Assembly: GCA_947492905.1 (NCBI GenBank)
Contig: CANLOL010000001.1
Coordinates: forward strand, 784,578 to 848,577
Source of the DNA: an uncultured Sphingorhabdus sp.
GTDB lineage: Bacteria > Pseudomonadota > Alphaproteobacteria > Sphingomonadales > Sphingomonadaceae
Direction of reading: 5' to 3'
Length of the DNA stretch: 64,000 nucleotides
A program made the position numbers and the translations under genes. Shown in pieces: positions 1 to 64,000 of the stretch (the stretch's first letter is position 1; each line of letters begins with the position of its first letter). The notes beneath the pieces are model-generated. The model had not been told where the DNA came from and ran no database searches. It worked only from the letters and a program-made list of their open reading frames with translations.

Positions 1-271
1 CGAGCAATATAACGCCGCGCGCTTGGCCGAGTTTGAGCGTGCTTTGCGGATTTTTGTTCACAAACACTTCTTCGACCGCACATTCATCGGGCTGATATTC
101 TTTTAAGACATCGGCCAATTCCAAATCAAGTTGCAACAGGCGGCTGGCTATCGGCATTTTGGGGCTGGTTTTAATCTGGCCATTGGCAATATGGGTGAGG
201 CGATTGCCTTCGCTGCGTATCACGCCCCATCCCGATGTACCGAGGCCCGGATCAAGACCCAAAATCATCAT
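1..271 (-). CDS. ruvC: Crossover junction endodeoxyribonuclease RuvC (partial, N-terminal part)
   Basis: RuvC cuts Holliday junctions after RuvAB branch migration. The first 90 codons are present and the gene runs off the left edge. The product begins [16 protein letters not shown], which holds the first catalytic Asp of the family in LGLDPG. Further on, [14 protein letters not shown] carries the second catalytic acid and the conserved K-N-P segment. The start is one of two adjacent ATGs at 271 or 268. It follows yebC by a few bases on the same strand, the usual yebC-ruvC arrangement of alphaproteobacteria, so the two are probably cotranscribed. The C-terminal catalytic Asp residues lie outside the window. 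Confidence 0.93.
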
Positions 272-277
272 GTGAAT

Positions 278-1021
278 TTATTCAATGCCGGCCATTACAT
301 CATCGGGAATATCATAATTGCCCCACACAGTTTGAACGTCATCATCATCTTCTAATGTGTCGATAAGGTTCATCAACTTTTGTGCATTTTCAGCATCTAG
401 CTCGACTTCGACAGATGGCTTCCACGCCAATTTAACGCTCTCGGCTTCGCCCAATGCTTTTTCTAGCGCGCCTGCAACTTCGTGCAAATCTTCCATGCTG
501 GTCCAAATGTCATGGCCGCTTTCGCTGCTTTCAACATCATCGGCTCCTGCTTCTATGGCTGCTTCTAATATTGTGTCTTCGCTGCCAGCGGCGGCGGGAT
601 AGACAATCAAACCGACGCGATCAAAACCGTGGCTTACCGAACCAGATTCGCCCATATTACCGCCACCGCGAGAGAATATTGTACGCACATTGGTAACCGT
701 GCGATTGCGATTATCGGTCAATGTTTCGACGATTAGAGAGACGCCACCCGGACCAAATCCTTCATAGCGGATTTCTTCGTAATTTTCATCATCGCCGCCA
801 ACGGCTTTGTCGATAGCGCGTTGAATATTATCTTTGGGCATGGATTGCCCTTTGGCGTTATTCACGGCTAAGCGCAGGCGCGGATTCATGTCGGGATCGG
901 GTGTGCCCATTTTGGCCGCAACGGTAATCTCGCGGCTTAATTTAGAAAACATTGCCGAGCGTTTTTTATCCTGCGCGCCCTTGCGATGTTTGATATTTGC
1001 AAATTTACTATGGCCTGCCAT
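278..1021 (-). CDS. yebC: YebC/PmpR family regulatory/translation-associated protein
   Basis: The 247-aa protein has the family N-terminus [18 protein letters not shown] and the conserved segment [19 protein letters not shown] in the middle, so family membership is clear and the length is normal. Members have been described both as DNA-binding regulators and, more recently, as ribosome-associated factors that relieve stalling. The sequence cannot decide between those roles. ATG at 1021 is followed at once by the family motif. Only six bases separate its stop from the ruvC start, so it very likely leads a yebC-ruvC operon coupling it to recombination genes. Confidence 0.95.
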
Positions 1022-1039
1022 GGTCCAACTTTCCTTTTA

Positions 1040-1378
1040 TTAATTATTAAGCGCGAGCGATTCTGTATATACAGCCGTACCGGTTATGGACACCATTAAC
1101 ATTGATCCTGCTTTGCCGAGCACTTCATAATCAATGTCGATAGCCACAACGGCATTGCCGCCCTTTGCAGAGGCTTCTGCTTTTATTTCTTGTAATGCTT
1201 CTTCGCGGGCGCGCTGGAGTACATTTTCATAGCTGCCAGAACGTCCGCCAACAATATCGGTAATGCTTGCAAATAAATCACGAAACAGGTTCGCGCCGAC
1301 GATGACTTCGCCCGTTACCACACCTTTATAATCGCGGATCACATATCCTTCTAAGGTTGGGGTGGTGCTGACTATCAT
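1040..1378 (-). CDS. YbjQ/UPF0145 family protein
   Basis: This 112-aa protein matches the YbjQ (UPF0145) family, which has an unproven heavy-metal-binding annotation. Visible family features are the opening [21 protein letters not shown], the run [16 protein letters not shown] and the central [16 protein letters not shown]. Family proteins form a small pentameric alpha/beta fold; their biological role is not established. ATG at 1378 has an AAGGAAA ribosome site about six bases upstream. The stop is 18 bases from the yebC start on the same strand, so it may be the first gene of the yebC-ruvC transcript. Confidence 0.9.
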
Positions 1379-1460
1379 CTGGTTTCCTTAATTTGCGAAT
1401 AGCATTTGCAATTCATCTATATCATGTCATTATTTATGACCATAGATAATTGGACGCGTT

Positions 1461-2243
1461 TTGCAACATAATGACCATCAGGACAATTTAACGCCAAAGG
1501 GCGATGGAGATATTGTGACGTGGGATAATGTTTGGCGGGTCGTTCCTGATTTTTTTGTGTTTCTGAGACGGCCGTTTTTATCAGCTCAAAGCCAAGAGTT
1601 GAATAAATTGGCTTTAGGTCAATTGGCCTTGTTAACAGGGTTGAATATTATATTTTCAATACTCGTGGCGGCGTTAATTCTGGCGCCTTATCAAGAGGCC
1701 ATCGGCATCGCTGATAATGCTCTAGCGGATGAAGATATTCCATTTGGGGAATTATTCCTCATGGCTGTGATTCTAGCGCCCTTAATAGAAGAGGCATTAT
1801 TCAGAGGATGGCTGAGAGGTACAAGAAGAGCATTAATTACTGTAGCTATGTTTCTATCTATTGGGATTGGTTATTTCATATTGAATAATTTTGGTAGTGA
1901 TGAAAATATTATCGCAATCACTATGTTTTTATGGGCATTTTTGATTGCATTCGAAGGCTTTACGCGCCTTAAAAATATATGGCATGATGGGCGACCAATT
2001 GAGATGTTTGAGCGTTATTTTCCTATTATCTTTTATGTTTCAGCTTTTGGTTTCGGCCTGATTCATATCATTAATTATGAGCATCATAGCACAATAGAAT
2101 TATTGCCTATGGTTATGACGCAATGCTTTGCGGGCCTGTTATTTGGATATGTACGTCTGCGCTTTGGATTATTAGCAGCCATAGCAATGCACGCTGCATT
2201 TAATGGCATATTGATTACCATGTCTGCAATCGCAGGAGGTTAG
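1461..2243 (+). CDS. CPBP family intramembrane glutamic endopeptidase
   Basis: CPBP (Abi/Rce1-like) proteins are membrane-embedded proteases. The three family motifs are present in order: EEALFRG at residues 110-116, F198-x3-H202 in FGFGLIH, and H244-x3-N248 in HAAFN. About six hydrophobic segments follow a polar N-terminus of some 50 residues. The only start upstream of the conserved region is TTG at 1461; an in-frame stop lies just before it, so TTG is likely used. The gene diverges from the ybjQ-like gene and its stop is 13 bases before the next gene. In bacteria such proteins are linked to bacteriocin self-immunity or protein processing; the substrate here is unknown. Confidence 0.85.
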   Translation: MQHNDHQDNLTPKGDGDIVTWDNVWRVVPDFFVFLRRPFLSAQSQELNKLALGQLALLTGLNIIFSILVAALILAPYQEAIGIADNALADEDIPFGELFLMAVILAPLIEEALFRGWLRGTRRALITVAMFLSIGIGYFILNNFGSDENIIAITMFLWAFLIAFEGFTRLKNIWHDGRPIEMFERYFPIIFYVSAFGFGLIHIINYEHHSTIELLPMVMTQCFAGLLFGYVRLRFGLLAAIAMHAAFNGILITMSAIAGG

Positions 2244-2256
2244 GGGAAGAGAAGAT

Positions 2257-2904
2257 ATGAACAATGATTCCGATCAGACGAATCTATCATTTGAAAAAAG
2301 CTTTTTACAAATGCTTATAGATGATATTTTGGTGGCTGCCGAAAGGTTAGAAAAAGAGAATTTAGAGACACATAAACGAGATTTATTACGCACTATATAT
2401 GCTGCTATTGAGGGATATGTCTGGCTTTATAAAGAAGACATTAAATCTATCGCATCAGATATTGGGGTATTAGACTCATCAACAAAAATGGCGTTTGACG
2501 AGAAAAGTTATAAAGTTGCAGATACGGGAATTTTAAAAGCAAGTGATAATTTTATGCCTACACTTACTATGTTTAGATTTGCATCAAGAATAGCACAAAA
2601 AATCAACCCCAATTTACAAATCGATTTCAACACAGCTGGATGGCAAAGTTTGAAAGATGCTCAAAAAGTTCGAAATAGAATAACACACCCCAAAAAGGCA
2701 TCAGATTTAACCATATCAGATCGTGATATAGAGGCAATGTGGGAAGGTGTTTTGTGGTTGATGGCTTCAGTCGAGAAAAGTCTTAGCTTATCTATTTTCA
2801 CTCAGAAATCATATTTAACCGAACTTAAAATGATAATACAAAAGCTAAAAGATAATGATCCTGAATATCTTGCTATGTATCAGAGAGCGTTGGAAGAAGA
2901 TTAG
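2257..2904 (+). CDS. HEPN-like domain protein of unknown function
   Basis: I do not recognise this 215-aa protein as a named family. It is mostly helical in appearance and holds the sequence VRNRITHPKK, in which R139-x4-H144 fits the Rx4-6H motif of HEPN domains. Many HEPN proteins are RNases of toxin-antitoxin, abortive infection or CRISPR-related systems; others are non-catalytic. A purine-rich ribosome site (GGGGAAGAGAAG) precedes ATG 2257, 13 bases after the CPBP protease stop, so the pair is probably one transcript. Its codon use appears more AT-rich than the surrounding housekeeping genes, which suggests transfer. The HEPN assignment rests on one motif and is tentative. Confidence 0.65.
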   Translation: MNNDSDQTNLSFEKSFLQMLIDDILVAAERLEKENLETHKRDLLRTIYAAIEGYVWLYKEDIKSIASDIGVLDSSTKMAFDEKSYKVADTGILKASDNFMPTLTMFRFASRIAQKINPNLQIDFNTAGWQSLKDAQKVRNRITHPKKASDLTISDRDIEAMWEGVLWLMASVEKSLSLSIFTQKSYLTELKMIIQKLKDNDPEYLAMYQRALEED

Positions 2905-2914
2905 CTTTTTTGGC

Positions 2915-3157
2915 TTATGCTAATCCAACTGCTGCTTTGTACATTTCCAATAATGTTTCCATTTCCTGACGGTCATGTGTTTCCATCTTACGAAGGCGCA
3001 CAATTTGGCGCATGATTTTTGTTTCATAGCCGTTAGACTTTGCTTCACTATATACGTCTTTAATGTCGTCTAATATCCCTTTTTTCTCTTCTTCTAAACG
3101 TTCAACACGTTCTATGAAAAGGCGCAATTGATCGTTGGATACTGCTTCATCAGCCAT
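2915..3157 (-). CDS. gapR: DUF2312 / GapR-like nucleoid-associated protein
   Basis: The 80-aa product is a typical DUF2312 (UPF0335) protein with an N-terminal coiled coil (LFIERVERLEEEKKGI) and a basic C-terminal half (MRQIVRLRKM). The Caulobacter member GapR binds AT-rich, overtwisted DNA and helps replication and topoisomerase activity; that function is inferred for this homologue. The length is complete. ATG 3157 follows a weak GGGAGACC site. The gene is convergent with the HEPN-like gene, whose stop is ten bases away. About 140 bases without a gene follow before the DUF1244 stop. Confidence 0.9.
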   Translation of the reverse strand: MADEAVSNDQLRLFIERVERLEEEKKGILDDIKDVYSEAKSNGYETKIMRQIVRLRKMETHDRQEMETLLEMYKAAVGLA

Positions 3158-3300
3158 TATATGGTCTCCCAGAAATTAAAATATAAAAACCTAATTATTG
3201 GTACTATTCGAATCATTCTTAATTCTCTTTGAGCCTCTTAATAGGGCCAAAAAGATATGGCTATGATTATAATTTTTGAAGCTATTAAAAATCACAAAGC

Positions 3301-3600
3301 TTACGCATTTTTGGCGACGCTTTCCTTCATACGCGCCAATTGCTCATCGCTGGCGGGGCTTTGATATTTTTCTTTCCACTGCGCCATGGGCATGCCGTGG
3401 ATAATGGTGCGTGCTTGCTCTTTATCCATCGCGCCGCCCTCTGCATTATCAGCCTCCATTATCCAATCCGCGAGGCAATTGCGGCAAAAACCGCTATGGC
3501 CCATCAAATCGATGTTCTGAACATCTTTTCTATGTTGCAAATGCTTCACCAATCGATGAAATGCTTGCGCCGCTACGGCATCGCTAATCTTTTCGCTCAT
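3301..3600 (-). CDS. DUF1244 family protein
   Basis: The 99-aa protein contains the DUF1244 signature GFCRNCLADWI with its paired cysteines, then a C-terminal part GMPMAQWKEKYQ. The reading frame is open upstream to 3828, but similarity to the family begins at MSEKISDAVAAQAFHRL. I therefore place the start at ATG 3600 rather than further upstream, where the frame would overlap the pyruvate kinase leader. Function is unknown; small helical proteins of this family are common in alphaproteobacteria. It diverges from pyk with about 100 bases between them. Confidence 0.88.
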   Translation of the reverse strand: MSEKISDAVAAQAFHRLVKHLQHRKDVQNIDLMGHSGFCRNCLADWIMEADNAEGGAMDKEQARTIIHGMPMAQWKEKYQSPASDEQLARMKESVAKNA

Positions 3601-3703
3601 TTTATTTCCCATAAATGATATTAAAGGCTTCAAACTTTGATATAGCAAGGCTATGGCTTGAATGAAGTTAGCGCAACATTTTAAATCGCAAGAAGGCATA
3701 ATA

Positions 3704-5155
3704 GTGAATAATAAAATTGAAACACGCGGCCGCAAGGTTCGCATATTGGCTACCCTAGGCCCATCTAGCGATACATATGAAATGATTGAGAAATTATATG
3801 TTGCTGGTGCTGATGCTTTTCGCATCAATATGAGCCACGGCGCGCAAGAGGATAAGAAAGCCCTATTTCAAAACATCCGCGCTTTGGAAAAAAAATATAA
3901 TCGCCCATCAACGATATTGGTGGACTTGCAAGGCCCAAAATTACGGATTGGGACATTCAAAAATGATAAGATTAAATTAGAAACGGGTCAAAAATTCACC
4001 CTCGATCAGCGCGATGAAGCGGGCGATGAGAGCCGCGTAAGGCTGCCGCACCCTGAATTGTTCGAAGTGGTAGAGGCTGGCTCAAAATTATTGCTTGATG
4101 ATGGTAAATTGGTTTTGCGGGTAAAAAGCGCAAATAAAGAGGAGATCGAAACCGAGGTTGAAGTTGGCGGCCCACTGTCCAATCGCAAGGGGCTTAATGT
4201 TCCCGATGCGGTTATCCCTGTGGCGGCATTAACCGAAAAAGACCGCAGCGATTTGGCTTTTGCCGTTGACCAAGGCGCAGATTGGATTGCGCTTAGTTTT
4301 GTGCAGCGCCCTGAAGATGTTGCCGAGGCGAAACGTTTGATAGAGGGCAAAGCTGCATTATTGGCCAAGATCGAAAAACCAGCGGCGATTAAGCGCCTAG
4401 ATGAGATTTTGGAAATTGCCGATGCTGTGATGGTGGCACGCGGTGACTTGGGTGTGGAATTACCGCCCGAAGCCGTGCCTGTTGCGCAAAAGCAAATCGT
4501 TAGCGCAGCGCGGCGCATGGGCCGTCCTGTGGTCGTGGCGACGCAAATGCTGGAATCGATGATTACCGCGCCAACGCCAACGCGCGCCGAGGTGTCCGAT
4601 GTTGCTACTGCAATCTATGATGGCGCTGATGCTATCATGTTATCCGCAGAAACGGCTGCGGGGGATTGGCCGGTAGAAGCTGTGTCGATAATGGACCGTA
4701 TCGCCCGCAATGTAGAGAGCGATCCCGAATATTATGCGCGCGTGCATTTCATGGAAATTGAACCCGATGCAACCACGTCCGATGCTCTGGCAGTTGCAGG
4801 ACGCAGCATAGCCAATACGGTGGATACGTCGGCGATTATTTGCTTTACCGTATCGGGATCAACTGCGCGGCGTATCTCCAGAGAAAGAACCGCGGTGCCG
4901 ATTTTGGTGCTCACCCCACAAGAGCAAACAGCGCGCCGTTTGGGCCTCTTGTGGGGCGCGACAGCAGTGCTCACCAAAGATGTTTCTTCGTTTGAAGAAA
5001 TGATCGCCAAGAGTAAGCGTATGGCTTTGCGTCATGGAATGGGTAAGGGCGGATCACGCCTTATTGTGACGGCAGGTGTTCCTTTTGGTGTACCAGGTTC
5101 CACCAATTTGCTGCACATCGTTCGTTTAACAGGCGATGAGCTGAGCGAGCATTAA
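3704..5155 (+). CDS. pyk: Pyruvate kinase
   Basis: Pyruvate kinase turns phosphoenolpyruvate and ADP into pyruvate and ATP, the last step of glycolysis and of the Entner-Doudoroff route. KDPG made by the sugar genes downstream would also end here. Visible signatures are VRILATLGPSS at the N-terminus, DLQGPKLRIG, the active-site strand LLAKIEKPAAI, VMVARGDLGVE, and TPTRAEVSDVATAIYDGADAI. I chose GTG 3704 (483 aa, beginning V/MNNKIETRGRKVRIL) because AGAAGG lies eight bases upstream and family similarity begins there. An in-frame ATG at 3662 would add 14 residues. The gene is complete and single-domain with a C-terminal allosteric region. Confidence 0.95.
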   Translation: MNNKIETRGRKVRILATLGPSSDTYEMIEKLYVAGADAFRINMSHGAQEDKKALFQNIRALEKKYNRPSTILVDLQGPKLRIGTFKNDKIKLETGQKFTLDQRDEAGDESRVRLPHPELFEVVEAGSKLLLDDGKLVLRVKSANKEEIETEVEVGGPLSNRKGLNVPDAVIPVAALTEKDRSDLAFAVDQGADWIALSFVQRPEDVAEAKRLIEGKAALLAKIEKPAAIKRLDEILEIADAVMVARGDLGVELPPEAVPVAQKQIVSAARRMGRPVVVATQMLESMITAPTPTRAEVSDVATAIYDGADAIMLSAETAAGDWPVEAVSIMDRIARNVESDPEYYARVHFMEIEPDATTSDALAVAGRSIANTVDTSAIICFTVSGSTARRISRERTAVPILVLTPQEQTARRLGLLWGATAVLTKDVSSFEEMIAKSKRMALRHGMGKGGSRLIVTAGVPFGVPGSTNLLHIVRLTGDELSEH

Positions 5156-5175
5156 TATTAGGCCGATTAATGCAC

Positions 5176-5213
5176 TTAGTTAAGGCATAATATTAAGGCA
5201 GTTAGTTAAGGCA
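5176..5213. repeat. Short direct repeat, two copies of TTAGTTAAGGCA
   Basis: The 12-base unit TTAGTTAAGGCA occurs at 5176-5187 and 5202-5213, 26 bases apart, with a partial TTAAGGCA between them. It spans the convergent junction of pyk and the PL5-type lyase and overlaps the lyase stop codon. It looks like a small local duplication; I see no function for it. Confidence 0.7.
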
Positions 5214-6417
5214 ATATAAGGTGATTTCCATCCTGATTTGATGGTTGATATATTTTATCCATTGTCATTTTTTGAACGGCCTTCACAGTTTTGCTGTATA
5301 GGGGTTTCTCAGCCGATTTGGCGAAACCAATATCCTTATATGGCCATTTTTTCTCACCGCTCCAATATTGAGAGAGAAATGCGATAGCAGTTCCCATAGA
5401 GCGTCCTTTCGGCAATGTGTCCGTCCATAAATTGACATTCACACATTCTGAAATCGTAGCCAATTGTAGCGCGCCGCTCATTAAATAATGGGAATAATGC
5501 CAACTGCGCGTGCGATCTAATTCTTTGGGAAACCGACCCTTTTTATCCATTTGAACAGCAATTCGCTGTTCCAAAAATCGCGTGGCTAGCTTTTCACTGA
5601 CGCTCGTTGAGCCTGTATATAATGCAAAGTGAGAGAGGTAAAAATCATAGAATATACCATGATTATTTTGTTTGCCCATTTGCTCTTTGCCAAGCTTGCT
5701 AGTGGCTAACCAGCGCGTGAAATCGCTATACCATTTCCGAATGGCTCTATGCTCTTCTTCGCTAAGGGCATCTGAGGTGCGCAATAGGCCCAATGCTTCG
5801 ACGATGGTGGACAATGATGATGATTCAATAATGCCGAACGGGCGGCCATTAACTCTGCCGGGGATTCCCTGCGCAAAATTAAAATTCGGGTTCATGCGTG
5901 TTTCGGGGGTTATGAACCATGCGCGTAATTGTTTGGCTGCATGTTTGGCAAATCGTTCATCGCCGCTGATATAATAAGCAACGGATAAGGCCTTAGCATC
6001 ATTGCCCAAACTTCTTATGCGCGCTTTGTCAAAATTATCACCATTGCGCTCTGGGTTAAATTCACCATCACGGCGTATATAGGGCAGCCCATTTTTGCTA
6101 TTTGGATCGGGCCACCAATAGGGGCCAATAGAGATATAATCATGCAGGCTAGCATTGGGAATAGTGCGGCTTTTGTCGGTTACGCTATATATCGGGCTTG
6201 AGAGACTTTTTTCGCCGCTAGCAAGAGCCTTGGCCCGTGCATCTTTATCGTTTGCAATAGCCTCTAACCAGTGGGGACGCCATAAATAGGTTTGCCGCCC
6301 GCCAAAGCTAGCGGCATATCCTTTGGAACCATCACAAATTGGAACAGCAGAGCTGTTTTGTACGGCATCAGCCTGAGACACAGCCAGCATAGCAAGCAAT
6401 GATGCCGCAATAGCCAT
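5206..6417 (-). CDS. PL5-type polysaccharide lyase (alginate lyase family)
   Basis: This 403-aa secreted protein has a short signal peptide (residues 1-18, ending ADA) and an alpha-toroid alginate-lyase domain. Catalytic residues of PL5 can be placed: N251-N252-H253 in KQNNHGIF, and R304 with Y311 in RSWHYSHY, the same seven-residue spacing as the catalytic Arg and Tyr of Sphingomonas lyase A1-III. PL5 enzymes cleave polymannuronate, but some also cut polyglucuronate or hyaluronan. The neighbouring KduD and RpiB-family genes fit a glucuronate-type product better than alginate. The start overlaps the kduD stop as TAATG, so the two are translationally coupled. Confidence 0.88.
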   Translation of the reverse strand: MAIAASLLAMLAVSQADAVQNSSAVPICDGSKGYAASFGGRQTYLWRPHWLEAIANDKDARAKALASGEKSLSSPIYSVTDKSRTIPNASLHDYISIGPYWWPDPNSKNGLPYIRRDGEFNPERNGDNFDKARIRSLGNDAKALSVAYYISGDERFAKHAAKQLRAWFITPETRMNPNFNFAQGIPGRVNGRPFGIIESSSLSTIVEALGLLRTSDALSEEEHRAIRKWYSDFTRWLATSKLGKEQMGKQNNHGIFYDFYLSHFALYTGSTSVSEKLATRFLEQRIAVQMDKKGRFPKELDRTRSWHYSHYLMSGALQLATISECVNVNLWTDTLPKGRSMGTAIAFLSQYWSGEKKWPYKDIGFAKSAEKPLYSKTVKAVQKMTMDKIYQPSNQDGNHLILP

Positions 6418-7175
6418 TAGCGCGCGAGCCAGCCGCCATCAACGGCCAAAACATGACCCTGCACATATTGAGCAGCATCGGATGCTAAAAATACTGCAGC
6501 GCCGCCAAGATCAGCAGGGTCGCCCCAACGTCCAGCGGGAATACGGCCCAATATTTCGCTATTGCGCTTTTCATCTGCCTGCAAAGCAGCGGTGTTATTG
6601 GTCGCAATATATCCAGGCGCGATAGCGTTGACATTAATGCCTTTACCAGCCCATTCATTGGCCAATAATTTGGTAAGACCGCCAACGCCGCTTTTTGATG
6701 CCGTATAGCTGGCAACTCTTATGCCGCCTTGGAAAGTTAGCATGGATGCAATGTTGATGATTTTACCACCGCCATTTTCTACCATCACCTTTGCAGCGGC
6801 TTGCGATAGAAAAAACAGATTTTTGATGTTGGTATTCATCACAGAATCCCAATCATCTTCGGTGAAATCGAGCGCATCATTGCGGCGAATAATACCAGCA
6901 TTATTGACCAAAACATCTACGCCGCCCAATTTCTCAATGGCTTCCTTAATCACATAATCACAAGGCTCTATTGATGATAAATCAGCTCGAATGATTGCAG
7001 TTTTTTGGCCAAGCGCTTGAATTTTTTCTGCCGTTTCATTGGCATCGCTGCGTCCAACCAATGCAATATTGGCTCCTGCTTGCGCCAGTGCAATGGCAAT
7101 ACCCTGACCAATACCTGTGTTGGCACCAGTTACAATGGCGGTTTTTCCGGTGAGATCGAACATTATAGTGCTCAT
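6417..7175 (-). CDS. kduD: KduD-type 2-dehydro-3-deoxy-D-gluconate 5-dehydrogenase (SDR)
   Basis: A 252-aa short-chain dehydrogenase. The NAD(P)-binding TGANTGIG is at residues 16-23, NNAGI near 91, catalytic S144, and Y157-x3-K161 in SYTASKSG. The N-terminus MFDLTGKTAIVTGANTGIGQ is very like KduD, which interconverts 3-deoxy-D-glycero-2,5-hexodiulosonate (DKII) and 2-dehydro-3-deoxygluconate (KDG). An alginate-type DEH reductase is the main alternative because both belong to the same superfamily. It sits between the RpiB-family isomerase (54 bases upstream) and the lyase (1-base overlap), exactly the order expected for a lyase-isomerase-reductase pathway. The true start could be the ATG four codons further in. 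Confidence 0.85.
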   Translation of the reverse strand: MSTIMFDLTGKTAIVTGANTGIGQGIAIALAQAGANIALVGRSDANETAEKIQALGQKTAIIRADLSSIEPCDYVIKEAIEKLGGVDVLVNNAGIIRRNDALDFTEDDWDSVMNTNIKNLFFLSQAAAKVMVENGGGKIINIASMLTFQGGIRVASYTASKSGVGGLTKLLANEWAGKGINVNAIAPGYIATNNTAALQADEKRNSEILGRIPAGRWGDPADLGGAAVFLASDAAQYVQGHVLAVDGGWLAR

Positions 7176-7229
7176 CCTTTTTTAAGTATAGAGATGCGAT
7201 TATATTAGACTTTTATAGTGCGCCTAATT

Positions 7230-7862
7230 TTATAGTCCGCGCAAATAGTCGCTAATCGCTTCATCTTGTGAATTGGGGTAGAAAAGCTCTGCAAATTTTT
7301 CACCAGCAATCGCTGATTTAAGCAGATCTTGGTCGATTGTTTTAAGAACGGTGAGCATGTCATGACAAGCCGCTGCTTTCAGATCAGAAATCACATCACG
7401 ATTCACTTTCATGACGGCTGCACGTTCGCGCGGATATCCAGCACCTGCTTCATTTTCGAATAATTTGCGATAGCAATCTTCTAGATTAAGCTCGGCAGCC
7501 CAGCCAAAGCCTTTGGCATAAGGCATAGAAATACAATTACCTGCATTAATTTGATTGAATAAAAAGGCATCGGTTGGATCGATGATGAGGCCACAAAATA
7601 CGCCCGGCATTGCATTACAAGCAAGCATAGAGCCAGTGCCTGTACCGCAACCAGTTACTACAAAATCAGCAGCTTTTGAATTGAGCAAAATGCCTGCCAG
7701 TATACCGTTCATAGGATAGGTTAATGATGCGCTATCTTCTGCGCTATACATGCCATAGTTGAAAACTTCATGACCAAATGATCCTGCGACAGATGTTAGC
7801 GCGTCATGGATGATAGTATTTTTTGCGGCTTGGCTATTTTCATTTATCAGTGCGATTTTCAT
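7230..7862 (-). CDS. RpiB/LacA/LacB family sugar isomerase, DhuI-like
   Basis: The 210-aa protein belongs to the ribose-5-phosphate isomerase B family: the substrate loop GCGTGTGS (C72) and NQINAGNCISMP are the family's active-site regions. It is longer than typical RpiB (about 150 aa) because of a C-terminal helical extension. Long family members beside KduD-type reductases include DhuI, which isomerises 4-deoxy-L-threo-5-hexosulose uronate to the KduD substrate. I propose that role here, replacing KduI, which I do not see. AAAGGAATAAT precedes ATG 7862. A LacI-type operator lies about 70 bases upstream, so it probably leads the isomerase-kduD-lyase operon. Confidence 0.82.
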   Translation of the reverse strand: MKIALINENSQAAKNTIIHDALTSVAGSFGHEVFNYGMYSAEDSASLTYPMNGILAGILLNSKAADFVVTGCGTGTGSMLACNAMPGVFCGLIIDPTDAFLFNQINAGNCISMPYAKGFGWAAELNLEDCYRKLFENEAGAGYPRERAAVMKVNRDVISDLKAAACHDMLTVLKTIDQDLLKSAIAGEKFAELFYPNSQDEAISDYLRGL

Positions 7863-7930
7863 ATATTATTCCTTTATGATGCGATGATGAGCAATTTATC
7901 CATGCTCTTTATATAATTTATGGATGAATA

Positions 7931-7944
7931 GGTAACCGGTGTCA
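7931..7944 (-). promoter_or_regulatory. Predicted LacI-family operator upstream of the isomerase-kduD-lyase operon
   Basis: On the minus strand the site reads TGACACCGGTTACC. The same 14 bases occur at 15636-15649 in the other control region of this cluster. It fits the LacI/GalR operator pattern TGNNANCGNTNNCA at every fixed position except the last. It lies about 70 bases before the isomerase start and just downstream of the lacI stop. The natural candidate regulator is the LacI protein encoded at 8020-9045. Confidence 0.7.
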
Positions 7945-8019
7945 GGGTTTGATGCAAGGGTATTATTGCGCAAGCTTCATTTGTTTTCACTCTGTAATGA
8001 TGTCTATTACGGTTCATGA

Positions 8020-9045
8020 TTAAACCTTTATGATTTTAGCAACGGAACCCCGTTTGATTAGCGCAGAAGATAAAAATACATCTTTGCTCGGAACATTTTG
8101 TTTCTCTGCGATTAATCTCTCGGCTGCTGATTTTGCCATAGCGTTAATGGGCCAGCGTACCGTGGTTAAGGGCGGCCATACATGGCTTGATAAAGGTGTA
8201 TCATCAAACCCAATGATAGAAAGATCATCCGGTATATTGATATTTCTCTCGCGCGCAGCAATCATCACACCAATCGCCATTTCGTCATTGGCGACAAATA
8301 TAGCTGTTGGTTTTTTATCGGCATCAAGAATGGAAACGCCAGCTTCATAACCAGATTCAAACGTATATGCCCCAGGGGTTATCATATCTTTTGTCACTGG
8401 TAATTTGGCTTTTGCCATAGCTTGTTCATATCCTGCGCGCCGTTCTGCGGCTGATATAAAACCCTTTGGCCCCTCGATTAAGGCAATATTTTCATGCCCC
8501 TCTTCAATCAAATAGGTCACCGCTTCTTCTACGGCGGCCCTGTCATTTGATGTGACGATATGCTCTGGTGCATCTAATTCGATAGAGGCCATGCGCACAT
8601 AGCGCGTTCCATAGCTTGCGCAGAGCTCAGCCAATTCATCATTATCCGAAATTGGGGGTAATAATAGCACCCCATAGGGACGATGGCGTTCCAAGAAATT
8701 TTTGATTTCATCTGCTATGGTCGGGGAATTGCGATTTACCGGTTGCACCATCAACCCATAATCGGAACCTTTGATACCCTCTAGCATACCATTTTGCACG
8801 CTCACCAAAAATTGCGCATTTGGATTGTCGTGAATGACGGCGATAATGAAATTATGACGCAGCGCCAAGGCCCGCGCTTGCGGATTGGGGACATAGCCAA
8901 TATCGGCAATTATCTTTTCGACATGGCTGCGCGTCTTATCGCTTAGATGCGATGATTTGTTGATAACGCGGCTCACTGTTTTTTTTGAAACATTGGCTAG
9001 CCGCGCCACATCATTAATTGTTGAATTTCCCCTTTGCCCCATCAT
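8020..9045 (-). CDS. LacI family transcriptional regulator
   Basis: A LacI/GalR regulator of 341 aa. The N-terminal helix-turn-helix and hinge read STINDVARLANVSKKTVSRVINKSSHLSDKTR, cut here at its core motif VSKKTVSRVIN. A periplasmic-binding-type sensor domain follows, with the typical VANDEMAIGVM and SIIGFDDTPLSSHVWPPLTTV. I chose ATG 9045 (a second ATG is at 9042). The frame extends to a TTG at 9087, but no family similarity supports those 14 codons. It sits between the TRAP operon and the isomerase operon on the same strand. Three matching operator sites in the cluster make it the likely sugar-acid-responsive repressor. Confidence 0.93.
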   Translation of the reverse strand: MMGQRGNSTINDVARLANVSKKTVSRVINKSSHLSDKTRSHVEKIIADIGYVPNPQARALALRHNFIIAVIHDNPNAQFLVSVQNGMLEGIKGSDYGLMVQPVNRNSPTIADEIKNFLERHRPYGVLLLPPISDNDELAELCASYGTRYVRMASIELDAPEHIVTSNDRAAVEEAVTYLIEEGHENIALIEGPKGFISAAERRAGYEQAMAKAKLPVTKDMITPGAYTFESGYEAGVSILDADKKPTAIFVANDEMAIGVMIAARERNINIPDDLSIIGFDDTPLSSHVWPPLTTVRWPINAMAKSAAERLIAEKQNVPSKDVFLSSALIKRGSVAKIIKV

Positions 9046-9121
9046 CTTAATCTTAATAAGGATTTTGTTCTCGTCAAGTGATTGCAATAATAAGCATTAA
9101 AATAGAAAGAATGAATTTTCA

Positions 9122-10399
9122 TCAAAATGCATTGGGCAAAGTAAGTGACAATGCAGGTACATAGCTAATGATTAATAGAGCAAGGACCAGAGTCAGATAA
9201 AAAGGCCATATTGTTTTTACCAATATTGGAACGGGGGTTTTGCCAACCGCAGAACCAACAAATAACACCGAACCGACGGGCGGCGTTACCAGACCAATGC
9301 CAAGATTGAGCATCATGATAATACCAAAATGAACCGGATCAATGCCCACTGATGCAGCAACGGGCAAGAATATCGGCGTGGTAATGACAATCAACGGCGC
9401 CATATCCATAAATGTACCCAATAGCAGCAGCATCACATTGATAATCAACAATGTCAAAATTGGATTATCGGTCATCAGGCCAATTAAACCCGCTAGCTGT
9501 GAAGGAACTTCTAATAAGGCCAGAGCAAAACCAAAGGCTGTTGCTGCTGCGATGATGAACAACACCATAGATGCGGTGCGCACAGATTTTTGAGCCGCTT
9601 CGGCAAAGCCTTTCCAACCTAGACTGCGATACACAAAGACACCAATGATAGCGGTATATATTACCGCAATTGCCGAAGATTCCGTGGGAGTGAATATGCC
9701 GCTTAAAATACCGCCCATGATGATGATACCTGTCATCAATCCGGGGATGGCATAGATTAGAGCTCTAAAGAATGAGCGCCAGCCAGGGAATATACCGCGC
9801 GGTAAGTTGCGGCGGCGCGCAATAATCCATGTGGTTAGCATCAGCATAAGACCGGTTAATAGTCCGGGAATAATACCCGCTAAGAATAGATCGCCAATGG
9901 ATACACCCACTCCAGATGCAGCAGCATAGATAATCATATTATGCGAAGGCGGAATTAACAGGCCAACGACTGCGGCAGTAACCGTAACATTAACGGCATA
10001 ATCAGCAGGATAGCCTTTGTCTTTCATCAAAGGGACCATGGTTGAACCAATGGCAGATGCGCTGGCAATAGCAGATCCAGAAACAGCTCCAAACATCATG
10101 GATGCGCCTACATCTACTAAGCCCAATCCGCCGCGCACGCGGCCAAATGCTGCATCAGCAACTTGGACGAGCCGATCGGCTATGCCCGAACGATACATTA
10201 AATCGCCTGCAAATATAAAGAATGGAATGGCCATTAATGTAAAGACGCTAATGCCAGCGGCCATGCGCTGAACGGCCACTACTAATGGAATATCAATCAC
10301 CAAAAATGTTGCAACTGCTGCGCCCAATAATGAAAAAGCAACCGGAGCGCCCAAAAATAACAATAAGAATAAAACACCAATAAGGACTAATATTTCCAT
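9122..10399 (-). CDS. dctM: TRAP transporter large permease, DctM/SiaM type
   Basis: The large membrane subunit of a tripartite ATP-independent importer, 425 aa with around twelve hydrophobic segments. Family motifs include IPFFIFAGDLMYRSGIADRL, VPLMKDKGYPADYAV, GLLIPPSHNMIIYA and GIGLVTPPVGSVLFVGS. It uses the sodium or proton gradient to move the solute delivered by DctP. I chose ATG 10399, which overlaps the dctQ stop as TAATG and has GGAGGAGAC upstream; the frame continues further but would overlap dctQ by 30 bases. Given its neighbours the cargo is probably an unsaturated oligouronate or keto-uronate. Confidence 0.93.
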   Translation of the reverse strand: MEILVLIGVLFLLLFLGAPVAFSLLGAAVATFLVIDIPLVVAVQRMAAGISVFTLMAIPFFIFAGDLMYRSGIADRLVQVADAAFGRVRGGLGLVDVGASMMFGAVSGSAIASASAIGSTMVPLMKDKGYPADYAVNVTVTAAVVGLLIPPSHNMIIYAAASGVGVSIGDLFLAGIIPGLLTGLMLMLTTWIIARRRNLPRGIFPGWRSFFRALIYAIPGLMTGIIIMGGILSGIFTPTESSAIAVIYTAIIGVFVYRSLGWKGFAEAAQKSVRTASMVLFIIAAATAFGFALALLEVPSQLAGLIGLMTDNPILTLLIINVMLLLLGTFMDMAPLIVITTPIFLPVAASVGIDPVHFGIIMMLNLGIGLVTPPVGSVLFVGSAVGKTPVPILVKTIWPFYLTLVLALLIISYVPALSLTLPNAF

Positions 10400-10869
10400 T
10401 ATTTGTCTCCTCCTGCTGGTGCGCGCCAATCATTATAAGCATGGACCAACGAGAATATTGAAATGAGCAAGCCCGTTACGGGAAGAGGGATATAAGCAAT
10501 GCCGCGACTAAGACCCAAAGATGGGATAACATGATCGCGCACCAACCATACCAATTGTGCACCATATACCAGCAAGATCACACCGAATACCGCCACCAAT
10601 ATATGCAAAAATAGTCTTATTTTATGGGATAATGCAGGGGAGCTAATATCTTCCAACAAAGATATGCGGATATGAAAGCCTTCTTTTACGCCCGCTGCCG
10701 CTGCAAATAAAACATACCATATCATTAGCAATAGCGCGACTTGTTCGGACCAAGAGGGGCTAGATTGCAGCACGAAGCGGCCAAATACTTGCCAGCCAAT
10801 CACGATAGTCATGAGGACCAATCCAGCGGCGCTCAGGCGTATAAGCCAATCGGATAATTTGTCTAACAT
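10399..10869 (-). CDS. dctQ: TRAP transporter small permease, DctQ type
   Basis: A 156-aa four-helix membrane protein, the small subunit that pairs with DctM. The family core is visible in VIGWQVFGRFVLQSSPSWSEQ (residues around 23-43) and the acidic WYVLFAAAAGVKEGFHI. Its start overlaps the dctP stop, and its stop overlaps the dctM start, both as TAATG. The three subunits are therefore translationally coupled. Length and topology are normal. Confidence 0.92.
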   Translation of the reverse strand: MLDKLSDWLIRLSAAGLVLMTIVIGWQVFGRFVLQSSPSWSEQVALLLMIWYVLFAAAAGVKEGFHIRISLLEDISSPALSHKIRLFLHILVAVFGVILLVYGAQLVWLVRDHVIPSLGLSRGIAYIPLPVTGLLISIFSLVHAYNDWRAPAGGDK

Positions 10870-11903
10870 TAGATGCCTCCCGTGCGCATGGATAATATTT
10901 TATCGACAAGCTCGCGCTGCTTGTTTGTGGTGATGAATTGATCCCACATACCTGTCATTAAATTTGTAAATGCTGCTGGATCGACTTCGTTTACCGCGAC
11001 ACCAGAATCGAGCACTATTTTTTTGCTTTTTGCGACTTGTGTATCCCATAGCTGGCGCATATGCGGAACCGAATCCTTGGCAGATTGCCTCAATATGGAT
11101 TGTTCTTTGCTGCTCAATTTATCCCAGCTAATTTTTGACATTACAAAAACCTCTGGCGCGAGCAAATGCTGCGTTAAGCTGTAATAAGTTGCCACTTCAT
11201 AATGCCGTCCGCTTTCAAACGAAGGCCAATTATTCTCGGCGCCATCAATCACACCTTGGGCAAGAGATTGGTAAACCTCATCGAGCGGCATTGGCGTTGC
11301 ATCAGCCCCCAATGATTTGACCATAGCCACATATAAATCAGAACCGGGAACGCGCAATTTAAGGCCCGCCATATCCTCTGGCTTGGTTATCGGGCCGCGC
11401 GTATTGTAAAAGCTGCGCGCGCCGCTGTCGTAAAAACATAGTCCGATGAGACCATGTTGTTCTAATGATGCCAATATCTCATCACCAATAGGGCCATCTA
11501 ATGTGGTGCGCATATGTTGGGTGGATTCAAACAAAAACGGCAAAGCAGCAACAATAGTGAGCGGCTCTATCGAATTGAGCGGCGCTAAATTCACACGGTT
11601 GAAATCTAAGCCCCCAAATGTGGTAATTTCTAATGTATCGCGTTCATTACCCAATTGACCGCCAGCATACATTTGCAACCCTAATTTCCCTGCTGTTCTC
11701 TGTTCGAGCAATTTGCCGAAATGTTTTACGGCCAAAACAGTGGGATAATCATTAGAATGGGTATCAGAGGCCGTGAATTTGCCAGATAATTGTAATCCGC
11801 AACCGCCTAATAAGAGTGAGCTGCCCCCTATAGCTGCATATTTGCCAAAGCTTCTTCGGCTTATGCTATGCGGGGGGAATGAAGGCAATTTACGGATGCT
11901 CAT
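10869..11903 (-). CDS. dctP: TRAP transporter substrate-binding protein, DctP type, predicted lipoprotein
   Basis: The 344-aa periplasmic receptor of the TRAP importer. The N-terminus has twin arginines (SRRSFGKYAAIG, R16-R17) followed by LLLGGC with C35, so it looks like a Tat-exported lipoprotein rather than the usual soluble receptor. Family motifs include GLKLRVPGSDLYVAMVKSLG and the P-x-P-L-D-E-V-Y segment ATPMPLDEVYQSL, then QGVIDGAENNW. The conserved R of LRVPG would bind the carboxylate of the ligand, which fits a uronate substrate. It is coupled by TAATG to the FAH-family gene upstream and to dctQ downstream. Confidence 0.93.
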   Translation of the reverse strand: MSIRKLPSFPPHSISRRSFGKYAAIGGSSLLLGGCGLQLSGKFTASDTHSNDYPTVLAVKHFGKLLEQRTAGKLGLQMYAGGQLGNERDTLEITTFGGLDFNRVNLAPLNSIEPLTIVAALPFLFESTQHMRTTLDGPIGDEILASLEQHGLIGLCFYDSGARSFYNTRGPITKPEDMAGLKLRVPGSDLYVAMVKSLGADATPMPLDEVYQSLAQGVIDGAENNWPSFESGRHYEVATYYSLTQHLLAPEVFVMSKISWDKLSSKEQSILRQSAKDSVPHMRQLWDTQVAKSKKIVLDSGVAVNEVDPAAFTNLMTGMWDQFITTNKQRELVDKILSMRTGGI

Positions 11904-12697
11904 TATTCTGTTCCCTGTAACGGTACCAATTCAATATTCATCGATCCAAAAGGACCAAAATCGGCAATTGAGGTTGCGCCAGCGCGCGTTTCATGAACCC
12001 CTGTAATAGCACCAGAGGAAATATAGGTTCCAACGGGCACTTCAATATTATTTTTTGCGGCATGCGCACGGAAAAATGCCAGAGCTTCTAAGGCATCTCC
12101 TGGGAATGATGTGATTGTTTTGGTGCCAATCACCTCATCATTAATGATTGTTTTGACTTCAAATTCTTCGGGTGAAAGCGTTTGCCAATCCTTAATCTCA
12201 GGACCAACGATAAGCCCGCGATTATTGCCAAAGTCACAAATAACCGCAATTGGGCCCATATCATTTATGGCGTTTAAGGGGCTGCTGGCTATTTCAACAC
12301 CGATGAACAATCTATCCTGATCGGCTGTTTCCCCCAATGCAAAGACAAATTCGCTTTCGACAGCAGCAAAGCCATCAAAAACTGGCATAATAGCGGTTTC
12401 ACCTTCTTTGGGATAGGCAACGCTATTTTTGAAAATTGGTCCTACCAAACGCTTGTCCGAAAAGCGGTCAAGATAGGCTGGCGGTACACCGCCAACTTTC
12501 CAACCGCAAACTTCATCATCCCATCTGTTGATGGATAATGATTGAACGGCATAAGCATCTTCTAATGTTTCGGGCATAGCACCCGGAAAATTATTCAGAA
12601 GTTGGGAGTTATGACGGGCATTAATCAAAGCACTTGAAATAGCTGATATTTCATTACTATCTTCTGATTCATTCACTTCATTTATCTGCACAGTCAT
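11903..12697 (-). CDS. 2-keto-4-pentenoate hydratase / FAH-family protein
   Basis: The 264-aa protein resembles 2-keto-4-pentenoate hydratases of the fumarylacetoacetate hydrolase superfamily: GWKVGG near residue 65, GPIFKN, an acidic metal-binding region AVESEFVFALG, and a C-terminal SSGAITGVHETRAGAT. The reaction in this cluster is not certain. It may process a keto-deoxy sugar acid, but no well-known uronate route needs it. It is first in the FAH-dctP-dctQ-dctM run and overlaps dctP as TAATG. Only 18 bases separate it from the TonB receptor stop region upstream, so all five are likely cotranscribed. Confidence 0.82.
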   Translation of the reverse strand: MTVQINEVNESEDSNEISAISSALINARHNSQLLNNFPGAMPETLEDAYAVQSLSINRWDDEVCGWKVGGVPPAYLDRFSDKRLVGPIFKNSVAYPKEGETAIMPVFDGFAAVESEFVFALGETADQDRLFIGVEIASSPLNAINDMGPIAVICDFGNNRGLIVGPEIKDWQTLSPEEFEVKTIINDEVIGTKTITSFPGDALEALAFFRAHAAKNNIEVPVGTYISSGAITGVHETRAGATSIADFGPFGSMNIELVPLQGTE

Positions 12698-12715
12698 AAT
12701 CTCCCCAAATTCTAT

Positions 12716-15586
12716 TTATTGAAAACGCGCTCTTAAACTTACGAAGAACCGTCGTCCACCAAATGATGCTTCTGCTCTGCTGTCATTGGTTGGACGATTT
12801 TGTATGACAGGTTCATCCAAAAGATTCAATATTTGGAAGCGTGCTTGCAAACCTTTGAATAAATTCACACTAGTAGAAAAGTCAAGTAATCCTGCATCAT
12901 CATTGAAACGATTAGAAGAATTCCGGAATGGGCGGAAGAATTCAGACCGGAAACGATATGCCAATCGGGTGGATACTGGGCCTTTTTCATAGAATAATGT
13001 GGCATTTGCAGTATGACGCGAGAAACCAGAAATATTGGCTGGTGTCGTGAAATCTGCAAGTGCTTCGCCAGCCACTACTGTAGGATCTGGGAATTCAAAG
13101 TTTGAATCTGCAAAGTTGTAATTTGCTTGAAATCCAAAACCATCCAATGGTGAGGGCAAATAATCAAATTTATGCTGTGCAGAGATTTCAAAACCATAAA
13201 TAGTGCTGCTCTCATCAGAATTCACACTACGGCCGATTAATACATCGGTTGGTGTATCATCTAATATGATTGTCAAATTCTCAATATCGGTTTCAATACC
13301 CGTTTGCAGACGCTTATAATAAGCCGTTAGGAATAATGAGCTGGTACTATTCGCATACCATTCAAGAGAAATATCCGCGTTCCAAGATTCCAATGGTTCA
13401 AGGAATGGGTTGCCGCTTGCGCTAACAATATCGCCAATACTTTCCAATTCGGCTTCATTGTCAAAGTTAAGCGCCGCAGATAGGCCCTCTTGTTCAGGAC
13501 GAGCAACAGCACGATAAGCCGCTAAACGCAAAATTTTATCATCAGAAATTTCAAGTGAAATATTCGCGCTTGGCAAGAAATTCCAAAAACCATTTCTTTC
13601 CACATTCACGATAGGATCGCCTACTGGTGTCACAATAAGGGCTTCTGGATCATCGGGATCCGGCGAAGTTGCCAATGCAGAACTGACACCGACAGAGGTG
13701 ATTTCAGAACGAACAACGCGCAAACCAAAATTACCAGTTGCTCGTGCTCCAAATAATTCTGTGTCAAAATTTGCCTGCGTATAGCCAGCGTAAATGGTTT
13801 CAGTAACATCTGTATCTTCGGGAGATAATGTAGATCCTGTTGGCAGGCCTGCATCTCTGCTCCCAGTAACAGCTACGAATAGAGCTTCGGTATCAAAAGT
13901 TGCAAATTCCAGGCCATCAATCACACCGCCGCTATTGGCGTTTTCAAACAATCCTTGAACGGGAAAGAAATCTTGACGTGAGGCAATGGCAGCATCGCTG
14001 AAAAAACCACCGGGAAGCAGTGATATTCCATTATTATCAATACCATCATCGCGGATACGTTGACGATCGGAAAAACGGAAACCAGCATCAATCGAAGTTA
14101 GGAAATTTTCAAAATAAAGACTACCATCGAAACGGAATGAGAGAATATCATCATCAACATTTTCAAGACGGCGACGCGCACGCGCACCATTATCAAACAA
14201 ATTATGATCATTTAAATCAAAGGCTAAGCCTGTATCGTCTTCGACCTCAGAGACATCTAAAAATGTCAAGGAAGGCACATCAAAGCCGCGCGTATCAATC
14301 TCGAATGTCACGCGATCATTTGTACGAATACGCAAATCAAGCTCATCTTGACGACGTTCTGTGCGCGAATATGCTGCATCAAATGCCAATTTCACACGAC
14401 CATTATCATAGGCAAGATTACCGCCTAAACCAAGGAAACGCTCACCGCGCTCGCGCAAGGCTTGTTGTAATTCGATACGGCTCTCACCGGTCCAAGCCAA
14501 TAATGCGCCTTGATCGGAAATAGCGATAGGATTGATGTCCCGACGTCCATCTGCGATTACAAAATTTTGACGATCTTCTACATCATCACGAAAGCTATAT
14601 TGGCCATCAAAGTTGAATTCCCAGTCTGGAGAAAATTGCCATTGAATAGCACCAATAACCGAATCACGATCGGCCTGTGTTTCTTGCAAAGCGCGCCATA
14701 TATATTGATTCGATACAAAATATGTTTCAGACGCGCCATCAGGGACACCATTTTCATCACGCGAGAAAGAACAATTGTTGCTGCTATCTATGCCCTCGAT
14801 GGTATTACAAGGACGGAAAGTCGAGCTGGTGAAAAATGATTCTTCAGGAGCGGTATCACGGCGAATTTGACCACCGATTGAGATACCAAGCTCACCAGCA
14901 CTACCAAGATCAAATTGATCAATATAGGTACCTGTGAAACGCGTGCTAACATCATCGCCGCCGACAACACGACCTTCATAATCGCTATAGCCAAGCTGTC
15001 CAGTGATGGAAATTCTGCGCTTACCAAAGTCTAATGGGCGCAATGTTTGCAATTCAACAATACCAGAAACACCACCCTCGATGAAGCTTGCTTGTTGTGA
15101 TTTATAGACGATAGCGCCATTCACTAGCTCTGATGGGAATTGGGAAAAGGCGACATCGCGGCCATCGCTGCCCGATGAAATTTCACGTCCATTGATGAAA
15201 GAAGCACCCAAAAATGCGCCCAAACCACGAATAGAAATTTCTTGGGATTGTCCACGGAAACGGTCAGCAGAAACGCCAACGATTCTCTCTAATGTTTCGG
15301 CAACCGACAAATCAGGCAGGTCACCAATATCATCGCCTACGATAGCATCACCAATAACGGGCAATGCTCTTTTTGCTTCTAATGAACTTTCAATGGTTCT
15401 GCTTATGTCGCCTGTAACAACAATTTCCTCTTCGGTTTCTTGTTGGTTTTCAGTCTCTTGAGCATAAACAGCGGAAGAAAAACATACGGCTGATGCTAAT
15501 AATGAATATCGCAATGCACGAAGCCTTGATTGGCCCTGCGCTTTTTGATGGGGGGATACAGGATTAGATTGTTTTATACTTTTCAT
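12716..15586 (-). CDS. TonB-dependent outer-membrane receptor (predicted oligouronate uptake)
   Basis: A 956-aa TonB-dependent receptor. It has a long basic N-terminus and signal peptide ending AVYAQ, a plug domain (from IVVTGDISRTIESSL to SIRGLGAFLGASFINGREI) and a 22-strand-type barrel ending in the aromatic FFVSLRARFQ. The plug style with GDDIGDLPDLSVAETLERI is typical of sphingomonad carbohydrate receptors. I chose ATG 15586 because GGAGAG lies just before it; the frame continues four codons to a GTG. It heads a probable operon with the FAH and TRAP genes. Two LacI-type operators lie 50-85 bases upstream of its start, shared with the divergent beta-helix gene. Confidence 0.93.
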   Translation of the reverse strand: MKSIKQSNPVSPHQKAQGQSRLRALRYSLLASAVCFSSAVYAQETENQQETEEEIVVTGDISRTIESSLEAKRALPVIGDAIVGDDIGDLPDLSVAETLERIVGVSADRFRGQSQEISIRGLGAFLGASFINGREISSGSDGRDVAFSQFPSELVNGAIVYKSQQASFIEGGVSGIVELQTLRPLDFGKRRISITGQLGYSDYEGRVVGGDDVSTRFTGTYIDQFDLGSAGELGISIGGQIRRDTAPEESFFTSSTFRPCNTIEGIDSSNNCSFSRDENGVPDGASETYFVSNQYIWRALQETQADRDSVIGAIQWQFSPDWEFNFDGQYSFRDDVEDRQNFVIADGRRDINPIAISDQGALLAWTGESRIELQQALRERGERFLGLGGNLAYDNGRVKLAFDAAYSRTERRQDELDLRIRTNDRVTFEIDTRGFDVPSLTFLDVSEVEDDTGLAFDLNDHNLFDNGARARRRLENVDDDILSFRFDGSLYFENFLTSIDAGFRFSDRQRIRDDGIDNNGISLLPGGFFSDAAIASRQDFFPVQGLFENANSGGVIDGLEFATFDTEALFVAVTGSRDAGLPTGSTLSPEDTDVTETIYAGYTQANFDTELFGARATGNFGLRVVRSEITSVGVSSALATSPDPDDPEALIVTPVGDPIVNVERNGFWNFLPSANISLEISDDKILRLAAYRAVARPEQEGLSAALNFDNEAELESIGDIVSASGNPFLEPLESWNADISLEWYANSTSSLFLTAYYKRLQTGIETDIENLTIILDDTPTDVLIGRSVNSDESSTIYGFEISAQHKFDYLPSPLDGFGFQANYNFADSNFEFPDPTVVAGEALADFTTPANISGFSRHTANATLFYEKGPVSTRLAYRFRSEFFRPFRNSSNRFNDDAGLLDFSTSVNLFKGLQARFQILNLLDEPVIQNRPTNDSRAEASFGGRRFFVSLRARFQ

Positions 15587-15635
15587 TTTACTCTCCACTA
15601 CTACTACCGTGTTGTCATAAATAACTCTACTGCTA

Positions 15636-15650
15636 TGACACCGGTTACCA
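15636..15650 (+). promoter_or_regulatory. Predicted LacI-family operator 1, TonB receptor/beta-helix divergent promoter
   Basis: TGACACCGGTTACCA, identical over 14 bases to the site at 7931-7944 on the opposite strand. It matches the LacI-family pattern TGNNANCGNTNNCA except for C in place of the last A, with A following. It is about 50 bases from the receptor start and 90-110 from the beta-helix gene start. Confidence 0.7.
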
Positions 15651-15656
15651 ACTAAT

Positions 15657-15670
15657 TGACACCGCTATCA
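15657..15670 (+). promoter_or_regulatory. Predicted LacI-family operator 2, same divergent promoter
   Basis: TGACACCGCTATCA is a full match to the LacI-family pattern TGNNANCGNTNNCA and shares its first eight bases with operator 1. It begins exactly 21 bases after operator 1, two helical turns, so two dimers could bind the same face of the DNA. The pairing supports genuine regulation of both divergent genes. Confidence 0.68.
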
Positions 15671-15739
15671 TTATAGGTCAATAGAAGTTGTAATGAATTT
15701 AAAAATAGTGCAAAAATACCACAGAGAGTATTATAGAGG

Positions 15740-17410
15740 ATGAATATGATGGCAGTTTTTAAGAGTTTTTTACTATCGGTTTCTATCGTGGCATTGTCGC
15801 CTAGCGTCGCTTATGCGCAGACTTCACCCAAGATATTATCGGAAAATAATAAAGATACATATTTGCCCGATTTTTCATATGCGGGTTATGAATTTGGTCT
15901 TTCCGATACGCCTATTTTTGATACTGTTATCAATGTTGCGGATCACGGGGCCATACCCGATGACGGCAAAGATGATAGCGCAGCCATTATAGCGGCGATA
16001 GAGGCAGCCTCTAAAATGAACAAAGCAGTTCGGGTTCAATTTGAATCAGGACGCTATCAATTAACCGAAATTCTCTGGATAGAATCCAGCAATATTATGC
16101 TCTCTGGCAAAGGCAGCGGCACGGGCGGTACACAGCTGTTTATGCCGCGCCCGCTTAATCAGATTGATGATAAAGGCGCTCTCAAAGAGATTCGCGAATA
16201 TTTGGTGGAAAATGACAAAATTCAAAGAGTGAAAGATGAGAATTTAGAAGTTATCTTTTCTGAATATAGTTGGACGGGCGGGTTCATATGGACGCGTGCA
16301 AAAAATGGCCGTCATCGCGCTTACAAAAAAAGCTATGATAAGCCCATTGTAAAGATTGCGGATATTCAAAGCGGGAAAAGAGGAACGCGCCAGTTAATCG
16401 TAAGAAATGCATCGGACCTTAAAGTAGGCGATGTTTTGAAAATTCATTGGCACAATCGCGCAGGGGAAGGCGGGCCTCTGATTAAAGAATTATACGGCGA
16501 TACCAAAGAGACTATCGGCAGCCGGCATTGGGAGAATCCTGATGTGCCATTGGTGCGTCAACCCACACGAATCAAATCTATTAAGGGCAATAGAGTTGAA
16601 ATCGAAGATCCATTGGTGATTAATATTAACGACAAAGTCCCAGCCTATTTTGCCCAATGGGAACATATCTCAAATGTCGGATTACAGGATTTTGCGATGG
16701 TATTTCCTGAAAACCCATATTTCCAACATCATAATGAAGCAGGCTTTAACGGGATTTATTTTACCGGCGTCCATAATGGCTGGATTAAAAATGTAACAAT
16801 TACTGAATCAGATACCGCTATTTTAACCGATGATTTGGCGAATGTTACCATATCCAATATTGTAACAGATGGTGCGCATAAAGCGCATTATAGCGTCCAT
16901 GTTGGCAGCGTGCATAATGTTTTGGTTGATAATCTAGAAGTGAAAAACCCAACCCAGCATACTTTTTCTTTCAACACATTATCGAGCAAATCCGTTTATA
17001 AAAATTCAACGGCTTGGATTAATCCAACATTGGATCAACATTCGGGCGCGAATCACCAAAACCTCTATGACAATATAAAATTGCATATCACTCCGAATGA
17101 AAAAACGGCGGATGGCACACCATCTTATGAATTATATAAAGCTGGCGGCGCTCCCTATTGGTGGCCCGGTCATGGCCGTTATAATACGCAATGGAATATA
17201 AATATTTTGGTTGATGGGGCTTCCACACCGGGTGATAAAATTCACATTGTTGGAAAATCCGAAGGGCCTGAATCGCGCATTGTTGGCATGCATGGTAACC
17301 GTCCAATTGATTTAGATTATCGTCCGGGCGGATATTTGGAATCCTTGAATCAATCGATTGATACGATTCCATCACTGCACAGTTATCAACTGGCTAAGCG
17401 CAAAAAATGA
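15740..17410 (+). CDS. Secreted right-handed beta-helix protein (pectate-lyase-superfamily fold)
   Basis: A 556-aa exported protein: signal peptide ending AYAQ at about residue 27, then the Pectate_lyase_3-type opening INVADHGAIPDDGKDDSAAI and a long region of helix-coil repeats such as SNIMLSGKG, NVTISNIVTDG and NVLVDNLEV. That fold is used by many polysaccharide lyases and glycoside hydrolases. I see no signature that fixes the catalytic family, so substrate and reaction are unknown. Three ATGs are close together (15740, 15746, 15749); AGAGGA spacing favours 15746 or 15749. It shares the LacI-type control region with the TonB receptor and precedes kdgK, so it is probably a depolymerase of this cluster. 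Confidence 0.8.
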   Translation: MNMMAVFKSFLLSVSIVALSPSVAYAQTSPKILSENNKDTYLPDFSYAGYEFGLSDTPIFDTVINVADHGAIPDDGKDDSAAIIAAIEAASKMNKAVRVQFESGRYQLTEILWIESSNIMLSGKGSGTGGTQLFMPRPLNQIDDKGALKEIREYLVENDKIQRVKDENLEVIFSEYSWTGGFIWTRAKNGRHRAYKKSYDKPIVKIADIQSGKRGTRQLIVRNASDLKVGDVLKIHWHNRAGEGGPLIKELYGDTKETIGSRHWENPDVPLVRQPTRIKSIKGNRVEIEDPLVININDKVPAYFAQWEHISNVGLQDFAMVFPENPYFQHHNEAGFNGIYFTGVHNGWIKNVTITESDTAILTDDLANVTISNIVTDGAHKAHYSVHVGSVHNVLVDNLEVKNPTQHTFSFNTLSSKSVYKNSTAWINPTLDQHSGANHQNLYDNIKLHITPNEKTADGTPSYELYKAGGAPYWWPGHGRYNTQWNINILVDGASTPGDKIHIVGKSEGPESRIVGMHGNRPIDLDYRPGGYLESLNQSIDTIPSLHSYQLAKRKK

Positions 17411-17521
17411 TTTGGTTGCATTAGCAATCATTAATATACAGCATTATTTTATTTAGTGGGTTACTTTAGGGAATCCATTGTATAATGCGTGTCTGATTTA
17501 ATTTAACAGCTGGGAGATATT

Positions 17522-18553
17522 ATGGCTGATTTTCTGTCCTTCGGGGAAATTATGTTGCGGTTGAAAACACCGGGACATGAGCGCTTTTTTCAATCACCAA
17601 CTTTTGAAGCAACCTTCGGGGGCGGTGAAGCGAATGTTGCTGTAGCATTGAGCAATTATGGTTTGTCCTCTGGTTTCATCAGCGCGCTTCCCGATAATGA
17701 TATTGGCGATGCTGCCATTGGCGAATTGCGCCGCTTTAATGTGGATACTAGCAATGTGAAACGCTCTGGCGATCGCGTTGGTATTTACTATTTGGAATCG
17801 GGTGCGAACCAACGTCCATCCAAAGTTGTTTATGACCGCGCAGCATCCTCTATTTGCGAATGTGGCCCCGGAGATTTTGATTGGGCTGCAATTTTTGCTG
17901 GCGTTAAATGGCTGCATATTACGGGCATCACCCCAGCGTTAAGCCAATCAGCCGCTGATCTGAGCTTAGAATGTTTGAAGGCTGCAAAAGAAGCGGGCGT
18001 AACCGTTTCTTGCGATTTCAACTTTCGCGGCAAATTATGGAAATATGGCAAGAGCGCACCAGAAGTTATGCGCGAATTGGTTAAATATGTTGATGTTGGT
18101 ATCGCCAATGAAGAAGATTGCCAAAAATCACTAGACATTAGCGTTGATGTTGATGTGGAAGCTGGCGAATTGGATACAAAAAAATATGAAGCCTTGTCCG
18201 AAAAAGTTTTGGACATTTACCCCAATATGAGCACCATTGCGATTACGTTGCGCGAGAGTAAGAGCGCTGATCGTAACGGTTGGTCTGCGTGTATCCGCGA
18301 TCGCAAGAGCGGTTTCAAATTATCAAAACATTATGAAATCACCGATATTGTTGACCGCGTTGGCGGCGGTGATAGTTTCGCATCTGCACTTATTTATGGG
18401 CTGAATGCCTATGAAGATCGCCAACAATCGCTTGAATTTGCAGTAGCAGCTAGCTGCTTGAAACATTCAATTTTGGGTGACTTTAACCGCGTCAGCGTTG
18501 ACGAAGTTGAAAAATTGATGGGCGGCGATGGCTCTGGCCGCGTACAACGCTAA
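17522..18553 (+). CDS. kdgK: 2-dehydro-3-deoxygluconate kinase (PfkB family)
   Basis: KDG kinase phosphorylates 2-dehydro-3-deoxygluconate to KDPG, which then enters the Entner-Doudoroff aldolase step. The 343-aa protein begins with the KdgK-like [16 protein letters not shown] and [16 protein letters not shown]. The PfkB anion-hole and catalytic Asp are in [12 protein letters not shown] near residue 280, with GGGD instead of the more usual GAGD. A CTGGGAGAT ribosome site precedes ATG 17522. It is 111 bases after the beta-helix gene on the same strand and is followed by a strong terminator. Its substrate is the product of the KduD step encoded across the intergenic region. The aldolase is not in this window. 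Confidence 0.9.
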
Positions 18554-18573
18554 AATATATTAAGCTTCAAAAT

Positions 18574-18603
18574 AAAGGCCAGCAGATTAAGCTGGCCTTT
18601 TTT
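18574..18603 (+). terminator. Rho-independent terminator after kdgK
   Basis: Perfect 10-base stem AAAGGCCAGC / GCTGGCCTTT with loop AGATTAA, followed by T residues. It lies 20 bases after the kdgK stop. Because an A run precedes the stem, it may also end transcription of the convergent BCCT gene. Confidence 0.9.
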
Positions 18604-18612
18604 ATGCGCCCT

Positions 18613-20244
18613 TCATACGCGCGCGCTTTCGGCTGCTTGTTCCTTTGTGGCAACTTGTAATAATCGATATTCCGACATTAATCCCTTAAACAGGCTATAG
18701 CAGCATATCAGCAGCACAAAGGTAAAAGGCAAGCCGCTGGCGATAGTGCCAGCCTGCATTGCGCCCAATGCACCAGCGCCGCCGCCCACTAGCAATGCTG
18801 CTGCGACCATGCCTTGGATGATAGCCCAAAATATGCGCTGTGATACAGGGGCATCGGTGCGTCCACCAGCGGTGATAGAATCGATCACCAATGATCCTGA
18901 ATCCGATGATGTCACAAAAAATACGATCAATAATATGATAGCCAATGTTGATGAAATATAGGGCAGCGGCATATTTTCTAACATTTGAAATAATACCAGA
19001 GGCGCCTCTGTGATACCGCCCGTTAATTGACCAATGCCGGATTTAACTTGCTCCATCGCCGTAACGCCAAATGTTGTGAACCAAATGATTGCCACGATTG
19101 TTGGGACAATAAGCACCACAGATAAAAATTGCCTGATTGTGCGACCTTTTGAAATGCGGGCAATGAACATACCAACAAAGGGTGACCAGCTCACCCACCA
19201 AGCCCAATAAAATATTGTCCAATCATGATACCAATCTATATCCTCTCGGCCTATCCAATTGCTTAATGGAATGGCATATTGTGCATAGCTGACGATGGTT
19301 GTGCCAAATCCTGATACGATATTGAGCGTTGGGCCTGTGATGAATACAAATGCCAATAATAGCGCCGCTAGCACCATGTTAATATTGCTGAGTAATTTCA
19401 CGCCGCCATCCATACCGCGCACGACTGATATGATCGCTAGTCCCGTGATGAGTGCGATTAATATTAATTGAGAATTGAGCGTGGCATCTCCGCCAAATAA
19501 AAATGAAATGCCTGTGGCCGCTTGTTGCGCGCCAAATCCCAAAGATGTCGCCAGTCCAAATAGGGTTGCTATAACCGCCAAAATATCAATCACATGACCC
19601 GGCCATCCCCAAATACGCTCGCCCAATATGGGATAAAATGCCGAACGAATGGTCAGCGGCAATCCTTTGTTAAAAGCAAAAAATGCTAGTGCCAATCCAA
19701 TGACAGCATAAATGGCCCAAGGCGTTAAGCCCCAATGGAAAATAGTAGCAGCCAGAGCAAGTTTTTCCGCCTCTGCAGTGCGCGGTTCAACATTCAGCGG
19801 CGTTCCGCCCCAATCGGTGTAATAGGCCATAGGCTCTGCTGAACCATAGAAAACCATACCGATGCCAATGCCCGCCGAAAATAACATGGCTATCCAAGAG
19901 GCTGTGCCAAATTCGGTTTTCGCATCATTGCCGCCCAGCCTGATTTTGCCCAATGGCGAAACGGCTACGCTGATGCAAAAAAACAGAACAATATTGGATG
20001 CAATGACAAAGAACCAATCAAAATATTGCAGCGTCCAAGATTTGGTAGCTTCGAACCATTCTTTGGAAAGGGCCGGAAAAACCAGTGTTGAAACTACAAA
20101 TATTATGATGAGCAATGCGCTGATAAAAAATACAGGATTGTGCATTTCCAATCCAAATGGATTCACATTATCCTGACCCGCTTCATAGTCGGTTTCATAA
20201 TCACTATCGAGCAGAATATCACTTTCGCTATTTGAATCACTCAC
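18613..20244 (-). CDS. BCCT family transporter (betaine/choline/carnitine type)
   Basis: A 543-aa twelve-helix carrier of the BCCT family, which imports quaternary ammonium compounds or related zwitterions such as betaine, choline, carnitine or DMSP with sodium or protons. The family tryptophan-rich segments are present, including SAGIGIGMVFYGSAEP, ATIFHWGLTPWAIYA and WTIFYWAWWVSWSPFVGMFIARIS. The last is the family hallmark. The start is GTG 20244, overlapping the preceding TPR-sulfotransferase stop as GTGA, so the two are coupled. The ligand cannot be fixed from sequence. No choline or betaine catabolic genes are near. Confidence 0.92.
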   Translation of the reverse strand: MSDSNSESDILLDSDYETDYEAGQDNVNPFGLEMHNPVFFISALLIIIFVVSTLVFPALSKEWFEATKSWTLQYFDWFFVIASNIVLFFCISVAVSPLGKIRLGGNDAKTEFGTASWIAMLFSAGIGIGMVFYGSAEPMAYYTDWGGTPLNVEPRTAEAEKLALAATIFHWGLTPWAIYAVIGLALAFFAFNKGLPLTIRSAFYPILGERIWGWPGHVIDILAVIATLFGLATSLGFGAQQAATGISFLFGGDATLNSQLILIALITGLAIISVVRGMDGGVKLLSNINMVLAALLLAFVFITGPTLNIVSGFGTTIVSYAQYAIPLSNWIGREDIDWYHDWTIFYWAWWVSWSPFVGMFIARISKGRTIRQFLSVVLIVPTIVAIIWFTTFGVTAMEQVKSGIGQLTGGITEAPLVLFQMLENMPLPYISSTLAIILLIVFFVTSSDSGSLVIDSITAGGRTDAPVSQRIFWAIIQGMVAAALLVGGGAGALGAMQAGTIASGLPFTFVLLICCYSLFKGLMSEYRLLQVATKEQAAESARV

Positions 20245-22244
20245 GCAACATTCTCCACTATATTAGACCCCAAAGCAGTTTTTAAGGGCATTAGATTTTT
20301 TTCATAATGACGCCATGTATCTACACTGGCTTTGGTTATGGGTTGGCGCACTTGTTCCGAACTTGCGGTGCGAACGGCGCGTTTATTTTTGTAAAAATCG
20401 ATGCAGCTTTGTTCAAAGGGCAGGCCAAGATAATCGAGCATGCGGCGCACTTGGCCTTCTAAATCATCCAGTACATCTTCATGTTGGACGCGCAAAATAG
20501 CACCCGGCAATACGGAATCCCAATGATCCATTAAGCGCACATAATCGCTATAATATTGCCCTATTTCTTTTAGGCCATAGGTAAATTCTTGGCCCTCTGC
20601 GAACAATTGTTTAAATCCAGAAAAGCAGCAAGCCATAGGTTCGCGGCGGGCATCAATGATTTTGGCATTGGGCAATATTAATTTTATCAGCGCAATATGG
20701 CGAAAATTATTGGGCATTTTATCGATGAAAAACGGAGCATCCTGTCGATGGATACGGGTGCTATCAATAAAATCTTTTCCCATGTCATAAAATTGCTGTG
20801 CATCAAGGTCATGCAAATTATCAGGATAGAGCGAGACATTGCTGGCTTGTTTTTGACGGCGTAAACGATGTGCCATGGACAATATATTGGGCAATTCCAA
20901 AGTGCCATCCACTTGGCTGTGCGATGCCAAAATTTGTTCCAATAATGTAGAGCCAGCGCGCGGCAGTCCCAATATGAAAATAGGGTCTGGCGCATCAAAG
21001 CCTTTGCCGCCTTGCTTAGCGAATAATTCTGGAGTGCAGGCTTTTATCTGCGCCTCTAATTCGCTGGTCATTTGATCGGCATCATAACGCGATTGATTGC
21101 GTTTCAACATATTGCCTTTTTCATAATAATCGAATGATGTTTCATAATCTTTGCGATCTTCATAGGCTTTGCCGAGTGCAAAACAGATATGAATTCGGTT
21201 TTGATAACTTAATGCACTGCCTTTTTCTTGGTTTCGCATTTGGTGAAGTTCATCATCGGAAAATTGATAAGTTTTCAAATTGGCAAGGCCATAATAAGCA
21301 TCACCATGACCAGCATCTGCGCCAATGGCTTTTTGATAAGAGCCAACGGCTTCTTCATGCGCACCATATGTTTTTAGTGCATGGCCGCGCGATGTCAGCG
21401 TGATGGGATCATTAGGTAATTTTTCTAAGACGCTATCAAATAGCTCCAATGCTTTTTCATAATCGCCTGTTTGCATTAATTCGATAGCATAGAGCGATTG
21501 GAAAACAGGATTGCCTGTGTCTTGGGCATAAAGCGTTTTGCATTGTTCTAACGCTTGGACGAATTTTTGTCTTTTGCGCAATATTTGGATATAATCGATG
21601 CGCACTTGGATATTTTCAGGCTCAAAGACAATCGCGCTTTCGAGCAAGAAATCAGCATCTTCCAAGACACCAAGGCGCGACCCTATTTCAGCCAATAGCC
21701 GCATGGCTTCGACATTCTTTGGATTTTTCTGAAGAAAATAACGCGCCGCATTTTCGGCTTTTATCAATTTGCCTTCATATAAGAGATGCGAGATTGCGAC
21801 CAAATCGCGCGGCATGGCCAATATACGCTGTTCTTGGTTGCGCATTTCTGTGGCTGCGGCTGCATTGCCCAGCATTTGGAATATTTCCGCCTGCGCCTTA
21901 AAGCTTGCTTGCAGACTAGGGTTGCATTGACAAGCGCGGCGATAGGCGGTGAGGGCTTTTTGATAATCCTCTAATGCGCGGTAAATATGGCCTTCTTCTT
22001 GATGGGCTCTGCCAAAATCAGGGGAATGGTTTTTGAGCGTCTCAATAGTGGTTAAGGCATTGTCATTTTGCCCCAAATAGCGCTGGCATACGGCCTTCAT
22101 ATAAAGGCCATCTATATTATCGGGATGTTGGCTTATGATTATATTAGAACTGGCGAGGGCGTCATCAAAACGTCCCGCATACATGTCGTCGCGTATCTTT
22201 TTTAGCGATTCTTCGATATCCAAATCAGACATGTAATCTATCAT
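20241..22244 (-). CDS. TPR-repeat sulfotransferase
   Basis: The 667-aa protein has tetratricopeptide repeats over residues 20-390 and a C-terminal PAPS-dependent sulfotransferase domain. The 5'-phosphosulfate loop is FILGLPRAGSTLLEQIL at about 424-438, and the 3'-phosphate-binding region is IDARREPMACCFSGF near 548. Bacterial proteins of this architecture are widespread in marine alphaproteobacteria; their acceptor is usually unknown. There is no signal peptide, so it acts in the cytoplasm. Its stop overlaps the GTG start of the BCCT transporter gene. That coupling suggests, but does not show, that the carrier's substrate and the sulfated product are related. Confidence 0.88.
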   Translation of the reverse strand: MIDYMSDLDIEESLKKIRDDMYAGRFDDALASSNIIISQHPDNIDGLYMKAVCQRYLGQNDNALTTIETLKNHSPDFGRAHQEEGHIYRALEDYQKALTAYRRACQCNPSLQASFKAQAEIFQMLGNAAAATEMRNQEQRILAMPRDLVAISHLLYEGKLIKAENAARYFLQKNPKNVEAMRLLAEIGSRLGVLEDADFLLESAIVFEPENIQVRIDYIQILRKRQKFVQALEQCKTLYAQDTGNPVFQSLYAIELMQTGDYEKALELFDSVLEKLPNDPITLTSRGHALKTYGAHEEAVGSYQKAIGADAGHGDAYYGLANLKTYQFSDDELHQMRNQEKGSALSYQNRIHICFALGKAYEDRKDYETSFDYYEKGNMLKRNQSRYDADQMTSELEAQIKACTPELFAKQGGKGFDAPDPIFILGLPRAGSTLLEQILASHSQVDGTLELPNILSMAHRLRRQKQASNVSLYPDNLHDLDAQQFYDMGKDFIDSTRIHRQDAPFFIDKMPNNFRHIALIKLILPNAKIIDARREPMACCFSGFKQLFAEGQEFTYGLKEIGQYYSDYVRLMDHWDSVLPGAILRVQHEDVLDDLEGQVRRMLDYLGLPFEQSCIDFYKNKRAVRTASSEQVRQPITKASVDTWRHYEKNLMPLKTALGSNIVENVA

Positions 22245-22302
22245 TTTCCTAAAATTCAGGCTGGATGAATAGCTTATAGATTATTGCCTGAGTTGTAAGG
22301 TA

Positions 22303-22336
22303 AAAAAAGGGAGGGTCTGAACCCTCCCTTAGTTTT
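22303..22336 (-). terminator. Rho-independent terminator of the second TonB receptor gene
   Basis: Perfect stem AAGGGAGGGT / ACCCTCCCTT (22307-22316 with 22321-22330) and a four-base loop. On the minus strand the stem is followed by a run of seven T residues, which places it as the terminator of the TonB receptor gene ending at 22339. Confidence 0.92.
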
Positions 22337-22338
22337 AA

Positions 22339-24960
22339 TTAGTAAGTGAATGAAACGCGCGCACCCACGGTGAGCGGTCTGTTCACGGTTATGCGTGCAC
22401 GGTCATTAATGAAATTACCGCTAATTTGAGCACGGGAATCGGTTAAATTGTCTCCGAAAATCTCAATTGAATAGCGTTCACTGCTGACACCAGCGCTCAA
22501 TCCAACGGTGGTCCAGCTATCCAAAATCAAACGGTTGATTTCGATAATATCAGTAGCAGCAGACCCAGAATGGGTAATTTGCGGCTGGATATGGGCTGTC
22601 CAATCATTGGAAACGTCAAATTCATAACGCGCTCTTAAATTGCCTTGGAAGCTTGGCGCAAATGCCAATGTGCTGCCGACCAAAACATCATTGGTTGGTG
22701 TCAAAACTTCGGTTACTTCCGTATCCAAGAATGAGAAACCAGCCGAAATGGTGAGGCCTTCCACAGCATAAGGAGCGATTGTGATGTCGCCCTCTAAACC
22801 CAAAATCTCTGCATTGGCCGCATTATCCGAGAAGAATAAATTGGTGATGCTTGGGTCAAAAATGGTGGTTTGAAGATTGCTAATATCCACAAAGAACGCG
22901 TTACCGTTAAAGCGAACCTGATTATCAAACAAAGATGTTTTCCACCCAAGTTCATAATTTTGAACATCATCGGTATCGAGTGCAAAAGGAACGATAAATC
23001 CGTTTGGACCCGCTGCACCGCCGGGACGGTTTAACAATCCAGGACGGAAGCCTTCTGAATAGGTTGCATAAAATAGCAAATCATCATTGGGCGTATATGT
23101 CAGCGTCCCTTTGAAAATGACGCCTTCTGCTTCGGCAATATCAGGAGCACCAGCGGTGTTATTGGGTGCAAATGTTGCGCTAATATTTGTACCGGCAAGC
23201 TGCGCATCTGTGCGCAAGCCAGGGGCAACGCCTGTATTTGGTCCAAAGACCGGTGATGCAAGGTTAAAGAAGGAGGAGTTTGCACTGCCTTCTAAATCAA
23301 CCTGCACATTAAAATAACGCGCACCACCCGTAAAGGTAAGAACATCCTCAACAATGTCGAAAGATGCTTCACCGAAGATGCCAAATTGTTCGTCGGTCCG
23401 TAAAATATCATTACGGAATATCACGCCAGCAGGGAAAGGCCCTGCATCTGTGAAGAAGCCAGCGGACGCATTACCATTTGTACCAGCGGGTGTGTTGATA
23501 TTGGTCAATGGGAAGTTAGGTAAGAAACCCAAAGTTACGCCATCTGAACCACGCACAAATTCTGAACCCGGATAGGTGAAATCATTTAATTCGCGCAATT
23601 CTAGATCCGAATAAAATGCACCAGCGGTTAAACGAAAACGATTTTCCTCTGGCGTATTGAAACGAAATTCTTGCGTAAAGACTTGGGTATCAGTGCTACT
23701 GTTCACGAACAGATTTGGCGCCTGACAAGTTGGATCTGCAGGAGCAGTCATCACGCTGCCCGGATATACAACTGCGGTATCACAAATATAATAAGGCAGA
23801 TATTGACCAACAAATAGATAGTCAGAATAATCAACTCTTTGGTTAGTTTCGCGGTTGGTATAAGCACCCGTGTAAACAATATCCAAAGCGCCGATACGGC
23901 CTTCTAAGGTCCAGCTAACATTGCTGAAATCATCGCTGATACTATCTTCTTCGAAGCGCTGAATTTCCAAATCACCCAATGTTGGGTCTTCGAAAAACAC
24001 ACCATCAGAATCGAGGCCCTGACGCGCATAAGCAACGGTGATGTTCCAGTCATTATTAATTTCAAACTTACCGCTAATCCGGCCGCCCAAATATTGCGTG
24101 TCATTGATATTGTCTTCAACAAGGGCGCTATTGTCCGCTAATATGAAATTAACAGCAGATAAATCCGCACCTGCTTGGAAGCCTTGACGACCAACGCTAA
24201 CGGGAACGCCATTTTGGCGCACAGTGCCCGCAGGACGGAAACGACCGCTTTCGGCTGTGCTGCGCGTGCCAGCTACATTGTCGATATAGCCGCCTTTATT
24301 GTCATAATAACCAACGGCACGAATGGCAAAACGATCCCCGACTGGGATGTTAAATGTAGCTTCGATATTTTGGCTAGGATCACCGCTTTTGGTAAAAGAG
24401 ATGCCAGCTTTTACTTTGGCTTGAAATTCGCCAATTACCGGTTTGTTGGTAATAAGACGAACCGTACCAGCCTGTGAAGATGCACCAAATAATGTGCCTT
24501 GTGGGCCAGATAATACTTCAACACGTTCCAAATCCGCTGCGTAAACATCTAGGTTACGACCAGGCTGTGAAACGGGTTGTTCATCCAGATAAAGCGCCAC
24601 ATTGGGCGCTAGACCTGCAACACCAGCGGTGGTTAAGTTAGGCGTAGTGGAAGCAAGGCCGCGAATGTAAATCGTGCTTTGGCCTGGGCCGCCGCCGCCG
24701 GCTGTAACACCGGGGAGTTGTTGAAGATAATCATCAAATACGGTAACGCCCAATTGGTCTAGTGACTCTTCGCCTAATGCTTGAACGGCAACGGGAACGT
24801 CCTGCAAATCTGCAGCTCGTTTTGTCGCAGTCACAACTATTACATCGACCCCTCTTTGTTCATTTTCTTCTGTTTGTGTTTCTGATTCTTGAGCTACTGC
24901 AGGCGCAGCAGTCAAAGTTGCGATGACCGCAATTGATGCAGTCGTTTTTAAATATAGCAA
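22339..24960 (-). CDS. TonB-dependent outer-membrane receptor
   Basis: An 873-aa receptor with signal peptide ending APAVAQ, the plug opening VIVVTATKRAADLQDVPVAVQ, the plug motif STIYIRGLAST, and a long beta-barrel ending VGARVSFTY. This plug type is common among sphingomonad receptors for sugars, siderophores and other large nutrients; the ligand is not visible. The likely start is TTG 24960, which has AAGAGG five bases upstream. No other start is available before the signal peptide. It stands alone, ended by a strong terminator, and is followed upstream by the autotransporter gene with 287 bases between them. That gap holds a palindromic hairpin and otherwise nothing I recognise. Confidence 0.93.
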   Translation of the reverse strand: MLYLKTTASIAVIATLTAAPAVAQESETQTEENEQRGVDVIVVTATKRAADLQDVPVAVQALGEESLDQLGVTVFDDYLQQLPGVTAGGGGPGQSTIYIRGLASTTPNLTTAGVAGLAPNVALYLDEQPVSQPGRNLDVYAADLERVEVLSGPQGTLFGASSQAGTVRLITNKPVIGEFQAKVKAGISFTKSGDPSQNIEATFNIPVGDRFAIRAVGYYDNKGGYIDNVAGTRSTAESGRFRPAGTVRQNGVPVSVGRQGFQAGADLSAVNFILADNSALVEDNINDTQYLGGRISGKFEINNDWNITVAYARQGLDSDGVFFEDPTLGDLEIQRFEEDSISDDFSNVSWTLEGRIGALDIVYTGAYTNRETNQRVDYSDYLFVGQYLPYYICDTAVVYPGSVMTAPADPTCQAPNLFVNSSTDTQVFTQEFRFNTPEENRFRLTAGAFYSDLELRELNDFTYPGSEFVRGSDGVTLGFLPNFPLTNINTPAGTNGNASAGFFTDAGPFPAGVIFRNDILRTDEQFGIFGEASFDIVEDVLTFTGGARYFNVQVDLEGSANSSFFNLASPVFGPNTGVAPGLRTDAQLAGTNISATFAPNNTAGAPDIAEAEGVIFKGTLTYTPNDDLLFYATYSEGFRPGLLNRPGGAAGPNGFIVPFALDTDDVQNYELGWKTSLFDNQVRFNGNAFFVDISNLQTTIFDPSITNLFFSDNAANAEILGLEGDITIAPYAVEGLTISAGFSFLDTEVTEVLTPTNDVLVGSTLAFAPSFQGNLRARYEFDVSNDWTAHIQPQITHSGSAATDIIEINRLILDSWTTVGLSAGVSSERYSIEIFGDNLTDSRAQISGNFINDRARITVNRPLTVGARVSFTY

Positions 24961-25193
24961 GAAAACCTCTTTTGGTTTTAATTAAAATTTTAGGGAAAAA
25001 CACATCCGACCAGCATATGCCTATCGAACCCATTGCAAAGCCGCTAATCTTGTCCCCTGGCGAATACGACTTTCAAAATGTTGGCTCACTATAGACAGAT
25101 ATTTCCATTTGTGAACCCTTTAATTATAACACTCGCTAAGCCTAGAAAATCAATGGATTCAAGAATATCTGTCCTTCAAAATTGACATAAATA

Positions 25194-25222
25194 AACCGGC
25201 AAATGCAATGCACTCACCGGTT
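25194..25222 (-). terminator. Long palindromic hairpin after the autotransporter gene
   Basis: Arms AACCGGCAAATGCA and TGCACTCACCGGTT are nearly contiguous. On the transcribed minus strand they give a 12-14 base stem with three G-T pairs, 25 bases after the autotransporter stop. A clear T tract is missing (it continues TATTTATG), so it is a plausible but weak terminator, or an mRNA-stabilising stem. Confidence 0.5.
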
Positions 25223-25247
25223 CATTCGATTCTATTATTTTCTTATT

Positions 25248-28106
25248 TTAGAATAAGAAACGGAAATTCACATTGGCTGAATGGGCATTATAATCAGAAG
25301 ATAATCGGCCTCTATATTCTGCTCCAATACTAAAGCCACCTGAATCGATGACTGTTAAGCCAGCCGCAAGATCAACGCGTGATTGTGATGGATCTTGCGC
25401 AGTTAGGCGGAACGCATTGCTACTATTGATAAAGCTAGCATCCAAAATTGCGGCGTCACCGACAAAATCATAAGCATAAGCAACCGATAAATAAGGCTTG
25501 ATGGAGGTATCTTCTTTGCCAGAAATACGAATGCCAACTGTGCCTTCGAAAAAGTCAACGTCTTCACGATTAATAGTAAGGCCCAAATCACGATCCTCGG
25601 TCAGAGTATCTTGAGAGAGCCCTGCATAGCGCAATCCGCCAAAAGGTGTGACCACAAACGAACTAGAGATAGCGTCATAACCAGCATTTAATTGCAATAT
25701 CAAACCATCAGCATCGGTAGATCCTGTTATATTGCCAGTGATGGGTGCTACCAAAGTTGATCCTGGGATAGTATTGGCAAGGCCAGGACGATCCGTTCTA
25801 ATATCATTAAAGGAGTAACCCACTTGCGCATTGATATAGCTGCGCTCTGAGTTGAATCCTAAATAAGTTGATATTTGATAGCTATCAATATTGGTTTGCC
25901 CAGCTGTGGCCAAATTATTATTAATCTCAATGTCAGCATAGGTTCCAAAAAGACCAATTTTGACATTCTCGCTCAGAGAAACATCAGCGCCCAGAGTAAA
26001 GCTGAGGCTGTCAGCATCATAACCAGTGACGCTTAAGCTTTCTCCGTCACGGTCTACATCGCGATATGTAATCTCGCCCCAGACACCCGTTGCTTCGCCA
26101 GTTAAGCGATTGTTCAATAGTGCGCTAGAGAGACGCTGAGTTTCAAAAATCTCTCTTTCAACACCAGTGTTGATGGCTGGCAGCAAATCAGTTGCGACTT
26201 CGGCAAAAGCCTCTGCATCTGGAATTGCGGCAAGGAACATAAAGGTCGATGAATCGAATTCACCCGCGTTAAATGATGATACGACTGCATTGCCAAGTGC
26301 CTGAATATTCGCATCAGATGATGTGAATAATGTCGACGCTGTTGGCGGCGGCGGTGGCGGTGGCGGAGGCGGCGGTGTTGGTGCCGGCGGAGGAGGCGGA
26401 GGCGGAGGAGGCGGCGGCGGTGTTCCCGTTGCCGCAGTTGATGTTACCGCTAAAGAGCCAGGAGCAACCTCTGTCACTATGAAATCAAGCAAGAAGCTGT
26501 CATCCGTAATAGCAGTGGCATTATTTGTAACGGTACCGCCTGCTGTGATGAGGGTGAAGGTTTGATCAATTGCTGTGAAACCATTCACGCTGACAAAACT
26601 GCCTGAGTTTAACACTACATTGCCTGTCACGCTCAGACTATTTACATCCATGCCGTTAACAATGAATGAGAGAGTGCCATCAGAGATTAAATCACCATCA
26701 ATCATACGAGTACCAGCGATAGCAACTTCTGCGCCTGATGCGACATTCACATTCACAGTTTGCAAAATATCGTTGGTCAGAGTGAAAACACCTGTGCCAG
26801 CGGTAACATTGAAAATATCATCAAAACCTGTGGTCCCTAAAAAGTTACCCAATAATGCACCGCCGCCTTGTTGCTCAAACGTTAAGGCTGCACCAGCATC
26901 TGTTGCATCAAAAGCAGCATCGGTGCCGCTAATCGTTCCAGCATTAACAAAGACATTATTCATGGCAATGACTGCAACGTCAGATGTATCGGTTGGTCCA
27001 TTATCAACGGTGATTACTGTATCAGCGACGCGAACACCGACATCACCGCCAGTAATATTGCCACCAGCTAGATTGTTCAATGTAACCCCAGCACCGGTAA
27101 TGACGACGCCTGCACCAGATGTACCTGTTATTGTGCCGCTATTATTAATGGTGAGGGCATGGTCTGCATGTGCGCCATTGATATTGATAGCATTGCTTGC
27201 ACCAATAATCATACCATCAGCTTCATTTGTGATGGTGCCGCTGATTACAACATCTTGTTCAACACGAATGGCAGCATTGGATGAATTATCACGCGCGGCC
27301 GAAATAGTACCGCTGTTGGTTAGATTGAATTCCACTTGGCATAATACCAAGGCCCCTTCTAAGCAGCCACGATTGACGCCACCTGTTGTTCCTGGGTCAC
27401 CATTAAAATTAATGGCATCGCTATCGGAATCATTTGTATCGAGATTTGAAATTGTACCCGTGTTGACAATAGTAACGCGCGCAATGCCTTCTTCGTCGCC
27501 GACAGTTCCAGAGCTAGGATCGTCACCAAGCAGCGTATCAATGCCGATGGTTGGGCCACCGCCAAGGCTGGTTATTGTTCCATTGTTGGTGATGCTGTTC
27601 AATGCACCATCGGAATCACGGTCAAAATAAACAACGCCTTCGGTGGCATTGCCAGTTCCCTCGATTAAGCCATTATTGGTAAGCGTCAATCCATCGCCTT
27701 CTTGGAAAATCACGCCATTTGCGCCGCGCAATATGCCTGTATCAGCAATAGTGATGACAACATCATCTTCTGAGTTATCAATGAATATAACCACATCTTC
27801 ATCAGAAGTATCATTATTGATAAGTTCGCCAGCAATCGTAATCACGGTGCCATCATTGGTATTATCTTCTAATTCAATATTATCGCCATCATCAATGGTT
27901 TGTACAACGCCGACGGGCACATCAACGGGAGTACCACCTGGATTTGATATTGGAGTGCTGCCAGTTTCTACTACGATTTGAGCATGCGCAGGCTGCGATG
28001 CGGCTGCGAACATAATGACTGCCACCGATGTCATTAATACTGATTTAGATGGCTTTCTTATGATGCCTTCATTAAACTTACTCTCACTCTTTAACGATCT
28101 GTGCAT
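25248..28106 (-). CDS. Autotransporter (type V secretion) with beta-helix passenger and proline-rich linker
   Basis: A 952-aa protein in three parts. First comes a long signal peptide (hydrophobic segment around residues 22-42, ending AHAQ). The passenger to about residue 560 is rich in NNGTI/NSGTI-like repeats (ITNNGTITSLGG, NSGTISAARD, NNSGTITGTSG), the mark of a beta-helix. A linker of roughly 30 residues that is nearly all proline follows, then a C-terminal autotransporter barrel (about 660-952) with YDADSLSFTLGADVSL and a terminal phenylalanine (NVNFRFLF). Such proteins place the passenger at the cell surface, often for adhesion. No protease or lipase motif is visible. A good sigma-70-like promoter with an overlapping palindrome lies upstream. 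Confidence 0.92.
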   Translation of the reverse strand: MHRSLKSESKFNEGIIRKPSKSVLMTSVAVIMFAAASQPAHAQIVVETGSTPISNPGGTPVDVPVGVVQTIDDGDNIELEDNTNDGTVITIAGELINNDTSDEDVVIFIDNSEDDVVITIADTGILRGANGVIFQEGDGLTLTNNGLIEGTGNATEGVVYFDRDSDGALNSITNNGTITSLGGGPTIGIDTLLGDDPSSGTVGDEEGIARVTIVNTGTISNLDTNDSDSDAINFNGDPGTTGGVNRGCLEGALVLCQVEFNLTNSGTISAARDNSSNAAIRVEQDVVISGTITNEADGMIIGASNAININGAHADHALTINNSGTITGTSGAGVVITGAGVTLNNLAGGNITGGDVGVRVADTVITVDNGPTDTSDVAVIAMNNVFVNAGTISGTDAAFDATDAGAALTFEQQGGGALLGNFLGTTGFDDIFNVTAGTGVFTLTNDILQTVNVNVASGAEVAIAGTRMIDGDLISDGTLSFIVNGMDVNSLSVTGNVVLNSGSFVSVNGFTAIDQTFTLITAGGTVTNNATAITDDSFLLDFIVTEVAPGSLAVTSTAATGTPPPPPPPPPPPPAPTPPPPPPPPPPPTASTLFTSSDANIQALGNAVVSSFNAGEFDSSTFMFLAAIPDAEAFAEVATDLLPAINTGVEREIFETQRLSSALLNNRLTGEATGVWGEITYRDVDRDGESLSVTGYDADSLSFTLGADVSLSENVKIGLFGTYADIEINNNLATAGQTNIDSYQISTYLGFNSERSYINAQVGYSFNDIRTDRPGLANTIPGSTLVAPITGNITGSTDADGLILQLNAGYDAISSSFVVTPFGGLRYAGLSQDTLTEDRDLGLTINREDVDFFEGTVGIRISGKEDTSIKPYLSVAYAYDFVGDAAILDASFINSSNAFRLTAQDPSQSRVDLAAGLTVIDSGGFSIGAEYRGRLSSDYNAHSANVNFRFLF

Positions 28107-28181
28107 ATTGCTCTCCTCTATAAATTATTATTATTTAAGAGATTAGTATAATATCAAAGGTAAAGGTCAACCAATAAATTG

Positions 28182-28225
28182 ATTATATCATCCCAAAACT
28201 TCATACCAAATATAATAATTGGTAT
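28182..28225 (-). promoter_or_regulatory. Predicted promoter with overlapping operator-like palindrome, autotransporter gene
   Basis: On the minus strand TTGGTA (28209-28204) and TATAAT (28187-28182) are 16 bases apart, a near-consensus sigma-70-like promoter. It would give a leader of roughly 70 bases before the autotransporter ATG. The -35 lies inside an inverted repeat, ATACCAA (28203-28209) and TTGGTAT (28219-28225), so a dimeric repressor could block it. TTGGTATACCAA-like half-sites are used by GntR-family hexuronate regulators, but the nine-base spacer here is unlike those. Confidence 0.6.
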
Positions 28226-28322
28226 AGTTATGCATGCTATTTAGAATAAATACATCAAACCATGGGCAGATCAGCCCTTAATTTACAGGCTCATATTTTA
28301 GGCGTCGAATAATCAAATCGGG

Positions 28323-29219
28323 TTAATCAACATTATTAGAGCTTGCCCGCAAAGCCAATTCAAATGCACCTGTGATGCCAGATAGGTTCCCTAATAAGGG
28401 GGCTGTTATGCATCTATCTTTGTCATAAACAAAATAGCCGTTAGAATAATCTTCGACCTTCATTTTAACACGTTCCAGCAATCCATCGCTTTGCATCACA
28501 CCGCCGCCCAATATGATCCGCTGCGGTGAATATAGTGCCAACAATGTTATGCAAAGTTGCGCCAGATAATCGGCGATGATGCCATGCGCTTTATGATTAT
28601 TTGGTAGGTCCGATAATGATGCGCCCCAACGCGCCATTATAGCAGGGCCCGATGCTAATCCCTCTAAACAATCGCTATGAAAAGAGCATATGCCCTTAAA
28701 TTGCATATCCTCTTTGTGCCTGCGCGGATAGATATGCCCCATCTCAGGATGCGCAGCGCCGTGCACCAATGCGCCGTTCACAATAGCTCCCGCACCTATG
28801 CCCGTCCCAACGGTGATATATATTGCATCGCATCCTTGTGCTGCGCCATGGGCATATTCGCCCAATATAGCGCCATTAACATCGGTATCAAACCCGACGG
28901 GGCAACCCAATGCTTTTCCCAAATAAGGCGCAACATCGGTGTCGCTCCAATGGGGCTTTGTGGTTTGCGTGATATATCCCCATTTGGGCGCAGATTGATC
29001 CAGTTCAACAGGGCCAAAGCATGATATACCTAGAGCGGATATTTTGCCATATTGCGCGCTTTGTTCCTGAAACCACGATATTGCTGCTGATAATGTTTCA
29101 TCTGGAGTCGTTGTTGGGATTATGGTTTGCGCGATAATTTGGTCATGGGCGCTGCCAATGGCGAGAACAAATTTGGTGCCGCCTGCTTCAATAGCGCCGA
29201 TAATTGGTTCATCAGGCAT
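28323..29219 (-). CDS. ROK family sugar kinase, fructokinase-like
   Basis: A 298-aa ROK kinase that phosphorylates a hexose, probably fructose or mannose. The ATP-binding opening is GAIEAGGTKFVLAIG. The zinc site and ROK signature are in HPEMGHIYPRR through ICSFHSDCLEGLASGPAI, matching the fructokinase/Mak subgroup (GHxxxxR...CxxHxxCLEGLASGPA). I chose ATG 29219, which has GGGAAG six bases upstream and begins just before the GAIEAGG motif; the frame is open for a further 17 codons. It diverges from the GH5 mannanase-like gene. Mannose or fructose from mannan-type glycans would be a fitting substrate. Confidence 0.9.
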   Translation of the reverse strand: MPDEPIIGAIEAGGTKFVLAIGSAHDQIIAQTIIPTTTPDETLSAAISWFQEQSAQYGKISALGISCFGPVELDQSAPKWGYITQTTKPHWSDTDVAPYLGKALGCPVGFDTDVNGAILGEYAHGAAQGCDAIYITVGTGIGAGAIVNGALVHGAAHPEMGHIYPRRHKEDMQFKGICSFHSDCLEGLASGPAIMARWGASLSDLPNNHKAHGIIADYLAQLCITLLALYSPQRIILGGGVMQSDGLLERVKMKVEDYSNGYFVYDKDRCITAPLLGNLSGITGAFELALRASSNNVD

Positions 29220-29415
29220 ATTTCTTCCCATCGCCGATATGCGTATCGCATAATATAGCATTATTGCCATTAAGCGACAAATAAAGAAATGGAGAAGGGG
29301 TTCCAGCTATAATCCATAATTAAATGGTTCAGAAATTTCTTCTTTTGAGGTGCTATTGTGATTTATCGAAATATTTTATATGCCCAAGAGGAGAGATAAA
29401 GATTGGGGGGGCTAA

Positions 29416-30741
29416 ATGGGTTTAATCACTAGGCGTAATTTAATGGTGGCAGGCGCAAGCCTTACTACATTGGCTCTATTGGGTTGTAAAAAACAGGATG
29501 AAACTCCTGATATATTCATCACCCGTCAGGGCAATAAATTGATGCTCGGTGACAATATCTATCGTTTTGTAGGGGCTAATATTTGGTATGGAGCTTATCT
29601 GGGGGCTGATGCTGCTTTTGGTGATCGGGAACGATTGGGGCGCGAGCTTGATCGGCTTAAGGCCATTGGCGTCACCAATTTACGCATATTGGCTTCATCT
29701 GAAGAAGGGCCACTTAAAGCTGGTATAAAGCCAGGTTTCCGAACCAATGAAAGCTGGAATGACACATTATTCGTAGGTTTAGATTATTGCATGGCAGAAG
29801 TCGCAAAACGCGGTATGAAGGCTGTGTTATATTTGACCAATTTCTGGGAATGGTCGGGTGGTATGATGACCTATCTATATTATACCACTGGCAAATTTAC
29901 CGATATGAATGATCCAGAGCATCCATGGCCAATGTTTCCAGACCATAATAGTGATTTCTATCGTTCAGAAGCGGCTATTTCACTGTATCATCAGCATGTC
30001 CGCCGCATTGTGGATCGGACCAATAGTGTAACAGGAAAGCCTTATAAAGACGATACATCAATAATGTCTTGGCAATTGTGCAATGAACCTCGGCCGGGGG
30101 TTACGCCAGCTATCTTAGAAAAAACATTGCCGGATTATTATGCTTGGATTGATGATACCGCAGAGCTTATCCGCTCTATTGACTCCAATCATCTGATATC
30201 TTTGGGTCAAGAAGGTACAGCAGCCAGCAATGGCCGTGAAGATGTTTTTATCAGGGCGCATGACAAAATTGATTATGTTACTGCTCATATTTGGCCACAA
30301 AATTGGGGCTGGGTCGATGGCAAAAATTTGACAGGGACATGGGCAGAAGGTGCAAAAAAAGTAGATGATTATGTGAAGCAACATATCGATCTTGCTCAGC
30401 AATTGGATAAGCCATTGGTGTTTGAAGAATTTGGTTTTCCCAGAGATGGAGAATTATATGAGCCCGATGTGCCGACGACTTTCAGAGAAGATTTTTATAA
30501 TATAATTTATCAGGCCGTTGAGGATAGTGTTGAAAATGATGGCCCTGTTGCAGGCAGTAATTTTTGGGCATGGAATGGAGAGGCCCGAACATCAAATCAA
30601 GATTATAGATTTAGGGATGGTGATACTTCTTATATGGGAGACCCCCCGCATGAACCCCAAGGCTGGTATGGTATATTCGATAATGATACGAGCATGCATA
30701 AAATAATAAAAGAGCATGCAAAGCGCATTACGGCCGAATAA
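29416..30741 (+). CDS. GH5-family beta-mannanase-like lipoprotein
   Basis: A 441-aa glycoside hydrolase resembling GH5 subfamily 7 (endo-beta-1,4-mannanase). Twin arginines and LALLGC (C23) mark a Tat-type lipoprotein. The catalytic acid is E224 in QLCNEPRPG and the nucleophile E338 in VFEEFGFPRDG. VGANIWYGAYLG and LYLTNFWEWSGG are typical family segments. The enzyme probably sits on the outer membrane or periplasmic face and cuts mannan-type chains, feeding the ROK kinase encoded opposite. It lies just outside the tRNA-Arg island: 16 bases after its stop the displaced tRNA end begins. The island therefore integrated immediately beside this gene. Confidence 0.9.
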   Translation: MGLITRRNLMVAGASLTTLALLGCKKQDETPDIFITRQGNKLMLGDNIYRFVGANIWYGAYLGADAAFGDRERLGRELDRLKAIGVTNLRILASSEEGPLKAGIKPGFRTNESWNDTLFVGLDYCMAEVAKRGMKAVLYLTNFWEWSGGMMTYLYYTTGKFTDMNDPEHPWPMFPDHNSDFYRSEAAISLYHQHVRRIVDRTNSVTGKPYKDDTSIMSWQLCNEPRPGVTPAILEKTLPDYYAWIDDTAELIRSIDSNHLISLGQEGTAASNGREDVFIRAHDKIDYVTAHIWPQNWGWVDGKNLTGTWAEGAKKVDDYVKQHIDLAQQLDKPLVFEEFGFPRDGELYEPDVPTTFREDFYNIIYQAVEDSVENDGPVAGSNFWAWNGEARTSNQDYRFRDGDTSYMGDPPHEPQGWYGIFDNDTSMHKIIKEHAKRITAE

Positions 30742-30757
30742 TATAACGTATGAAATT

Positions 30758-30804
30758 TGGCGCACCCAAGAGGATTCGAACCTCTGGCCTCTGCCTTCGG
30801 AGGG
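30758..30804 (-). repeat. Displaced tRNA-Arg 3' end, distal attachment site of the island
   Basis: Bases 30762-30804 are identical to 41362-41404 of the intact tRNA-Arg gene. The CCA triplet (30758-30760) also matches, with a single mismatch at 30761. The copy covers the anticodon loop, variable region, T arm and acceptor 3' half, then similarity ends. This is what remains of the original tRNA 3' end after site-specific integration. It marks the left end of the island; no functional tRNA can form here. Confidence 0.93.
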
Positions 30805-31027
30805 AAGGTTTAAACGTTACTATGCTCTACTATGATAAGCTATTCCTTGGTATAAGGCATTGAATAAATATATTTATCTTAAAATACTACTCCTATGATT
30901 TCCTACAGAAGACCATCATATATTATCATCGGCGGTGAGTTTGGATGAAGTTTGCGGGGGTCAATTATTTCTATATCTTGTGCTGCAATATATTTCATAT
31001 TGTATAGCAAGGGATAGGAAATAAACG

Positions 31028-32920
31028 TTATAATGACTTTGGGAACCATTGTTTTATAGCGTAATCACTTTCATCTTTTGAGAGATTATAAGCATGTTGA
31101 TAATCGATATTTGAGCGCACTATATTTCCCATTTTTTTCTGTATTTCGCTGCGAATTATATGGTTTTCAGCATATTCATCTTCAATATCTAATGATTTGT
31201 TTATGGCTATTAATGCCCGATCAAAGTCACCCAAATAATAATAGCCTAAGGCTAATATAGACAAAGCATCGCTATCATCGGGTGATAAAGTCAGCGCATA
31301 ATTTATATTTTTGAGACCTTCACTAAATTGCCCTAATTTATAATATAAGGATGAGCGCGCGATATAGGCTGCTACTATATTTGCATCTAATGCGATCGCA
31401 GAATCTATATCTGCCATTGCTTCATTGATCTGGCCAATTTCTATTCTGGACTCGGCCCGCCATGCAAGTATTTGTGCAGTTTCTCCTTGCTCTCTCATAA
31501 AGCTAGTAAGATCATTTATGGCTTCTTGATAACGCCCTGTATAAGGCAATAGCTGCATGCGGTTAGAACGAGCGACAGATTTATAATAATCTGGTATTTG
31601 CGGATTATTTATCACGTTTGTACAATGTTTAATCAGAGATATATTGGCATTATGCCAATCTTCACAAAGGCCTAGAGCCAGAGTGGATGACCCTATTTTA
31701 CTGAGATCAATTTCTGCTTGCATTGTATTTTTGATAATTTGATCGTGGGTTTCTAAAAAATCTATCGCTTTAATCTTGATATTTTCTCCATTACACAAAA
31801 GCAGTGATAATGTTGTTTCAGCTTTTGGGTTTAATGTCCAATATTCGTTTTCAATAATGGTTTGATCGTTTATTTTGCATATTTTATCACCCACTCTTAA
31901 TGGGCTGTTTTCTGCTGGTGAATTTGACATGATATGCGTGATTTTTAATATGTTAGATGATATCGAGACCTGCAATCCAATCGTTGGTCGCTGTGGTATA
32001 TGTTGCGATCTAATTGCACCATAAAATTGTAATTTTCCGCCTCCGATATCCATGATGAAATTTGATCTGTTAATTAATCCATAGCCAATAGACCCTGCAA
32101 TATCTCTCTCATCAAGAGGGCCATTTGGGTTTTCGAGGCTTGCAATAATATTGTTAAATGCGGCAGAACCCGATGTTAGTTGAGGGAATGTCGCTAAGGT
32201 GCTGGTTAGCGACCCGCCATAACCTGAAGAGGCTATATCGCTTCGCACTTTACCAATACAATCTTTTATAGAGACAAATCTTGGGTTTATTGAAATGGCA
32301 TTTTCAAGCCCTGTATCCAATATAAAGTCATGTTGAGACCCACAAATGCCCACAGAGGTAAAGACTTGATCGGTGCCTTCTCGAAATATGATTGAAGCCT
32401 GATCTTTTGTTGCAGGGCTATCGCCAGTTAGCAATAAACGCAGCCGATTTTTATCCCACTCAACCTGCAATAATAATGATCTTAATAAAGCTTGCCGAAT
32501 GACAATATCGACATTGCTGCCATCATAAAAACCATGTGGAATGACTGTGGCTTCTGTGTTTTCCAGAGTCATGCCGCCCACTTTTATTGTCGGAATCTGA
32601 ACTATGTCCGATGTTATGCGCCCTCCATACGCCCGTGCTTTTTGTTCTGAAACCTTAGTAAGTTGCATCTCCTTTCTAACTCTATCAGTGATAGAAAAAG
32701 GAATGGGTCCAGTGGACCCTGTATCTATGAGCGCATTATATTTTTTACCATTTATAAAAACAGGCAGTGCAATGGCATCTTCTTGTGTTTCTGGCATTGC
32801 GATCCATTTGACCGCTTCTTTTGCATCAAATTCAAAAGAAGGCTCAATGTTCTGGGCTTTTAACGCAGCATTATTAATAAAAATAATAACTAAAAAAATG
32901 CTCAATATTCTGCGCAACAT
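31028..32920 (-). CDS. Periplasmic double-retropepsin, PDZ and TPR protein
   Basis: A 630-aa exported protein with four recognisable parts. A signal peptide spans residues 1-22. Two retropepsin-like aspartic protease units follow, with active-site motifs D66-T-G-S-T-G and D202-T-G-L. A PDZ-like domain lies at about 315-385 (PAENSPLRVGDKI) and tetratricopeptide repeats at about 430-620 (LAWRAESRIEIGQINEAMADI). The second motif reads DTGLEN, not the usual DTG[ST], so only the first unit may be fully active, or the two pair as one dimer-like enzyme. It lies just after a decayed ABC exporter fragment, in the place where the other copy has its leader peptide gene. A role in trimming an exported peptide is inference. 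Confidence 0.8.
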   Translation of the reverse strand: MLRRILSIFLVIIFINNAALKAQNIEPSFEFDAKEAVKWIAMPETQEDAIALPVFINGKKYNALIDTGSTGPIPFSITDRVRKEMQLTKVSEQKARAYGGRITSDIVQIPTIKVGGMTLENTEATVIPHGFYDGSNVDIVIRQALLRSLLLQVEWDKNRLRLLLTGDSPATKDQASIIFREGTDQVFTSVGICGSQHDFILDTGLENAISINPRFVSIKDCIGKVRSDIASSGYGGSLTSTLATFPQLTSGSAAFNNIIASLENPNGPLDERDIAGSIGYGLINRSNFIMDIGGGKLQFYGAIRSQHIPQRPTIGLQVSISSNILKITHIMSNSPAENSPLRVGDKICKINDQTIIENEYWTLNPKAETTLSLLLCNGENIKIKAIDFLETHDQIIKNTMQAEIDLSKIGSSTLALGLCEDWHNANISLIKHCTNVINNPQIPDYYKSVARSNRMQLLPYTGRYQEAINDLTSFMREQGETAQILAWRAESRIEIGQINEAMADIDSAIALDANIVAAYIARSSLYYKLGQFSEGLKNINYALTLSPDDSDALSILALGYYYLGDFDRALIAINKSLDIEDEYAENHIIRSEIQKKMGNIVRSNIDYQHAYNLSKDESDYAIKQWFPKSL

Positions 32921-32942
32921 ATATATTCCGTTTCAGCATAAA

Positions 32943-32971
32943 CTTAACCTTATGTGCGTCATAAGGTTGAG
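32943..32971 (-). other. Hairpin in front of the retropepsin gene
   Basis: Arms CTTAACCTTATG and CATAAGGTTGAG form a 12-base stem with one G-T pair and a five-base loop, 22 bases before the retropepsin ATG. No T run follows on the minus strand. It could be an operator, a regulatory mRNA stem or a remnant terminator between the old exporter copy and this gene. Confidence 0.5.
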
Positions 32972-32990
32972 TTTATTAATACAAGCTTTA

Positions 32991-33392
32991 TTTATGATAA
33001 TATGTCAATCATTAATTAAATGAAATTATCTACATCATTGTTAGTTATTTATTCTACAATATTCCCATTTTCAATTGAAACTATTCTGTCCGCAGCATCG
33101 ATAGTTTCTTTACGGTGCGCGATGATGATCCGCGTAATACCCAATTGCGCGATAGCTTCATTCACAGCTTTTTCATGCGCGCTGTCTAAATGGGCAGTCC
33201 CTTCATCCATGATAAGCATTTTAGGGCGGCGGTATAAAGCACGGGCAAGCAGCACGCGTTGTTTTTGACCGCCAGATAGGGTTGATCCCATATCACCGAC
33301 CAATGTCTCATATTGCATCGGCATTGCCATAATATCATTGTGGATAGAGGCTGCCTCTGAAGACGATATAATTAAATCCATATCGGGGTTAT
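32991..33392 (-). repeat. Duplicated exporter 3' segment, copy A
   Basis: About 400 bases match 36608-37012: the 3' end of the ABC exporter gene plus some 60 bases beyond its stop. The part from roughly 33049 to 33330 is nearly identical and the upstream part more diverged. It points to a duplicated cassette whose ends were kept alike by recombination. Confidence 0.85.
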
Positions 33393-33500
33393 CAAAACAA
33401 GAATTATGTGCTCTAAAAGCTGATCTAAAAACACAATTTAACACTGCAAATTCATTGCCAGAAAAGACAGTGCTTCAATCAAATATAAGAATGATCGATA
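33049..33500 (-). pseudogene. Remnant of a second peptidase-containing ABC exporter gene
   Basis: Only the end of the ATPase domain survives: LSGGQKQR, MLIMDEGTAHLD and the switch histidine in IIIAHRKETI, ending ENGNIVE exactly like the intact exporter at 36667-38766. Similarity upstream becomes weak (STVFSGNEFAVLNCVF against DDVLFAGSLADNIALF in the intact copy) and runs into an in-frame TGA near 33475. The membrane and peptidase domains are gone. It would be translated, if at all, from a GTG at 33444 as a non-functional 131-aa fragment. It shows that the island once carried two exporter cassettes. Confidence 0.82.
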
Positions 33501-33565
33501 TGAACTTGGTTCATAAAAGTTTTTAAAAATATATATTATAGAATATTATGAATCTGAAAAAATAA

Positions 33566-34258
33566 CTAATTTTTGCTGCTTGTACAACTTCTATCGGGAT
33601 GGTATAAAGTTGAGCCAAATTGCCTCTTTACTCTGTTAACCCATCTACGCACTGGATGTCCTGAGTTTAGCATTGTATCTTCTTGCAATTTATTAAGCCA
33701 ATCACTAAAATCAGCTAAACAAATATTCATTTCTTTAAACAAAGCAATTGACTTAGTTGCAACGATATTTGTTGTAGAAGATTGGCGAGGCCTTTTAATG
33801 TCATTTTTAGGAAAATGATTACCAAGTTTTGAAGAATCATGTTCTGGATCGCGCGCAACAACATCTGCAACAGTCCCTAAAACTTTTTCAGCGGTACTAG
33901 GTCTATGGTATACAGGTTGGTGACTTTCGACATGCTGCATTGCTATAACAATCAATATAGCTTGAACCTCTATCTGTTGTGATGCAGCGTGTAATATATC
34001 ACAATCAAGTAATATATTTTTCTTATCCTTGAGCAATAAAGCGTCAAAAGGCAATTCGCAATTGGTAGTGGTTTTCCATTTTTGATTAGTAGCTTCATTA
34101 ATTGCAGTCATGGAATAAGATAGCCAATTTTGATGGTCTAAAACTTGCGCTACGACTTGCTGTTCGTTGGCTGCATAGGATTTATTAGATAGAGAAGAGA
34201 GGAATATTGCCAAAAAGATTGCGAATGAATTTGAGCGAAGGATTGTTTTATATTTCAA
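33566..34258 (-). CDS. Unrecognised exported protein of the leader-peptide operon
   Basis: I do not recognise this 230-aa protein. It has a signal peptide (residues 1-29, ending SYA), several cysteines (in NCELPFD, LLDCDIL, ICLADF and a C-terminal RSCTSS), a helical hydrophobic stretch AILIVIAMQHVESH, and a basic C-terminus VRRWVNRVKRQ. No HExxH or Ser/Asp catalytic motif is visible. It starts with TTG 34258, overlapping the S9 peptidase stop as TTGA; no other start precedes the signal peptide. The strict coupling to the peptidase and leader peptide implies a shared periplasmic process, perhaps immunity, chaperoning or peptide maturation. Similarity searches would be needed to name it. Confidence 0.72.
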   Translation of the reverse strand: MKYKTILRSNSFAIFLAIFLSSLSNKSYAANEQQVVAQVLDHQNWLSYSMTAINEATNQKWKTTTNCELPFDALLLKDKKNILLDCDILHAASQQIEVQAILIVIAMQHVESHQPVYHRPSTAEKVLGTVADVVARDPEHDSSKLGNHFPKNDIKRPRQSSTTNIVATKSIALFKEMNICLADFSDWLNKLQEDTMLNSGHPVRRWVNRVKRQFGSTLYHPDRSCTSSKN

Positions 34259-36210
34259 TTGCTAGCGTCCTTAATGATTGTTGTAATTCGAGCAATCAGT
34301 GTTTCTTCCTCTTCATCAGCTAATAAGTCTGTATGATGCACGCCTTTAAGGTCTATGAAAATTTTATTTTCTTCAGGGATAGGTTCTGAACCGTATATGA
34401 TATTCTCTCGGTCTATTAGACTATCAAACTCGGGAATTAAAAATATAAAGTTAGGGAATATTTTTGTTTCCGAAGCTATATCACGAGGTGAGAGAGTTAA
34501 CATTTGTTCGGCATCTCTTGGATCGAGCGGATCGCCAAACTCATTGTCACCAGAACATTCATATCGCAAACCAGTGGAAAAAGACATACACGGTGCTCTT
34601 AAGATAACATTCTGGATTAATTTAGGTGCTCGTAAAGCAACTGATGATGCCAATATACCGCCTGCGCTTTGAGCATAAATAGAGGTGTTTCCAACAAAAC
34701 GTTCATCTATATTTTGCAAATAGAAGGCGGTGTCGATCAAATCTTTGGCAGCCTCTTTTTTACCTGTTGTTCTTATTCCAGAGCGCCACCAAGATGGTCC
34801 ATATCCACCTCCACTTCTAACATGGACAAAAGCAATACTGCCACCTTTGGCTAACCATTGATTACCCCAAGCTCCCAAATAACCTTCATTGAGCCATTTG
34901 CCGTAAGCACCATAAACCATAATCATCAACTGACCGCTTAAAGGCCCTTTTACCTTGCTCTCAATGAATAGCATTGGAACATTGCGCTTTTCAGTTGTAA
35001 TACGCTCCATAACGAAATCATTGGCATTAAATTGGTTTTGTCGTTTATTAAAAACTCTCTCATTTGATATGCAAGCTTTATTAAACGAGCTATCCAATTT
35101 TGCTATATTTAATTTGCTTGGTTGCAAAGGGCTGTAATGTTCCAGAATCATAGCATCACCTTTTGCTGTAGTAGCTTTAGCATAAATATGTTGCTGGTTT
35201 AACGTGCACATTGAATCAATCAACGGCTTAACAGTACTTTGATCATGATCAAGAATATAAGGACGCTGCCAGCCATTCTCAAAAAGGGTAAATGCCAATT
35301 TCCCATCGATATAATGAAAGCTGTCATATTCTCCATCTACCTCAGTATAAATATCATTTCCTTGTGTAGGGGCTATATAAATAAGCTTTTGATCTTCATA
35401 TTTTTCTTGCCAAACTCTTACAGCACCTAATTCTTTTGGAAAGTTTTTATCCCCCCAATAAACACAAATTATACTATCGTTTAAAACGGTAACGGGTCGG
35501 CATTCACTATTAGATTTTAATTTTTTGAAGGTTCCATCTTTGTAAAGAACTAACCATTTTTCTGCAGATGTTGCCGCTACAAAAGGGGTGTTTGGAGACA
35601 GTAAAGCAAAGCCTGAGATTTTATCGCTATCATAGACATTCCTTAAGATCGCAAATTCATTATCTTTGATAGGGATACTTCTTGGGGTTTTATTTCCTTC
35701 TATACTCCATGAAATAATGCGCCTTTCATCTTCATCATTAAATGCCATTGTTACATCAGAAGAATTTGTTAAGCTAAGAAAATTATTAGCGAATGTGTAT
35801 TTTTCAATAATGCCCGCGGGTATAAGACGCGTTACCCATGATTGCTCATTCTTTTCTGCTAAAAATATCTTTAGATTACCGTCCAAGCTGATGCGTAATA
35901 AACAAGTGATTTTATAACGACGAACACATGATATTTCATTCAACTGTGCTGATTGATCTGGGTTATCTTTAAGTTGGGTAAATGGGAAAGTGGTAAAATC
36001 AATTAACACTTTTTGACTTAATACTTCTTCACTCGTTAGCTGCAATCCAGAACTATTGGGGGCAATAAGCCCAGGTCTTGAGATGGAATATTCGAGTTCC
36101 TCGTTTCTCTCTTGCGCAAAGCTTTGACTTTGCATTCCAACAAATAACAAAATCAACAAATTTGAATATAAAAGAAACGAGGAACGTATCACAAAAACAA
36201 CCTTAATCAA
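34255..36210 (-). CDS. Periplasmic S9 (prolyl-oligopeptidase-like) serine peptidase
   Basis: A 651-aa protein with signal peptide (to about residue 32, ending SFAQ), a divergent beta-propeller-like region (40-400) and an alpha/beta-hydrolase peptidase domain. The catalytic triad can be placed: S515 in YAQSAGG, D596 in IPEFDSLID and H625 or H626 in GVHHTDL. MVYGAYG and VRSGGGYGPSWWRSG are typical of S9A enzymes such as oligopeptidase B and prolyl oligopeptidase. The usual G before the nucleophile is A (AQSAGG). Start TTG 36210 overlaps the leader peptide stop as TTGA; a GTG at 36192 with AAGG upstream is an alternative. Related S9 enzymes in sphingomonads open lasso peptides, but no lasso cyclase is present here. 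Confidence 0.83.
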   Translation of the reverse strand: MIKVVFVIRSSFLLYSNLLILLFVGMQSQSFAQERNEELEYSISRPGLIAPNSSGLQLTSEEVLSQKVLIDFTTFPFTQLKDNPDQSAQLNEISCVRRYKITCLLRISLDGNLKIFLAEKNEQSWVTRLIPAGIIEKYTFANNFLSLTNSSDVTMAFNDEDERRIISWSIEGNKTPRSIPIKDNEFAILRNVYDSDKISGFALLSPNTPFVAATSAEKWLVLYKDGTFKKLKSNSECRPVTVLNDSIICVYWGDKNFPKELGAVRVWQEKYEDQKLIYIAPTQGNDIYTEVDGEYDSFHYIDGKLAFTLFENGWQRPYILDHDQSTVKPLIDSMCTLNQQHIYAKATTAKGDAMILEHYSPLQPSKLNIAKLDSSFNKACISNERVFNKRQNQFNANDFVMERITTEKRNVPMLFIESKVKGPLSGQLMIMVYGAYGKWLNEGYLGAWGNQWLAKGGSIAFVHVRSGGGYGPSWWRSGIRTTGKKEAAKDLIDTAFYLQNIDERFVGNTSIYAQSAGGILASSVALRAPKLIQNVILRAPCMSFSTGLRYECSGDNEFGDPLDPRDAEQMLTLSPRDIASETKIFPNFIFLIPEFDSLIDRENIIYGSEPIPEENKIFIDLKGVHHTDLLADEEEETLIARITTIIKDASN

Positions 36211-36542
36211 AAACTAACAGTAACAACTACTCCCGCTCCTGAACCACTATTTCCAGAAGGAGCATTAGATTTTGTTCTAGCACCTTGTATGGTAGTGTTT
36301 TTGCCAACACTAATTTTTGGTCCAACACCCTTAATGGATGAACCTCCTCCACTAGGAGGTGCGGATCCGCCCTTTCCAAATGCTTCATTTAACTGATCGA
36401 TTTCTTGTTGAGTTAATTTCCTAACAGGCTCAGAAGACTTATCATCAGATTTTTTCTTATCGCCACCGCCGATAACTAAATCAACTTCATCGAACGTTAA
36501 TTCTAGAATGCCAGACAATTCTTCATTTTTTTGAATATACAT
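36207..36542 (-). CDS. Double-glycine leader peptide precursor (predicted exported peptide)
   Basis: A 111-aa precursor. Residues 9-27 (LSGILELTFDEVDLVIGGG) match the double-glycine leader pattern with spaced hydrophobic residues before GG, as cut by C39-peptidase ABC exporters. Cleavage after G26 or G27 would release about 84 residues: a charged stretch (DKKKSDDKSSEPVRKL), a helix-like LTQQEIDQLNEAFGKGG, then a Gly/Ser-rich tail ending GAGVVVTVSF. There are no cysteines, so no disulfide or lanthionine. GGAGGAG sits at good spacing before ATG 36542. The exporter and adaptor genes lie upstream on the same strand. Bacteriocin, signalling peptide or surface peptide are all possible. Confidence 0.8.
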   Translation of the reverse strand: MYIQKNEELSGILELTFDEVDLVIGGGDKKKSDDKSSEPVRKLTQQEIDQLNEAFGKGGSAPPSGGGSSIKGVGPKISVGKNTTIQGARTKSNAPSGNSGSGAGVVVTVSF

Positions 36543-36607
36543 AAATACTCCTCCTAATTACTATACTGCTATTCAACTCTATTGAGTTGTGCTTAAAATG
36601 CTAGATA

Positions 36608-37012
36608 TTTATGATAATATGCCAATCATTAATTTAAATAAAATTATCTACATCATTGTTAGTTATTTATTCTACAATATTCCCATTTTCAATTGAAACT
36701 ATTCTATCCGCCGCTTCGATAGTTTCTTTACGGTGAGCGATGATGATGCGCGTAATACCCAATTGCGCAATGGCCTCGTTCACAGCTTTTTCGTGGGCGC
36801 TGTCCAAATGGGCTGTACCTTCATCCATGATGAGCATTTTTGGTCGGCGGTATAAAGCGCGGGCAAGCAGCACACGCTGTTTTTGACCGCCAGATAGGGT
36901 TGATCCCATATCACCGACTAATGTCTCATATTGCATTGGCATGGCGGCGATATCGTTGTGAATAGCCGCCATCTGGGCCGCTGCCATAATGATTTGCATA
37001 TCGGGCGCATCG
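36608..37012 (-). repeat. Duplicated exporter 3' segment, copy B (intact gene side)
   Basis: The partner of the segment at 32991-33392. It holds the last part of the intact exporter gene and the beginning of the gap before the leader peptide gene. Confidence 0.85.
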
Positions 37013-38766
37013 TCAAACAGTGCAATATTGTCAGCTAATGACCCTGCGAATAAAACATCATCTTGTAAGACACCGGCCACTTGTTTGTGATAGCTTTGAT
37101 AGCCAAAGCGGCTTAATGGTAATCCATCGACAAGCATTGCTCCATTTTCGGGTTCGGCAAGGCCCAGTAAGATTTTCACCAATGTTGATTTTCCGCCGCC
37201 CGAAGGCCCCGTGATGGCGACATGCTCGCCCTGTTCGATTGTCAGATTGAGACCGTTTAATACAATCGGATCACTTGGTGAATAACGATAGATAATATCT
37301 TTAAGCTCGATCTTACCTTTGAGTTCGGTCTCCGCTTCTGCGCTAGGGCCAAAACTTATATCTTCTTCGGCAAGGGCAATATCGGATAAGCGTTCCAAAT
37401 GCAGCCCAATCAGACGAAAGGCAATGAATTGATCGACCAAGCTCGCCGCTTTGCTGGTAAATTGTCCTTTATAGGCCATATAGGCGAAGATCATACCAAC
37501 GCTAAAGCCGCCTCCCAACACAAAACTAATAGCAAGGTAGATGGTAAAGACATTTTCAACACCGAATAATAATCCATTGGCGGTGCTTTGCCAGATACCA
37601 ATACGCGCGCGGCGCACATCGGCATTCACATTATCGGATAATTTGGTTTGCCATAGAGCATGACGCAGCATCTCACGATTAAAAAGCCGTAATGTCGTGA
37701 TACCGCGCAGTGTTTCAATTAGGTTGGATTGTTCGGCGGCGCTCGTTACAATGGTTTCTTCAATAGCATCACGTTCAAAAGCATAAGATATAAGCCGTAC
37801 TATTAGATAGAGAATGAAAGCAATTAACGCGATTAACGCAAGCGTGGGGCTGTAAAAAAACATTACTGCCAATGTTAAAATGGCAAGTGCACCATCAACC
37901 AGTGCTGCTATTGCTCCAGTTAGTAATAAGTCTTGGATTGGACCTATTGATTGAAAGCGTGATAATATATCGCCAACATGACGTTTTTCATACCAATCGG
38001 TTGGCAGCCTGAATAATCGCCGTGCAATATTGACCGCGAGGCCATAGCCCAGCGATGTTCCGGCCCAGAGCAAAACAAATGATCGCAATAGACTAGCGCC
38101 AACATTGATGAGCATGAATAAGCCGAAGCCGATTGCTAATACGGCGAGTAGATCAAAGTCTTGTGCGGGCAATACCCTATCAATCGCAAGCTGCATATAA
38201 TAGGGCGATGCAAGGACGAAGGCTTGCAGGACAATGGTTAGGATCAGCGTTTGAACAATGGCACGCTTAAGGCCCGTCATATTTTGCCATAGCTGCGATA
38301 ATTTTAATCGCTCGCGCTGATCGCTTTTGGTAAAATCATTGGTAGGGCGTAATTCTAATGCAACGCCCGTAAAATGATTAGAGATTTCATCAAAGCTATA
38401 CCATTTGCTTGAAGATGCTGGATTATGGATTAAGACTTTGCCGTTTTTGACCGCCTCTATCACCACATAATGGTTTAAATCCCAATGCAAGATGGCGGGC
38501 ATTTGTAGATTTTCTAATTCTTCGAGTGGCAGTTTTACAGCGCGTGGCGCTAGGCCAACGCGATCTGCCAATGCTATTAGCGATTTTAGAGCCGCACCGC
38601 GCAATGAGGGTGCAAAACGTCTGCGCATAGTACCAAGGTCAATATTGAGGCCGTGATAGTTGGCAATCATAGCAAGGCTAGCAAGGCCGCATTCTGCAAT
38701 TTCGGTTTGACGGACCAATTTAACTTTTGATCTGGACCAAAACCCTAATTTGAGATTATCTTGCAT
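36667..38766 (-). CDS. Peptidase-containing ABC transporter (C39, bacteriocin-type exporter)
   Basis: A 699-aa exporter with an N-terminal C39 peptidase domain (C26 in EIAECGLAS, H99 in LHWDLNHYVV), a six-helix membrane domain (about 155-430) and an ATPase domain: Walker A ITGPSGGGKST, signature LSGGQKQR, Walker B MLIMDEG. It should remove double-glycine leaders and export the peptide. The position of the catalytic Asp reads HNPASS (N115) where HDPA is usual, so peptidase activity deserves checking. It follows the HlyD gene by nine bases and precedes the leader peptide gene by 124 bases, all on one strand. A fragment of a second copy lies at 33049-33500. Confidence 0.92.
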   Translation of the reverse strand: MQDNLKLGFWSRSKVKLVRQTEIAECGLASLAMIANYHGLNIDLGTMRRRFAPSLRGAALKSLIALADRVGLAPRAVKLPLEELENLQMPAILHWDLNHYVVIEAVKNGKVLIHNPASSSKWYSFDEISNHFTGVALELRPTNDFTKSDQRERLKLSQLWQNMTGLKRAIVQTLILTIVLQAFVLASPYYMQLAIDRVLPAQDFDLLAVLAIGFGLFMLINVGASLLRSFVLLWAGTSLGYGLAVNIARRLFRLPTDWYEKRHVGDILSRFQSIGPIQDLLLTGAIAALVDGALAILTLAVMFFYSPTLALIALIAFILYLIVRLISYAFERDAIEETIVTSAAEQSNLIETLRGITTLRLFNREMLRHALWQTKLSDNVNADVRRARIGIWQSTANGLLFGVENVFTIYLAISFVLGGGFSVGMIFAYMAYKGQFTSKAASLVDQFIAFRLIGLHLERLSDIALAEEDISFGPSAEAETELKGKIELKDIIYRYSPSDPIVLNGLNLTIEQGEHVAITGPSGGGKSTLVKILLGLAEPENGAMLVDGLPLSRFGYQSYHKQVAGVLQDDVLFAGSLADNIALFDDAPDMQIIMAAAQMAAIHNDIAAMPMQYETLVGDMGSTLSGGQKQRVLLARALYRRPKMLIMDEGTAHLDSAHEKAVNEAIAQLGITRIIIAHRKETIEAADRIVSIENGNIVE

Positions 38767-38775
38767 ATTTATACT

Positions 38776-39960
38776 CTAACGGTTGCGCACGGCAAATAAG
38801 GGTTCAAACAGCCATTTGATGAGGCTTTGCTCTTCGGTCACTATATTGGCGGTTAAAGACATGCCTGTGGATAGCGGCTTATTATCGCCATAGGCAGAGA
38901 TAGAGGTTTCATCCAATTCTGCCACCACAAGAAAAACGGCAACAGTAGAACCGTTTTGGCCTGCTTGTGTGATCGGTGCACTTGCAATGGACTTTATGCG
39001 CGCTTTCACTGTTCCAAAGCGCTGATAGGGGTATGCATCAAGAGCAAGGCCGACGCTCTGTCCAACCTCGATAAAGCCAGTGGCGGCGCTTGGGACATAT
39101 AATTCGGCAACTAATTTTGATCCTTTGGGAATGATCGCCATAAGCGGCTGTCCTGCGGTTACGGCTTGGCCAACGCGGGCCGTAAGAGCAGTAACTTTAC
39201 CATCAATAGGTGCGCTTAGCTGGTAGGCGGATGATGCCTGCGTATTCACCATACGCTGCGCTATATCTGATTTTTGGGAATCCAAAGATGATATTTGAGC
39301 TCCCGCGTTGGCGCGCGCTTGACGAATAGATAATTCTGCCTCTCTTGCAGCGGATTGTTGACGCGCTAATGTTTGACGCAGTCCCGATAGTTGCTGCTGG
39401 CGCGAAAGATATGTTTCTTCGCGTGTTAATATATCACGTTTGGATATGAAACCGCGTTCCGCCACAACACGGGCTTGATCGAGCTGCTCTTTCGCGGAAA
39501 CAACCAAGCCCTCTTGCACAGAAATCTGTTCTTTTATACCTGATATTTCTGCGTTTAACCCCTGTATACGCGCAGCCAACTGAGATTGTTCCGCTTGCAT
39601 CGCAGCACTGACTTGACGCTTTTGCAGTTGTAATCCGCTTTCTTGGGAAGATAAGGAATCTAATATAAGGTTATTGCTGCTACCGCCATCTGCTAAGCGT
39701 TGATCGGCATTAATCTCGATCAGGGCATTACCTTCCTCAACACTTTGCCCATCTGCTATTTTAATATCTTTAATAACACCTGTTCGTGCCGAGGTAATTT
39801 GTGAAATACCGCCCGTAGGGGTGATGATCCCTGTGACCGTCTCAATGCGTGAATAGCTTGCTAAGGATAGAAATATTATCGCAATAATAATAGCAGAAAA
39901 TATTAATCCGCCAATAATTTGCCAACTAATTGGAAGGGCCATATGGACATTGCCATGCAA
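38776..39960 (-). CDS. HlyD-family periplasmic adaptor of the peptide exporter
   Basis: A 394-aa membrane-fusion protein of the CvaA/RaxA kind: one N-terminal membrane helix (about 13-33), a lipoyl half-motif GVIKDIKIADGQSVEEGNALIEI, a long coiled coil (about 100-225) and the second lipoyl/barrel part ending with TGMSLTANIVTEEQSLIKWLFEPL. It bridges the ABC exporter to an outer-membrane channel of the TolC type, which is not in the island. The start is TTG 39960, or ATG 39942. Family members usually have another 15-25 residues before HGNVHMALP; an in-frame stop occurs just upstream, where an IS1595-like remnant abuts. The native N-terminus was therefore probably lost. Confidence 0.87.
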   Translation of the reverse strand: MHGNVHMALPISWQIIGGLIFSAIIIAIIFLSLASYSRIETVTGIITPTGGISQITSARTGVIKDIKIADGQSVEEGNALIEINADQRLADGGSSNNLILDSLSSQESGLQLQKRQVSAAMQAEQSQLAARIQGLNAEISGIKEQISVQEGLVVSAKEQLDQARVVAERGFISKRDILTREETYLSRQQQLSGLRQTLARQQSAAREAELSIRQARANAGAQISSLDSQKSDIAQRMVNTQASSAYQLSAPIDGKVTALTARVGQAVTAGQPLMAIIPKGSKLVAELYVPSAATGFIEVGQSVGLALDAYPYQRFGTVKARIKSIASAPITQAGQNGSTVAVFLVVAELDETSISAYGDNKPLSTGMSLTANIVTEEQSLIKWLFEPLFAVRNR

Positions 39961-39965
39961 CTTCT

Positions 39966-40240
39966 CTTTGCGATGCCATTATATTCACGTAAGTGGCGCT
40001 TTGTTTGGTTCCAGAAATTTCGATGCCGTTGATATGATCATGTTTGTCAGCAAGCAGCTTTGAATGATTAATCCGATGATGTTTGAAATCTGTAATATTA
40101 AGCACAGCATAGCTGCGATAACTATCGGTATAAACGATACTATCTGGTTGTATTTTATAGGCAATTATCGGAATGAGGGTGTCTGATCCTGTGTCTGGTA
40201 CTGGAAGCGTAAATACCTTGCCGCCGTGTCTTGCGGCGAA
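39966..40240 (-). pseudogene. IS1595-family (ISXO2-like) transposase remnant
   Basis: Translating the minus strand gives the transposase segments SIVYTDSYRSYAVL, DFKHHRINHSKLLADK and HINGIE. After a one-base loss near 40015 (GAAATTTC where GAAAATTTC is expected), NFWNQTKRHLREYNGIAK follows in the next frame. These are the conserved DDE-region motifs of IS1595 transposases (YTD, HINGIENFW). N-terminal and C-terminal parts are missing, and no terminal inverted repeats are evident. The remnant ends within a few codons of the HlyD start, so the insertion may have trimmed or replaced that gene's leader and promoter. Confidence 0.8.
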
Positions 40241-40282
40241 TGTCTTTAACTACTCGTTCAGTACCTGCTTTGGGCTTTGAGT

Positions 40283-40315
40283 ATTTTGTTTTCGTCTCTA
40301 CGACGAGAACAAAAT
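40283..40315. other. Inverted repeat, possible hairpin
   Basis: ATTTTGTTTTCGTC and GACGAGAACAAAAT form a 14-base stem with one G-T pair and a five-base loop. It lies between the IS remnant and the integrase gene. A role as terminator, IS-related end or recombination accessory site cannot be told apart. Confidence 0.45.
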
Positions 40316-40588
40316 ATTCCTTAAACTACAACCCTAAATCTGTGCCACAAGCGCTGACGGGGAACAGTTGCTTTTGATTATGTAGAGTAGCTCTTTGAGG
40401 TTATTGTATTAGCCTTAGTACAATGAAGCATATTTATTTAACTATCATTCCATACACTTTACTATGGATGCCTACGCTTTCAAATAACATATTGAAAAAT
40501 AGGTGTATCTGTAAAAATAACTCCGATAAATTACTAAGCGGTCAGTGAATATGATCATCTATGTTAAGTTTGAAGAGGGCAGATAAAA
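40316..40588. other. Gap before the integrase gene, no feature recognised
   Basis: About 270 AT-rich bases without a supported gene. It should hold the integrase promoter and possibly accessory binding sites, but I see no clear promoter consensus, repeat array or RNA gene. Confidence 0.5.
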
Positions 40589-41349
40589 GTGAAATTAACG
40601 AAGCGATTGATCGATAAATCCTTACCTAGAAGCAAGCAATACACCGTCTGGTGTGGTGAACTAAAAGGCTTCGGAGTGTATATAATGCCTAGCGGTACAA
40701 AAACATATTTTGTTGATTATCGAAATGCAGAAAATATACGTAGAAGAATAACAATTGGACGACATGGAAAAATCACAACTGAAGAAGCCAGAAGGCTTGC
40801 TATCGTAACTTTTGGATCAGCTGTTAAAGGCGATGATCCAGCAAGTCGACGTGATGAGTTGCGCAAATCGATTACTGTGAAACAACTTTGTGAGCAGTAT
40901 CTTGAAATGGCCGAGAAAGGTCTGATTTTAGGGAAATCTAACCGCCCAAAGAAGCCTAGTACAATTAGCACGGATAAAGGTAGGATTTTGCGGCATATTA
41001 TTCCGTTATTAGGGAATAAGAAAATTACGAGTTTGAATAAGTCTGATATCAATCGATTTGTCAGAGATGTGGCCTCAGGTAAAACCGCCATGATCAAAGA
41101 TACTGAGAATCTCAGGGGTAAGGCAATCGTTACTGGGGGTAATGGAACGGCCACTCGCACAACAGGTCTATTGAGCGGAATTATGTCTTTTGCAGTTTCT
41201 GAGGGATTCATTGAACATAATCCAGTTTGGGGAATTAAGCGGCCTGCATATAACCTGCATATAACCTGCATATAATATGCGTACTAAAAGACTGTCGGTT
41301 GGTGAATATGTTCGTTTAGGAAAGGCGCTTAGAGATACAATAACTATTT
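40589..41349 (+). pseudogene. Tyrosine-type integrase, frameshifted and lacking the catalytic domain
   Basis: The intact part (40589-41275, 228 aa) has the P4-integrase-like arm-binding domain (residues 1-90) with GELKGFGVYIMPSGTKTYFV, and a core-binding domain (about 95-215). At 41243-41275 the unit CCTGCATATAA occurs three times. Removing two copies (22 bases) restores the frame into RPAYNMRTKRLSVGEYVRLGKAL, the normal family continuation, which then stops at 41349. The catalytic domain with its Arg, His and Tyr is missing altogether, since the tRNA gene begins nine bases later. The start codon is GTG 40589. The gene lies beside the tRNA 3' end as expected for its att site. Confidence 0.87.
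41243..41275 (+). repeat. Tandem triplication of CCTGCATATAA inside the integrase
   Basis: Three perfect copies of the 11-base unit at 41243-41253, 41254-41264 and 41265-41275. The added 22 bases shift the frame and bring a TAA stop. Replication slippage is the simplest cause. Confidence 0.95.
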
Positions 41350-41357
41350 GATTTTAT

Positions 41358-41434
41358 TGGTGCACCCAAGAGGATTCGAACCTCTGGCCTCTGCCTTCGG
41401 AGGGCAGCGCTCTATCCAGCTGAGCTATGGGTGC
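41358..41434 (-). tRNA. tRNA-Arg (anticodon CCG)
   Basis: Full cloverleaf on the minus strand: acceptor GCACCCA pairing with TGGGTGC, D arm GCTCAGCTGGATAGAGC, anticodon arm CTGCC-CTCCGAA-GGCAG with anticodon CCG, T arm AGAGG-TTCGAAT-CCTCT. CCA is encoded at 41360-41358. This is the reconstituted attachment-site copy: its 3' 43 bases are repeated at the far end of the island. It reads CGG arginine codons. Confidence 0.97.
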
Positions 41435-41517
41435 TTGCGGTGGCATAATATGGCCGCCAGTGGCAGAGCCTTAGCAAAGCGGCGGGGGCGGCGCTAGTAT
41501 CTATTTTTTGCCTAACT

Positions 41518-41672
41518 ACAGATTTTCAGGCTTCAAATTTTTTCAGCTTCCAGATTTTTGTGAGTTACAGGTTTGTAGAGGTTATAGATTTTTGTGGGCT
41601 TTAGAATATTCAGACCACAGATTGTAACGCGCTACAGTATATAACGGGCATAGAGTGTTGCGGAGTATAGAC
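41518..41672. repeat. Degenerate tandem repeat, period about 16-17 bases
   Basis: About nine to ten imperfect units of the form ACAGATTTTTGTGAGTT follow one another: ACAGATTTTCAGGCTT, CAGATTTTTGTGAGTT, ACAGGTTTGTAGAGGTT, ATAGATTTTTGTGGGCTT, ACAGATTGTAACGCGCT, ACAGTATATAACGGGC, ATAGAGTGTTGCGGAGT. They fill the 480-base gap between the tRNA and the aldehyde dehydrogenase gene. No reading frame is conserved. I know no family of such repeats. Confidence 0.65.
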
Positions 41673-41914
41673 ATTAAAAATGTTTTGGTACGGAAATTAG
41701 ACATGGTTTCGCGCATCATTATAACAATATTTAGATAATCCTCATTGGATTATTACGTTTTTTGGCCGGATAAATTAGCCTCATTTCAAAATTTTGCTCA
41801 TAAATCAGCCGCAGATCGCACCCATTGCCAGCAGGTCAAAAATGGCATAAATATAGGATCAAAGGCAGGAAGTTTTCATAATCCTGCACGCCATTATGTT
41901 AATCGGAGGCCATT

Positions 41915-43333
41915 ATGGGTATTGAGAGTGTCATTGAACCAAGCGCAGAAAGCACAGAAATAGCTGCATTGGTAGAACGTTCGCGCAAAGCGCAAGAGCA
42001 GATTTCAAACTATACGCAGAGCCAAGTCGATGATTTGATTCGCGCTATGGTATGGGCCGTGGCTGAAGAAAAAATTGCCGAGAAAATAGCAAAGCATACC
42101 GTTGAGGAAACGCAGCTTGGCAATTATGATGGCAAATATCTGAAAATTTTCCGCAAAACCCGCGCGACATTATTCGATATTATTGATGATAAATCGGTTG
42201 GTATTATCGAAGAAGATCCCGCTCGTAATATCGTTAAAATCGCAAAGCCTATGGGCGTTATTGGGGCGCTATCGCCATCCACCAATCCAGAAGCAACGCC
42301 CGTGATTAAAGCGATTTCGGCCGTTAAGGGCCGCAACTCTATCATCATTGCGCCGCATCCGCGCGCCAAATTGACCAATAAATTAATATGCGATCTGATG
42401 CGTGATGCCATTGTGAAAATGGGCGCACCCGCAGATTTGGTTTTGAGCATTGATATTCCATCGGTGGAAAAGACCAATGAATTGATGCGCCAATGCGACC
42501 GCGTGTTGGCAACCGGCGGCGGTGCTATGGTACATGCGGCCTATAGCAGCGGCACACCAGCATTGGGCGTGGGCGTTGGCAATGCGGTTATTACGGTGGA
42601 TGAAACCGCAGATTTGGATGATGCAGCAGAGAAAATACGGATTTCCAAAACGCTTGATCTAGCGGCAAGCTGTTCATCGGATAATAGCGTGATTTTGGTC
42701 GATGCTATTTATGATGAAATGTTGGCCAAATTAATCGCTAAGGGCGGCTATGTTTTGAGCGATGAAGAGAAACAAAAATTCCAAGATGTGCTGTGGGTTG
42801 ATGGCCATATCAACGCCAAAGTCGTGGCGCAAACGCCGCAATTCATAGCTGGTATGGCGGGATTTGAGGTTGCCGATGATGTGCAATTTTTCATCATCCC
42901 TGAGACAGGGTATGGCCCAGAGCATCCTTTTTCTGGCGAGAAAATGACCGTATCCATGGCGCTATATCGGGCCCGCGATTTGGATCATGCGATAGAGCTG
43001 ACCAATAATATCCAAGCCTATCAAGGGCAGGGCCATAGCTGCGGTATTTATTCGACATCGGATGAAAATATCATGAAATTGGCCAATGTAACGCGCACAT
43101 CGCGTGTGATGGTGAACCAACCACAGGCTGCATCGAACAGCGGTAATTTGTGGAATGGTATGCGCCAGACATTTTCGCTGGGCTGCGGCAGTTGGGGCGG
43201 CAATGGCACCAATAACAATATCACATGGCGCGATTTGATTAATGAGACTTGGGTATCAAAGCCTCTTGCGGTGAACAAAGAATTGCCTAGCGATGAAGAG
43301 CTATTTGGCGATGTGATGGCGAAACTCGCATAA
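41915..43333 (+). CDS. CoA-acylating aldehyde dehydrogenase (sulfoacetaldehyde dehydrogenase-like)
   Basis: A 472-aa aldehyde dehydrogenase of the acylating branch, which oxidises an aldehyde with NAD(P) and CoA to an acyl-CoA. Family features are GVIGALSPSTNPEATPV, the nucleotide-binding LATGGGAMVHAAYSSGTPALGVGVGN and the catalytic C253 in LAASCSSDNSV. The whole resembles sulfoacetaldehyde dehydrogenase SauS and related acylating enzymes more than the methylmalonate-semialdehyde type. The aldehyde used is not certain. GGAGG precedes ATG 41915. It starts a plus-strand run leading into a valine-catabolism set, where an acylating aldehyde dehydrogenase could replace MmsA, which is absent here. 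Confidence 0.85.
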   Translation: MGIESVIEPSAESTEIAALVERSRKAQEQISNYTQSQVDDLIRAMVWAVAEEKIAEKIAKHTVEETQLGNYDGKYLKIFRKTRATLFDIIDDKSVGIIEEDPARNIVKIAKPMGVIGALSPSTNPEATPVIKAISAVKGRNSIIIAPHPRAKLTNKLICDLMRDAIVKMGAPADLVLSIDIPSVEKTNELMRQCDRVLATGGGAMVHAAYSSGTPALGVGVGNAVITVDETADLDDAAEKIRISKTLDLAASCSSDNSVILVDAIYDEMLAKLIAKGGYVLSDEEKQKFQDVLWVDGHINAKVVAQTPQFIAGMAGFEVADDVQFFIIPETGYGPEHPFSGEKMTVSMALYRARDLDHAIELTNNIQAYQGQGHSCGIYSTSDENIMKLANVTRTSRVMVNQPQAASNSGNLWNGMRQTFSLGCGSWGGNGTNNNITWRDLINETWVSKPLAVNKELPSDEELFGDVMAKLA

Positions 43334-43339
43334 ATATAT

Positions 43340-43747
43340 ATGCATATTGCTTATTCTACTTATTTGGTTCGGGATTATGACGAAGCCATAGCCTATTTCA
43401 CGGACGTTATGGGGTTTGCATTGGCCGAAGATATAGACATAAGCTCGGATGATAAAAGCGGCAAGCGTTGGGTTGTCATGATGCCCGATAATGGCAAAAG
43501 TGGCGGCCAAAGTAGCGGTTTATTATTGGCAAAAGCAAAGGGTGATGCGCAAATAACGGCTATTGGCAATGCGGCTGGTGGGCGCGTTGCCTATTTTCTG
43601 CATGTGAAAGATTTTGATGAATTTCATGCAAATCTGGTTAAGCATGATGTGCAATTCATGGGCGAGCCGCGCCTTGAGCCCTATGGCAAGGTTGTGGTTT
43701 TCAAAGATTTATATGGCAATAAATGGGATTTGATAGGGGCATTGTGA
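43340..43747 (+). CDS. VOC superfamily (glyoxalase-like) protein
   Basis: A 135-aa vicinal-oxygen-chelate protein with two beta-alpha-beta units: AYSTYLVRDYDEAIAYFTDVMGF at the start and YFLHVKDFDEFHANLVKHDVQF in the second half, ending FKDLYGNKWDLIG. Metal-ligand positions are an early His and the final acidic residues typical of glyoxalase-fold proteins. Members include glyoxalases, dioxygenases and resistance proteins; this one cannot be narrowed. It begins six bases after the aldehyde dehydrogenase stop and its stop overlaps the next start by one base (TGATG), so all three are one operon. Confidence 0.87.
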   Translation: MHIAYSTYLVRDYDEAIAYFTDVMGFALAEDIDISSDDKSGKRWVVMMPDNGKSGGQSSGLLLAKAKGDAQITAIGNAAGGRVAYFLHVKDFDEFHANLVKHDVQFMGEPRLEPYGKVVVFKDLYGNKWDLIGAL

Positions 43748-44700
43748 TGAAAATCTTTTCCATAATTTCATCTATTTTTGCGGCATTAATATTGGTCTGC
43801 TCGGGCCAAAGCCATGCGCAGGATAATAAAAAAATCGCCTTTAGTTTTGATGATACGCCGCGCCATCAAGGGGCATTTTTATCGCAAACGCAGCGGCGCG
43901 AAATACTTATCAAGAGCCTGCAAAATGCGGGGGTAGAGCAAGCGGTATTTTTCCTCAATCCCGCGCGCATAGACAAAGATGAATTTAAAGATATTCATAT
44001 GGATAATATTAATGCCTATGCAGCAGCAGGCCATGTTTTTGCCAATCATACTGCCGATCATATTAGGCTTTCCGATGTGAGTGCAGAAGAATTTTTGGCT
44101 GAAGTCGATGCAGCCGAAAAATGGCTGAAACAAAGGCCCAATTATCGGCCATGGATGCGGTATCCATATCTTGATGAGGGAAAAAGAGACAGAGCGAAGC
44201 GTGAAAAAGTTCGAGCAGGATTGAAACAAAGGTCGCTCATAAATGGCTATGTCACTGTTGGTTCATCGGATTGGTTAATCGATAGTTTGGCCGCAGATGC
44301 CAAAAAAGAGGGTAAGTCCGTTGATATATTAGAGCTTGGTATATTGTTCGTAGAATCGCATCTGCAAGCGGCTAATTTTGCGCATGATCTTGCGTTGCGA
44401 ACATTGGACCGTGCACCGGTGCAAATGATGTTGTTGCATGAAGCAGATGTGAGCGTATTATTTTTTCAAGAATTGGCCAAAGCATTAGAGGAAGATGGCT
44501 GGGAAATTGTATCGGCCGACGAAGCTTTTGCTGACCCGCTATCGCAAATCGAACCCAATGCCGATTATGTGGGCGGATCAATATTGGAAGTGCTGGCTAG
44601 CGAGAAAAACATCATGCCGCGTTGGTATGAACGCAATGCGCCTGCTGTTATGACGAAATTATTTAATGAACGTGTATTGCATGAGGAAATTGAAAAATAA
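43747..44700 (+). CDS. Exported polysaccharide deacetylase family protein
   Basis: A 317-aa NodB-type carbohydrate esterase. After a signal peptide ending SHAQ, the first metal and catalytic motif is FSFDDTPRHQG, and the second metal motif is ANHTADHIRL (H-x3-H). A later LLHEADV may give the catalytic His. I chose ATG 43747, which overlaps the VOC gene stop as TGATG, so the signal peptide comes first; the frame is open eight codons further upstream. The stop overlaps the acyl-CoA dehydrogenase start as TAATG. Its position inside a metabolic operon is odd, since deacetylases act on cell-envelope glycans. Confidence 0.87.
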   Translation: MKIFSIISSIFAALILVCSGQSHAQDNKKIAFSFDDTPRHQGAFLSQTQRREILIKSLQNAGVEQAVFFLNPARIDKDEFKDIHMDNINAYAAAGHVFANHTADHIRLSDVSAEEFLAEVDAAEKWLKQRPNYRPWMRYPYLDEGKRDRAKREKVRAGLKQRSLINGYVTVGSSDWLIDSLAADAKKEGKSVDILELGILFVESHLQAANFAHDLALRTLDRAPVQMMLLHEADVSVLFFQELAKALEEDGWEIVSADEAFADPLSQIEPNADYVGGSILEVLASEKNIMPRWYERNAPAVMTKLFNERVLHEEIEK

Positions 44701-45845
44701 TGATAAACCAATTTGCATTGAACGAAGATCAAATCGCCATTCAAGAAATGGCGCAGAAATTCACGGCGGATGAAATTACGCCTTTTGCGGCGGAGTGGGA
44801 CGAGAAACATATTTTTCCGCGCGATACGATACAAAAAGCAGCGCAGCTTGGTTTTGGCTCTATCTATGTGTCCGAAGAAAGCGGCGGCATTGGTTTGGGG
44901 CGTTTGGAAAGCGCGCTTATCATGGAGGCGATGGCCTATGGTTGTCCATCAACATCGGCCTTTATATCGATCCATAATATGGCGGCTTGGATGATTGATA
45001 CATTCGGATCGCAAGAGGTGAAAGATAAATATCTGCCTGATTTGATTGGAATGGATAAAATTGCCTCTTATTGCTTGACCGAAGCTGGCGCGGGATCAGA
45101 TGCGGCATCGCTCAAGACTAAGGCAGTGTTGGATGGCGATCATTATGTGGTCAGCGGCGCGAAACAATTTATATCGGGCGGCGGCGAAAATGAGATTTAT
45201 GTTGTAATGACGCGCACCTCTGATGAAGGTGCTGGCGGTGTCACATGCTTAGTGATTGAAAAAGATATGGACGGAGTGTCGTTCGGCGCCAATGAGAAAA
45301 AGCTCGGTTGGCATTCGCAGCCCACGGCGCAAGTCAATTTTGATGAAGTGCGCGTTCCTGTGGCCAATCGTGTTGGCGCAGAAGGCGAAGGGTTTCGCAT
45401 TGCTATGTCGGGCCTTGATGGTGGACGTCTGAACATTGGCGCATGCAGTCTTGGCGGAGCGCAGCGCTGTCTGGATGAGGCGATTGCCTATACCAAAGAG
45501 CGCAAGCAATTTGGCAAAGCGATTTCCGAATTTCAAAACACCCAATTCACATTGGCCGATATGGCAACCGATTTAGAAGCATCGCGTGCCTTGCTCTATT
45601 TAGCCGCGTGCAAAGTGAATGAAGGTGCGCCCGATAAGACCCGATTTGCAGCGATGGCGAAACGGCTCTCAACCGATAATGGCAGCAAGATTGTGAATGA
45701 TGCTTTGCAGCTTTTTGGTGGTTATGGATATTTGCAAGATTATCCGATTGAGAGGTTCTGGCGTGACTTGCGTGTGCATTCGATTTTAGAGGGAACCAAT
45801 CAGGTGATGCGCATGATTGTTGGTCGGGATTTGTTGCGGCAATAG
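44700..45845 (+). CDS. Acyl-CoA dehydrogenase, probable isobutyryl-CoA dehydrogenase
   Basis: A 381-aa FAD flavoenzyme. Family motifs are YCLTEAGAGSDAASLKT, the FAD region GLDGGRLNIGACSLG, RKQFGKAISEFQ and the C-terminal LQLFGGYGYLQDYPIERFWRD. The catalytic base is E364 in SILEGTNQVMRMIVG, as in isobutyryl-CoA and short-branched-chain enzymes. With the hydrolase, crotonase and 3-hydroxyisobutyrate dehydrogenase downstream, it fits valine breakdown (isobutyryl-CoA to methacrylyl-CoA). The start overlaps the deacetylase stop as TAATG with GAGGAAAT upstream. Confidence 0.92.
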   Translation: MINQFALNEDQIAIQEMAQKFTADEITPFAAEWDEKHIFPRDTIQKAAQLGFGSIYVSEESGGIGLGRLESALIMEAMAYGCPSTSAFISIHNMAAWMIDTFGSQEVKDKYLPDLIGMDKIASYCLTEAGAGSDAASLKTKAVLDGDHYVVSGAKQFISGGGENEIYVVMTRTSDEGAGGVTCLVIEKDMDGVSFGANEKKLGWHSQPTAQVNFDEVRVPVANRVGAEGEGFRIAMSGLDGGRLNIGACSLGGAQRCLDEAIAYTKERKQFGKAISEFQNTQFTLADMATDLEASRALLYLAACKVNEGAPDKTRFAAMAKRLSTDNGSKIVNDALQLFGGYGYLQDYPIERFWRDLRVHSILEGTNQVMRMIVGRDLLRQ

Positions 45846-45891
45846 ATTTTACAATGTAAGGTCAATATCCATCAAATGATTTGAGCTTTTT

Positions 45892-46968
45892 ATGACAAAA
45901 GATACGATTAATAACGACATATTGTCACAAATTACTGACAATGCGGGACATATTAGCCTTAATCGGCCAAAGGCGCTGCATGCGCTGAACCTTGATATGT
46001 GCAAGGGCATGACTCAAGCCTTATTGGATTGGTCAAAGGATGATGCCGTGCGCGTTGTGATGATTGATCATAGCGAAGGGCGCGGTTTTTGTGCGGGCGG
46101 TGATATAAGGATGCTGGCCGAGAGTGGGGCGAAAAAAGGCGCTGCAAAGGGCAAGGAAGCGCGCGAATTTTTCTATGTGGAATATCAATTAAACCATCTG
46201 TTGTTTGAATATAAAAAGCCCGTTGTGGCCTTTATGGATGGGATAACAATGGGCGGCGGGGTCGGTATTTCGATGCCCGCAAAATTTCGCGTAGCCACTG
46301 AAAACACGCGCTTTGCTATGCCAGAAACGGGCATTGGATTATTCCCTGATGTTGGCGGGGGGTGGTATTTACCGCGCCTTGAAGGGCGTGTTGGACAATT
46401 TTTAGCCCTAACCGGAGCGCGTCTTGATGGCGCAGAATGTCATGCTTTGGGCATTGCCACCCACTATCTACCAAGCGAAAAATTAGACGAAGCCAAAGAG
46501 CGTATCGCCCAAAACCCAAGTCGTATTTCGGGCATATTGGGGGATTTGTCGGTCACGCCTCCTGCCGCTAAAATTATGGAAAATATAGATAAAGTGAATA
46601 AACATTTTGCTTTTGATACGTTCGAAGAAATCTTGGAATCGCTGGAAAATGGTGTCAGCGATTGGGCCGCGACAGAGCGCGATACTTTGGGGACAAAATC
46701 TCCGCAAACCTGCAAAGTGGCTCTGCGGCAATTGGCCGAAGGGGCACAAATGCAAAGCTTTGCCGATCAGATGAAACAAGAATATGCCATTGGCTCGCAC
46801 GTTGTTTCTATGCATGACTTTTTAGAGGGGGTGCGCGCTCTAATTATCGATAAAGATCATGCACCTGTGTGGAATCCACTTACCCCAGCAGATGTCAGCG
46901 ATGCATGGATTGACGCCATATTTGAGCCGCTGCCTGCGGATGAAGAGTGGAAGCCGTTAAAGCTGTAA
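45892..46968 (+). CDS. 3-hydroxyisobutyryl-CoA hydrolase (crotonase family)
   Basis: The 358-aa length and sequence fit 3-hydroxyisobutyryl-CoA hydrolase rather than ordinary enoyl-CoA hydratase (about 260 aa). Crotonase motifs are GHISLNRPKALHALN, the oxyanion-hole region EGRGFCAGGDIRMLAE, and YKKPVVAFMDGITMGGGVGI. The family Glu lies in FAMPETGIGLFPDVGGGWYLPRL. It hydrolyses 3-hydroxyisobutyryl-CoA in valine breakdown, avoiding build-up of methacrylyl-CoA. It follows the acyl-CoA dehydrogenase by 46 bases and precedes the second crotonase by 24 bases. Confidence 0.9.
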   Translation: MTKDTINNDILSQITDNAGHISLNRPKALHALNLDMCKGMTQALLDWSKDDAVRVVMIDHSEGRGFCAGGDIRMLAESGAKKGAAKGKEAREFFYVEYQLNHLLFEYKKPVVAFMDGITMGGGVGISMPAKFRVATENTRFAMPETGIGLFPDVGGGWYLPRLEGRVGQFLALTGARLDGAECHALGIATHYLPSEKLDEAKERIAQNPSRISGILGDLSVTPPAAKIMENIDKVNKHFAFDTFEEILESLENGVSDWAATERDTLGTKSPQTCKVALRQLAEGAQMQSFADQMKQEYAIGSHVVSMHDFLEGVRALIIDKDHAPVWNPLTPADVSDAWIDAIFEPLPADEEWKPLKL

Positions 46969-46992
46969 AGCCAGAAATTTTAGGAGTATATA

Positions 46993-47769
46993 ATGCCGAA
47001 ATATGAAACCATAATCGTCGAGCAAAGCGATGCCGTGACGCTGATTACGCTTAATCGGCCTAAGGCGCTTAATGCTCTTAATAGCCAAGTTTTGGCCGAT
47101 TTAACGGCGGCTTTTGCGGCTTATGATGCGGACGCAACACAGAGATGTGCTATATTAACCGGCAATGCAAAAGCATTTGCGGCCGGCGCAGATATTAAGG
47201 AAATGCAATCGCAAAGCTTCGCCGATATGTATGGCAGCAATTTCTTTGCGGGCTATGATAATGTCATTGCGACGCGCAAACCTTGGATAGCAGCGGTTGC
47301 AGGATATGCGCTAGGCGGCGGCTGTGAATTGGCGATGATGGCCGATTTTATCATCGCAGCCGATAGCGCTAGATTTGGCCAACCTGAGATTAATTTGGCG
47401 GTCACCCCTGGTATGGGCGGATCGCAGCGCTTAACCAAAGCTATTGGTAAAGCCAAGGCGATGGAAATGTGCTTAACTGGGCGGATGATGAAGGCCGATG
47501 AAGCGGAACGCAGCGGACTGGTTGCTAAAGTGATTAAGGCCGATGATATGTTAGATGAAGCCATGCAATTGGCTGGAGAAATCGCATCGAAAGCGCCGTT
47601 AGCGGCTATTGCCGTTAAAGAAATGGTCAATAAATCACAGGAATTATCATTGCGCGAAGGATTGGATTTTGAGCGCCGTCTCTTCCATGGATTATTCGGC
47701 AGCGAAGATCAAAAAGAAGGCATGGCGGCTTTTGTCGAAAAACGCGAAGGCCAATGGACTGGTAAATAA
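46993..47769 (+). CDS. Enoyl-CoA hydratase
   Basis: A 258-aa crotonase. Motifs are [12 protein letters not shown], the oxyanion-hole segment [14 protein letters not shown], and [22 protein letters not shown] with E-containing [20 protein letters not shown] (two catalytic Glu positions). It should hydrate methacrylyl-CoA to 3-hydroxyisobutyryl-CoA, the step between the dehydrogenase and hydrolase of this operon, and may also serve fatty acid oxidation. Its 3' end is tandemly repeated twice beyond the stop codon. AGGAG before ATG 46993 is a good ribosome site. Confidence 0.93.
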
Positions 47770-47801
47770 ATGGCCTGGCAAATAAATGGACTGGCAAATA
47801 A
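47754..47801 (+). repeat. Three tandem 16-bp copies at the enoyl-CoA hydratase stop
   Basis: Units ATGGACTGGTAAATAA, ATGGCCTGGCAAATAA and ATGGACTGGCAAATAA at 47754, 47770 and 47786. The first encodes the protein's last residues and stop; the others lie in the gap before the 3-hydroxyisobutyrate dehydrogenase gene. Each extra unit contains an ATG and an in-frame TAA. Confidence 0.93.
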
Positions 47802-47822
47802 GCTGCTTAAAAAGGGCATGAT

Positions 47823-48692
47823 ATGAAAATAGCATTCATTGGTTTGGGTAACATGGGCGGCGGTATGGCCGCTAATCTGGTCAATGCTGGTCATGCGGTC
47901 AACGCATTTGACCTATCGAACGATGCTCTGTCCGCTGCCAAAGATAGCGGCTGCGCTCCATTTTCTGCGGCTCGCGACGCGGTATCAGGGGTAGATGCGA
48001 TTGTATCTATGCTGCCCAATGGCAAAATTGTCGATGCTGTGTATCAAGCTGATGTATTTGGTCATGCGCCAGAGGGTGCATTGCTGATTGATTGTTCAAC
48101 CATTGATGTTGGTACGGCTAAATCGGTTGGCTCTGCCGCTACGCAGGCGGGCTATACTATGGTCGATGCTCCAGTTTCGGGAGGTATCGCGGCGGCCAAT
48201 GCAGGCACGCTAGCCTTTATGGTTGGCGGCAGCGAAGAGGGCTTTGCGCGCGCTGAGAAAATTTTATCCGACATGGGCAAAGCGGTTATTCATGCGGGCG
48301 ATAATGGTGCAGGGCAATCGGCCAAAATATGCAATAATATGCTGCTTGGAGCTTCGATGATTGCGACCTGTGAAGCCTTTATTATGGCCAAAAAATTAGG
48401 TTTAGACCCGCAGAATTTTTATGACATTAGCTCAGTTTCTTCGGGGCAGAATTGGTCGATGACCAGCTATTGTCCGTTGCCCGGTGTTGGCCCGACTTCT
48501 CCTGCTGATAATGACTATCAAGGCGGATTTGCTAGCGCTCTTATGCTCAAAGATTTACGCCTTGCTATGGAGGCGGCAAACCAAGCTGGCGCAGATACGC
48601 CCATGGGTGCAAAAGCTGCGCAGCTTTATGAGCAATTTGTCGAAGCTGGACATGCAGACAAAGACTTTTCTGCGATTATAAAGACGCTTTGA
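47823..48692 (+). CDS. mmsB: 3-hydroxyisobutyrate dehydrogenase
   Basis: A 289-aa NAD-dependent dehydrogenase that oxidises 3-hydroxyisobutyrate to methylmalonate semialdehyde in valine breakdown. Motifs are the Rossmann start IAFIGLGNMGGGMAANLV, the substrate motif DAPVSGGIAAANAGTLAFMVGG, and catalytic K168 in GAGQSAKICNNMLLG. An AAGGGCATG ribosome region precedes ATG 47823. It is the last gene of the plus-strand valine operon, and its stop lies six bases from the convergent desaturase stop. The next enzyme, MmsA, is not in the window. Confidence 0.93.
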   Translation: MKIAFIGLGNMGGGMAANLVNAGHAVNAFDLSNDALSAAKDSGCAPFSAARDAVSGVDAIVSMLPNGKIVDAVYQADVFGHAPEGALLIDCSTIDVGTAKSVGSAATQAGYTMVDAPVSGGIAAANAGTLAFMVGGSEEGFARAEKILSDMGKAVIHAGDNGAGQSAKICNNMLLGASMIATCEAFIMAKKLGLDPQNFYDISSVSSGQNWSMTSYCPLPGVGPTSPADNDYQGGFASALMLKDLRLAMEAANQAGADTPMGAKAAQLYEQFVEAGHADKDFSAIIKTL

Positions 48693-48697
48693 AAAGC

Positions 48698-49729
48698 TTA
48701 GGACGCCGCCATAACGGTGCCAGCCTCTGTTTTCTGGCCGCTTTTTAACTCGCGCATGGCCTGAGATAGCGAGACATTGACCTGATGATAGCTATCATCT
48801 TCTGGCAATTCAGCGACCAATTTCTTATGCGCTGGTTCGAGCGAGTGATAGGGCAATGCTTGCACCAAATGATGCAGCGCATGATAGCGCAAACCAACGG
48901 GTGCGAGCAGCCCGCCGATTATAGGATTGCCCATTAAATTGACACTATCGAGCAATTGCTCTTCGCGCGAAACGCTCTGACGATCATAATTAATATAGCG
49001 ATGTGCAACCAATGTGCGAACGCCATTTAGCACCATAGAGATAATGATGAGAGCCAATATTTTGGCTACTATCGCGAGCGGCACTAATCCCGAAATAATT
49101 GCGCCAAGATAGACATATAATAGGACCGTAGAGGCAACTATCGCAAAGCGGTCAAATGCAGTTGCTTTGGTTTTATCGGTAGGAATATAATCCCAATTGA
49201 TGACCAATGAGGTGCCTTTGCCATTCATTAATTTGGCGCCTAATGCAGGGAACATCCAGATGATAGGATTAAGGAACATGCGCACCGCGACTAATGTGAT
49301 AGGCCCCAGAACATGATGAAAAACAAAGAAAGCTAGCCCAAAGAAAGAGCGATTGGTAATCGGCACATATTCAGGATCTTCTATGGTAGCAAAGCTTTTG
49401 GGCATATGATGTTCAAGATGCGCATCATAGAGCCGCGATGGCGATAATATGATGATACCAAATAATAAGTTCCAGCCAGCCTTAAAAGCCATCTCTTCTT
49501 TATTGCGGCGGTTGAAATGCACTATTTCATGCATGAAACTACCGCAACGATAGGCTGCGAATATGCCAATGACCAATCCAACAATTGACAGAGCCATAGG
49601 CGCAAAAAGCCATGCTACCATGCCCATAACGAACAATGACCATGTGCATAAAAAATCGACCCAATATTGCAACATATTGCGCGCCATAAATGGCTTAGTC
49701 AGCTTTATATAAGATGCTTGGCTATACAT
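48698..49729 (-). CDS. Fatty acid desaturase family membrane protein
   Basis: A 343-aa membrane di-iron protein. The three histidine boxes are HEIVH (in CGSFMHEIVHFNRR), HLEHH (in DAHLEHHMPKS) and HALHH (in RYHALHHLVQALPYHSL). A further conserved HR lies in LVAHRYINY. Hydrophobic segments lie between the boxes in the usual pattern. The family includes acyl-lipid desaturases and carotenoid or sphingolipid hydroxylases; the substrate is not visible. It is a single gene, convergent with mmsB. Confidence 0.9.
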   Translation of the reverse strand: MYSQASYIKLTKPFMARNMLQYWVDFLCTWSLFVMGMVAWLFAPMALSIVGLVIGIFAAYRCGSFMHEIVHFNRRNKEEMAFKAGWNLLFGIIILSPSRLYDAHLEHHMPKSFATIEDPEYVPITNRSFFGLAFFVFHHVLGPITLVAVRMFLNPIIWMFPALGAKLMNGKGTSLVINWDYIPTDKTKATAFDRFAIVASTVLLYVYLGAIISGLVPLAIVAKILALIIISMVLNGVRTLVAHRYINYDRQSVSREEQLLDSVNLMGNPIIGGLLAPVGLRYHALHHLVQALPYHSLEPAHKKLVAELPEDDSYHQVNVSLSQAMRELKSGQKTEAGTVMAAS

Positions 49730-49844
49730 TCTTGCTCCGCATAATGAAATTGATGGACCTATTTAACCCAATATAGGGATTAATAGTATAACACCAAGGC
49801 AGATTTATGGCGAGAATGATTTTGTTAAAAATAAGCGATTAGAC

Positions 49845-50258
49845 TTATTCAGATTTTTCAGCCTCTATCTGCTGAAAATCGCCCAGACCGCAAAGCCCAA
49901 AGGATTGCAACCTATCGCCAATAGTTTCTAATGAGGATATTCTGTCGCCTTTGCACAGGCGCGTGCTAGATTCTTGCCGATAGGTAAATCTATTATTATT
50001 CCTAATTAACGAGCAATTGGTGAGCAATGTATTGCGATAGACTTTGCCATTACGCAAAGTAAAATCGACGGTTATGTCATTGACAACCTTGGTTCTGGCT
50101 AAGCGCGTGCTGTTGATACATTTTTGGGGCTCGCCAATCTCTTTTACAGAATTTTCTGCACTTGCTTCGCTATTTTCATCCTGTGCGTGCGTGGCAACGG
50201 CCACCGTAAAGACACCGGCTAATATCATTGAAGATTTGATTATAGAACGCATATTCAA
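49845..50258 (-). CDS. DUF6491-like exported protein
   Basis: A 137-aa protein with signal peptide ending THAQ, a short acidic linker and a conserved small domain: KCINSTRLARTKVVNDITVDF, RNGKVYRNTLLTNCSL, STRLCKGDRISSL, FGLCGLGDFQQI. Four cysteines recur in the same places in the next gene, so two disulfides are likely in the periplasm. The pattern resembles DUF6491 proteins of sphingomonads; no function is known. It follows its paralogue by 32 bases on the same strand. Confidence 0.8.
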   Translation of the reverse strand: MNMRSIIKSSMILAGVFTVAVATHAQDENSEASAENSVKEIGEPQKCINSTRLARTKVVNDITVDFTLRNGKVYRNTLLTNCSLIRNNNRFTYRQESSTRLCKGDRISSLETIGDRLQSFGLCGLGDFQQIEAEKSE

Positions 50259-50290
50259 ATTCCTTAATTGTGAAAGCTAACTGTGAAAGC

Positions 50291-50716
50291 TTATTTTTCT
50301 TTTTTAATTTTTTTGATTTCTTGAAACTTACCAAAACCGCATCTGCCTCTGGTTTCTACTCTGCCAGCTGTTGTGCGTAAGACGCTAAATTGGTCAACAT
50401 TGCACAAACGTGTGCCGCGCACAGTGTAGGAGATAGGATCGCCTTTTGAAAGGCCGGGGCATTGACGGCCCAAATCATTGCGCAATATTTTTCCGCCAAT
50501 CATGCGAAACTCTATTGTTTGATTGTCGATAACATTGGTGTTGCTAATGTTGCGCGGCCGAATACAATTTATTGGTTCGCCTACCAGTTGAAATTCGTCA
50601 CTTTTTTTGCCTTTTGTATCGGCTTTTTCTTCGCTGTCTTGGGCATTGATGGCAATAGCAGATAGCGCCGCAATCGCAGTTAAAGCCGTAGCAGAAGTTT
50701 TCACTATAAAACGCAT
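50291..50716 (-). CDS. DUF6491-like exported protein, paralogue
   Basis: A 141-aa protein with signal peptide ending NAQ and the same four-cysteine domain as its neighbour: NCIRPRNISNTNVIDNQTIEF, GGKILRNDLGRQCPGL, GTRLCNVDQFSVL, RGRCGFGKFQEI. The C-terminus is lysine-rich. The two genes clearly arose by tandem duplication followed by divergence and are probably cotranscribed. Function unknown. Confidence 0.8.
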   Translation of the reverse strand: MRFIVKTSATALTAIAALSAIAINAQDSEEKADTKGKKSDEFQLVGEPINCIRPRNISNTNVIDNQTIEFRMIGGKILRNDLGRQCPGLSKGDPISYTVRGTRLCNVDQFSVLRTTAGRVETRGRCGFGKFQEIKKIKKEK

Positions 50717-50819
50717 AATATACTCCTAAATTACATTCCCCCAAATCATCCATAGTCTTTTATATCTTGCCCAATGATGAACAAATTAATTTCATTTGGC
50801 AATCGGTTTTGAACATGGA

Positions 50820-51476
50820 TTATGACTTTGCGGGCGCATTGGGCGCAGGTGTCTTTTTCTTAAACCGGCACAGATCCGACACTGGGCATCGCCAACATTC
50901 TGGCGTTCGCGCTTTGCAAATATAACGGCCATGCAAGATAAGCCAATGATGCGCGCCAATGCGAAATGGCTTGGGCGTTTGTTTATCGAGTTTCTTTTCC
51001 ACCGCATCGACATTTTTACCGACGGCCAATCCGGTACGATTTCCAACGCGGAAAATATGCGTATCGACAGCAAAAGTCTCTGCTCCAAAAGCGCAATTCA
51101 TAACCACATTTGCGGTTTTACGGCCCACACCTGGCAAGGCGTTTAATTTATCTCTATCCGAGGGAACTTCGCCGCCATATTCATCAACCAAAATTTGTGA
51201 CAGAGCGATCACATTTTTGGCTTTATTATTATACAGCCCGATAGTTTTGATATGGTCTTTCAACCCATCAAGGCCCAAATCTACCATTTGTTGTGGTGTT
51301 TTTACTGTTTCGAAAAGCTTTTTAGTGGCTTTGTTGACGCCTATATCTGTGGATTGTGCGCTGCACGTAACCGCTACTAAGAGCTGATAGACATTGCCAT
51401 ATTCTAGCTCTGTTTCTGGTTCAGGATTATCTTCGGCTAGGCGGCGATAAAATTCAAAAATATCATCTTTTTTCAT
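50820..51476 (-). CDS. nth: Endonuclease III
   Basis: Nth removes oxidised pyrimidines and nicks abasic sites in base excision repair. The 218-aa protein has the helix-hairpin-helix LPGVGRKTANVV with catalytic K120, and D138 in FAVDTHIFRVGNRTG, the same numbering as the E. coli enzyme. The C-terminal iron-sulfur cluster motif is CKARTPECWRCPVSDLC (C-x6-C-x2-C-x5-C). Length and start are standard. It stands alone on the minus strand, diverging from the small STAS-like gene. Confidence 0.95.
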   Translation of the reverse strand: MKKDDIFEFYRRLAEDNPEPETELEYGNVYQLLVAVTCSAQSTDIGVNKATKKLFETVKTPQQMVDLGLDGLKDHIKTIGLYNNKAKNVIALSQILVDEYGGEVPSDRDKLNALPGVGRKTANVVMNCAFGAETFAVDTHIFRVGNRTGLAVGKNVDAVEKKLDKQTPKPFRIGAHHWLILHGRYICKARTPECWRCPVSDLCRFKKKTPAPNAPAKS

Positions 51477-51563
51477 TATATTGGTTTAAACTCTAATATG
51501 TGTTAATCAAAGGATAATATTTAACACCATAATATTGGTAAATTAGAATGAGGATATCCCTAA

Positions 51564-51947
51564 ATGACGGTATCAAATGATATTTACAGCGTTGAGATTA
51601 TTGCAGCAAAAAATATGATTTTTGTAGAGGTGAGAGGGCAATTCACCACCGAGACCTATAAGCAATTTGCTATGGATGTGACTAGCGCGACCAAGACACT
51701 TGCATCGCATGGCAAAAAAATTAGCATTATGACCGATCTTCGAAAAGGTGTTGTCCAAACGCAAGCCATTGCCAATGATAATGATTGGAAAAAAGAGCTT
51801 GAACAATATGTTAATAAAAATGCTAATATATTGGAAAGCACCATTTATAAAATGCAGCTGCAAAGATCACAAACTCTTGTCAGCGATGATATACAATATT
51901 TTGAGACCATAGAAGATGCGCAAAGATGGATTGACGAAGAGGATTAA
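51564..51947 (+). CDS. Small STAS/SpoIIAA-like protein, copy 1
   Basis: A 127-aa protein without signal peptide. It has alternating strands and helices (YSVEIIAAKNMIFVEVRGQFT, KKISIMTDLRKGVVQTQAI) and ends YFETIEDAQRWIDEED, the layout of SpoIIAA/STAS-like proteins. No phosphorylatable serine motif stands out. The role is unknown. A paralogue follows 177 bases downstream on the same strand. Confidence 0.72.
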   Translation: MTVSNDIYSVEIIAAKNMIFVEVRGQFTTETYKQFAMDVTSATKTLASHGKKISIMTDLRKGVVQTQAIANDNDWKKELEQYVNKNANILESTIYKMQLQRSQTLVSDDIQYFETIEDAQRWIDEED

Positions 51948-52124
51948 GCCCATCAATCTTCATGGCCTTTGATTTGATCTGAGAGCCACCGCTTCGTAAT
52001 AATTGCAGCATTATAGTTTTGAATAAATATTTAATTTCTTGCTCGCCCTTTATTGAGTTTCATAGCATATTAAGACATGCTATTGTGAATTTAGTGCATC
52101 ATTATGCATAATTAGGATCTGAGC

Positions 52125-52502
52125 ATGGAAAATTACCAAGATATTTATGATATTGAAATGAAGCCTCAAATTGGCAGAATCATAGTCACAGTGAAAGGGT
52201 ATTTTACCGCTGAATCGCATGAGCATTTCAAAAATAATGTTACTGCGGCTGTCAAAAAAATGGCCACAGATGGTAAGAGAGTTGATCTATTATTTGATTT
52301 GATGGCCGCTATGACTCAGTCCCAAGAAGTAGCAAAAGACAATGCTTATATGTTTGAATTGGCAAATCACATCAATAGAGTTGGAACTGCTCTCAACAGC
52401 GTCCTTTATAAAATGCAAATCCAAAGATTATCTTTAGGCGATAAAGTACAATTTTTTGAAAGCTTCGAAGATGCTGAAAAATGGCTGGATAATGAGGGTT
52501 AA
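52125..52502 (+). CDS. Small STAS/SpoIIAA-like protein, copy 2
   Basis: A 125-aa paralogue of the preceding gene: shared elements are YDIEMKPQIGRIIVTVKGYFTAES, KRVDLLFDLMAAMTQSQEVAKDN, YKMQIQRL and FFESFEDAEKWLDNEG. The ending matches the C-terminal helix of SpoIIAA-like proteins. ATG 52125 follows AGGATCTGAGC. Its stop overlaps the convergent dapB stop by four bases. Function unknown; tandem retention suggests two related but separate partners. Confidence 0.72.
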   Translation: MENYQDIYDIEMKPQIGRIIVTVKGYFTAESHEHFKNNVTAAVKKMATDGKRVDLLFDLMAAMTQSQEVAKDNAYMFELANHINRVGTALNSVLYKMQIQRLSLGDKVQFFESFEDAEKWLDNEG

Positions 52503-53230
52503 AGCCCCAAGACGCCTTTCATATCATAACGACCATTAGGCTGCCCAGACAGCCACAGCGCCGCTTTCACTGCGCCGCGCGCAAATATCATACGGTCTTC
52601 TGCGCGGTGCGATAGGGTGATGCTCTCGCCCTCGCTTGCCAATATCACGCTATGATCGCCGGCAACGCTGCCGCCGCGCAAAGATGCAAAACCAATCGCG
52701 CCTTTTTGCCGTTCGCCCGTTATACCATCGCGTCCGCGTTCAGAGCTTTGCGATAAATCAATCTGCCGTCCCTTTGCCGCAGCTTCGCCCAATAATAGGG
52801 CCGTGCCCGATGGCGCATCAACCTTATGACGGTGGTGCATTTCCACTATTTCTAAATCCCAATCTTCGCCCAAACGGCTGGCGGCTTGTTCCACCAAATG
52901 GCTGAGCATATTGACGCCCAATGATGTATTGCCCGTTTGCAGCACCGCTATATCGCGCGCCGCATCATCGATTAAAAAATGATGCCGTTCTTCGAGGCCC
53001 GTTGTGCCAATGACAATAGGTTTACCGGCCTTTACGCACGCATCCAATGTGGCCTCTAAAGCATTGGGTGATGAGAAATCGACCAAAGCATCGCTTGCAG
53101 AAATTAAGGCGCTGGCATCATCGCCTTGGTCCACTCCGCCAGCCAAATCCTGTCCAGCCTCTGTTATGGCAGCGGCAATAGCTTGTCCCATGCGGCCTTT
53201 GCTTCCAATAATACCAATTGCGCTCATCAT
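52499..53230 (-). CDS. dapB: 4-hydroxy-tetrahydrodipicolinate reductase
   Basis: DapB reduces hydroxy-tetrahydrodipicolinate in the lysine and peptidoglycan (diaminopimelate) pathway. The 243-aa protein has the NAD(P) motif IGIIGSKGRMGQAI, the active-site segment IVEMHHRHKVDAPSGTAL with conserved His-His and Lys, and FASLRGGSVAGDHSVI. GTTGLEE is also present. ATG 53230 is fitting for the family; an adjoining ATG at 53227 gives one residue less. It diverges from the sirtuin gene with about 50 bases between them. Confidence 0.95.
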   Translation of the reverse strand: MMSAIGIIGSKGRMGQAIAAAITEAGQDLAGGVDQGDDASALISASDALVDFSSPNALEATLDACVKAGKPIVIGTTGLEERHHFLIDDAARDIAVLQTGNTSLGVNMLSHLVEQAASRLGEDWDLEIVEMHHRHKVDAPSGTALLLGEAAAKGRQIDLSQSSERGRDGITGERQKGAIGFASLRGGSVAGDHSVILASEGESITLSHRAEDRMIFARGAVKAALWLSGQPNGRYDMKGVLGL

Positions 53231-53280
53231 TTCCTCATTTCGCTCTTGCCAAAATAGCTTTTCACTGTTTGACTATCCTC

Positions 53281-53994
53281 ATGCAAGAAATCAACAATAT
53301 TATAATTTTAACGGGCGCGGGCATTAGCCAAGAGAGCGGTATTGATACATTCCGTTCCGAAGGCGGCTTATGGGAGCAACATAAGGTAGAGGATGTCGCC
53401 ACGCCAGAGGGGTTTGCGCGCGATCCAGATTTGGTGCTGCGGTTTTATGATATGCGGCGTGAGGCTATTCAAAAAGCACAGCCCAATGATGCGCATATTG
53501 CTTTGGCGCGTTTGGAACAGGGCCTGAAAGCACAGGATAAAAGCCTGCTCATTGTGACGCAAAATGTCGATGACCTGCACGAACGCGGCGGTGCGGATAA
53601 TGTGCTGCATATGCATGGACAGCATTTGACCGCATGGTGCACGGCCTGTGACGGGCGGCCTGAATGGCGCGGCACATTGATTGAACGGCCCGCTTGCCCA
53701 TTATGCGGAGAGGCTGGGCATTTACGGCCCGATGTGGTGTGGTTTGGCGAAATGCCCTATGAAATGGAACGGATATATGCTGCCCTATCGATTGCGGATT
53801 TATTTGTGAGCATTGGAACATCTGGCGCGGTTTATCCTGCGGCTGGCTTTGTACGTGAAGCGCGCGGCCAAGGCATTAAAACGATGGAGCTTAATCTAGA
53901 ACCATCGCAAGGAAGCCATTTTTTTGATGAAGCCCGTTATGGCAAAGCGAGTGAGATTGTACCCGCTTGGGTCGATGAAATTTTGGGTAATTAA
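53281..53994 (+). CDS. cobB: NAD-dependent protein deacylase (sirtuin, CobB type)
   Basis: A 237-aa sirtuin that removes acyl groups from lysines with NAD. It has ILTGAGISQESGIDTFR, the NAD region QNVDDLHERGG, the catalytic His in VLHMHGQ, a zinc site CTACDGRPEWR plus CPLCGE, and GTSGAVYPAAGF. FYDMRRE has the Y-x2-R pair that marks class III sirtuins able to remove succinyl and malonyl groups. I chose ATG 53281 because the NAD-binding core begins a few residues later; the frame is open back to 53218, which would overlap dapB. Confidence 0.93.
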   Translation: MQEINNIIILTGAGISQESGIDTFRSEGGLWEQHKVEDVATPEGFARDPDLVLRFYDMRREAIQKAQPNDAHIALARLEQGLKAQDKSLLIVTQNVDDLHERGGADNVLHMHGQHLTAWCTACDGRPEWRGTLIERPACPLCGEAGHLRPDVVWFGEMPYEMERIYAALSIADLFVSIGTSGAVYPAAGFVREARGQGIKTMELNLEPSQGSHFFDEARYGKASEIVPAWVDEILGN

Positions 53995-53997
53995 AAA

Positions 53998-54408
53998 CTA
54001 TAAATTACCCAAGGCAATCATATAGCCAATCCAGCCAATCGCCCAAGCATAGCTGATCCATGTGCCTATCACGCCTAGCGAACGTGGCAGCGGAGGTTTA
54101 CTGGCAGCATGTTTCATATGCAGGCCAATGATGTGCGCTAAGCGGGCGCTCATGAACAAAATACAAAGCGCCATAAGACCAAGATGATTGGCATTAGAAA
54201 GTTCCAATAAAGCGACCATGATAACAAACATAGGGGCATGTTCGGCCAAATTGCCATGGCTGCGCGTAGCTGCGGTTAATGCACCATCATCATTAGCATT
54301 ACCAAAGGCATCACCCGTTCTAAAACGTTGTTTGACCGTCAGTATGGCGGTGATTAATATAAGCAGCGCCAAAAATGCGGCGGTTAAAGCGGTAACTGGC
54401 AATGACAT
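53998..54408 (-). CDS. MAPEG family membrane protein
   Basis: A 136-aa protein with four membrane helices. The MAPEG core is RTGDAFGNANDDGALTAATRSHGNLAEHAPMFVIMVALLEL followed by ARLAHIIGL, cut here to its key parts: RSHGNLAEHAP and SARLAHIIG. Family members include glutathione-dependent membrane enzymes; bacterial ones such as YecN have no assigned substrate. It is convergent with the sirtuin gene, three bases apart, and follows the ThiF-like gene by 30 bases on the same strand. Confidence 0.9.
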   Translation of the reverse strand: MSLPVTALTAAFLALLILITAILTVKQRFRTGDAFGNANDDGALTAATRSHGNLAEHAPMFVIMVALLELSNANHLGLMALCILFMSARLAHIIGLHMKHAASKPPLPRSLGVIGTWISYAWAIGWIGYMIALGNL

Positions 54409-54438
54409 TTTGTTTCTCCCTCTAATTGAGAGCCTAGG

Positions 54439-55200
54439 CTAATTTCCGCAACTTGTACAAGCTTTATCCTTAGGCAGATTGATCGTGCGCATCGCAGGTT
54501 TTAAACCATCAAATATTTGCAATTTACCGACTTGGTCTTGGCCAAAACCTGTTAGCACGCGAATGGCTTCCATCGCGGCAAAGCTGCCCATTAATCCAAC
54601 CATTGCGCCCAATACGCCTTGCTCGGCGCAATTATCGCAATCATCAGGGTCATGCGCATCGCCAACGAAACAGCGATAGCAAGGCGCATTATCCCGCCAG
54701 CCATAAAATGTACCTATCTGGCCATGAAATTGGCCAATGGCCGCGCTAATAAGCGGGATTTGCGTCTTTACCGATAGATCGCTCACGATAAGGCGGGTGT
54801 GGAAATTATCCGTTCCATCAATGATAGCATCTACGCCTTGTGTGAATGCTCCGCCTTGCCGATGCTCCTCGGTAATGCGCATTTGCAGAGCATTAATTTT
54901 GACATTGGGATTGATTTTTTGCGCTGCAATTTTGGCGGCCTCTACCTTGGGGTGGCCAATGTCGGCATCGCTATATAAAATCTGTCGCTGCAGATTGGAT
55001 AATGATATCAGATCATCATCAATCAATGTGATTTTCCCGACGCCAGCTGCTGCTAAATATTGCAACGCTGGACAGCCAATGCCGCCCATGCCGATGATTG
55101 CAATATGGCTAGCGCATATGGCATTTTGCCCTGCGCCGCCAATTTCATGCAGCACCAAATGGCGCGCATAGCGGTCTAATTGATCGTCATTTAACGGCAT
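54439..55200 (-). CDS. HesA/MoeB/ThiF family adenylyltransferase
   Basis: A 253-aa E1-like enzyme that adenylates the C-terminus of a small sulfur-carrier protein such as MoaD or ThiS. It has the ATP motif IIGMGGIGCPALQYLAAAG, the Arg and Asp region LSNLQRQILY and IDGTDNFHTR. Zinc-binding pairs are CYRC and CDNC, with a C-terminal CTSC. The MoeB and ThiF members cannot be separated on this evidence. No rhodanese domain is fused. Its start lies within the end of the upstream hypothetical gene (14-base overlap), so they are cotranscribed with dut and coaBC. Confidence 0.9.
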   Translation of the reverse strand: MPLNDDQLDRYARHLVLHEIGGAGQNAICASHIAIIGMGGIGCPALQYLAAAGVGKITLIDDDLISLSNLQRQILYSDADIGHPKVEAAKIAAQKINPNVKINALQMRITEEHRQGGAFTQGVDAIIDGTDNFHTRLIVSDLSVKTQIPLISAAIGQFHGQIGTFYGWRDNAPCYRCFVGDAHDPDDCDNCAEQGVLGAMVGLMGSFAAMEAIRVLTGFGQDQVGKLQIFDGLKPAMRTINLPKDKACTSCGN

Positions 55201-55714
55201 TTTTATCGCAAGTCTTAGCTAATTGATATAATGGCTCTGCTTGCCCGACATACCATGGTTCACCCATGTCATTGCGGGCATCAATTTCTAGTTCAACATT
55301 ATTGGGTTTCAAAATTTCTAGCAGCTTGGTTGATATAGAAAAATCTGAATAGAAAACCTCACTATCCTTAACTGCCACAGACTCGATATGTTTGATACCT
55401 CGATTTAGAATCATTGAAGAAATGATATCGTCTTCATCAGAATTATAAAAATAATATAATCTAATTCCAGCACCATTGATTGATTCAATATTATCAACGC
55501 TGTTTTTGCTGCATTCGGCTAGGAAAATTACCGATGAATAATCCCATGATAGAAAAACAGCAGTAGGATATTTATCACCACTGCCGAGAGTATCACGATA
55601 TACCCATTGCTGGTTACGTGGAGGTTTTTGCGTCGGCTGGAGTTCACCTAATGGCATTTCTGTGGTTACAACAATAGTGTTGGCTAGCAATAAAAGGCTA
55701 GCGAGTATCGTCAT
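55187..55714 (-). CDS. Exported hypothetical protein between dut and the ThiF-like gene
   Basis: I do not recognise this 175-aa protein. A short hydrophobic N-terminus ([14 protein letters not shown]) may be a signal peptide. The rest looks like a compact alpha/beta domain with a conserved-looking [14 protein letters not shown] and C-terminal [12 protein letters not shown]. Two cysteines could form a disulfide. The start overlaps the dut stop as ATGA, and its end overlaps the ThiF-like start by 14 bases, so translation is coupled in a five-gene minus-strand run. The codon use is more AT-rich than its neighbours, suggesting a late addition to this operon. Confidence 0.75.
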
Positions 55715-56160
55715 ACTCCCGTGGATCCAAAACCGCCGCTGCCTCTTTCGGTATCATCAAGGCTATCTACTTCATTCAGATTGGCGCGTTGCACGGGGGC
55801 TGCAATAATTTGCGCAATCCTATCGCCTTTATTGACCTGAAAATCTTCATCACCCAAATTGACCAAAATCACCTTAACCTCGCCGCGATAATCGCTGTCG
55901 ATAGTGCCGGGCGTATTTAGCACTGTCATACCATTTTTATAAGCCAAACCGGAACGCGGACGCACTTGGATTTCATATCCTTCGGGAATAGCAAAAGCAA
56001 AACCAGTGGCAATAGCGGCGCGGCGACCTGTGCGCACGACTGTGCTTTCTGCGGCGCAAATGTCCATGCCCGCAGCTCCAGCGCTTTCATAGCTAGGGAT
56101 CGATAGGCCTGCGCCATTGGGTAATCGTTTTACGGCAATGTTAATAGGGTCAAAGGACAT
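55711..56160 (-). CDS. dut: Deoxyuridine 5'-triphosphate nucleotidohydrolase
   Basis: Trimeric dUTPase, 149 aa, which breaks dUTP to dUMP and pyrophosphate and keeps uracil out of DNA. The five family motifs are visible: [41 protein letters not shown] and the C-terminal nucleotide lid [10 protein letters not shown]. Its start overlaps the coaBC end by 11 bases and its stop overlaps the next gene as ATGA. The dut-coaBC pairing is widespread in proteobacteria. Confidence 0.96.
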
Positions 56161-57418
56161 TGGCTATTCTCTCCATAATAGTCTGGGCGACGCTTTCTTT
56201 GGTCGCATGTTCAATATTTTCTTCGCCATCGGCCGTAATGATATGGACGTCATTATGGTCTCCGCCCATCACGCCTTGGCCATTGGTGGTGGATACATCA
56301 TTGGCGATAATCCAATCGCACCCCTTGCGCGACAATTTGGCGCGGGCATGATCCAGAACATTCTCAGTCTCTGCTGCAAAACCGATAAGGAGTTTTGGGC
56401 GCTGCGCATGGTTTGATAGCTCTGCTAAAATATCGGGGTTCTCAATCAGTTGCAGCGGCGCAAGGGCATCTCCATCTTTCTTTATCTTTTGCTCTGCATT
56501 ATTGGCAGCACGCCAATCTGCAACTGCGGCCACCATGATAGCACAATCGGCTGGCAGCGCGTCATCAACGGCGCTCTGCATTTGCAATGCGCTTTCCACA
56601 TCAATACGCTCTACGCCTGTTGGTGTGGGCAGGTTCACTGGCCCAGCGATTAGAGTGACTGTTGCGCCCATTTTGGCGGCTGCATCGGCGATAGCAAAGC
56701 CTTGTTTGCCGCTCGAACGATTGGCGATATAGCGCACAGGGTCTATGGCTTCGCGCGTTGGCCCAGCAGTGATGAGGATATGCTTGCCAGCAAGAGCTTG
56801 GTTGTTTGCTATTGTGTCCTGCGCATTGCTCTGAGTTGTTGGGGATTGGCCATGACAAAGGCTCGCATCAAATGTCACGTTCAATTGCTTACAAATATGC
56901 TGTACGATTTCGGGTGGTTCAGGTAGCCTACCTGGGCCAAATTCACCGCACGCCATAGCCCCGCTATCGGGGGTCATCACCATCACACCATCTTCGCGCA
57001 ATTGATTGATATTGCGCTGCGTAGCGGCATGGTTCCACATGCGTACATTCATTGCGGGAACAGCCAAAACGGGTTTGTCAGTGGCCAGCAATATGGTGGT
57101 GGCCAGATCATCGCTAATCCCTGCATTCATCTTGGCCATAAGGTTGGCCGTGGCGGGGCAAATGACGATTAGGTCTGCTTGGCGTGATAATTGGATATGG
57201 CCAATTTCACGTTCATCTTTTAGGTTGAACATATCGCCATAGACATGATCTTCGGTCATCACGCCCAATGACAGCGGCGTGACAAATTCGGCTGCGCTTT
57301 TGGTCATTACGGCGCGCACCGCAATATCATGGCGGCGCAATATGCGCACCAATTCGAGCGATTTATAAGCCGCAATTCCGCCTGAGACGATGAGGAGTAT
57401 TTGTTTTTTATCGTTCAT
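56150..57418 (-). CDS. coaBC: Bifunctional phosphopantothenoylcysteine decarboxylase/phosphopantothenate-cysteine ligase
   Basis: CoaBC performs two steps of coenzyme A synthesis. The 422-aa protein has the flavin-dependent decarboxylase half ([51 protein letters not shown]) and the ligase half ([27 protein letters not shown], shown in part, with NPDILAEL and GFAAET). I chose ATG 57418, which has AAGG six bases upstream; the frame continues four codons to another ATG at 57430. It is first in the coaBC-dut-hypothetical-ThiF run. Confidence 0.95.
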
Positions 57419-57508
57419 AGGAACCTTCATGCCACAAGGATACAGCTAGAGTCTATAATCCCTGTATTTTTCTAGATTTTTATTTATTGTCTCAAGTGAG
57501 GAGATTTT

Positions 57509-57967
57509 ATGCGTAAAATAATAATGTTGGCACTTTTATGCCTCTCTCTTAACAGCTGTAGTCGCCCGTATGGAGAGATTATTGCTGAAATAGAAAACAG
57601 TAAGATCATGTTCCACATTCGTTATCCAGGTTTGTTTCTTGATAAGGTTTTTGGATGGGATGATGAGAATCATCAAATAGAAACGCTGTTTGTGTTTAGC
57701 GATAATAAAATCATTTGGTCTTTCACTATGTCGAATGGTTTATTTGCGCCCTATCCTGTAACTTATGGTCAAGAAGTTATATCTTCAACTGTCACAGTAG
57801 CCCCGCAAAAATTACAGAGAAATAAGGATTATAAGATATTGGTAATAGAGCGTCCTAGGCAAAAACTTGTTAATGATGACATTGATATAGATAGTATTGA
57901 TTATGATGCTATTGGTTCATTCCGATTGAATTTAGACGGTTCGATTGCGAATTTGAAGTCTTATTAA
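57509..57967 (+). CDS. Hypothetical lipoprotein
   Basis: A 152-aa protein of unknown function. The N-terminus MRKIIMLALLCLSLNSCS has a lipoprotein signal with C17 in LNSC. The mature part seems beta-rich (EIIAEIENSKIMFHIRYPG, LFVFSDNKIIWSFTM), perhaps a small beta-sandwich. AGTGAGGAG gives a good ribosome site before ATG 57509. It diverges from coaBC and its last 36 bases overlap the convergent membrane protein gene. No family is recognised. Confidence 0.75.
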   Translation: MRKIIMLALLCLSLNSCSRPYGEIIAEIENSKIMFHIRYPGLFLDKVFGWDDENHQIETLFVFSDNKIIWSFTMSNGLFAPYPVTYGQEVISSTVTVAPQKLQRNKDYKILVIERPRQKLVNDDIDIDSIDYDAIGSFRLNLDGSIANLKSY

Positions 57968-58399
57968 CCCCCAAGAAAGACTAGCACAAATTAGTCCATA
58001 TATCATGCCAGTTGCTGATAGTTCCAACCATTTCGTATAGCCCAGTCTCAAGAAGAAGGCATAAAAAAACATAGATGGTATACCAAGCAATGCGCCTGTT
58101 AGTGCCCAAACATAAAATTTGATGAATATTGGGTGCTGTTTGATTAATTTTATACACCGGCTTGTTATGAATAATACCAATGGCCATAAACAGAAAAGTG
58201 ACCAGAAAATTGACAAGAAAAGGGAGAATATTAATTCACTCATAATAAATCGAGGAACCTCAGTTACATAGGGTGCGCCCAAATATAAATCATTACGAAA
58301 TGCAAATAATGCGCTGGTCGCGGTAATCAATGATGCTATATATGTAGTAAGACCTATTCGTGCATTTGAAAAAGCGTCGCTTAATTCACTATCAGTCAT
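57932..58399 (-). CDS. Hypothetical four-helix membrane protein
   Basis: A 155-aa protein with four predicted membrane segments (about residues 17-33, 52-77, 93-116 and 124-146) and short polar loops. No family is recognised. Its 3' end overlaps the convergent lipoprotein gene by 36 bases, so the C-terminal basic stretch RLQIRNRTV is encoded opposite the lipoprotein's end. ATG 58399 follows GGAGGTG. The two overlapping genes may form a small horizontally gained pair. Confidence 0.72.
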   Translation of the reverse strand: MTDSELSDAFSNARIGLTTYIASLITATSALFAFRNDLYLGAPYVTEVPRFIMSELIFSLFLSIFWSLFCLWPLVLFITSRCIKLIKQHPIFIKFYVWALTGALLGIPSMFFYAFFLRLGYTKWLELSATGMIYGLICASLSWGLIRLQIRNRTV

Positions 58400-58474
58400 A
58401 CACCTCCTCCATTATCGCTTTGTTGCTATGTTAATGGAAAATATCAAATATGAAAGGCTATTAAGCGTCTCCTG

Positions 58475-59962
58475 TCAATGCCCGATAACGCCAAGGCTTT
58501 TGAACGGCTTTTCATGATCGCTATATTTTTCAACCAAAGTCGCGCTAGCTTCATTCATGCCGATGATCTCAACTTGCTTGCCCTCATTTTTGAGGCGTTC
58601 AGCGATTTTATCTAATATGCCCGTTGCGGAAATATCCCAAAAATGCGCATCATGAATATCGATTACAACCTTGTCGATATTCTCTTCGTTAAATTCCATC
58701 GCTTCATACATCATATCAACCGAGCCAAAGAAAATTTGTCCGCCAAAAATATAGTGATGGGTTTTATCTTCGATATGATCTTTGAAGGTGACCAATTGGC
58801 GCACTTTATAGGCAAAGAATATACCGCTGAGCAATACACCCGTTAGCACACCGATAGACAGATCATGCGTCCAGACCACCATGACGACGGTTGCTACCAT
58901 CACTACGCTAGAAGGCCAAGGGTGATGGCGAATTTCGGTAAAGCTCTGCCAGCGGAATGTGCTGATCGATACGAATATCATGATCGCGACTAAGGCAGGC
59001 ATTGGGATTTGCGCGACCCAATCACCCAGAGCAACAATGAGGATAAGCAGCATGACACCCGCTACGAAAGTAGAGAGACGGCGACGACCGCCTGATTTTA
59101 TGTTAATCACCGATTGACCAATCATAGCACAGCCGCCCATGCCGCCGATAAAGCCAGTCACGAAATTGGCAATGCCTTGGCCATAAGTTTCGCGCTTTTT
59201 ATCGCTGCGTGTTTCGGTCATATCATCAACGATTGATGCGGTAAGCAGGGATTCGAGCAAACCAACAGCCGCCATCGCCAGAGAATAAGGCGCTATGATT
59301 TGTAGTGTTTCCCAAGTGATTGGAATTTCGGGGATATGAAACCAAGGAATTGTCTCCGGTAATTTCCCTGTGTCGCCGACGGTGGTGACATCTAATTTGA
59401 AATAAATAGAAACTGCTGCGATTAAAACAATCGCCACCAATGGCGCTGGCACGGCCTTTGTAATATAGGGTATGCCGTAAATCATGGCGAGGCCAGCGGC
59501 GACCATAATATAGGTTGTTGCTGTGAAATTATCACCCATGAGCATTGGCAATTGCGCCATAAATATGAGGATCGCGAGCGCATTAACAAAGCCCGTTATC
59601 ACACTGCGCGATACAAAACGCATCAGCAAGTCGAGCCGCAGCAGGGCAGCAATGGCTTGGAAAATTCCCATCAATATGGTTGCGGCGAACAGATATTCGA
59701 CACCATAATCGCGCACCAACGGAACCACCAAAACAGCAATAGCCGCCGTAGCCGCGCTAATCATGCCGGGGCGACCGCCAATGATAGAAATGATAACAGC
59801 GATTGAGAAGCTAGCATAGAGGCCGACGCGCGGGTCTACGCCTGCGATTATGGAAAAACCGATGGCTTCTGGAATTAGCGCGAGTGCAACGACAAGGCCG
59901 GACAAAAATTCAGCTTTTGGGTTGGATAACCAATCGCGTTTAAAATCGCTGTGAATTGCCAT
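58475..59962 (-). CDS. SulP family anion transporter with STAS domain (bicarbonate-type candidate)
   Basis: A 495-aa carrier with around ten to fourteen hydrophobic segments and a C-terminal STAS domain (from about 400; [22 protein letters not shown]). SulP motifs are [25 protein letters not shown] and [18 protein letters not shown]. Members move sulfate, bicarbonate or dicarboxylates. Two carbonic anhydrase genes follow, which favours bicarbonate, as for BicA. The lack of sulfate assimilation genes nearby agrees. This is inference; key residues for anion choice are not readable from here. Confidence 0.88.
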
Positions 59963-60160
59963 GCTCTATTGCCTCTGAATATATATTGTTTTGATAATTT
60001 ATGTTGCGCTGCAAAATTCACTCCGCTTTAGGCAAAGAGCGTTTAAGGTCAAGAAAATTAATATTATATCTTGTAATGCGAACATTTTGTTCTTATTAGA
60101 ATGGTGCACAGATATTCGATTTGTGATTGTTTATTTTTTTTGACTATTAAGGAGTGAAAT

Positions 60161-60919
60161 ATGAAATTCTCTAAGAAAACAGGTCTTTTATTTGCAGCAG
60201 CTTCTGCTCTAGTTATTGCTGGATGCTCAACAGAATCAGTTGATGATAGCGAAACCACAGAAACAGAAGCCAAAACTGAAAAAGCAGCATGGGGCTATGG
60301 CGAGGCTGATGGCCCATCAGCTTGGGGCGATTTGAGCGAAGAATATGCAACCTGCAAAACAGGCAAAGAGCAATCACCGATTGATCTACCTGCTGCAAGT
60401 GATGCAAATATTACGCAAGTTTCAGTTAACTATGGTGCAAGCGAAGCCAAGATTGTCAACAAAGGCTATACCGTACAAGCCGATTTTGAATCTGGTTTCA
60501 CAATGACCTCTGGTGAAACTGAATATGGTCTGGTTCAGTTCCATATGCACACACCATCGGAAAATACGATTGCCGGCAAAGCATTTCCATTAACGGCGCA
60601 TCTTGTGCATGCGACAGAAGGCGGCGACTTAGCTGTTTTGGGTCTGATGTTCGAAGAAGGCGAAGCCAATCCGCAATTGCAAGCAATGCTTGATAATGTT
60701 GATGGCGCAGTCAGCATCGATGTGGCTGCTATGTTACCAGCAAGCCTAGATGTTTATAATTTCGCTGGTTCATTGACTACTCCGCCATGTAGCGAAGGTG
60801 TTAATTGGCATGTTGCGACAACGCCAGTAACAGCGAGCAAGGAACAGATTGAAGCCTTGAACGGATTAATGGGCAATAATGCGCGTCCTGTTCAACTGCT
60901 AAACGATCGTATATTATAA
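60161..60919 (+). CDS. Alpha-class carbonic anhydrase, predicted lipoprotein
   Basis: The 252-aa zinc enzyme interconverts CO2 and bicarbonate. Zinc ligands can be placed at H128 and H130 (FHMHTPSEN) and H147 (TAHLVH). The opening WGYGEADGPSAWGDL and QSPIDL are typical of the class, as is TTPPCSEGVNWH. A lipoprotein signal ends at C22 (VIAGC), and an acidic, threonine-rich linker follows, so it is probably periplasmic and membrane-anchored. AAGGAG sits before ATG 60161. It diverges from the SulP gene. A clear terminator follows. With the SulP carrier and the beta-class enzyme it forms a bicarbonate handling group. Confidence 0.94.
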   Translation: MKFSKKTGLLFAAASALVIAGCSTESVDDSETTETEAKTEKAAWGYGEADGPSAWGDLSEEYATCKTGKEQSPIDLPAASDANITQVSVNYGASEAKIVNKGYTVQADFESGFTMTSGETEYGLVQFHMHTPSENTIAGKAFPLTAHLVHATEGGDLAVLGLMFEEGEANPQLQAMLDNVDGAVSIDVAAMLPASLDVYNFAGSLTTPPCSEGVNWHVATTPVTASKEQIEALNGLMGNNARPVQLLNDRIL

Positions 60920-60952
60920 TCTTACCCCTTGATCTACTCGATCAATAAAATT

Positions 60953-60980
60953 GGCCTCGCAGCGATGCGGGGCCTTTTTT
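60953..60980 (+). terminator. Rho-independent terminator after the alpha carbonic anhydrase gene
   Basis: Stem GGCCTCGCA / TGCGGGGCC with loop GCGA and one T-G pair, followed by six T residues. It lies 34 bases after the stop. Confidence 0.9.
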
Positions 60981-60996
60981 GATGCGGGACTGTTAT

Positions 60997-61620
60997 TTAT
61001 GGCCGATCAAAAAAATCAACCTCGCCAGTATTGAAATTATAATAAGCGCCAACGACTTTTAGAGTGCCAGCATCTTGAGGCTCGCGCAAAATAGGATCGG
61101 TGGCATTGCGCAACATTTGCACTTGGCGGCTAACATTGGCGCGAATGCTATTTTCCAGCAATGCATCTTCATCGCTGCCATCGGATTTTAATACGGACGG
61201 GATAATCGGTTCGATCATGCGGCCAATGCTGCCTGGGAATATAGTATTATCCTGCACGACACTGATGGCCGCTGCTACCGCGCCGCAGCTTTGATGCCCC
61301 ATCACCACGACCAATGGCACGCCCAGCGGACCAACGGCAAATTCAATCGAACCGAGCGCCACTGTATCAATGGTATTGCCAGCATTACGTACGATGAACA
61401 ATTCACCCAATCCGCGGCCAAACAAAAGCTCTGGTGATACGCGGCTATCGCTACAACTCAGATAGGCTGCCATAGGCGCTTGGGCCTTGGCCAGTTCAAG
61501 GCGTAATTTGGGATCGGCGGGAATATCTTGCGCTTCACCACTTAAAAAGCGTTTATTGCCCTCAATGAGCAGCTCTAATGCTTCATCAGGATTGGCGGTA
61601 GTGCGAACAACGTCAGTCAT
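60997..61620 (-). CDS. Beta-class carbonic anhydrase
   Basis: A 207-aa cytoplasmic zinc enzyme. The active site is C56-x-D58-x-R60 in SCSDSRVSPE, with H109 and C112 in MGHQSCGAV. RNAGNTIDTVALGSIEFAV is the family core. I chose ATG 61620 (MTDVVRTTANPDEAL) because AAGGGC lies upstream; the frame continues nine codons. It is convergent with the alpha-class gene, whose terminator lies between them. A periplasmic alpha enzyme, a SulP carrier and a cytoplasmic beta enzyme would together convert, import and re-convert bicarbonate. Confidence 0.94.
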   Translation of the reverse strand: MTDVVRTTANPDEALELLIEGNKRFLSGEAQDIPADPKLRLELAKAQAPMAAYLSCSDSRVSPELLFGRGLGELFIVRNAGNTIDTVALGSIEFAVGPLGVPLVVVMGHQSCGAVAAAISVVQDNTIFPGSIGRMIEPIIPSVLKSDGSDEDALLENSIRANVSRQVQMLRNATDPILREPQDAGTLKVVGAYYNFNTGEVDFFDRP

Positions 61621-61717
61621 AAATAAGCCCTTATAAAGTTTGGGCATTCATAGTGGGGTGATATGCAAATGTATAGTGTTCAGATCACGAATTAACAGTG
61701 ATCACCCTGCGCTTGTT

Positions 61718-62923
61718 TCAATATTGCCCCTCATCCATAAACTTTTTTTCAAAAGCTCTCAAAAATAATGGAACCCATGACGTATGATTATGCGCTGAGT
61801 TCTCAAATCGTATGTCCACTGTTGATCCTAAGGCTTCAATCTCTTGCGCATATATTTTTGTATCAGCGGCAAAGGCCTCTTCATATTTCCCTGCACCAAA
61901 ACTAAAATTAATAGAGTTTAAGCTTCTAGAGTTGCTTTTATTTATGACCTCACTGGGAGTTCCTGCTGGTGAAAAAGACCATACGGTTTCTGTAAATTTT
62001 GGATATTCGGTTGCAAAACTAACCACCCATGCACCACCTGCTGACTTTCCAGTTAAAATTCTTCCAGAGGCCCCTTCATCATACCCTAAATGGGCTTCAA
62101 TTTCTGGAACAAGTTTCAAACGAAAATTTGACGCATAAGCAGCATAAAGTGATCCGTCAGAATCAACAATAGAATTACTCTTCATATATTCAAGCAATCG
62201 CGTGTCACTATCTCCTGATTCAAAACCTACAAATGCTATATTGGGTATGGCTGCTTTTTTTGATTTAAAGAAAGCTATTAGAGAACGAACATATGGATAA
62301 ATGTCAGATCCATCTTTTGCATATATGATATGATCTGGACTGCGGTCTGGATAGGCTCTGTAGATGTATATATCTCTATCGAAATTATCTGAAGAAAACT
62401 TATTTATATTATCTTGGTCAATACCATCTGATAAATTGCTATATATGCTTTGATATTGATCGAGCTCATTGAAAATAAATTTGTCCCCTATAAATGATTT
62501 CTGTCCTAATAAGCTAATTTCGAAAAAGCTATCAATAGGCAGCCTAAATTGTGCAAAATGGAAACTCCCAATATCTGGTCTTTTGATAATGCGTAAAGGG
62601 GACTGTATATCACAACAAATAAAAGAGACAGAAGATGGGTTCAGAGCGTATACCTTTAAAATAGGTGGCTCATATTGAACGTTAAATTCACCTGAATAAT
62701 CATCCATTTGCACTAGCTTTTTAAGATAGGGTTCCCAATCACTATCATCTTTCGGTATCAATTCGCATATGCCAATGGTTTTGGTATCACATGGCTTTTC
62801 TGGTGCAATATGTGACAATATATGAGAGAGGCTATCGTCACTCTGCTGAGCATTAACATTATAACCAACTAATAGCGATGCAGCCATTGCCATAATTATA
62901 ATGCCGAATGACTTATAATGCAT
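61718..62923 (-). CDS. Exported alpha/beta hydrolase (esterase-like)
   Basis: A 401-aa secreted protein: signal peptide ending NAQ at residue 26, then a beta-rich N-terminal domain (PPILKVYALNPSSVSFICCDI) and an esterase-D-like alpha/beta-hydrolase domain. The nucleophile is the Ser of LTGKSAGGAWVVSFA and a likely catalytic His is in ENSAHNHTSWVP. Carbohydrate and siderophore esterases of this group have similar layout. I chose ATG 62923 since the signal peptide begins there; the frame is open a further 33 codons into the ubiB region. The stop of ubiB lies seven bases upstream of the start, so the genes may be cotranscribed. Codon use is AT-rich. Confidence 0.82.
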   Translation of the reverse strand: MHYKSFGIIIMAMAASLLVGYNVNAQQSDDSLSHILSHIAPEKPCDTKTIGICELIPKDDSDWEPYLKKLVQMDDYSGEFNVQYEPPILKVYALNPSSVSFICCDIQSPLRIIKRPDIGSFHFAQFRLPIDSFFEISLLGQKSFIGDKFIFNELDQYQSIYSNLSDGIDQDNINKFSSDNFDRDIYIYRAYPDRSPDHIIYAKDGSDIYPYVRSLIAFFKSKKAAIPNIAFVGFESGDSDTRLLEYMKSNSIVDSDGSLYAAYASNFRLKLVPEIEAHLGYDEGASGRILTGKSAGGAWVVSFATEYPKFTETVWSFSPAGTPSEVINKSNSRSLNSINFSFGAGKYEEAFAADTKIYAQEIEALGSTVDIRFENSAHNHTSWVPLFLRAFEKKFMDEGQY

Positions 62924-62930
62924 ATTGATT

Positions 62931-64000
62931 TTACCCCCAAAACCACATGGCGGATGCACCAGCGGCGGCGGATAGTGCGCCAAAGATAAAGCTGCGCCAA
63001 AAACCACCGCCTGAACTGGCATTCTTATCCCACATCAATTTAACTTCGGGCAGGGGCGGGGCTTCGGGTGCGCCCCCTTTGCGCGGAATTTGCTCATCCA
63101 AACGCCTAACAATATCGGGCAGCATTGCTAATGTTTTGACATTGTCTCTGATACCATCGGCCAGCGCCGCCTCTGGGCCAAGCTCGCCGCGGATCCAATC
63201 TTTCACATAAGGGCCGCTTATATCCCACATGTTGATACCCGGATGCAGCTGCGTTGCAATCCCCTCTACCATCACCATTGTTTTTTGCAGCAATAGAAGA
63301 TGCGGCTGGGTCTGCATGTCAAAATCGCGCGTTATCGCAAACAGGCTATCGAGCATTTGCCCAACCGATAATTCGCTCACTGGTTTGCCGCGCGTTGGTT
63401 CACCCACAGCGCGCAATGCGGTCGCAAATTCATCGACATTATGATAGCTGGGCACATATTGCGCTTCGAAATGAATTTCGGCGACGCGCTTATAATTACC
63501 CGTTGTCAAACCATAGAGAATCTCAGCAAGCCAATAGCGCGCCTTTTTATTGATCCGCCCCATGATACCAAAATCAATCGCCGTGATGCTGCCGTCACTA
63601 TTTACGAACAAATTGCCTTGGTGCATATCGGCGTGAAAATAGCCTTCGGATATGGCTTGGCGCAAAAATGTAAGCACCAATGTTTTGGCCAATTCTTCTA
63701 GGTCATGGCCAGCGGCTTTTAAGGCATCAGTATTGGATATTTTGATACCATCAACCCATTCCAGCGTCATGACTCGGCCCGATGTTCTGTCCCAATCAAT
63801 CGCGGGGATATGATAATTTCCAACCGCTTCCATCGCATCATGCAGCTCTGATGCATTGGCGGCCTCGCGGCGCAGATCAAGCTCGCGCAACGTCCAGCGT
63901 TTGAGGTTCGCAATCACCATAGCAGGGCGCAAGCGTGTGGCTTCACCGCCAAATGCTTCGAGATGCGCTGCTGCCCATTCATAAGTTTCAATGTCTTGGG
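62931..64000 (-). CDS. ubiB: Ubiquinone biosynthesis protein UbiB (partial, C-terminal part)
   Basis: UbiB is an atypical ABC1/ADCK kinase-like protein needed for ubiquinone synthesis. The 356 codons here are the C-terminal two-thirds; the gene runs past the right edge. Visible motifs are ELDLRREAANA, EWVDGIKISN, the nucleotide-binding DMHQGNLFV and AIDFGIMGRI. C-terminal membrane segments are in FWRSFIFGALSAAAGASAMWFWG, quoted in part. The usual kinase HRD is replaced by the family's ADMHQGN form. Its partner ubiE is not visible. Confidence 0.93.
   Translation of the reverse strand, partial: QDIETYEWAAAHLEAFGGEATRLRPAMVIANLKRWTLRELDLRREAANASELHDAMEAVGNYHIPAIDWDRTSGRVMTLEWVDGIKISNTDALKAAGHDLEELAKTLVLTFLRQAISEGYFHADMHQGNLFVNSDGSITAIDFGIMGRINKKARYWLAEILYGLTTGNYKRVAEIHFEAQYVPSYHNVDEFATALRAVGEPTRGKPVSELSVGQMLDSLFAITRDFDMQTQPHLLLLQKTMVMVEGIATQLHPGINMWDISGPYVKDWIRGELGPEAALADGIRDNVKTLAMLPDIVRRLDEQIPRKGGAPEAPPLPEVKLMWDKNASSGGGFWRSFIFGALSAAAGASAMWFWG

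What the first reader, a model, noticed from the sequence alone, without database searches (positions are those of the whole stretch)
33566..38766. Coupled leader-peptide, S9 peptidase and unknown exported protein with a dedicated C39 ABC exporter
A Gly-Gly-leader precursor (36207-36542) is followed by a periplasmic prolyl-oligopeptidase-like enzyme and an unrecognised exported protein. The second and third genes both begin with TTG overlapping the previous stop (TTGA). The exporter and HlyD adaptor precede them on the same strand. I know of no described bacteriocin or signalling system with this set: no lasso cyclase, lanthionine enzyme or classic immunity gene is present. A plausible model is export of a Gly/Ser-rich 84-residue peptide with further cleavage by the S9 enzyme in the periplasm. 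The third protein would be a partner or immunity factor.
Basis: partly seen in the sequence, partly recalled or inferred. Interest (0 to 1): 0.85.

Follow-up and report, generated by a model that had tools for sequence, protein, structure and literature searches.

The report
Swapped bacteriocin module with protease partner
A soil/water bacterium carries a mobile island with an exporter for a small, probably antibacterial protein, and the proteases encoded beside such proteins look more like shields for the producer than like processing enzymes.

Summary
They form one minus-strand cluster in a ~10.6-kb tRNA-Arg island of a Sphingorhabdus genome. The precursor has a Gly-Gly leader, the exporter is a C39/ABC protein, and the second gene is a secreted S9-type enzyme with a conserved Ser/Asp/His triad. 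The third protein has no detectable relative. The trio recurred in no genome searched.

First, a 360-bp copy of the exporter 3' end (91% identical) sits behind the trio and is followed by a secreted retropepsin-like protein (P0005). In a congeneric genome that protein (98% identical) follows a second precursor with this leader. In the window that precursor is gone, apparently across an 11-bp repeat. This looks like displacement of a cargo module, as in Rhs loci. Second, in related exporter loci the gene after the Gly-Gly effector often encodes a secreted or membrane peptidase or alpha/beta-hydrolase of unrelated clans: 12 of 22 partners against 3 of 19 controls by Pfam (p=0.02).

Best reading: a polymorphic bacteriocin module whose secreted protease partner gives immunity (inferred). 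The copy may be decaying: an IS1595 remnant cuts the HlyD 5' end and the integrase is truncated.

The parts
30757..30807 (-). Partial copy (51 nt, 96%) of the tRNA-Arg 3' end: left att-like end of the island
   Evidence: the same end is present in congener contig L213
31028..32920 (-). P0005: secreted retropepsin-like (Asp_protease_2 5.6e-14) + PDZ + TPR protein, 630 aa; partner gene of a displaced module, its precursor deleted here
   Evidence: congener L213 keeps it at 98% behind a Gly-Gly precursor
32989..33347 (-). Displaced copy of the exporter 3' end plus intergenic spacer (360-column alignment, 91.1% identical to 36606-36965)
33566..34258 (-). P0003: 230-aa protein with a Sec-type signal sequence by eye, no recognised family; possible second partner
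34255..36210 (-). P0002: S9 (oligopeptidase B/POP-like) enzyme with a signal sequence by eye, 651 aa, triad Ser515/Asp596/His625 by alignment
36207..36542 (-). P0001: 111-aa precursor, Gly-Gly leader LTFDEVDLVIGG, Gly/Ser-rich core of about 85 aa
   Evidence: leader shared with the L213 precursor
36606..36965 (-). Exporter 3' end and spacer: reference copy of the repeat
36667..38766 (-). P0004: C39 peptidase-containing ABC exporter, 699 aa
38776..39960 (-). P0007: HlyD-type adaptor; lacks the first 13-20 residues that three homologues have
39936..40246 (-). IS1595 (ISXO2-like) transposase remnant running into the HlyD 5' end
   Evidence: PF12762 E=1e-10
40589..41275 (+). Truncated tyrosine integrase (arm, SAM and central domains; no catalytic domain found)
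41358..41434 (-). tRNA-Arg (CCG), insertion site of the island
   Evidence: tRNA-Arg precedes the same right-flank gene in L220 and, with a rearranged tRNA end, in L219

Best explanation
The trio is one interchangeable cargo module of a C39/ABC (PCAT) type I exporter on a tRNA-Arg island. The module encodes a Gly-Gly-leader effector of the bacteriocin/microcin kind plus its cognate secreted partner or partners. The leader is cut by the C39 domain and the ~85-aa protein leaves through PCAT-HlyD (and an unlinked TolC) in one step. The S9 enzyme, perhaps with the 230-aa protein, waits in the periplasm and protects the producer by cutting or binding incoming effector. The module entered by recombination at the exporter 3' end and pushed an older module (precursor + retropepsin P0005) downstream. 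The older precursor was then lost and P0005 kept as an orphan partner. Shown: module layout, repeat, congeneric precursor-P0005 pair, triad by alignment, recurrence of secreted peptidases beside such effectors. Inferred: antibacterial activity, cleavage, export route, order of the recombination events, immunity.
For: Exporter 3' repeat in front of both cargo genes. Congener contig L213: precursor with the same leader and similar upstream DNA directly before P0005. The 11-bp TATCATAAATA occurs in the exporter spacer, at the window junction and at the end of the L213 precursor. Cargo genes are 36-39% G+C against 45-47% for exporter and HlyD. Of 11 other family genomes with close exporters (66-80%), 7 show other Gly-Gly candidates, glycine-zipper-like or short Cys peptides by eye. 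Remnants between modules recur: an HlyD piece in L124 (78% over 73 aa) and an HlyD-PCAT fusion in L130 (77% over 30 aa, 67% over 36 aa). Peptidase or alpha/beta-hydrolase partners: 12 of 22 vs 3 of 19 controls at Pfam E 0.05, p=0.021; 10 of 22 vs 2 of 19 above Pfam's own cut-offs, p=0.019. Two other retropepsin partners (L144, L209), another S9 partner (L173), and an S9 gene near two Gly-Gly peptides in Shewanella MR-1. One module has a CAAX/Rce1-type partner (L172), a kind already linked to bacteriocin loci (listing).
Against: No toxicity or immunity was tested. The precursor core matches no toxin family (only a weak lantibiotic-leader hit at E 1.1) and lacks the TonB-box-like motif of several larger effectors. 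The nearest P0002 relative stands alone in G357 with no exporter or effector nearby, so this S9 family is not tied to bacteriocins. P0005 in window vs L213 shows 6 synonymous and 12 nonsynonymous codon changes, no sign of strong constraint. The partner count was made after the pattern was seen, with controls from the same loci; p is about 0.02 under each of the four ways of counting tried. Ten of 22 partners match no peptidase or hydrolase family. L213's genome has no PCAT at 1e-100, so that module too may be a relic. In 4 of the 11 close-exporter loci no convincing Gly-Gly cargo was seen. The HlyD 5' end is damaged.
Confidence: 0.47

Rival explanations
1. Maturation: the S9 enzyme trims the exported peptide in the periplasm to its active form and the 230-aa protein is the immunity factor.
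For: Immediate downstream position with 4-base overlaps; signal peptide by eye and conserved triad.
Against: A PCAT-HlyD-TolC route (established for colicin V, recalled) bypasses the periplasm. Sister modules carry unrelated peptidase clans in the same slot. P0005 is kept without its precursor.
Confidence: 0.2
2. Peptide signalling: the exported peptide is a pheromone and the secreted protease clears it to prevent self-induction.
For: TraB/PrgY/gumN-family partner beside a Gly-Gly gene in L210 (the role of PrgY is recalled); response-regulator-like genes, by eye, near the exporters of L039-L041.
Against: No regulator-like gene seen among the island ORFs. Related loci encode glycine-zipper-like peptides and a phospholipase-A2-like effector (motif readings by eye or recalled), which suggests weapons.
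Confidence: 0.12
3. Decayed relic: the exporter no longer works in this genome and only orphan immunity/partner genes, if anything, are used.
For: HlyD lacks its N-terminus where an IS1595 remnant abuts; integrase truncated; P0005 precursor deleted.
Against: Exporter, precursor and partner frames are open; C39 Cys/His and S9 triad kept. HlyD keeps its membrane segment (by eye).
Confidence: 0.15
4. Chance neighbourhood: the S9 gene and P0003 are unrelated passengers of a mobile island.
For: Trio found nowhere else in the sets searched; P0002 relative stands alone.
Against: Translational overlaps, shared low G+C, and recurrence of secreted peptidases in this slot.
Confidence: 0.06

Closest known systems
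Class II microcins / colicin V-type bacteriocins (CvaA-CvaB-TolC)
   Same: Gly-Gly leader, C39 ABC exporter, HlyD-type adaptor
   Different: Immunity there is usually a small membrane protein (recalled); here the candidates are a 651-aa secreted S9 enzyme and a 230-aa secreted protein
Cdz contact-dependent system of Caulobacter (PMC5380434, passages read)
   Same: Alphaproteobacterial type I export of toxic proteins with immunity encoded in the cluster
   Different: Cdz has two glycine-zipper proteins and a three-TM immunity protein, CdzI; neither is seen here (by eye)
Rhs/CDI orphan toxin-immunity modules (PMC3967940, passages; PMC10539506, abstract)
   Same: Displaced module behind the active one, flanked by a homologous piece of the conserved gene (522 bp, 95% in Salmonella Rhs; 360 bp, 91% here); orphan partner kept
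   Different: The shared piece lies in the exporter gene, not in the toxin; the orphan's effector is lost
Proteases encoded in Gram-positive bacteriocin loci: Abi/CAAX type (SilX, PMC9298176, search listing and abstract start only)
   Same: A protease-family protein encoded in the bacteriocin locus
   Different: Those are intramembrane enzymes (recalled); here soluble secreted S9, retropepsin, ClpP-like, M16, M61 and esterase families
Oligopeptidase B / prolyl oligopeptidase (S9A)
   Same: C-terminal domain alignable, triad conserved
   Different: Signal sequence, N-terminal half without family match, no close relative

Membership tests
Class II microcin / PCAT bacteriocin locus | Precursor with Gly-Gly leader | tested here: met
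   LTFDEVDLVIGG in P0001; leader resembles those beside other PCATs
Class II microcin / PCAT bacteriocin locus | C39 peptidase ABC exporter with catalytic Cys and His | tested here: met
   (third residue Asn, as in 8 of the 9 other close exporters in that alignment)
Class II microcin / PCAT bacteriocin locus | Intact HlyD-type adaptor | tested here: inconclusive
   Domain present, N-terminus cut by IS remnant
Class II microcin / PCAT bacteriocin locus | TolC-type outer membrane partner | not tested
   Not searched in this genome
Class II microcin / PCAT bacteriocin locus | Antibacterial activity and specific immunity | not testable with these tools
   Needs bench work
Cdz system | Multi-TM immunity protein in the operon | tested here: not met
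   No such ORF of 60 aa or more seen between exporter and P0005 (by eye); the partners carry signal sequences instead
Lasso peptide locus with isopeptidase | Lasso cyclase and leader protease genes | tested here: not met
   No such Pfam/NCBIfam match among the cluster proteins scanned, apart from a lasso PqqD-like hit at E 0.097 in P0005, below cut-off
NHLP bacteriocin exporter (TIGR03796) | Score above the curated cut-off | tested here: not met
   465.9 vs 853.3 bits
S9 peptidase (PF00326) | Score above gathering cut-off and Ser/Asp/His triad | tested here: met
   33.5 vs 22.6 bits; Ser515, Asp596, His625 aligned with 7 S9 proteins
Rhs/CDI-like displaced-module loci | Orphan module behind a duplicated piece of the conserved gene | tested here: met
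Rhs/CDI-like displaced-module loci | Shared N-terminal region with variable cargo and cognate partner | tested here: met
   P0001 and the L213 precursor share the leader, differ in core and partner; two examples only, and that the partners are cognate is inferred

The most novel reading that the evidence does not exclude
C39-exported effectors of proteobacteria form a polymorphic toxin class whose cognate immunity proteins are secreted or membrane proteases, recruited independently from at least six unrelated clans (S9/alpha-beta hydrolase, retropepsin, ClpP-like, M16, M61, CAAX). Modules are swapped by recombination at exporter or adaptor gene ends, which leaves orphan protease-immunity genes such as P0005.
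Probability: 0.33. Interest if true: 0.8.

Novelty: new variant of a known kind. Interest (0 to 1): 0.6.

Why it matters
If right, it gives a rule for finding immunity genes beside bacteriocin exporters outside the enterobacteria, and a case of immunity by degradation rather than binding. It also extends Rhs-like module displacement to type I exported bacteriocins. The window offers a clean test pair: the same leader with two different cores and two different protease partners.

Tried and rejected
Structure of P0003: AlphaFold2 without an alignment gave mean pLDDT 34, unusable; no fold search was run on it. The idea that P0003 is a degenerate M48 metallopeptidase came from reading the sequence; Pfam at E up to 10 gave only YdjC at 0.1, so it is dropped.

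P0002 against the Shewanella S9 (P0008): not alignable by BLASTP, so that similarity is of kind only. Plasmid records gave 61 partial generic S9 matches. P0003 had no match in plasmids at E 1 or in viral contigs; P0002 none in viral contigs or in the genome contigs. These contig scans find close relatives only.

A clean empty site was not obtained: in G192 the tRNA end is rearranged and no match to the window's left flank was found in the 19 kb read.

Partner count: one search scanned the fetched loci (106 had some Gly-Gly-like candidate); one search listed 58 rows with a strict leader and a downstream ORF of 200 aa or more, the window apart. Dropped before the count, sorted by eye: 18 HlyD, 2 TolC-like, 1 LanB-like, 3 ATP-grasp-like and 7 ORFs without signal sequence or likely spurious, then duplicates; 21 distinct remained, 22 with the window. 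Eight of these had no Pfam family at all (L053, L130's second ClpP-like protein, L137, L138, L147, L148, L149, L186); by motif I read L053, L130, L148, L149 and L186 as hydrolases, but they are counted as misses, as are L141 and L210. Two of the 12 counted hits (L130, L146) lie below Pfam's own cut-off. Of 20 control proteins drawn from a pool of 43, L130:6421 was left out because it is itself a suspected partner. Three controls match (L205 M16, L186 M3, L181 by weak ATLF and M90 hits); L188 has DUF885. Controls come from the same loci and exclude membrane proteins, so they are not fully matched; without L172 it is 11 of 21 vs 3 of 19, p=0.022.

Papers: PMC5380434, PMC7259588 and PMC3967940 were read in passages, PMC10539506 and PMC7259588 in abstract and outline; the others in search listings only. 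PMC7259588 (protease bacteriocins of Xanthomonas) was set aside: there the proteases are the killing agents and need type II secretion. Full-text searches for precedents; no listed title or abstract start named S9 or retropepsin immunity for C39-exported bacteriocins, but the listings were capped and the library holds open-licence papers only.

Full report
The observation. The cluster is as described. The genes are on the minus strand: HlyD 38776-39960, C39/ABC exporter 36667-38766, 111-aa precursor 36207-36542, 651-aa S9 gene 34255-36210 and 230-aa gene 33566-34258, the last two with 4-base TTGA overlaps and TTG starts. The exporter has C39, membrane and ATPase domains and keeps the C39 Cys and His. 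The S9 gene matches PF00326 above cut-off; Ser515, Asp596 and His625 align with the triad of seven S9 proteins. The 230-aa protein matched nothing at E 0.1 and its model was unusable.

The surroundings. The cluster lies between a tRNA-Arg(CCG) gene (41358-41434) and a 51-nt, 96% copy of its 3' end at 30757-30807, with a truncated integrase beside the tRNA. A tRNA-Arg precedes the same right-flank gene in G330 and, with a rearranged tRNA end, in G192. Upstream of HlyD an IS1595 transposase remnant (PF12762, 1e-10) runs into the gene. Three homologues have 13-20 more residues at the start, so HlyD has lost its first residues and probably its promoter.

A displaced module. A 360-bp stretch covering the exporter 3' end and the spacer after it (36606-36965) recurs at 32989-33347 with 91.1% identity. 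The first copy leads into the precursor, the second into P0005, a protein with a signal sequence and retropepsin-like, PDZ and TPR domains. Of 119 genomes searched with residues 1-450 of P0005, two had it at 1e-10: the window's own and G331, 98% identical. On the G331 contig (L213) P0005 is preceded by an 89-aa Gly-Gly precursor with the window precursor's leader (18 of 32 positions identical) and similar upstream DNA, and followed by the same tRNA-like end. The leader pattern, with up to 3 mismatches, was found in 2 of 45 genus genomes, these two. In the window the exporter spacer is joined to the sequence that follows the L213 precursor, and TATCATAAATA is present in the exporter spacer, at the window junction and at the end of the L213 precursor. 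The simplest history: a module of precursor + retropepsin stood behind the exporter; a new module of precursor + S9 + P0003 entered by recombination in the exporter 3' end; the old precursor was deleted across the 11-bp repeat. The cargo genes have 36-39% G+C, exporter and HlyD 45-47%.

Cargo elsewhere. Exporters 66-80% identical occur in 11 other family genomes of 296 searched (30, own included, had a match at 1e-100) and in five further congeners at 67-74% (8 of 45 genus genomes at 1e-100, own included). Seven of the 11 family loci show other Gly-Gly candidates: glycine-zipper-like peptides and, in five, a short Cys peptide with a GEGCTEP-like core. Nothing resembling P0002 or P0003 was found among the ORFs picked from 20 fetched loci. 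Remnants between modules were also found: in L124 an ORF whose 73 residues are 78% identical to the start of its HlyD, and in L130 a 62-aa ORF joining HlyD residues 1-30 (77%) to PCAT residues 670-705 (67%).

The partner rule. A scan of genome contigs with a related exporter gave 80 loci; these and the other fetched loci were scanned for Gly-Gly genes. Taking the downstream ORF of 200 aa or more after a strict Gly-Gly leader, and dropping the rows named under Tried and rejected, 22 distinct partners remained with the window. Twelve match a peptidase or alpha/beta-hydrolase family in Pfam at E 0.05: S9 (window, L173), retropepsin (L213, L144, L209), Hydrolase_4 (L143, L146), esterase (L196), M16 (L180), M61 (L194), Clp (L130, 0.018) and CAAX/Rce1-like (L172). 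Of 19 control secreted proteins from the same loci three match; p=0.021. Above Pfam's own cut-offs it is 10 of 22 against 2 of 19, p=0.019; with TraB/PrgY/gumN (L210) and DUF885 added, 13 of 22 against 4 of 19, p=0.025. The test was devised after the pattern was seen, so it is suggestive only. Partners with no family match include L137, L138 and L147; L141 has only a weak holin match. Shewanella oneidensis MR-1 has a similar grouping on its megaplasmid: HlyD, PCAT, two annotated bacteriocin-like peptides and, 482 bases on, an S9 peptidase.

Why immunity rather than maturation. Type I export carries the substrate past the periplasm in one step (established for colicin V, recalled), whereas Sec-exported enzymes sit there. 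Unrelated enzyme classes fill one slot, as expected for cognate protection against different effectors and not for one processing step. A partner persists where its precursor is lost, as orphan immunity genes do in Rhs loci (PMC3967940, PMC10539506). Against this: codon changes in P0005 show no strong constraint (6 synonymous, 12 nonsynonymous); L213's genome has no PCAT at 1e-100; and the only P0002 relative found beyond generic S9 matches (25% identity over residues 91-598, 1 of 395 other order genomes) stands alone beside BlaI-like and RecQ-like genes (names by eye). No activity was measured.

Verdict. A real, mosaic bacteriocin-type module, a new variant of a known kind. The trio is not a recurring system in the sets searched, but the grouping 'Gly-Gly effector plus secreted protease partner' recurs and is testable. 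The copy here may be partly inactive.

Noticed in passing
L136:12669-13481, L052, L053, L135, L144, L149 (effectors): After the Gly-Gly site (up to 40 residues on in L052), 6 of 19 larger sphingomonad effectors (some near-duplicates among the 19) carry [DE]IVV-type motifs resembling sphingomonad TonB boxes (resemblance recalled; 0.01 expected by shuffling); TonB-dependent uptake of the toxin is a guess.
   Followed up: partly
L053:791-1243: A Gly-Gly effector with a phospholipase-A2-like CYVHDLNYG motif (recalled, no Pfam match) followed by a 132-aa secreted protein.
   Followed up: no
L142:4853-5785: A 310-aa Gly-Gly effector with a weak DUF4329 match (4e-4, below cut-off).
   Followed up: no
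L036, L039, L040, L041, L042: Short Gly-Gly peptides sharing a GEGCTEP-like core beside five close exporters; possibly a separate peptide family.
   Followed up: no
L130:14160-14348: A 62-aa ORF that joins an HlyD N-terminus to a PCAT C-terminal piece, a remnant between two effector modules.
   Followed up: yes
L116:8297-11132 (Shewanella oneidensis MR-1 megaplasmid): Two glycine-zipper-like Gly-Gly peptides and an S9 peptidase beside a PCAT and integrases; a search by guessed locus tags gave two papers with one mention each, not read.
   Followed up: partly
L127:6227-7369, L200, L201: ATP-grasp-like proteins next to Gly-Gly precursors, perhaps graspetide-type loci (by eye).
   Followed up: no
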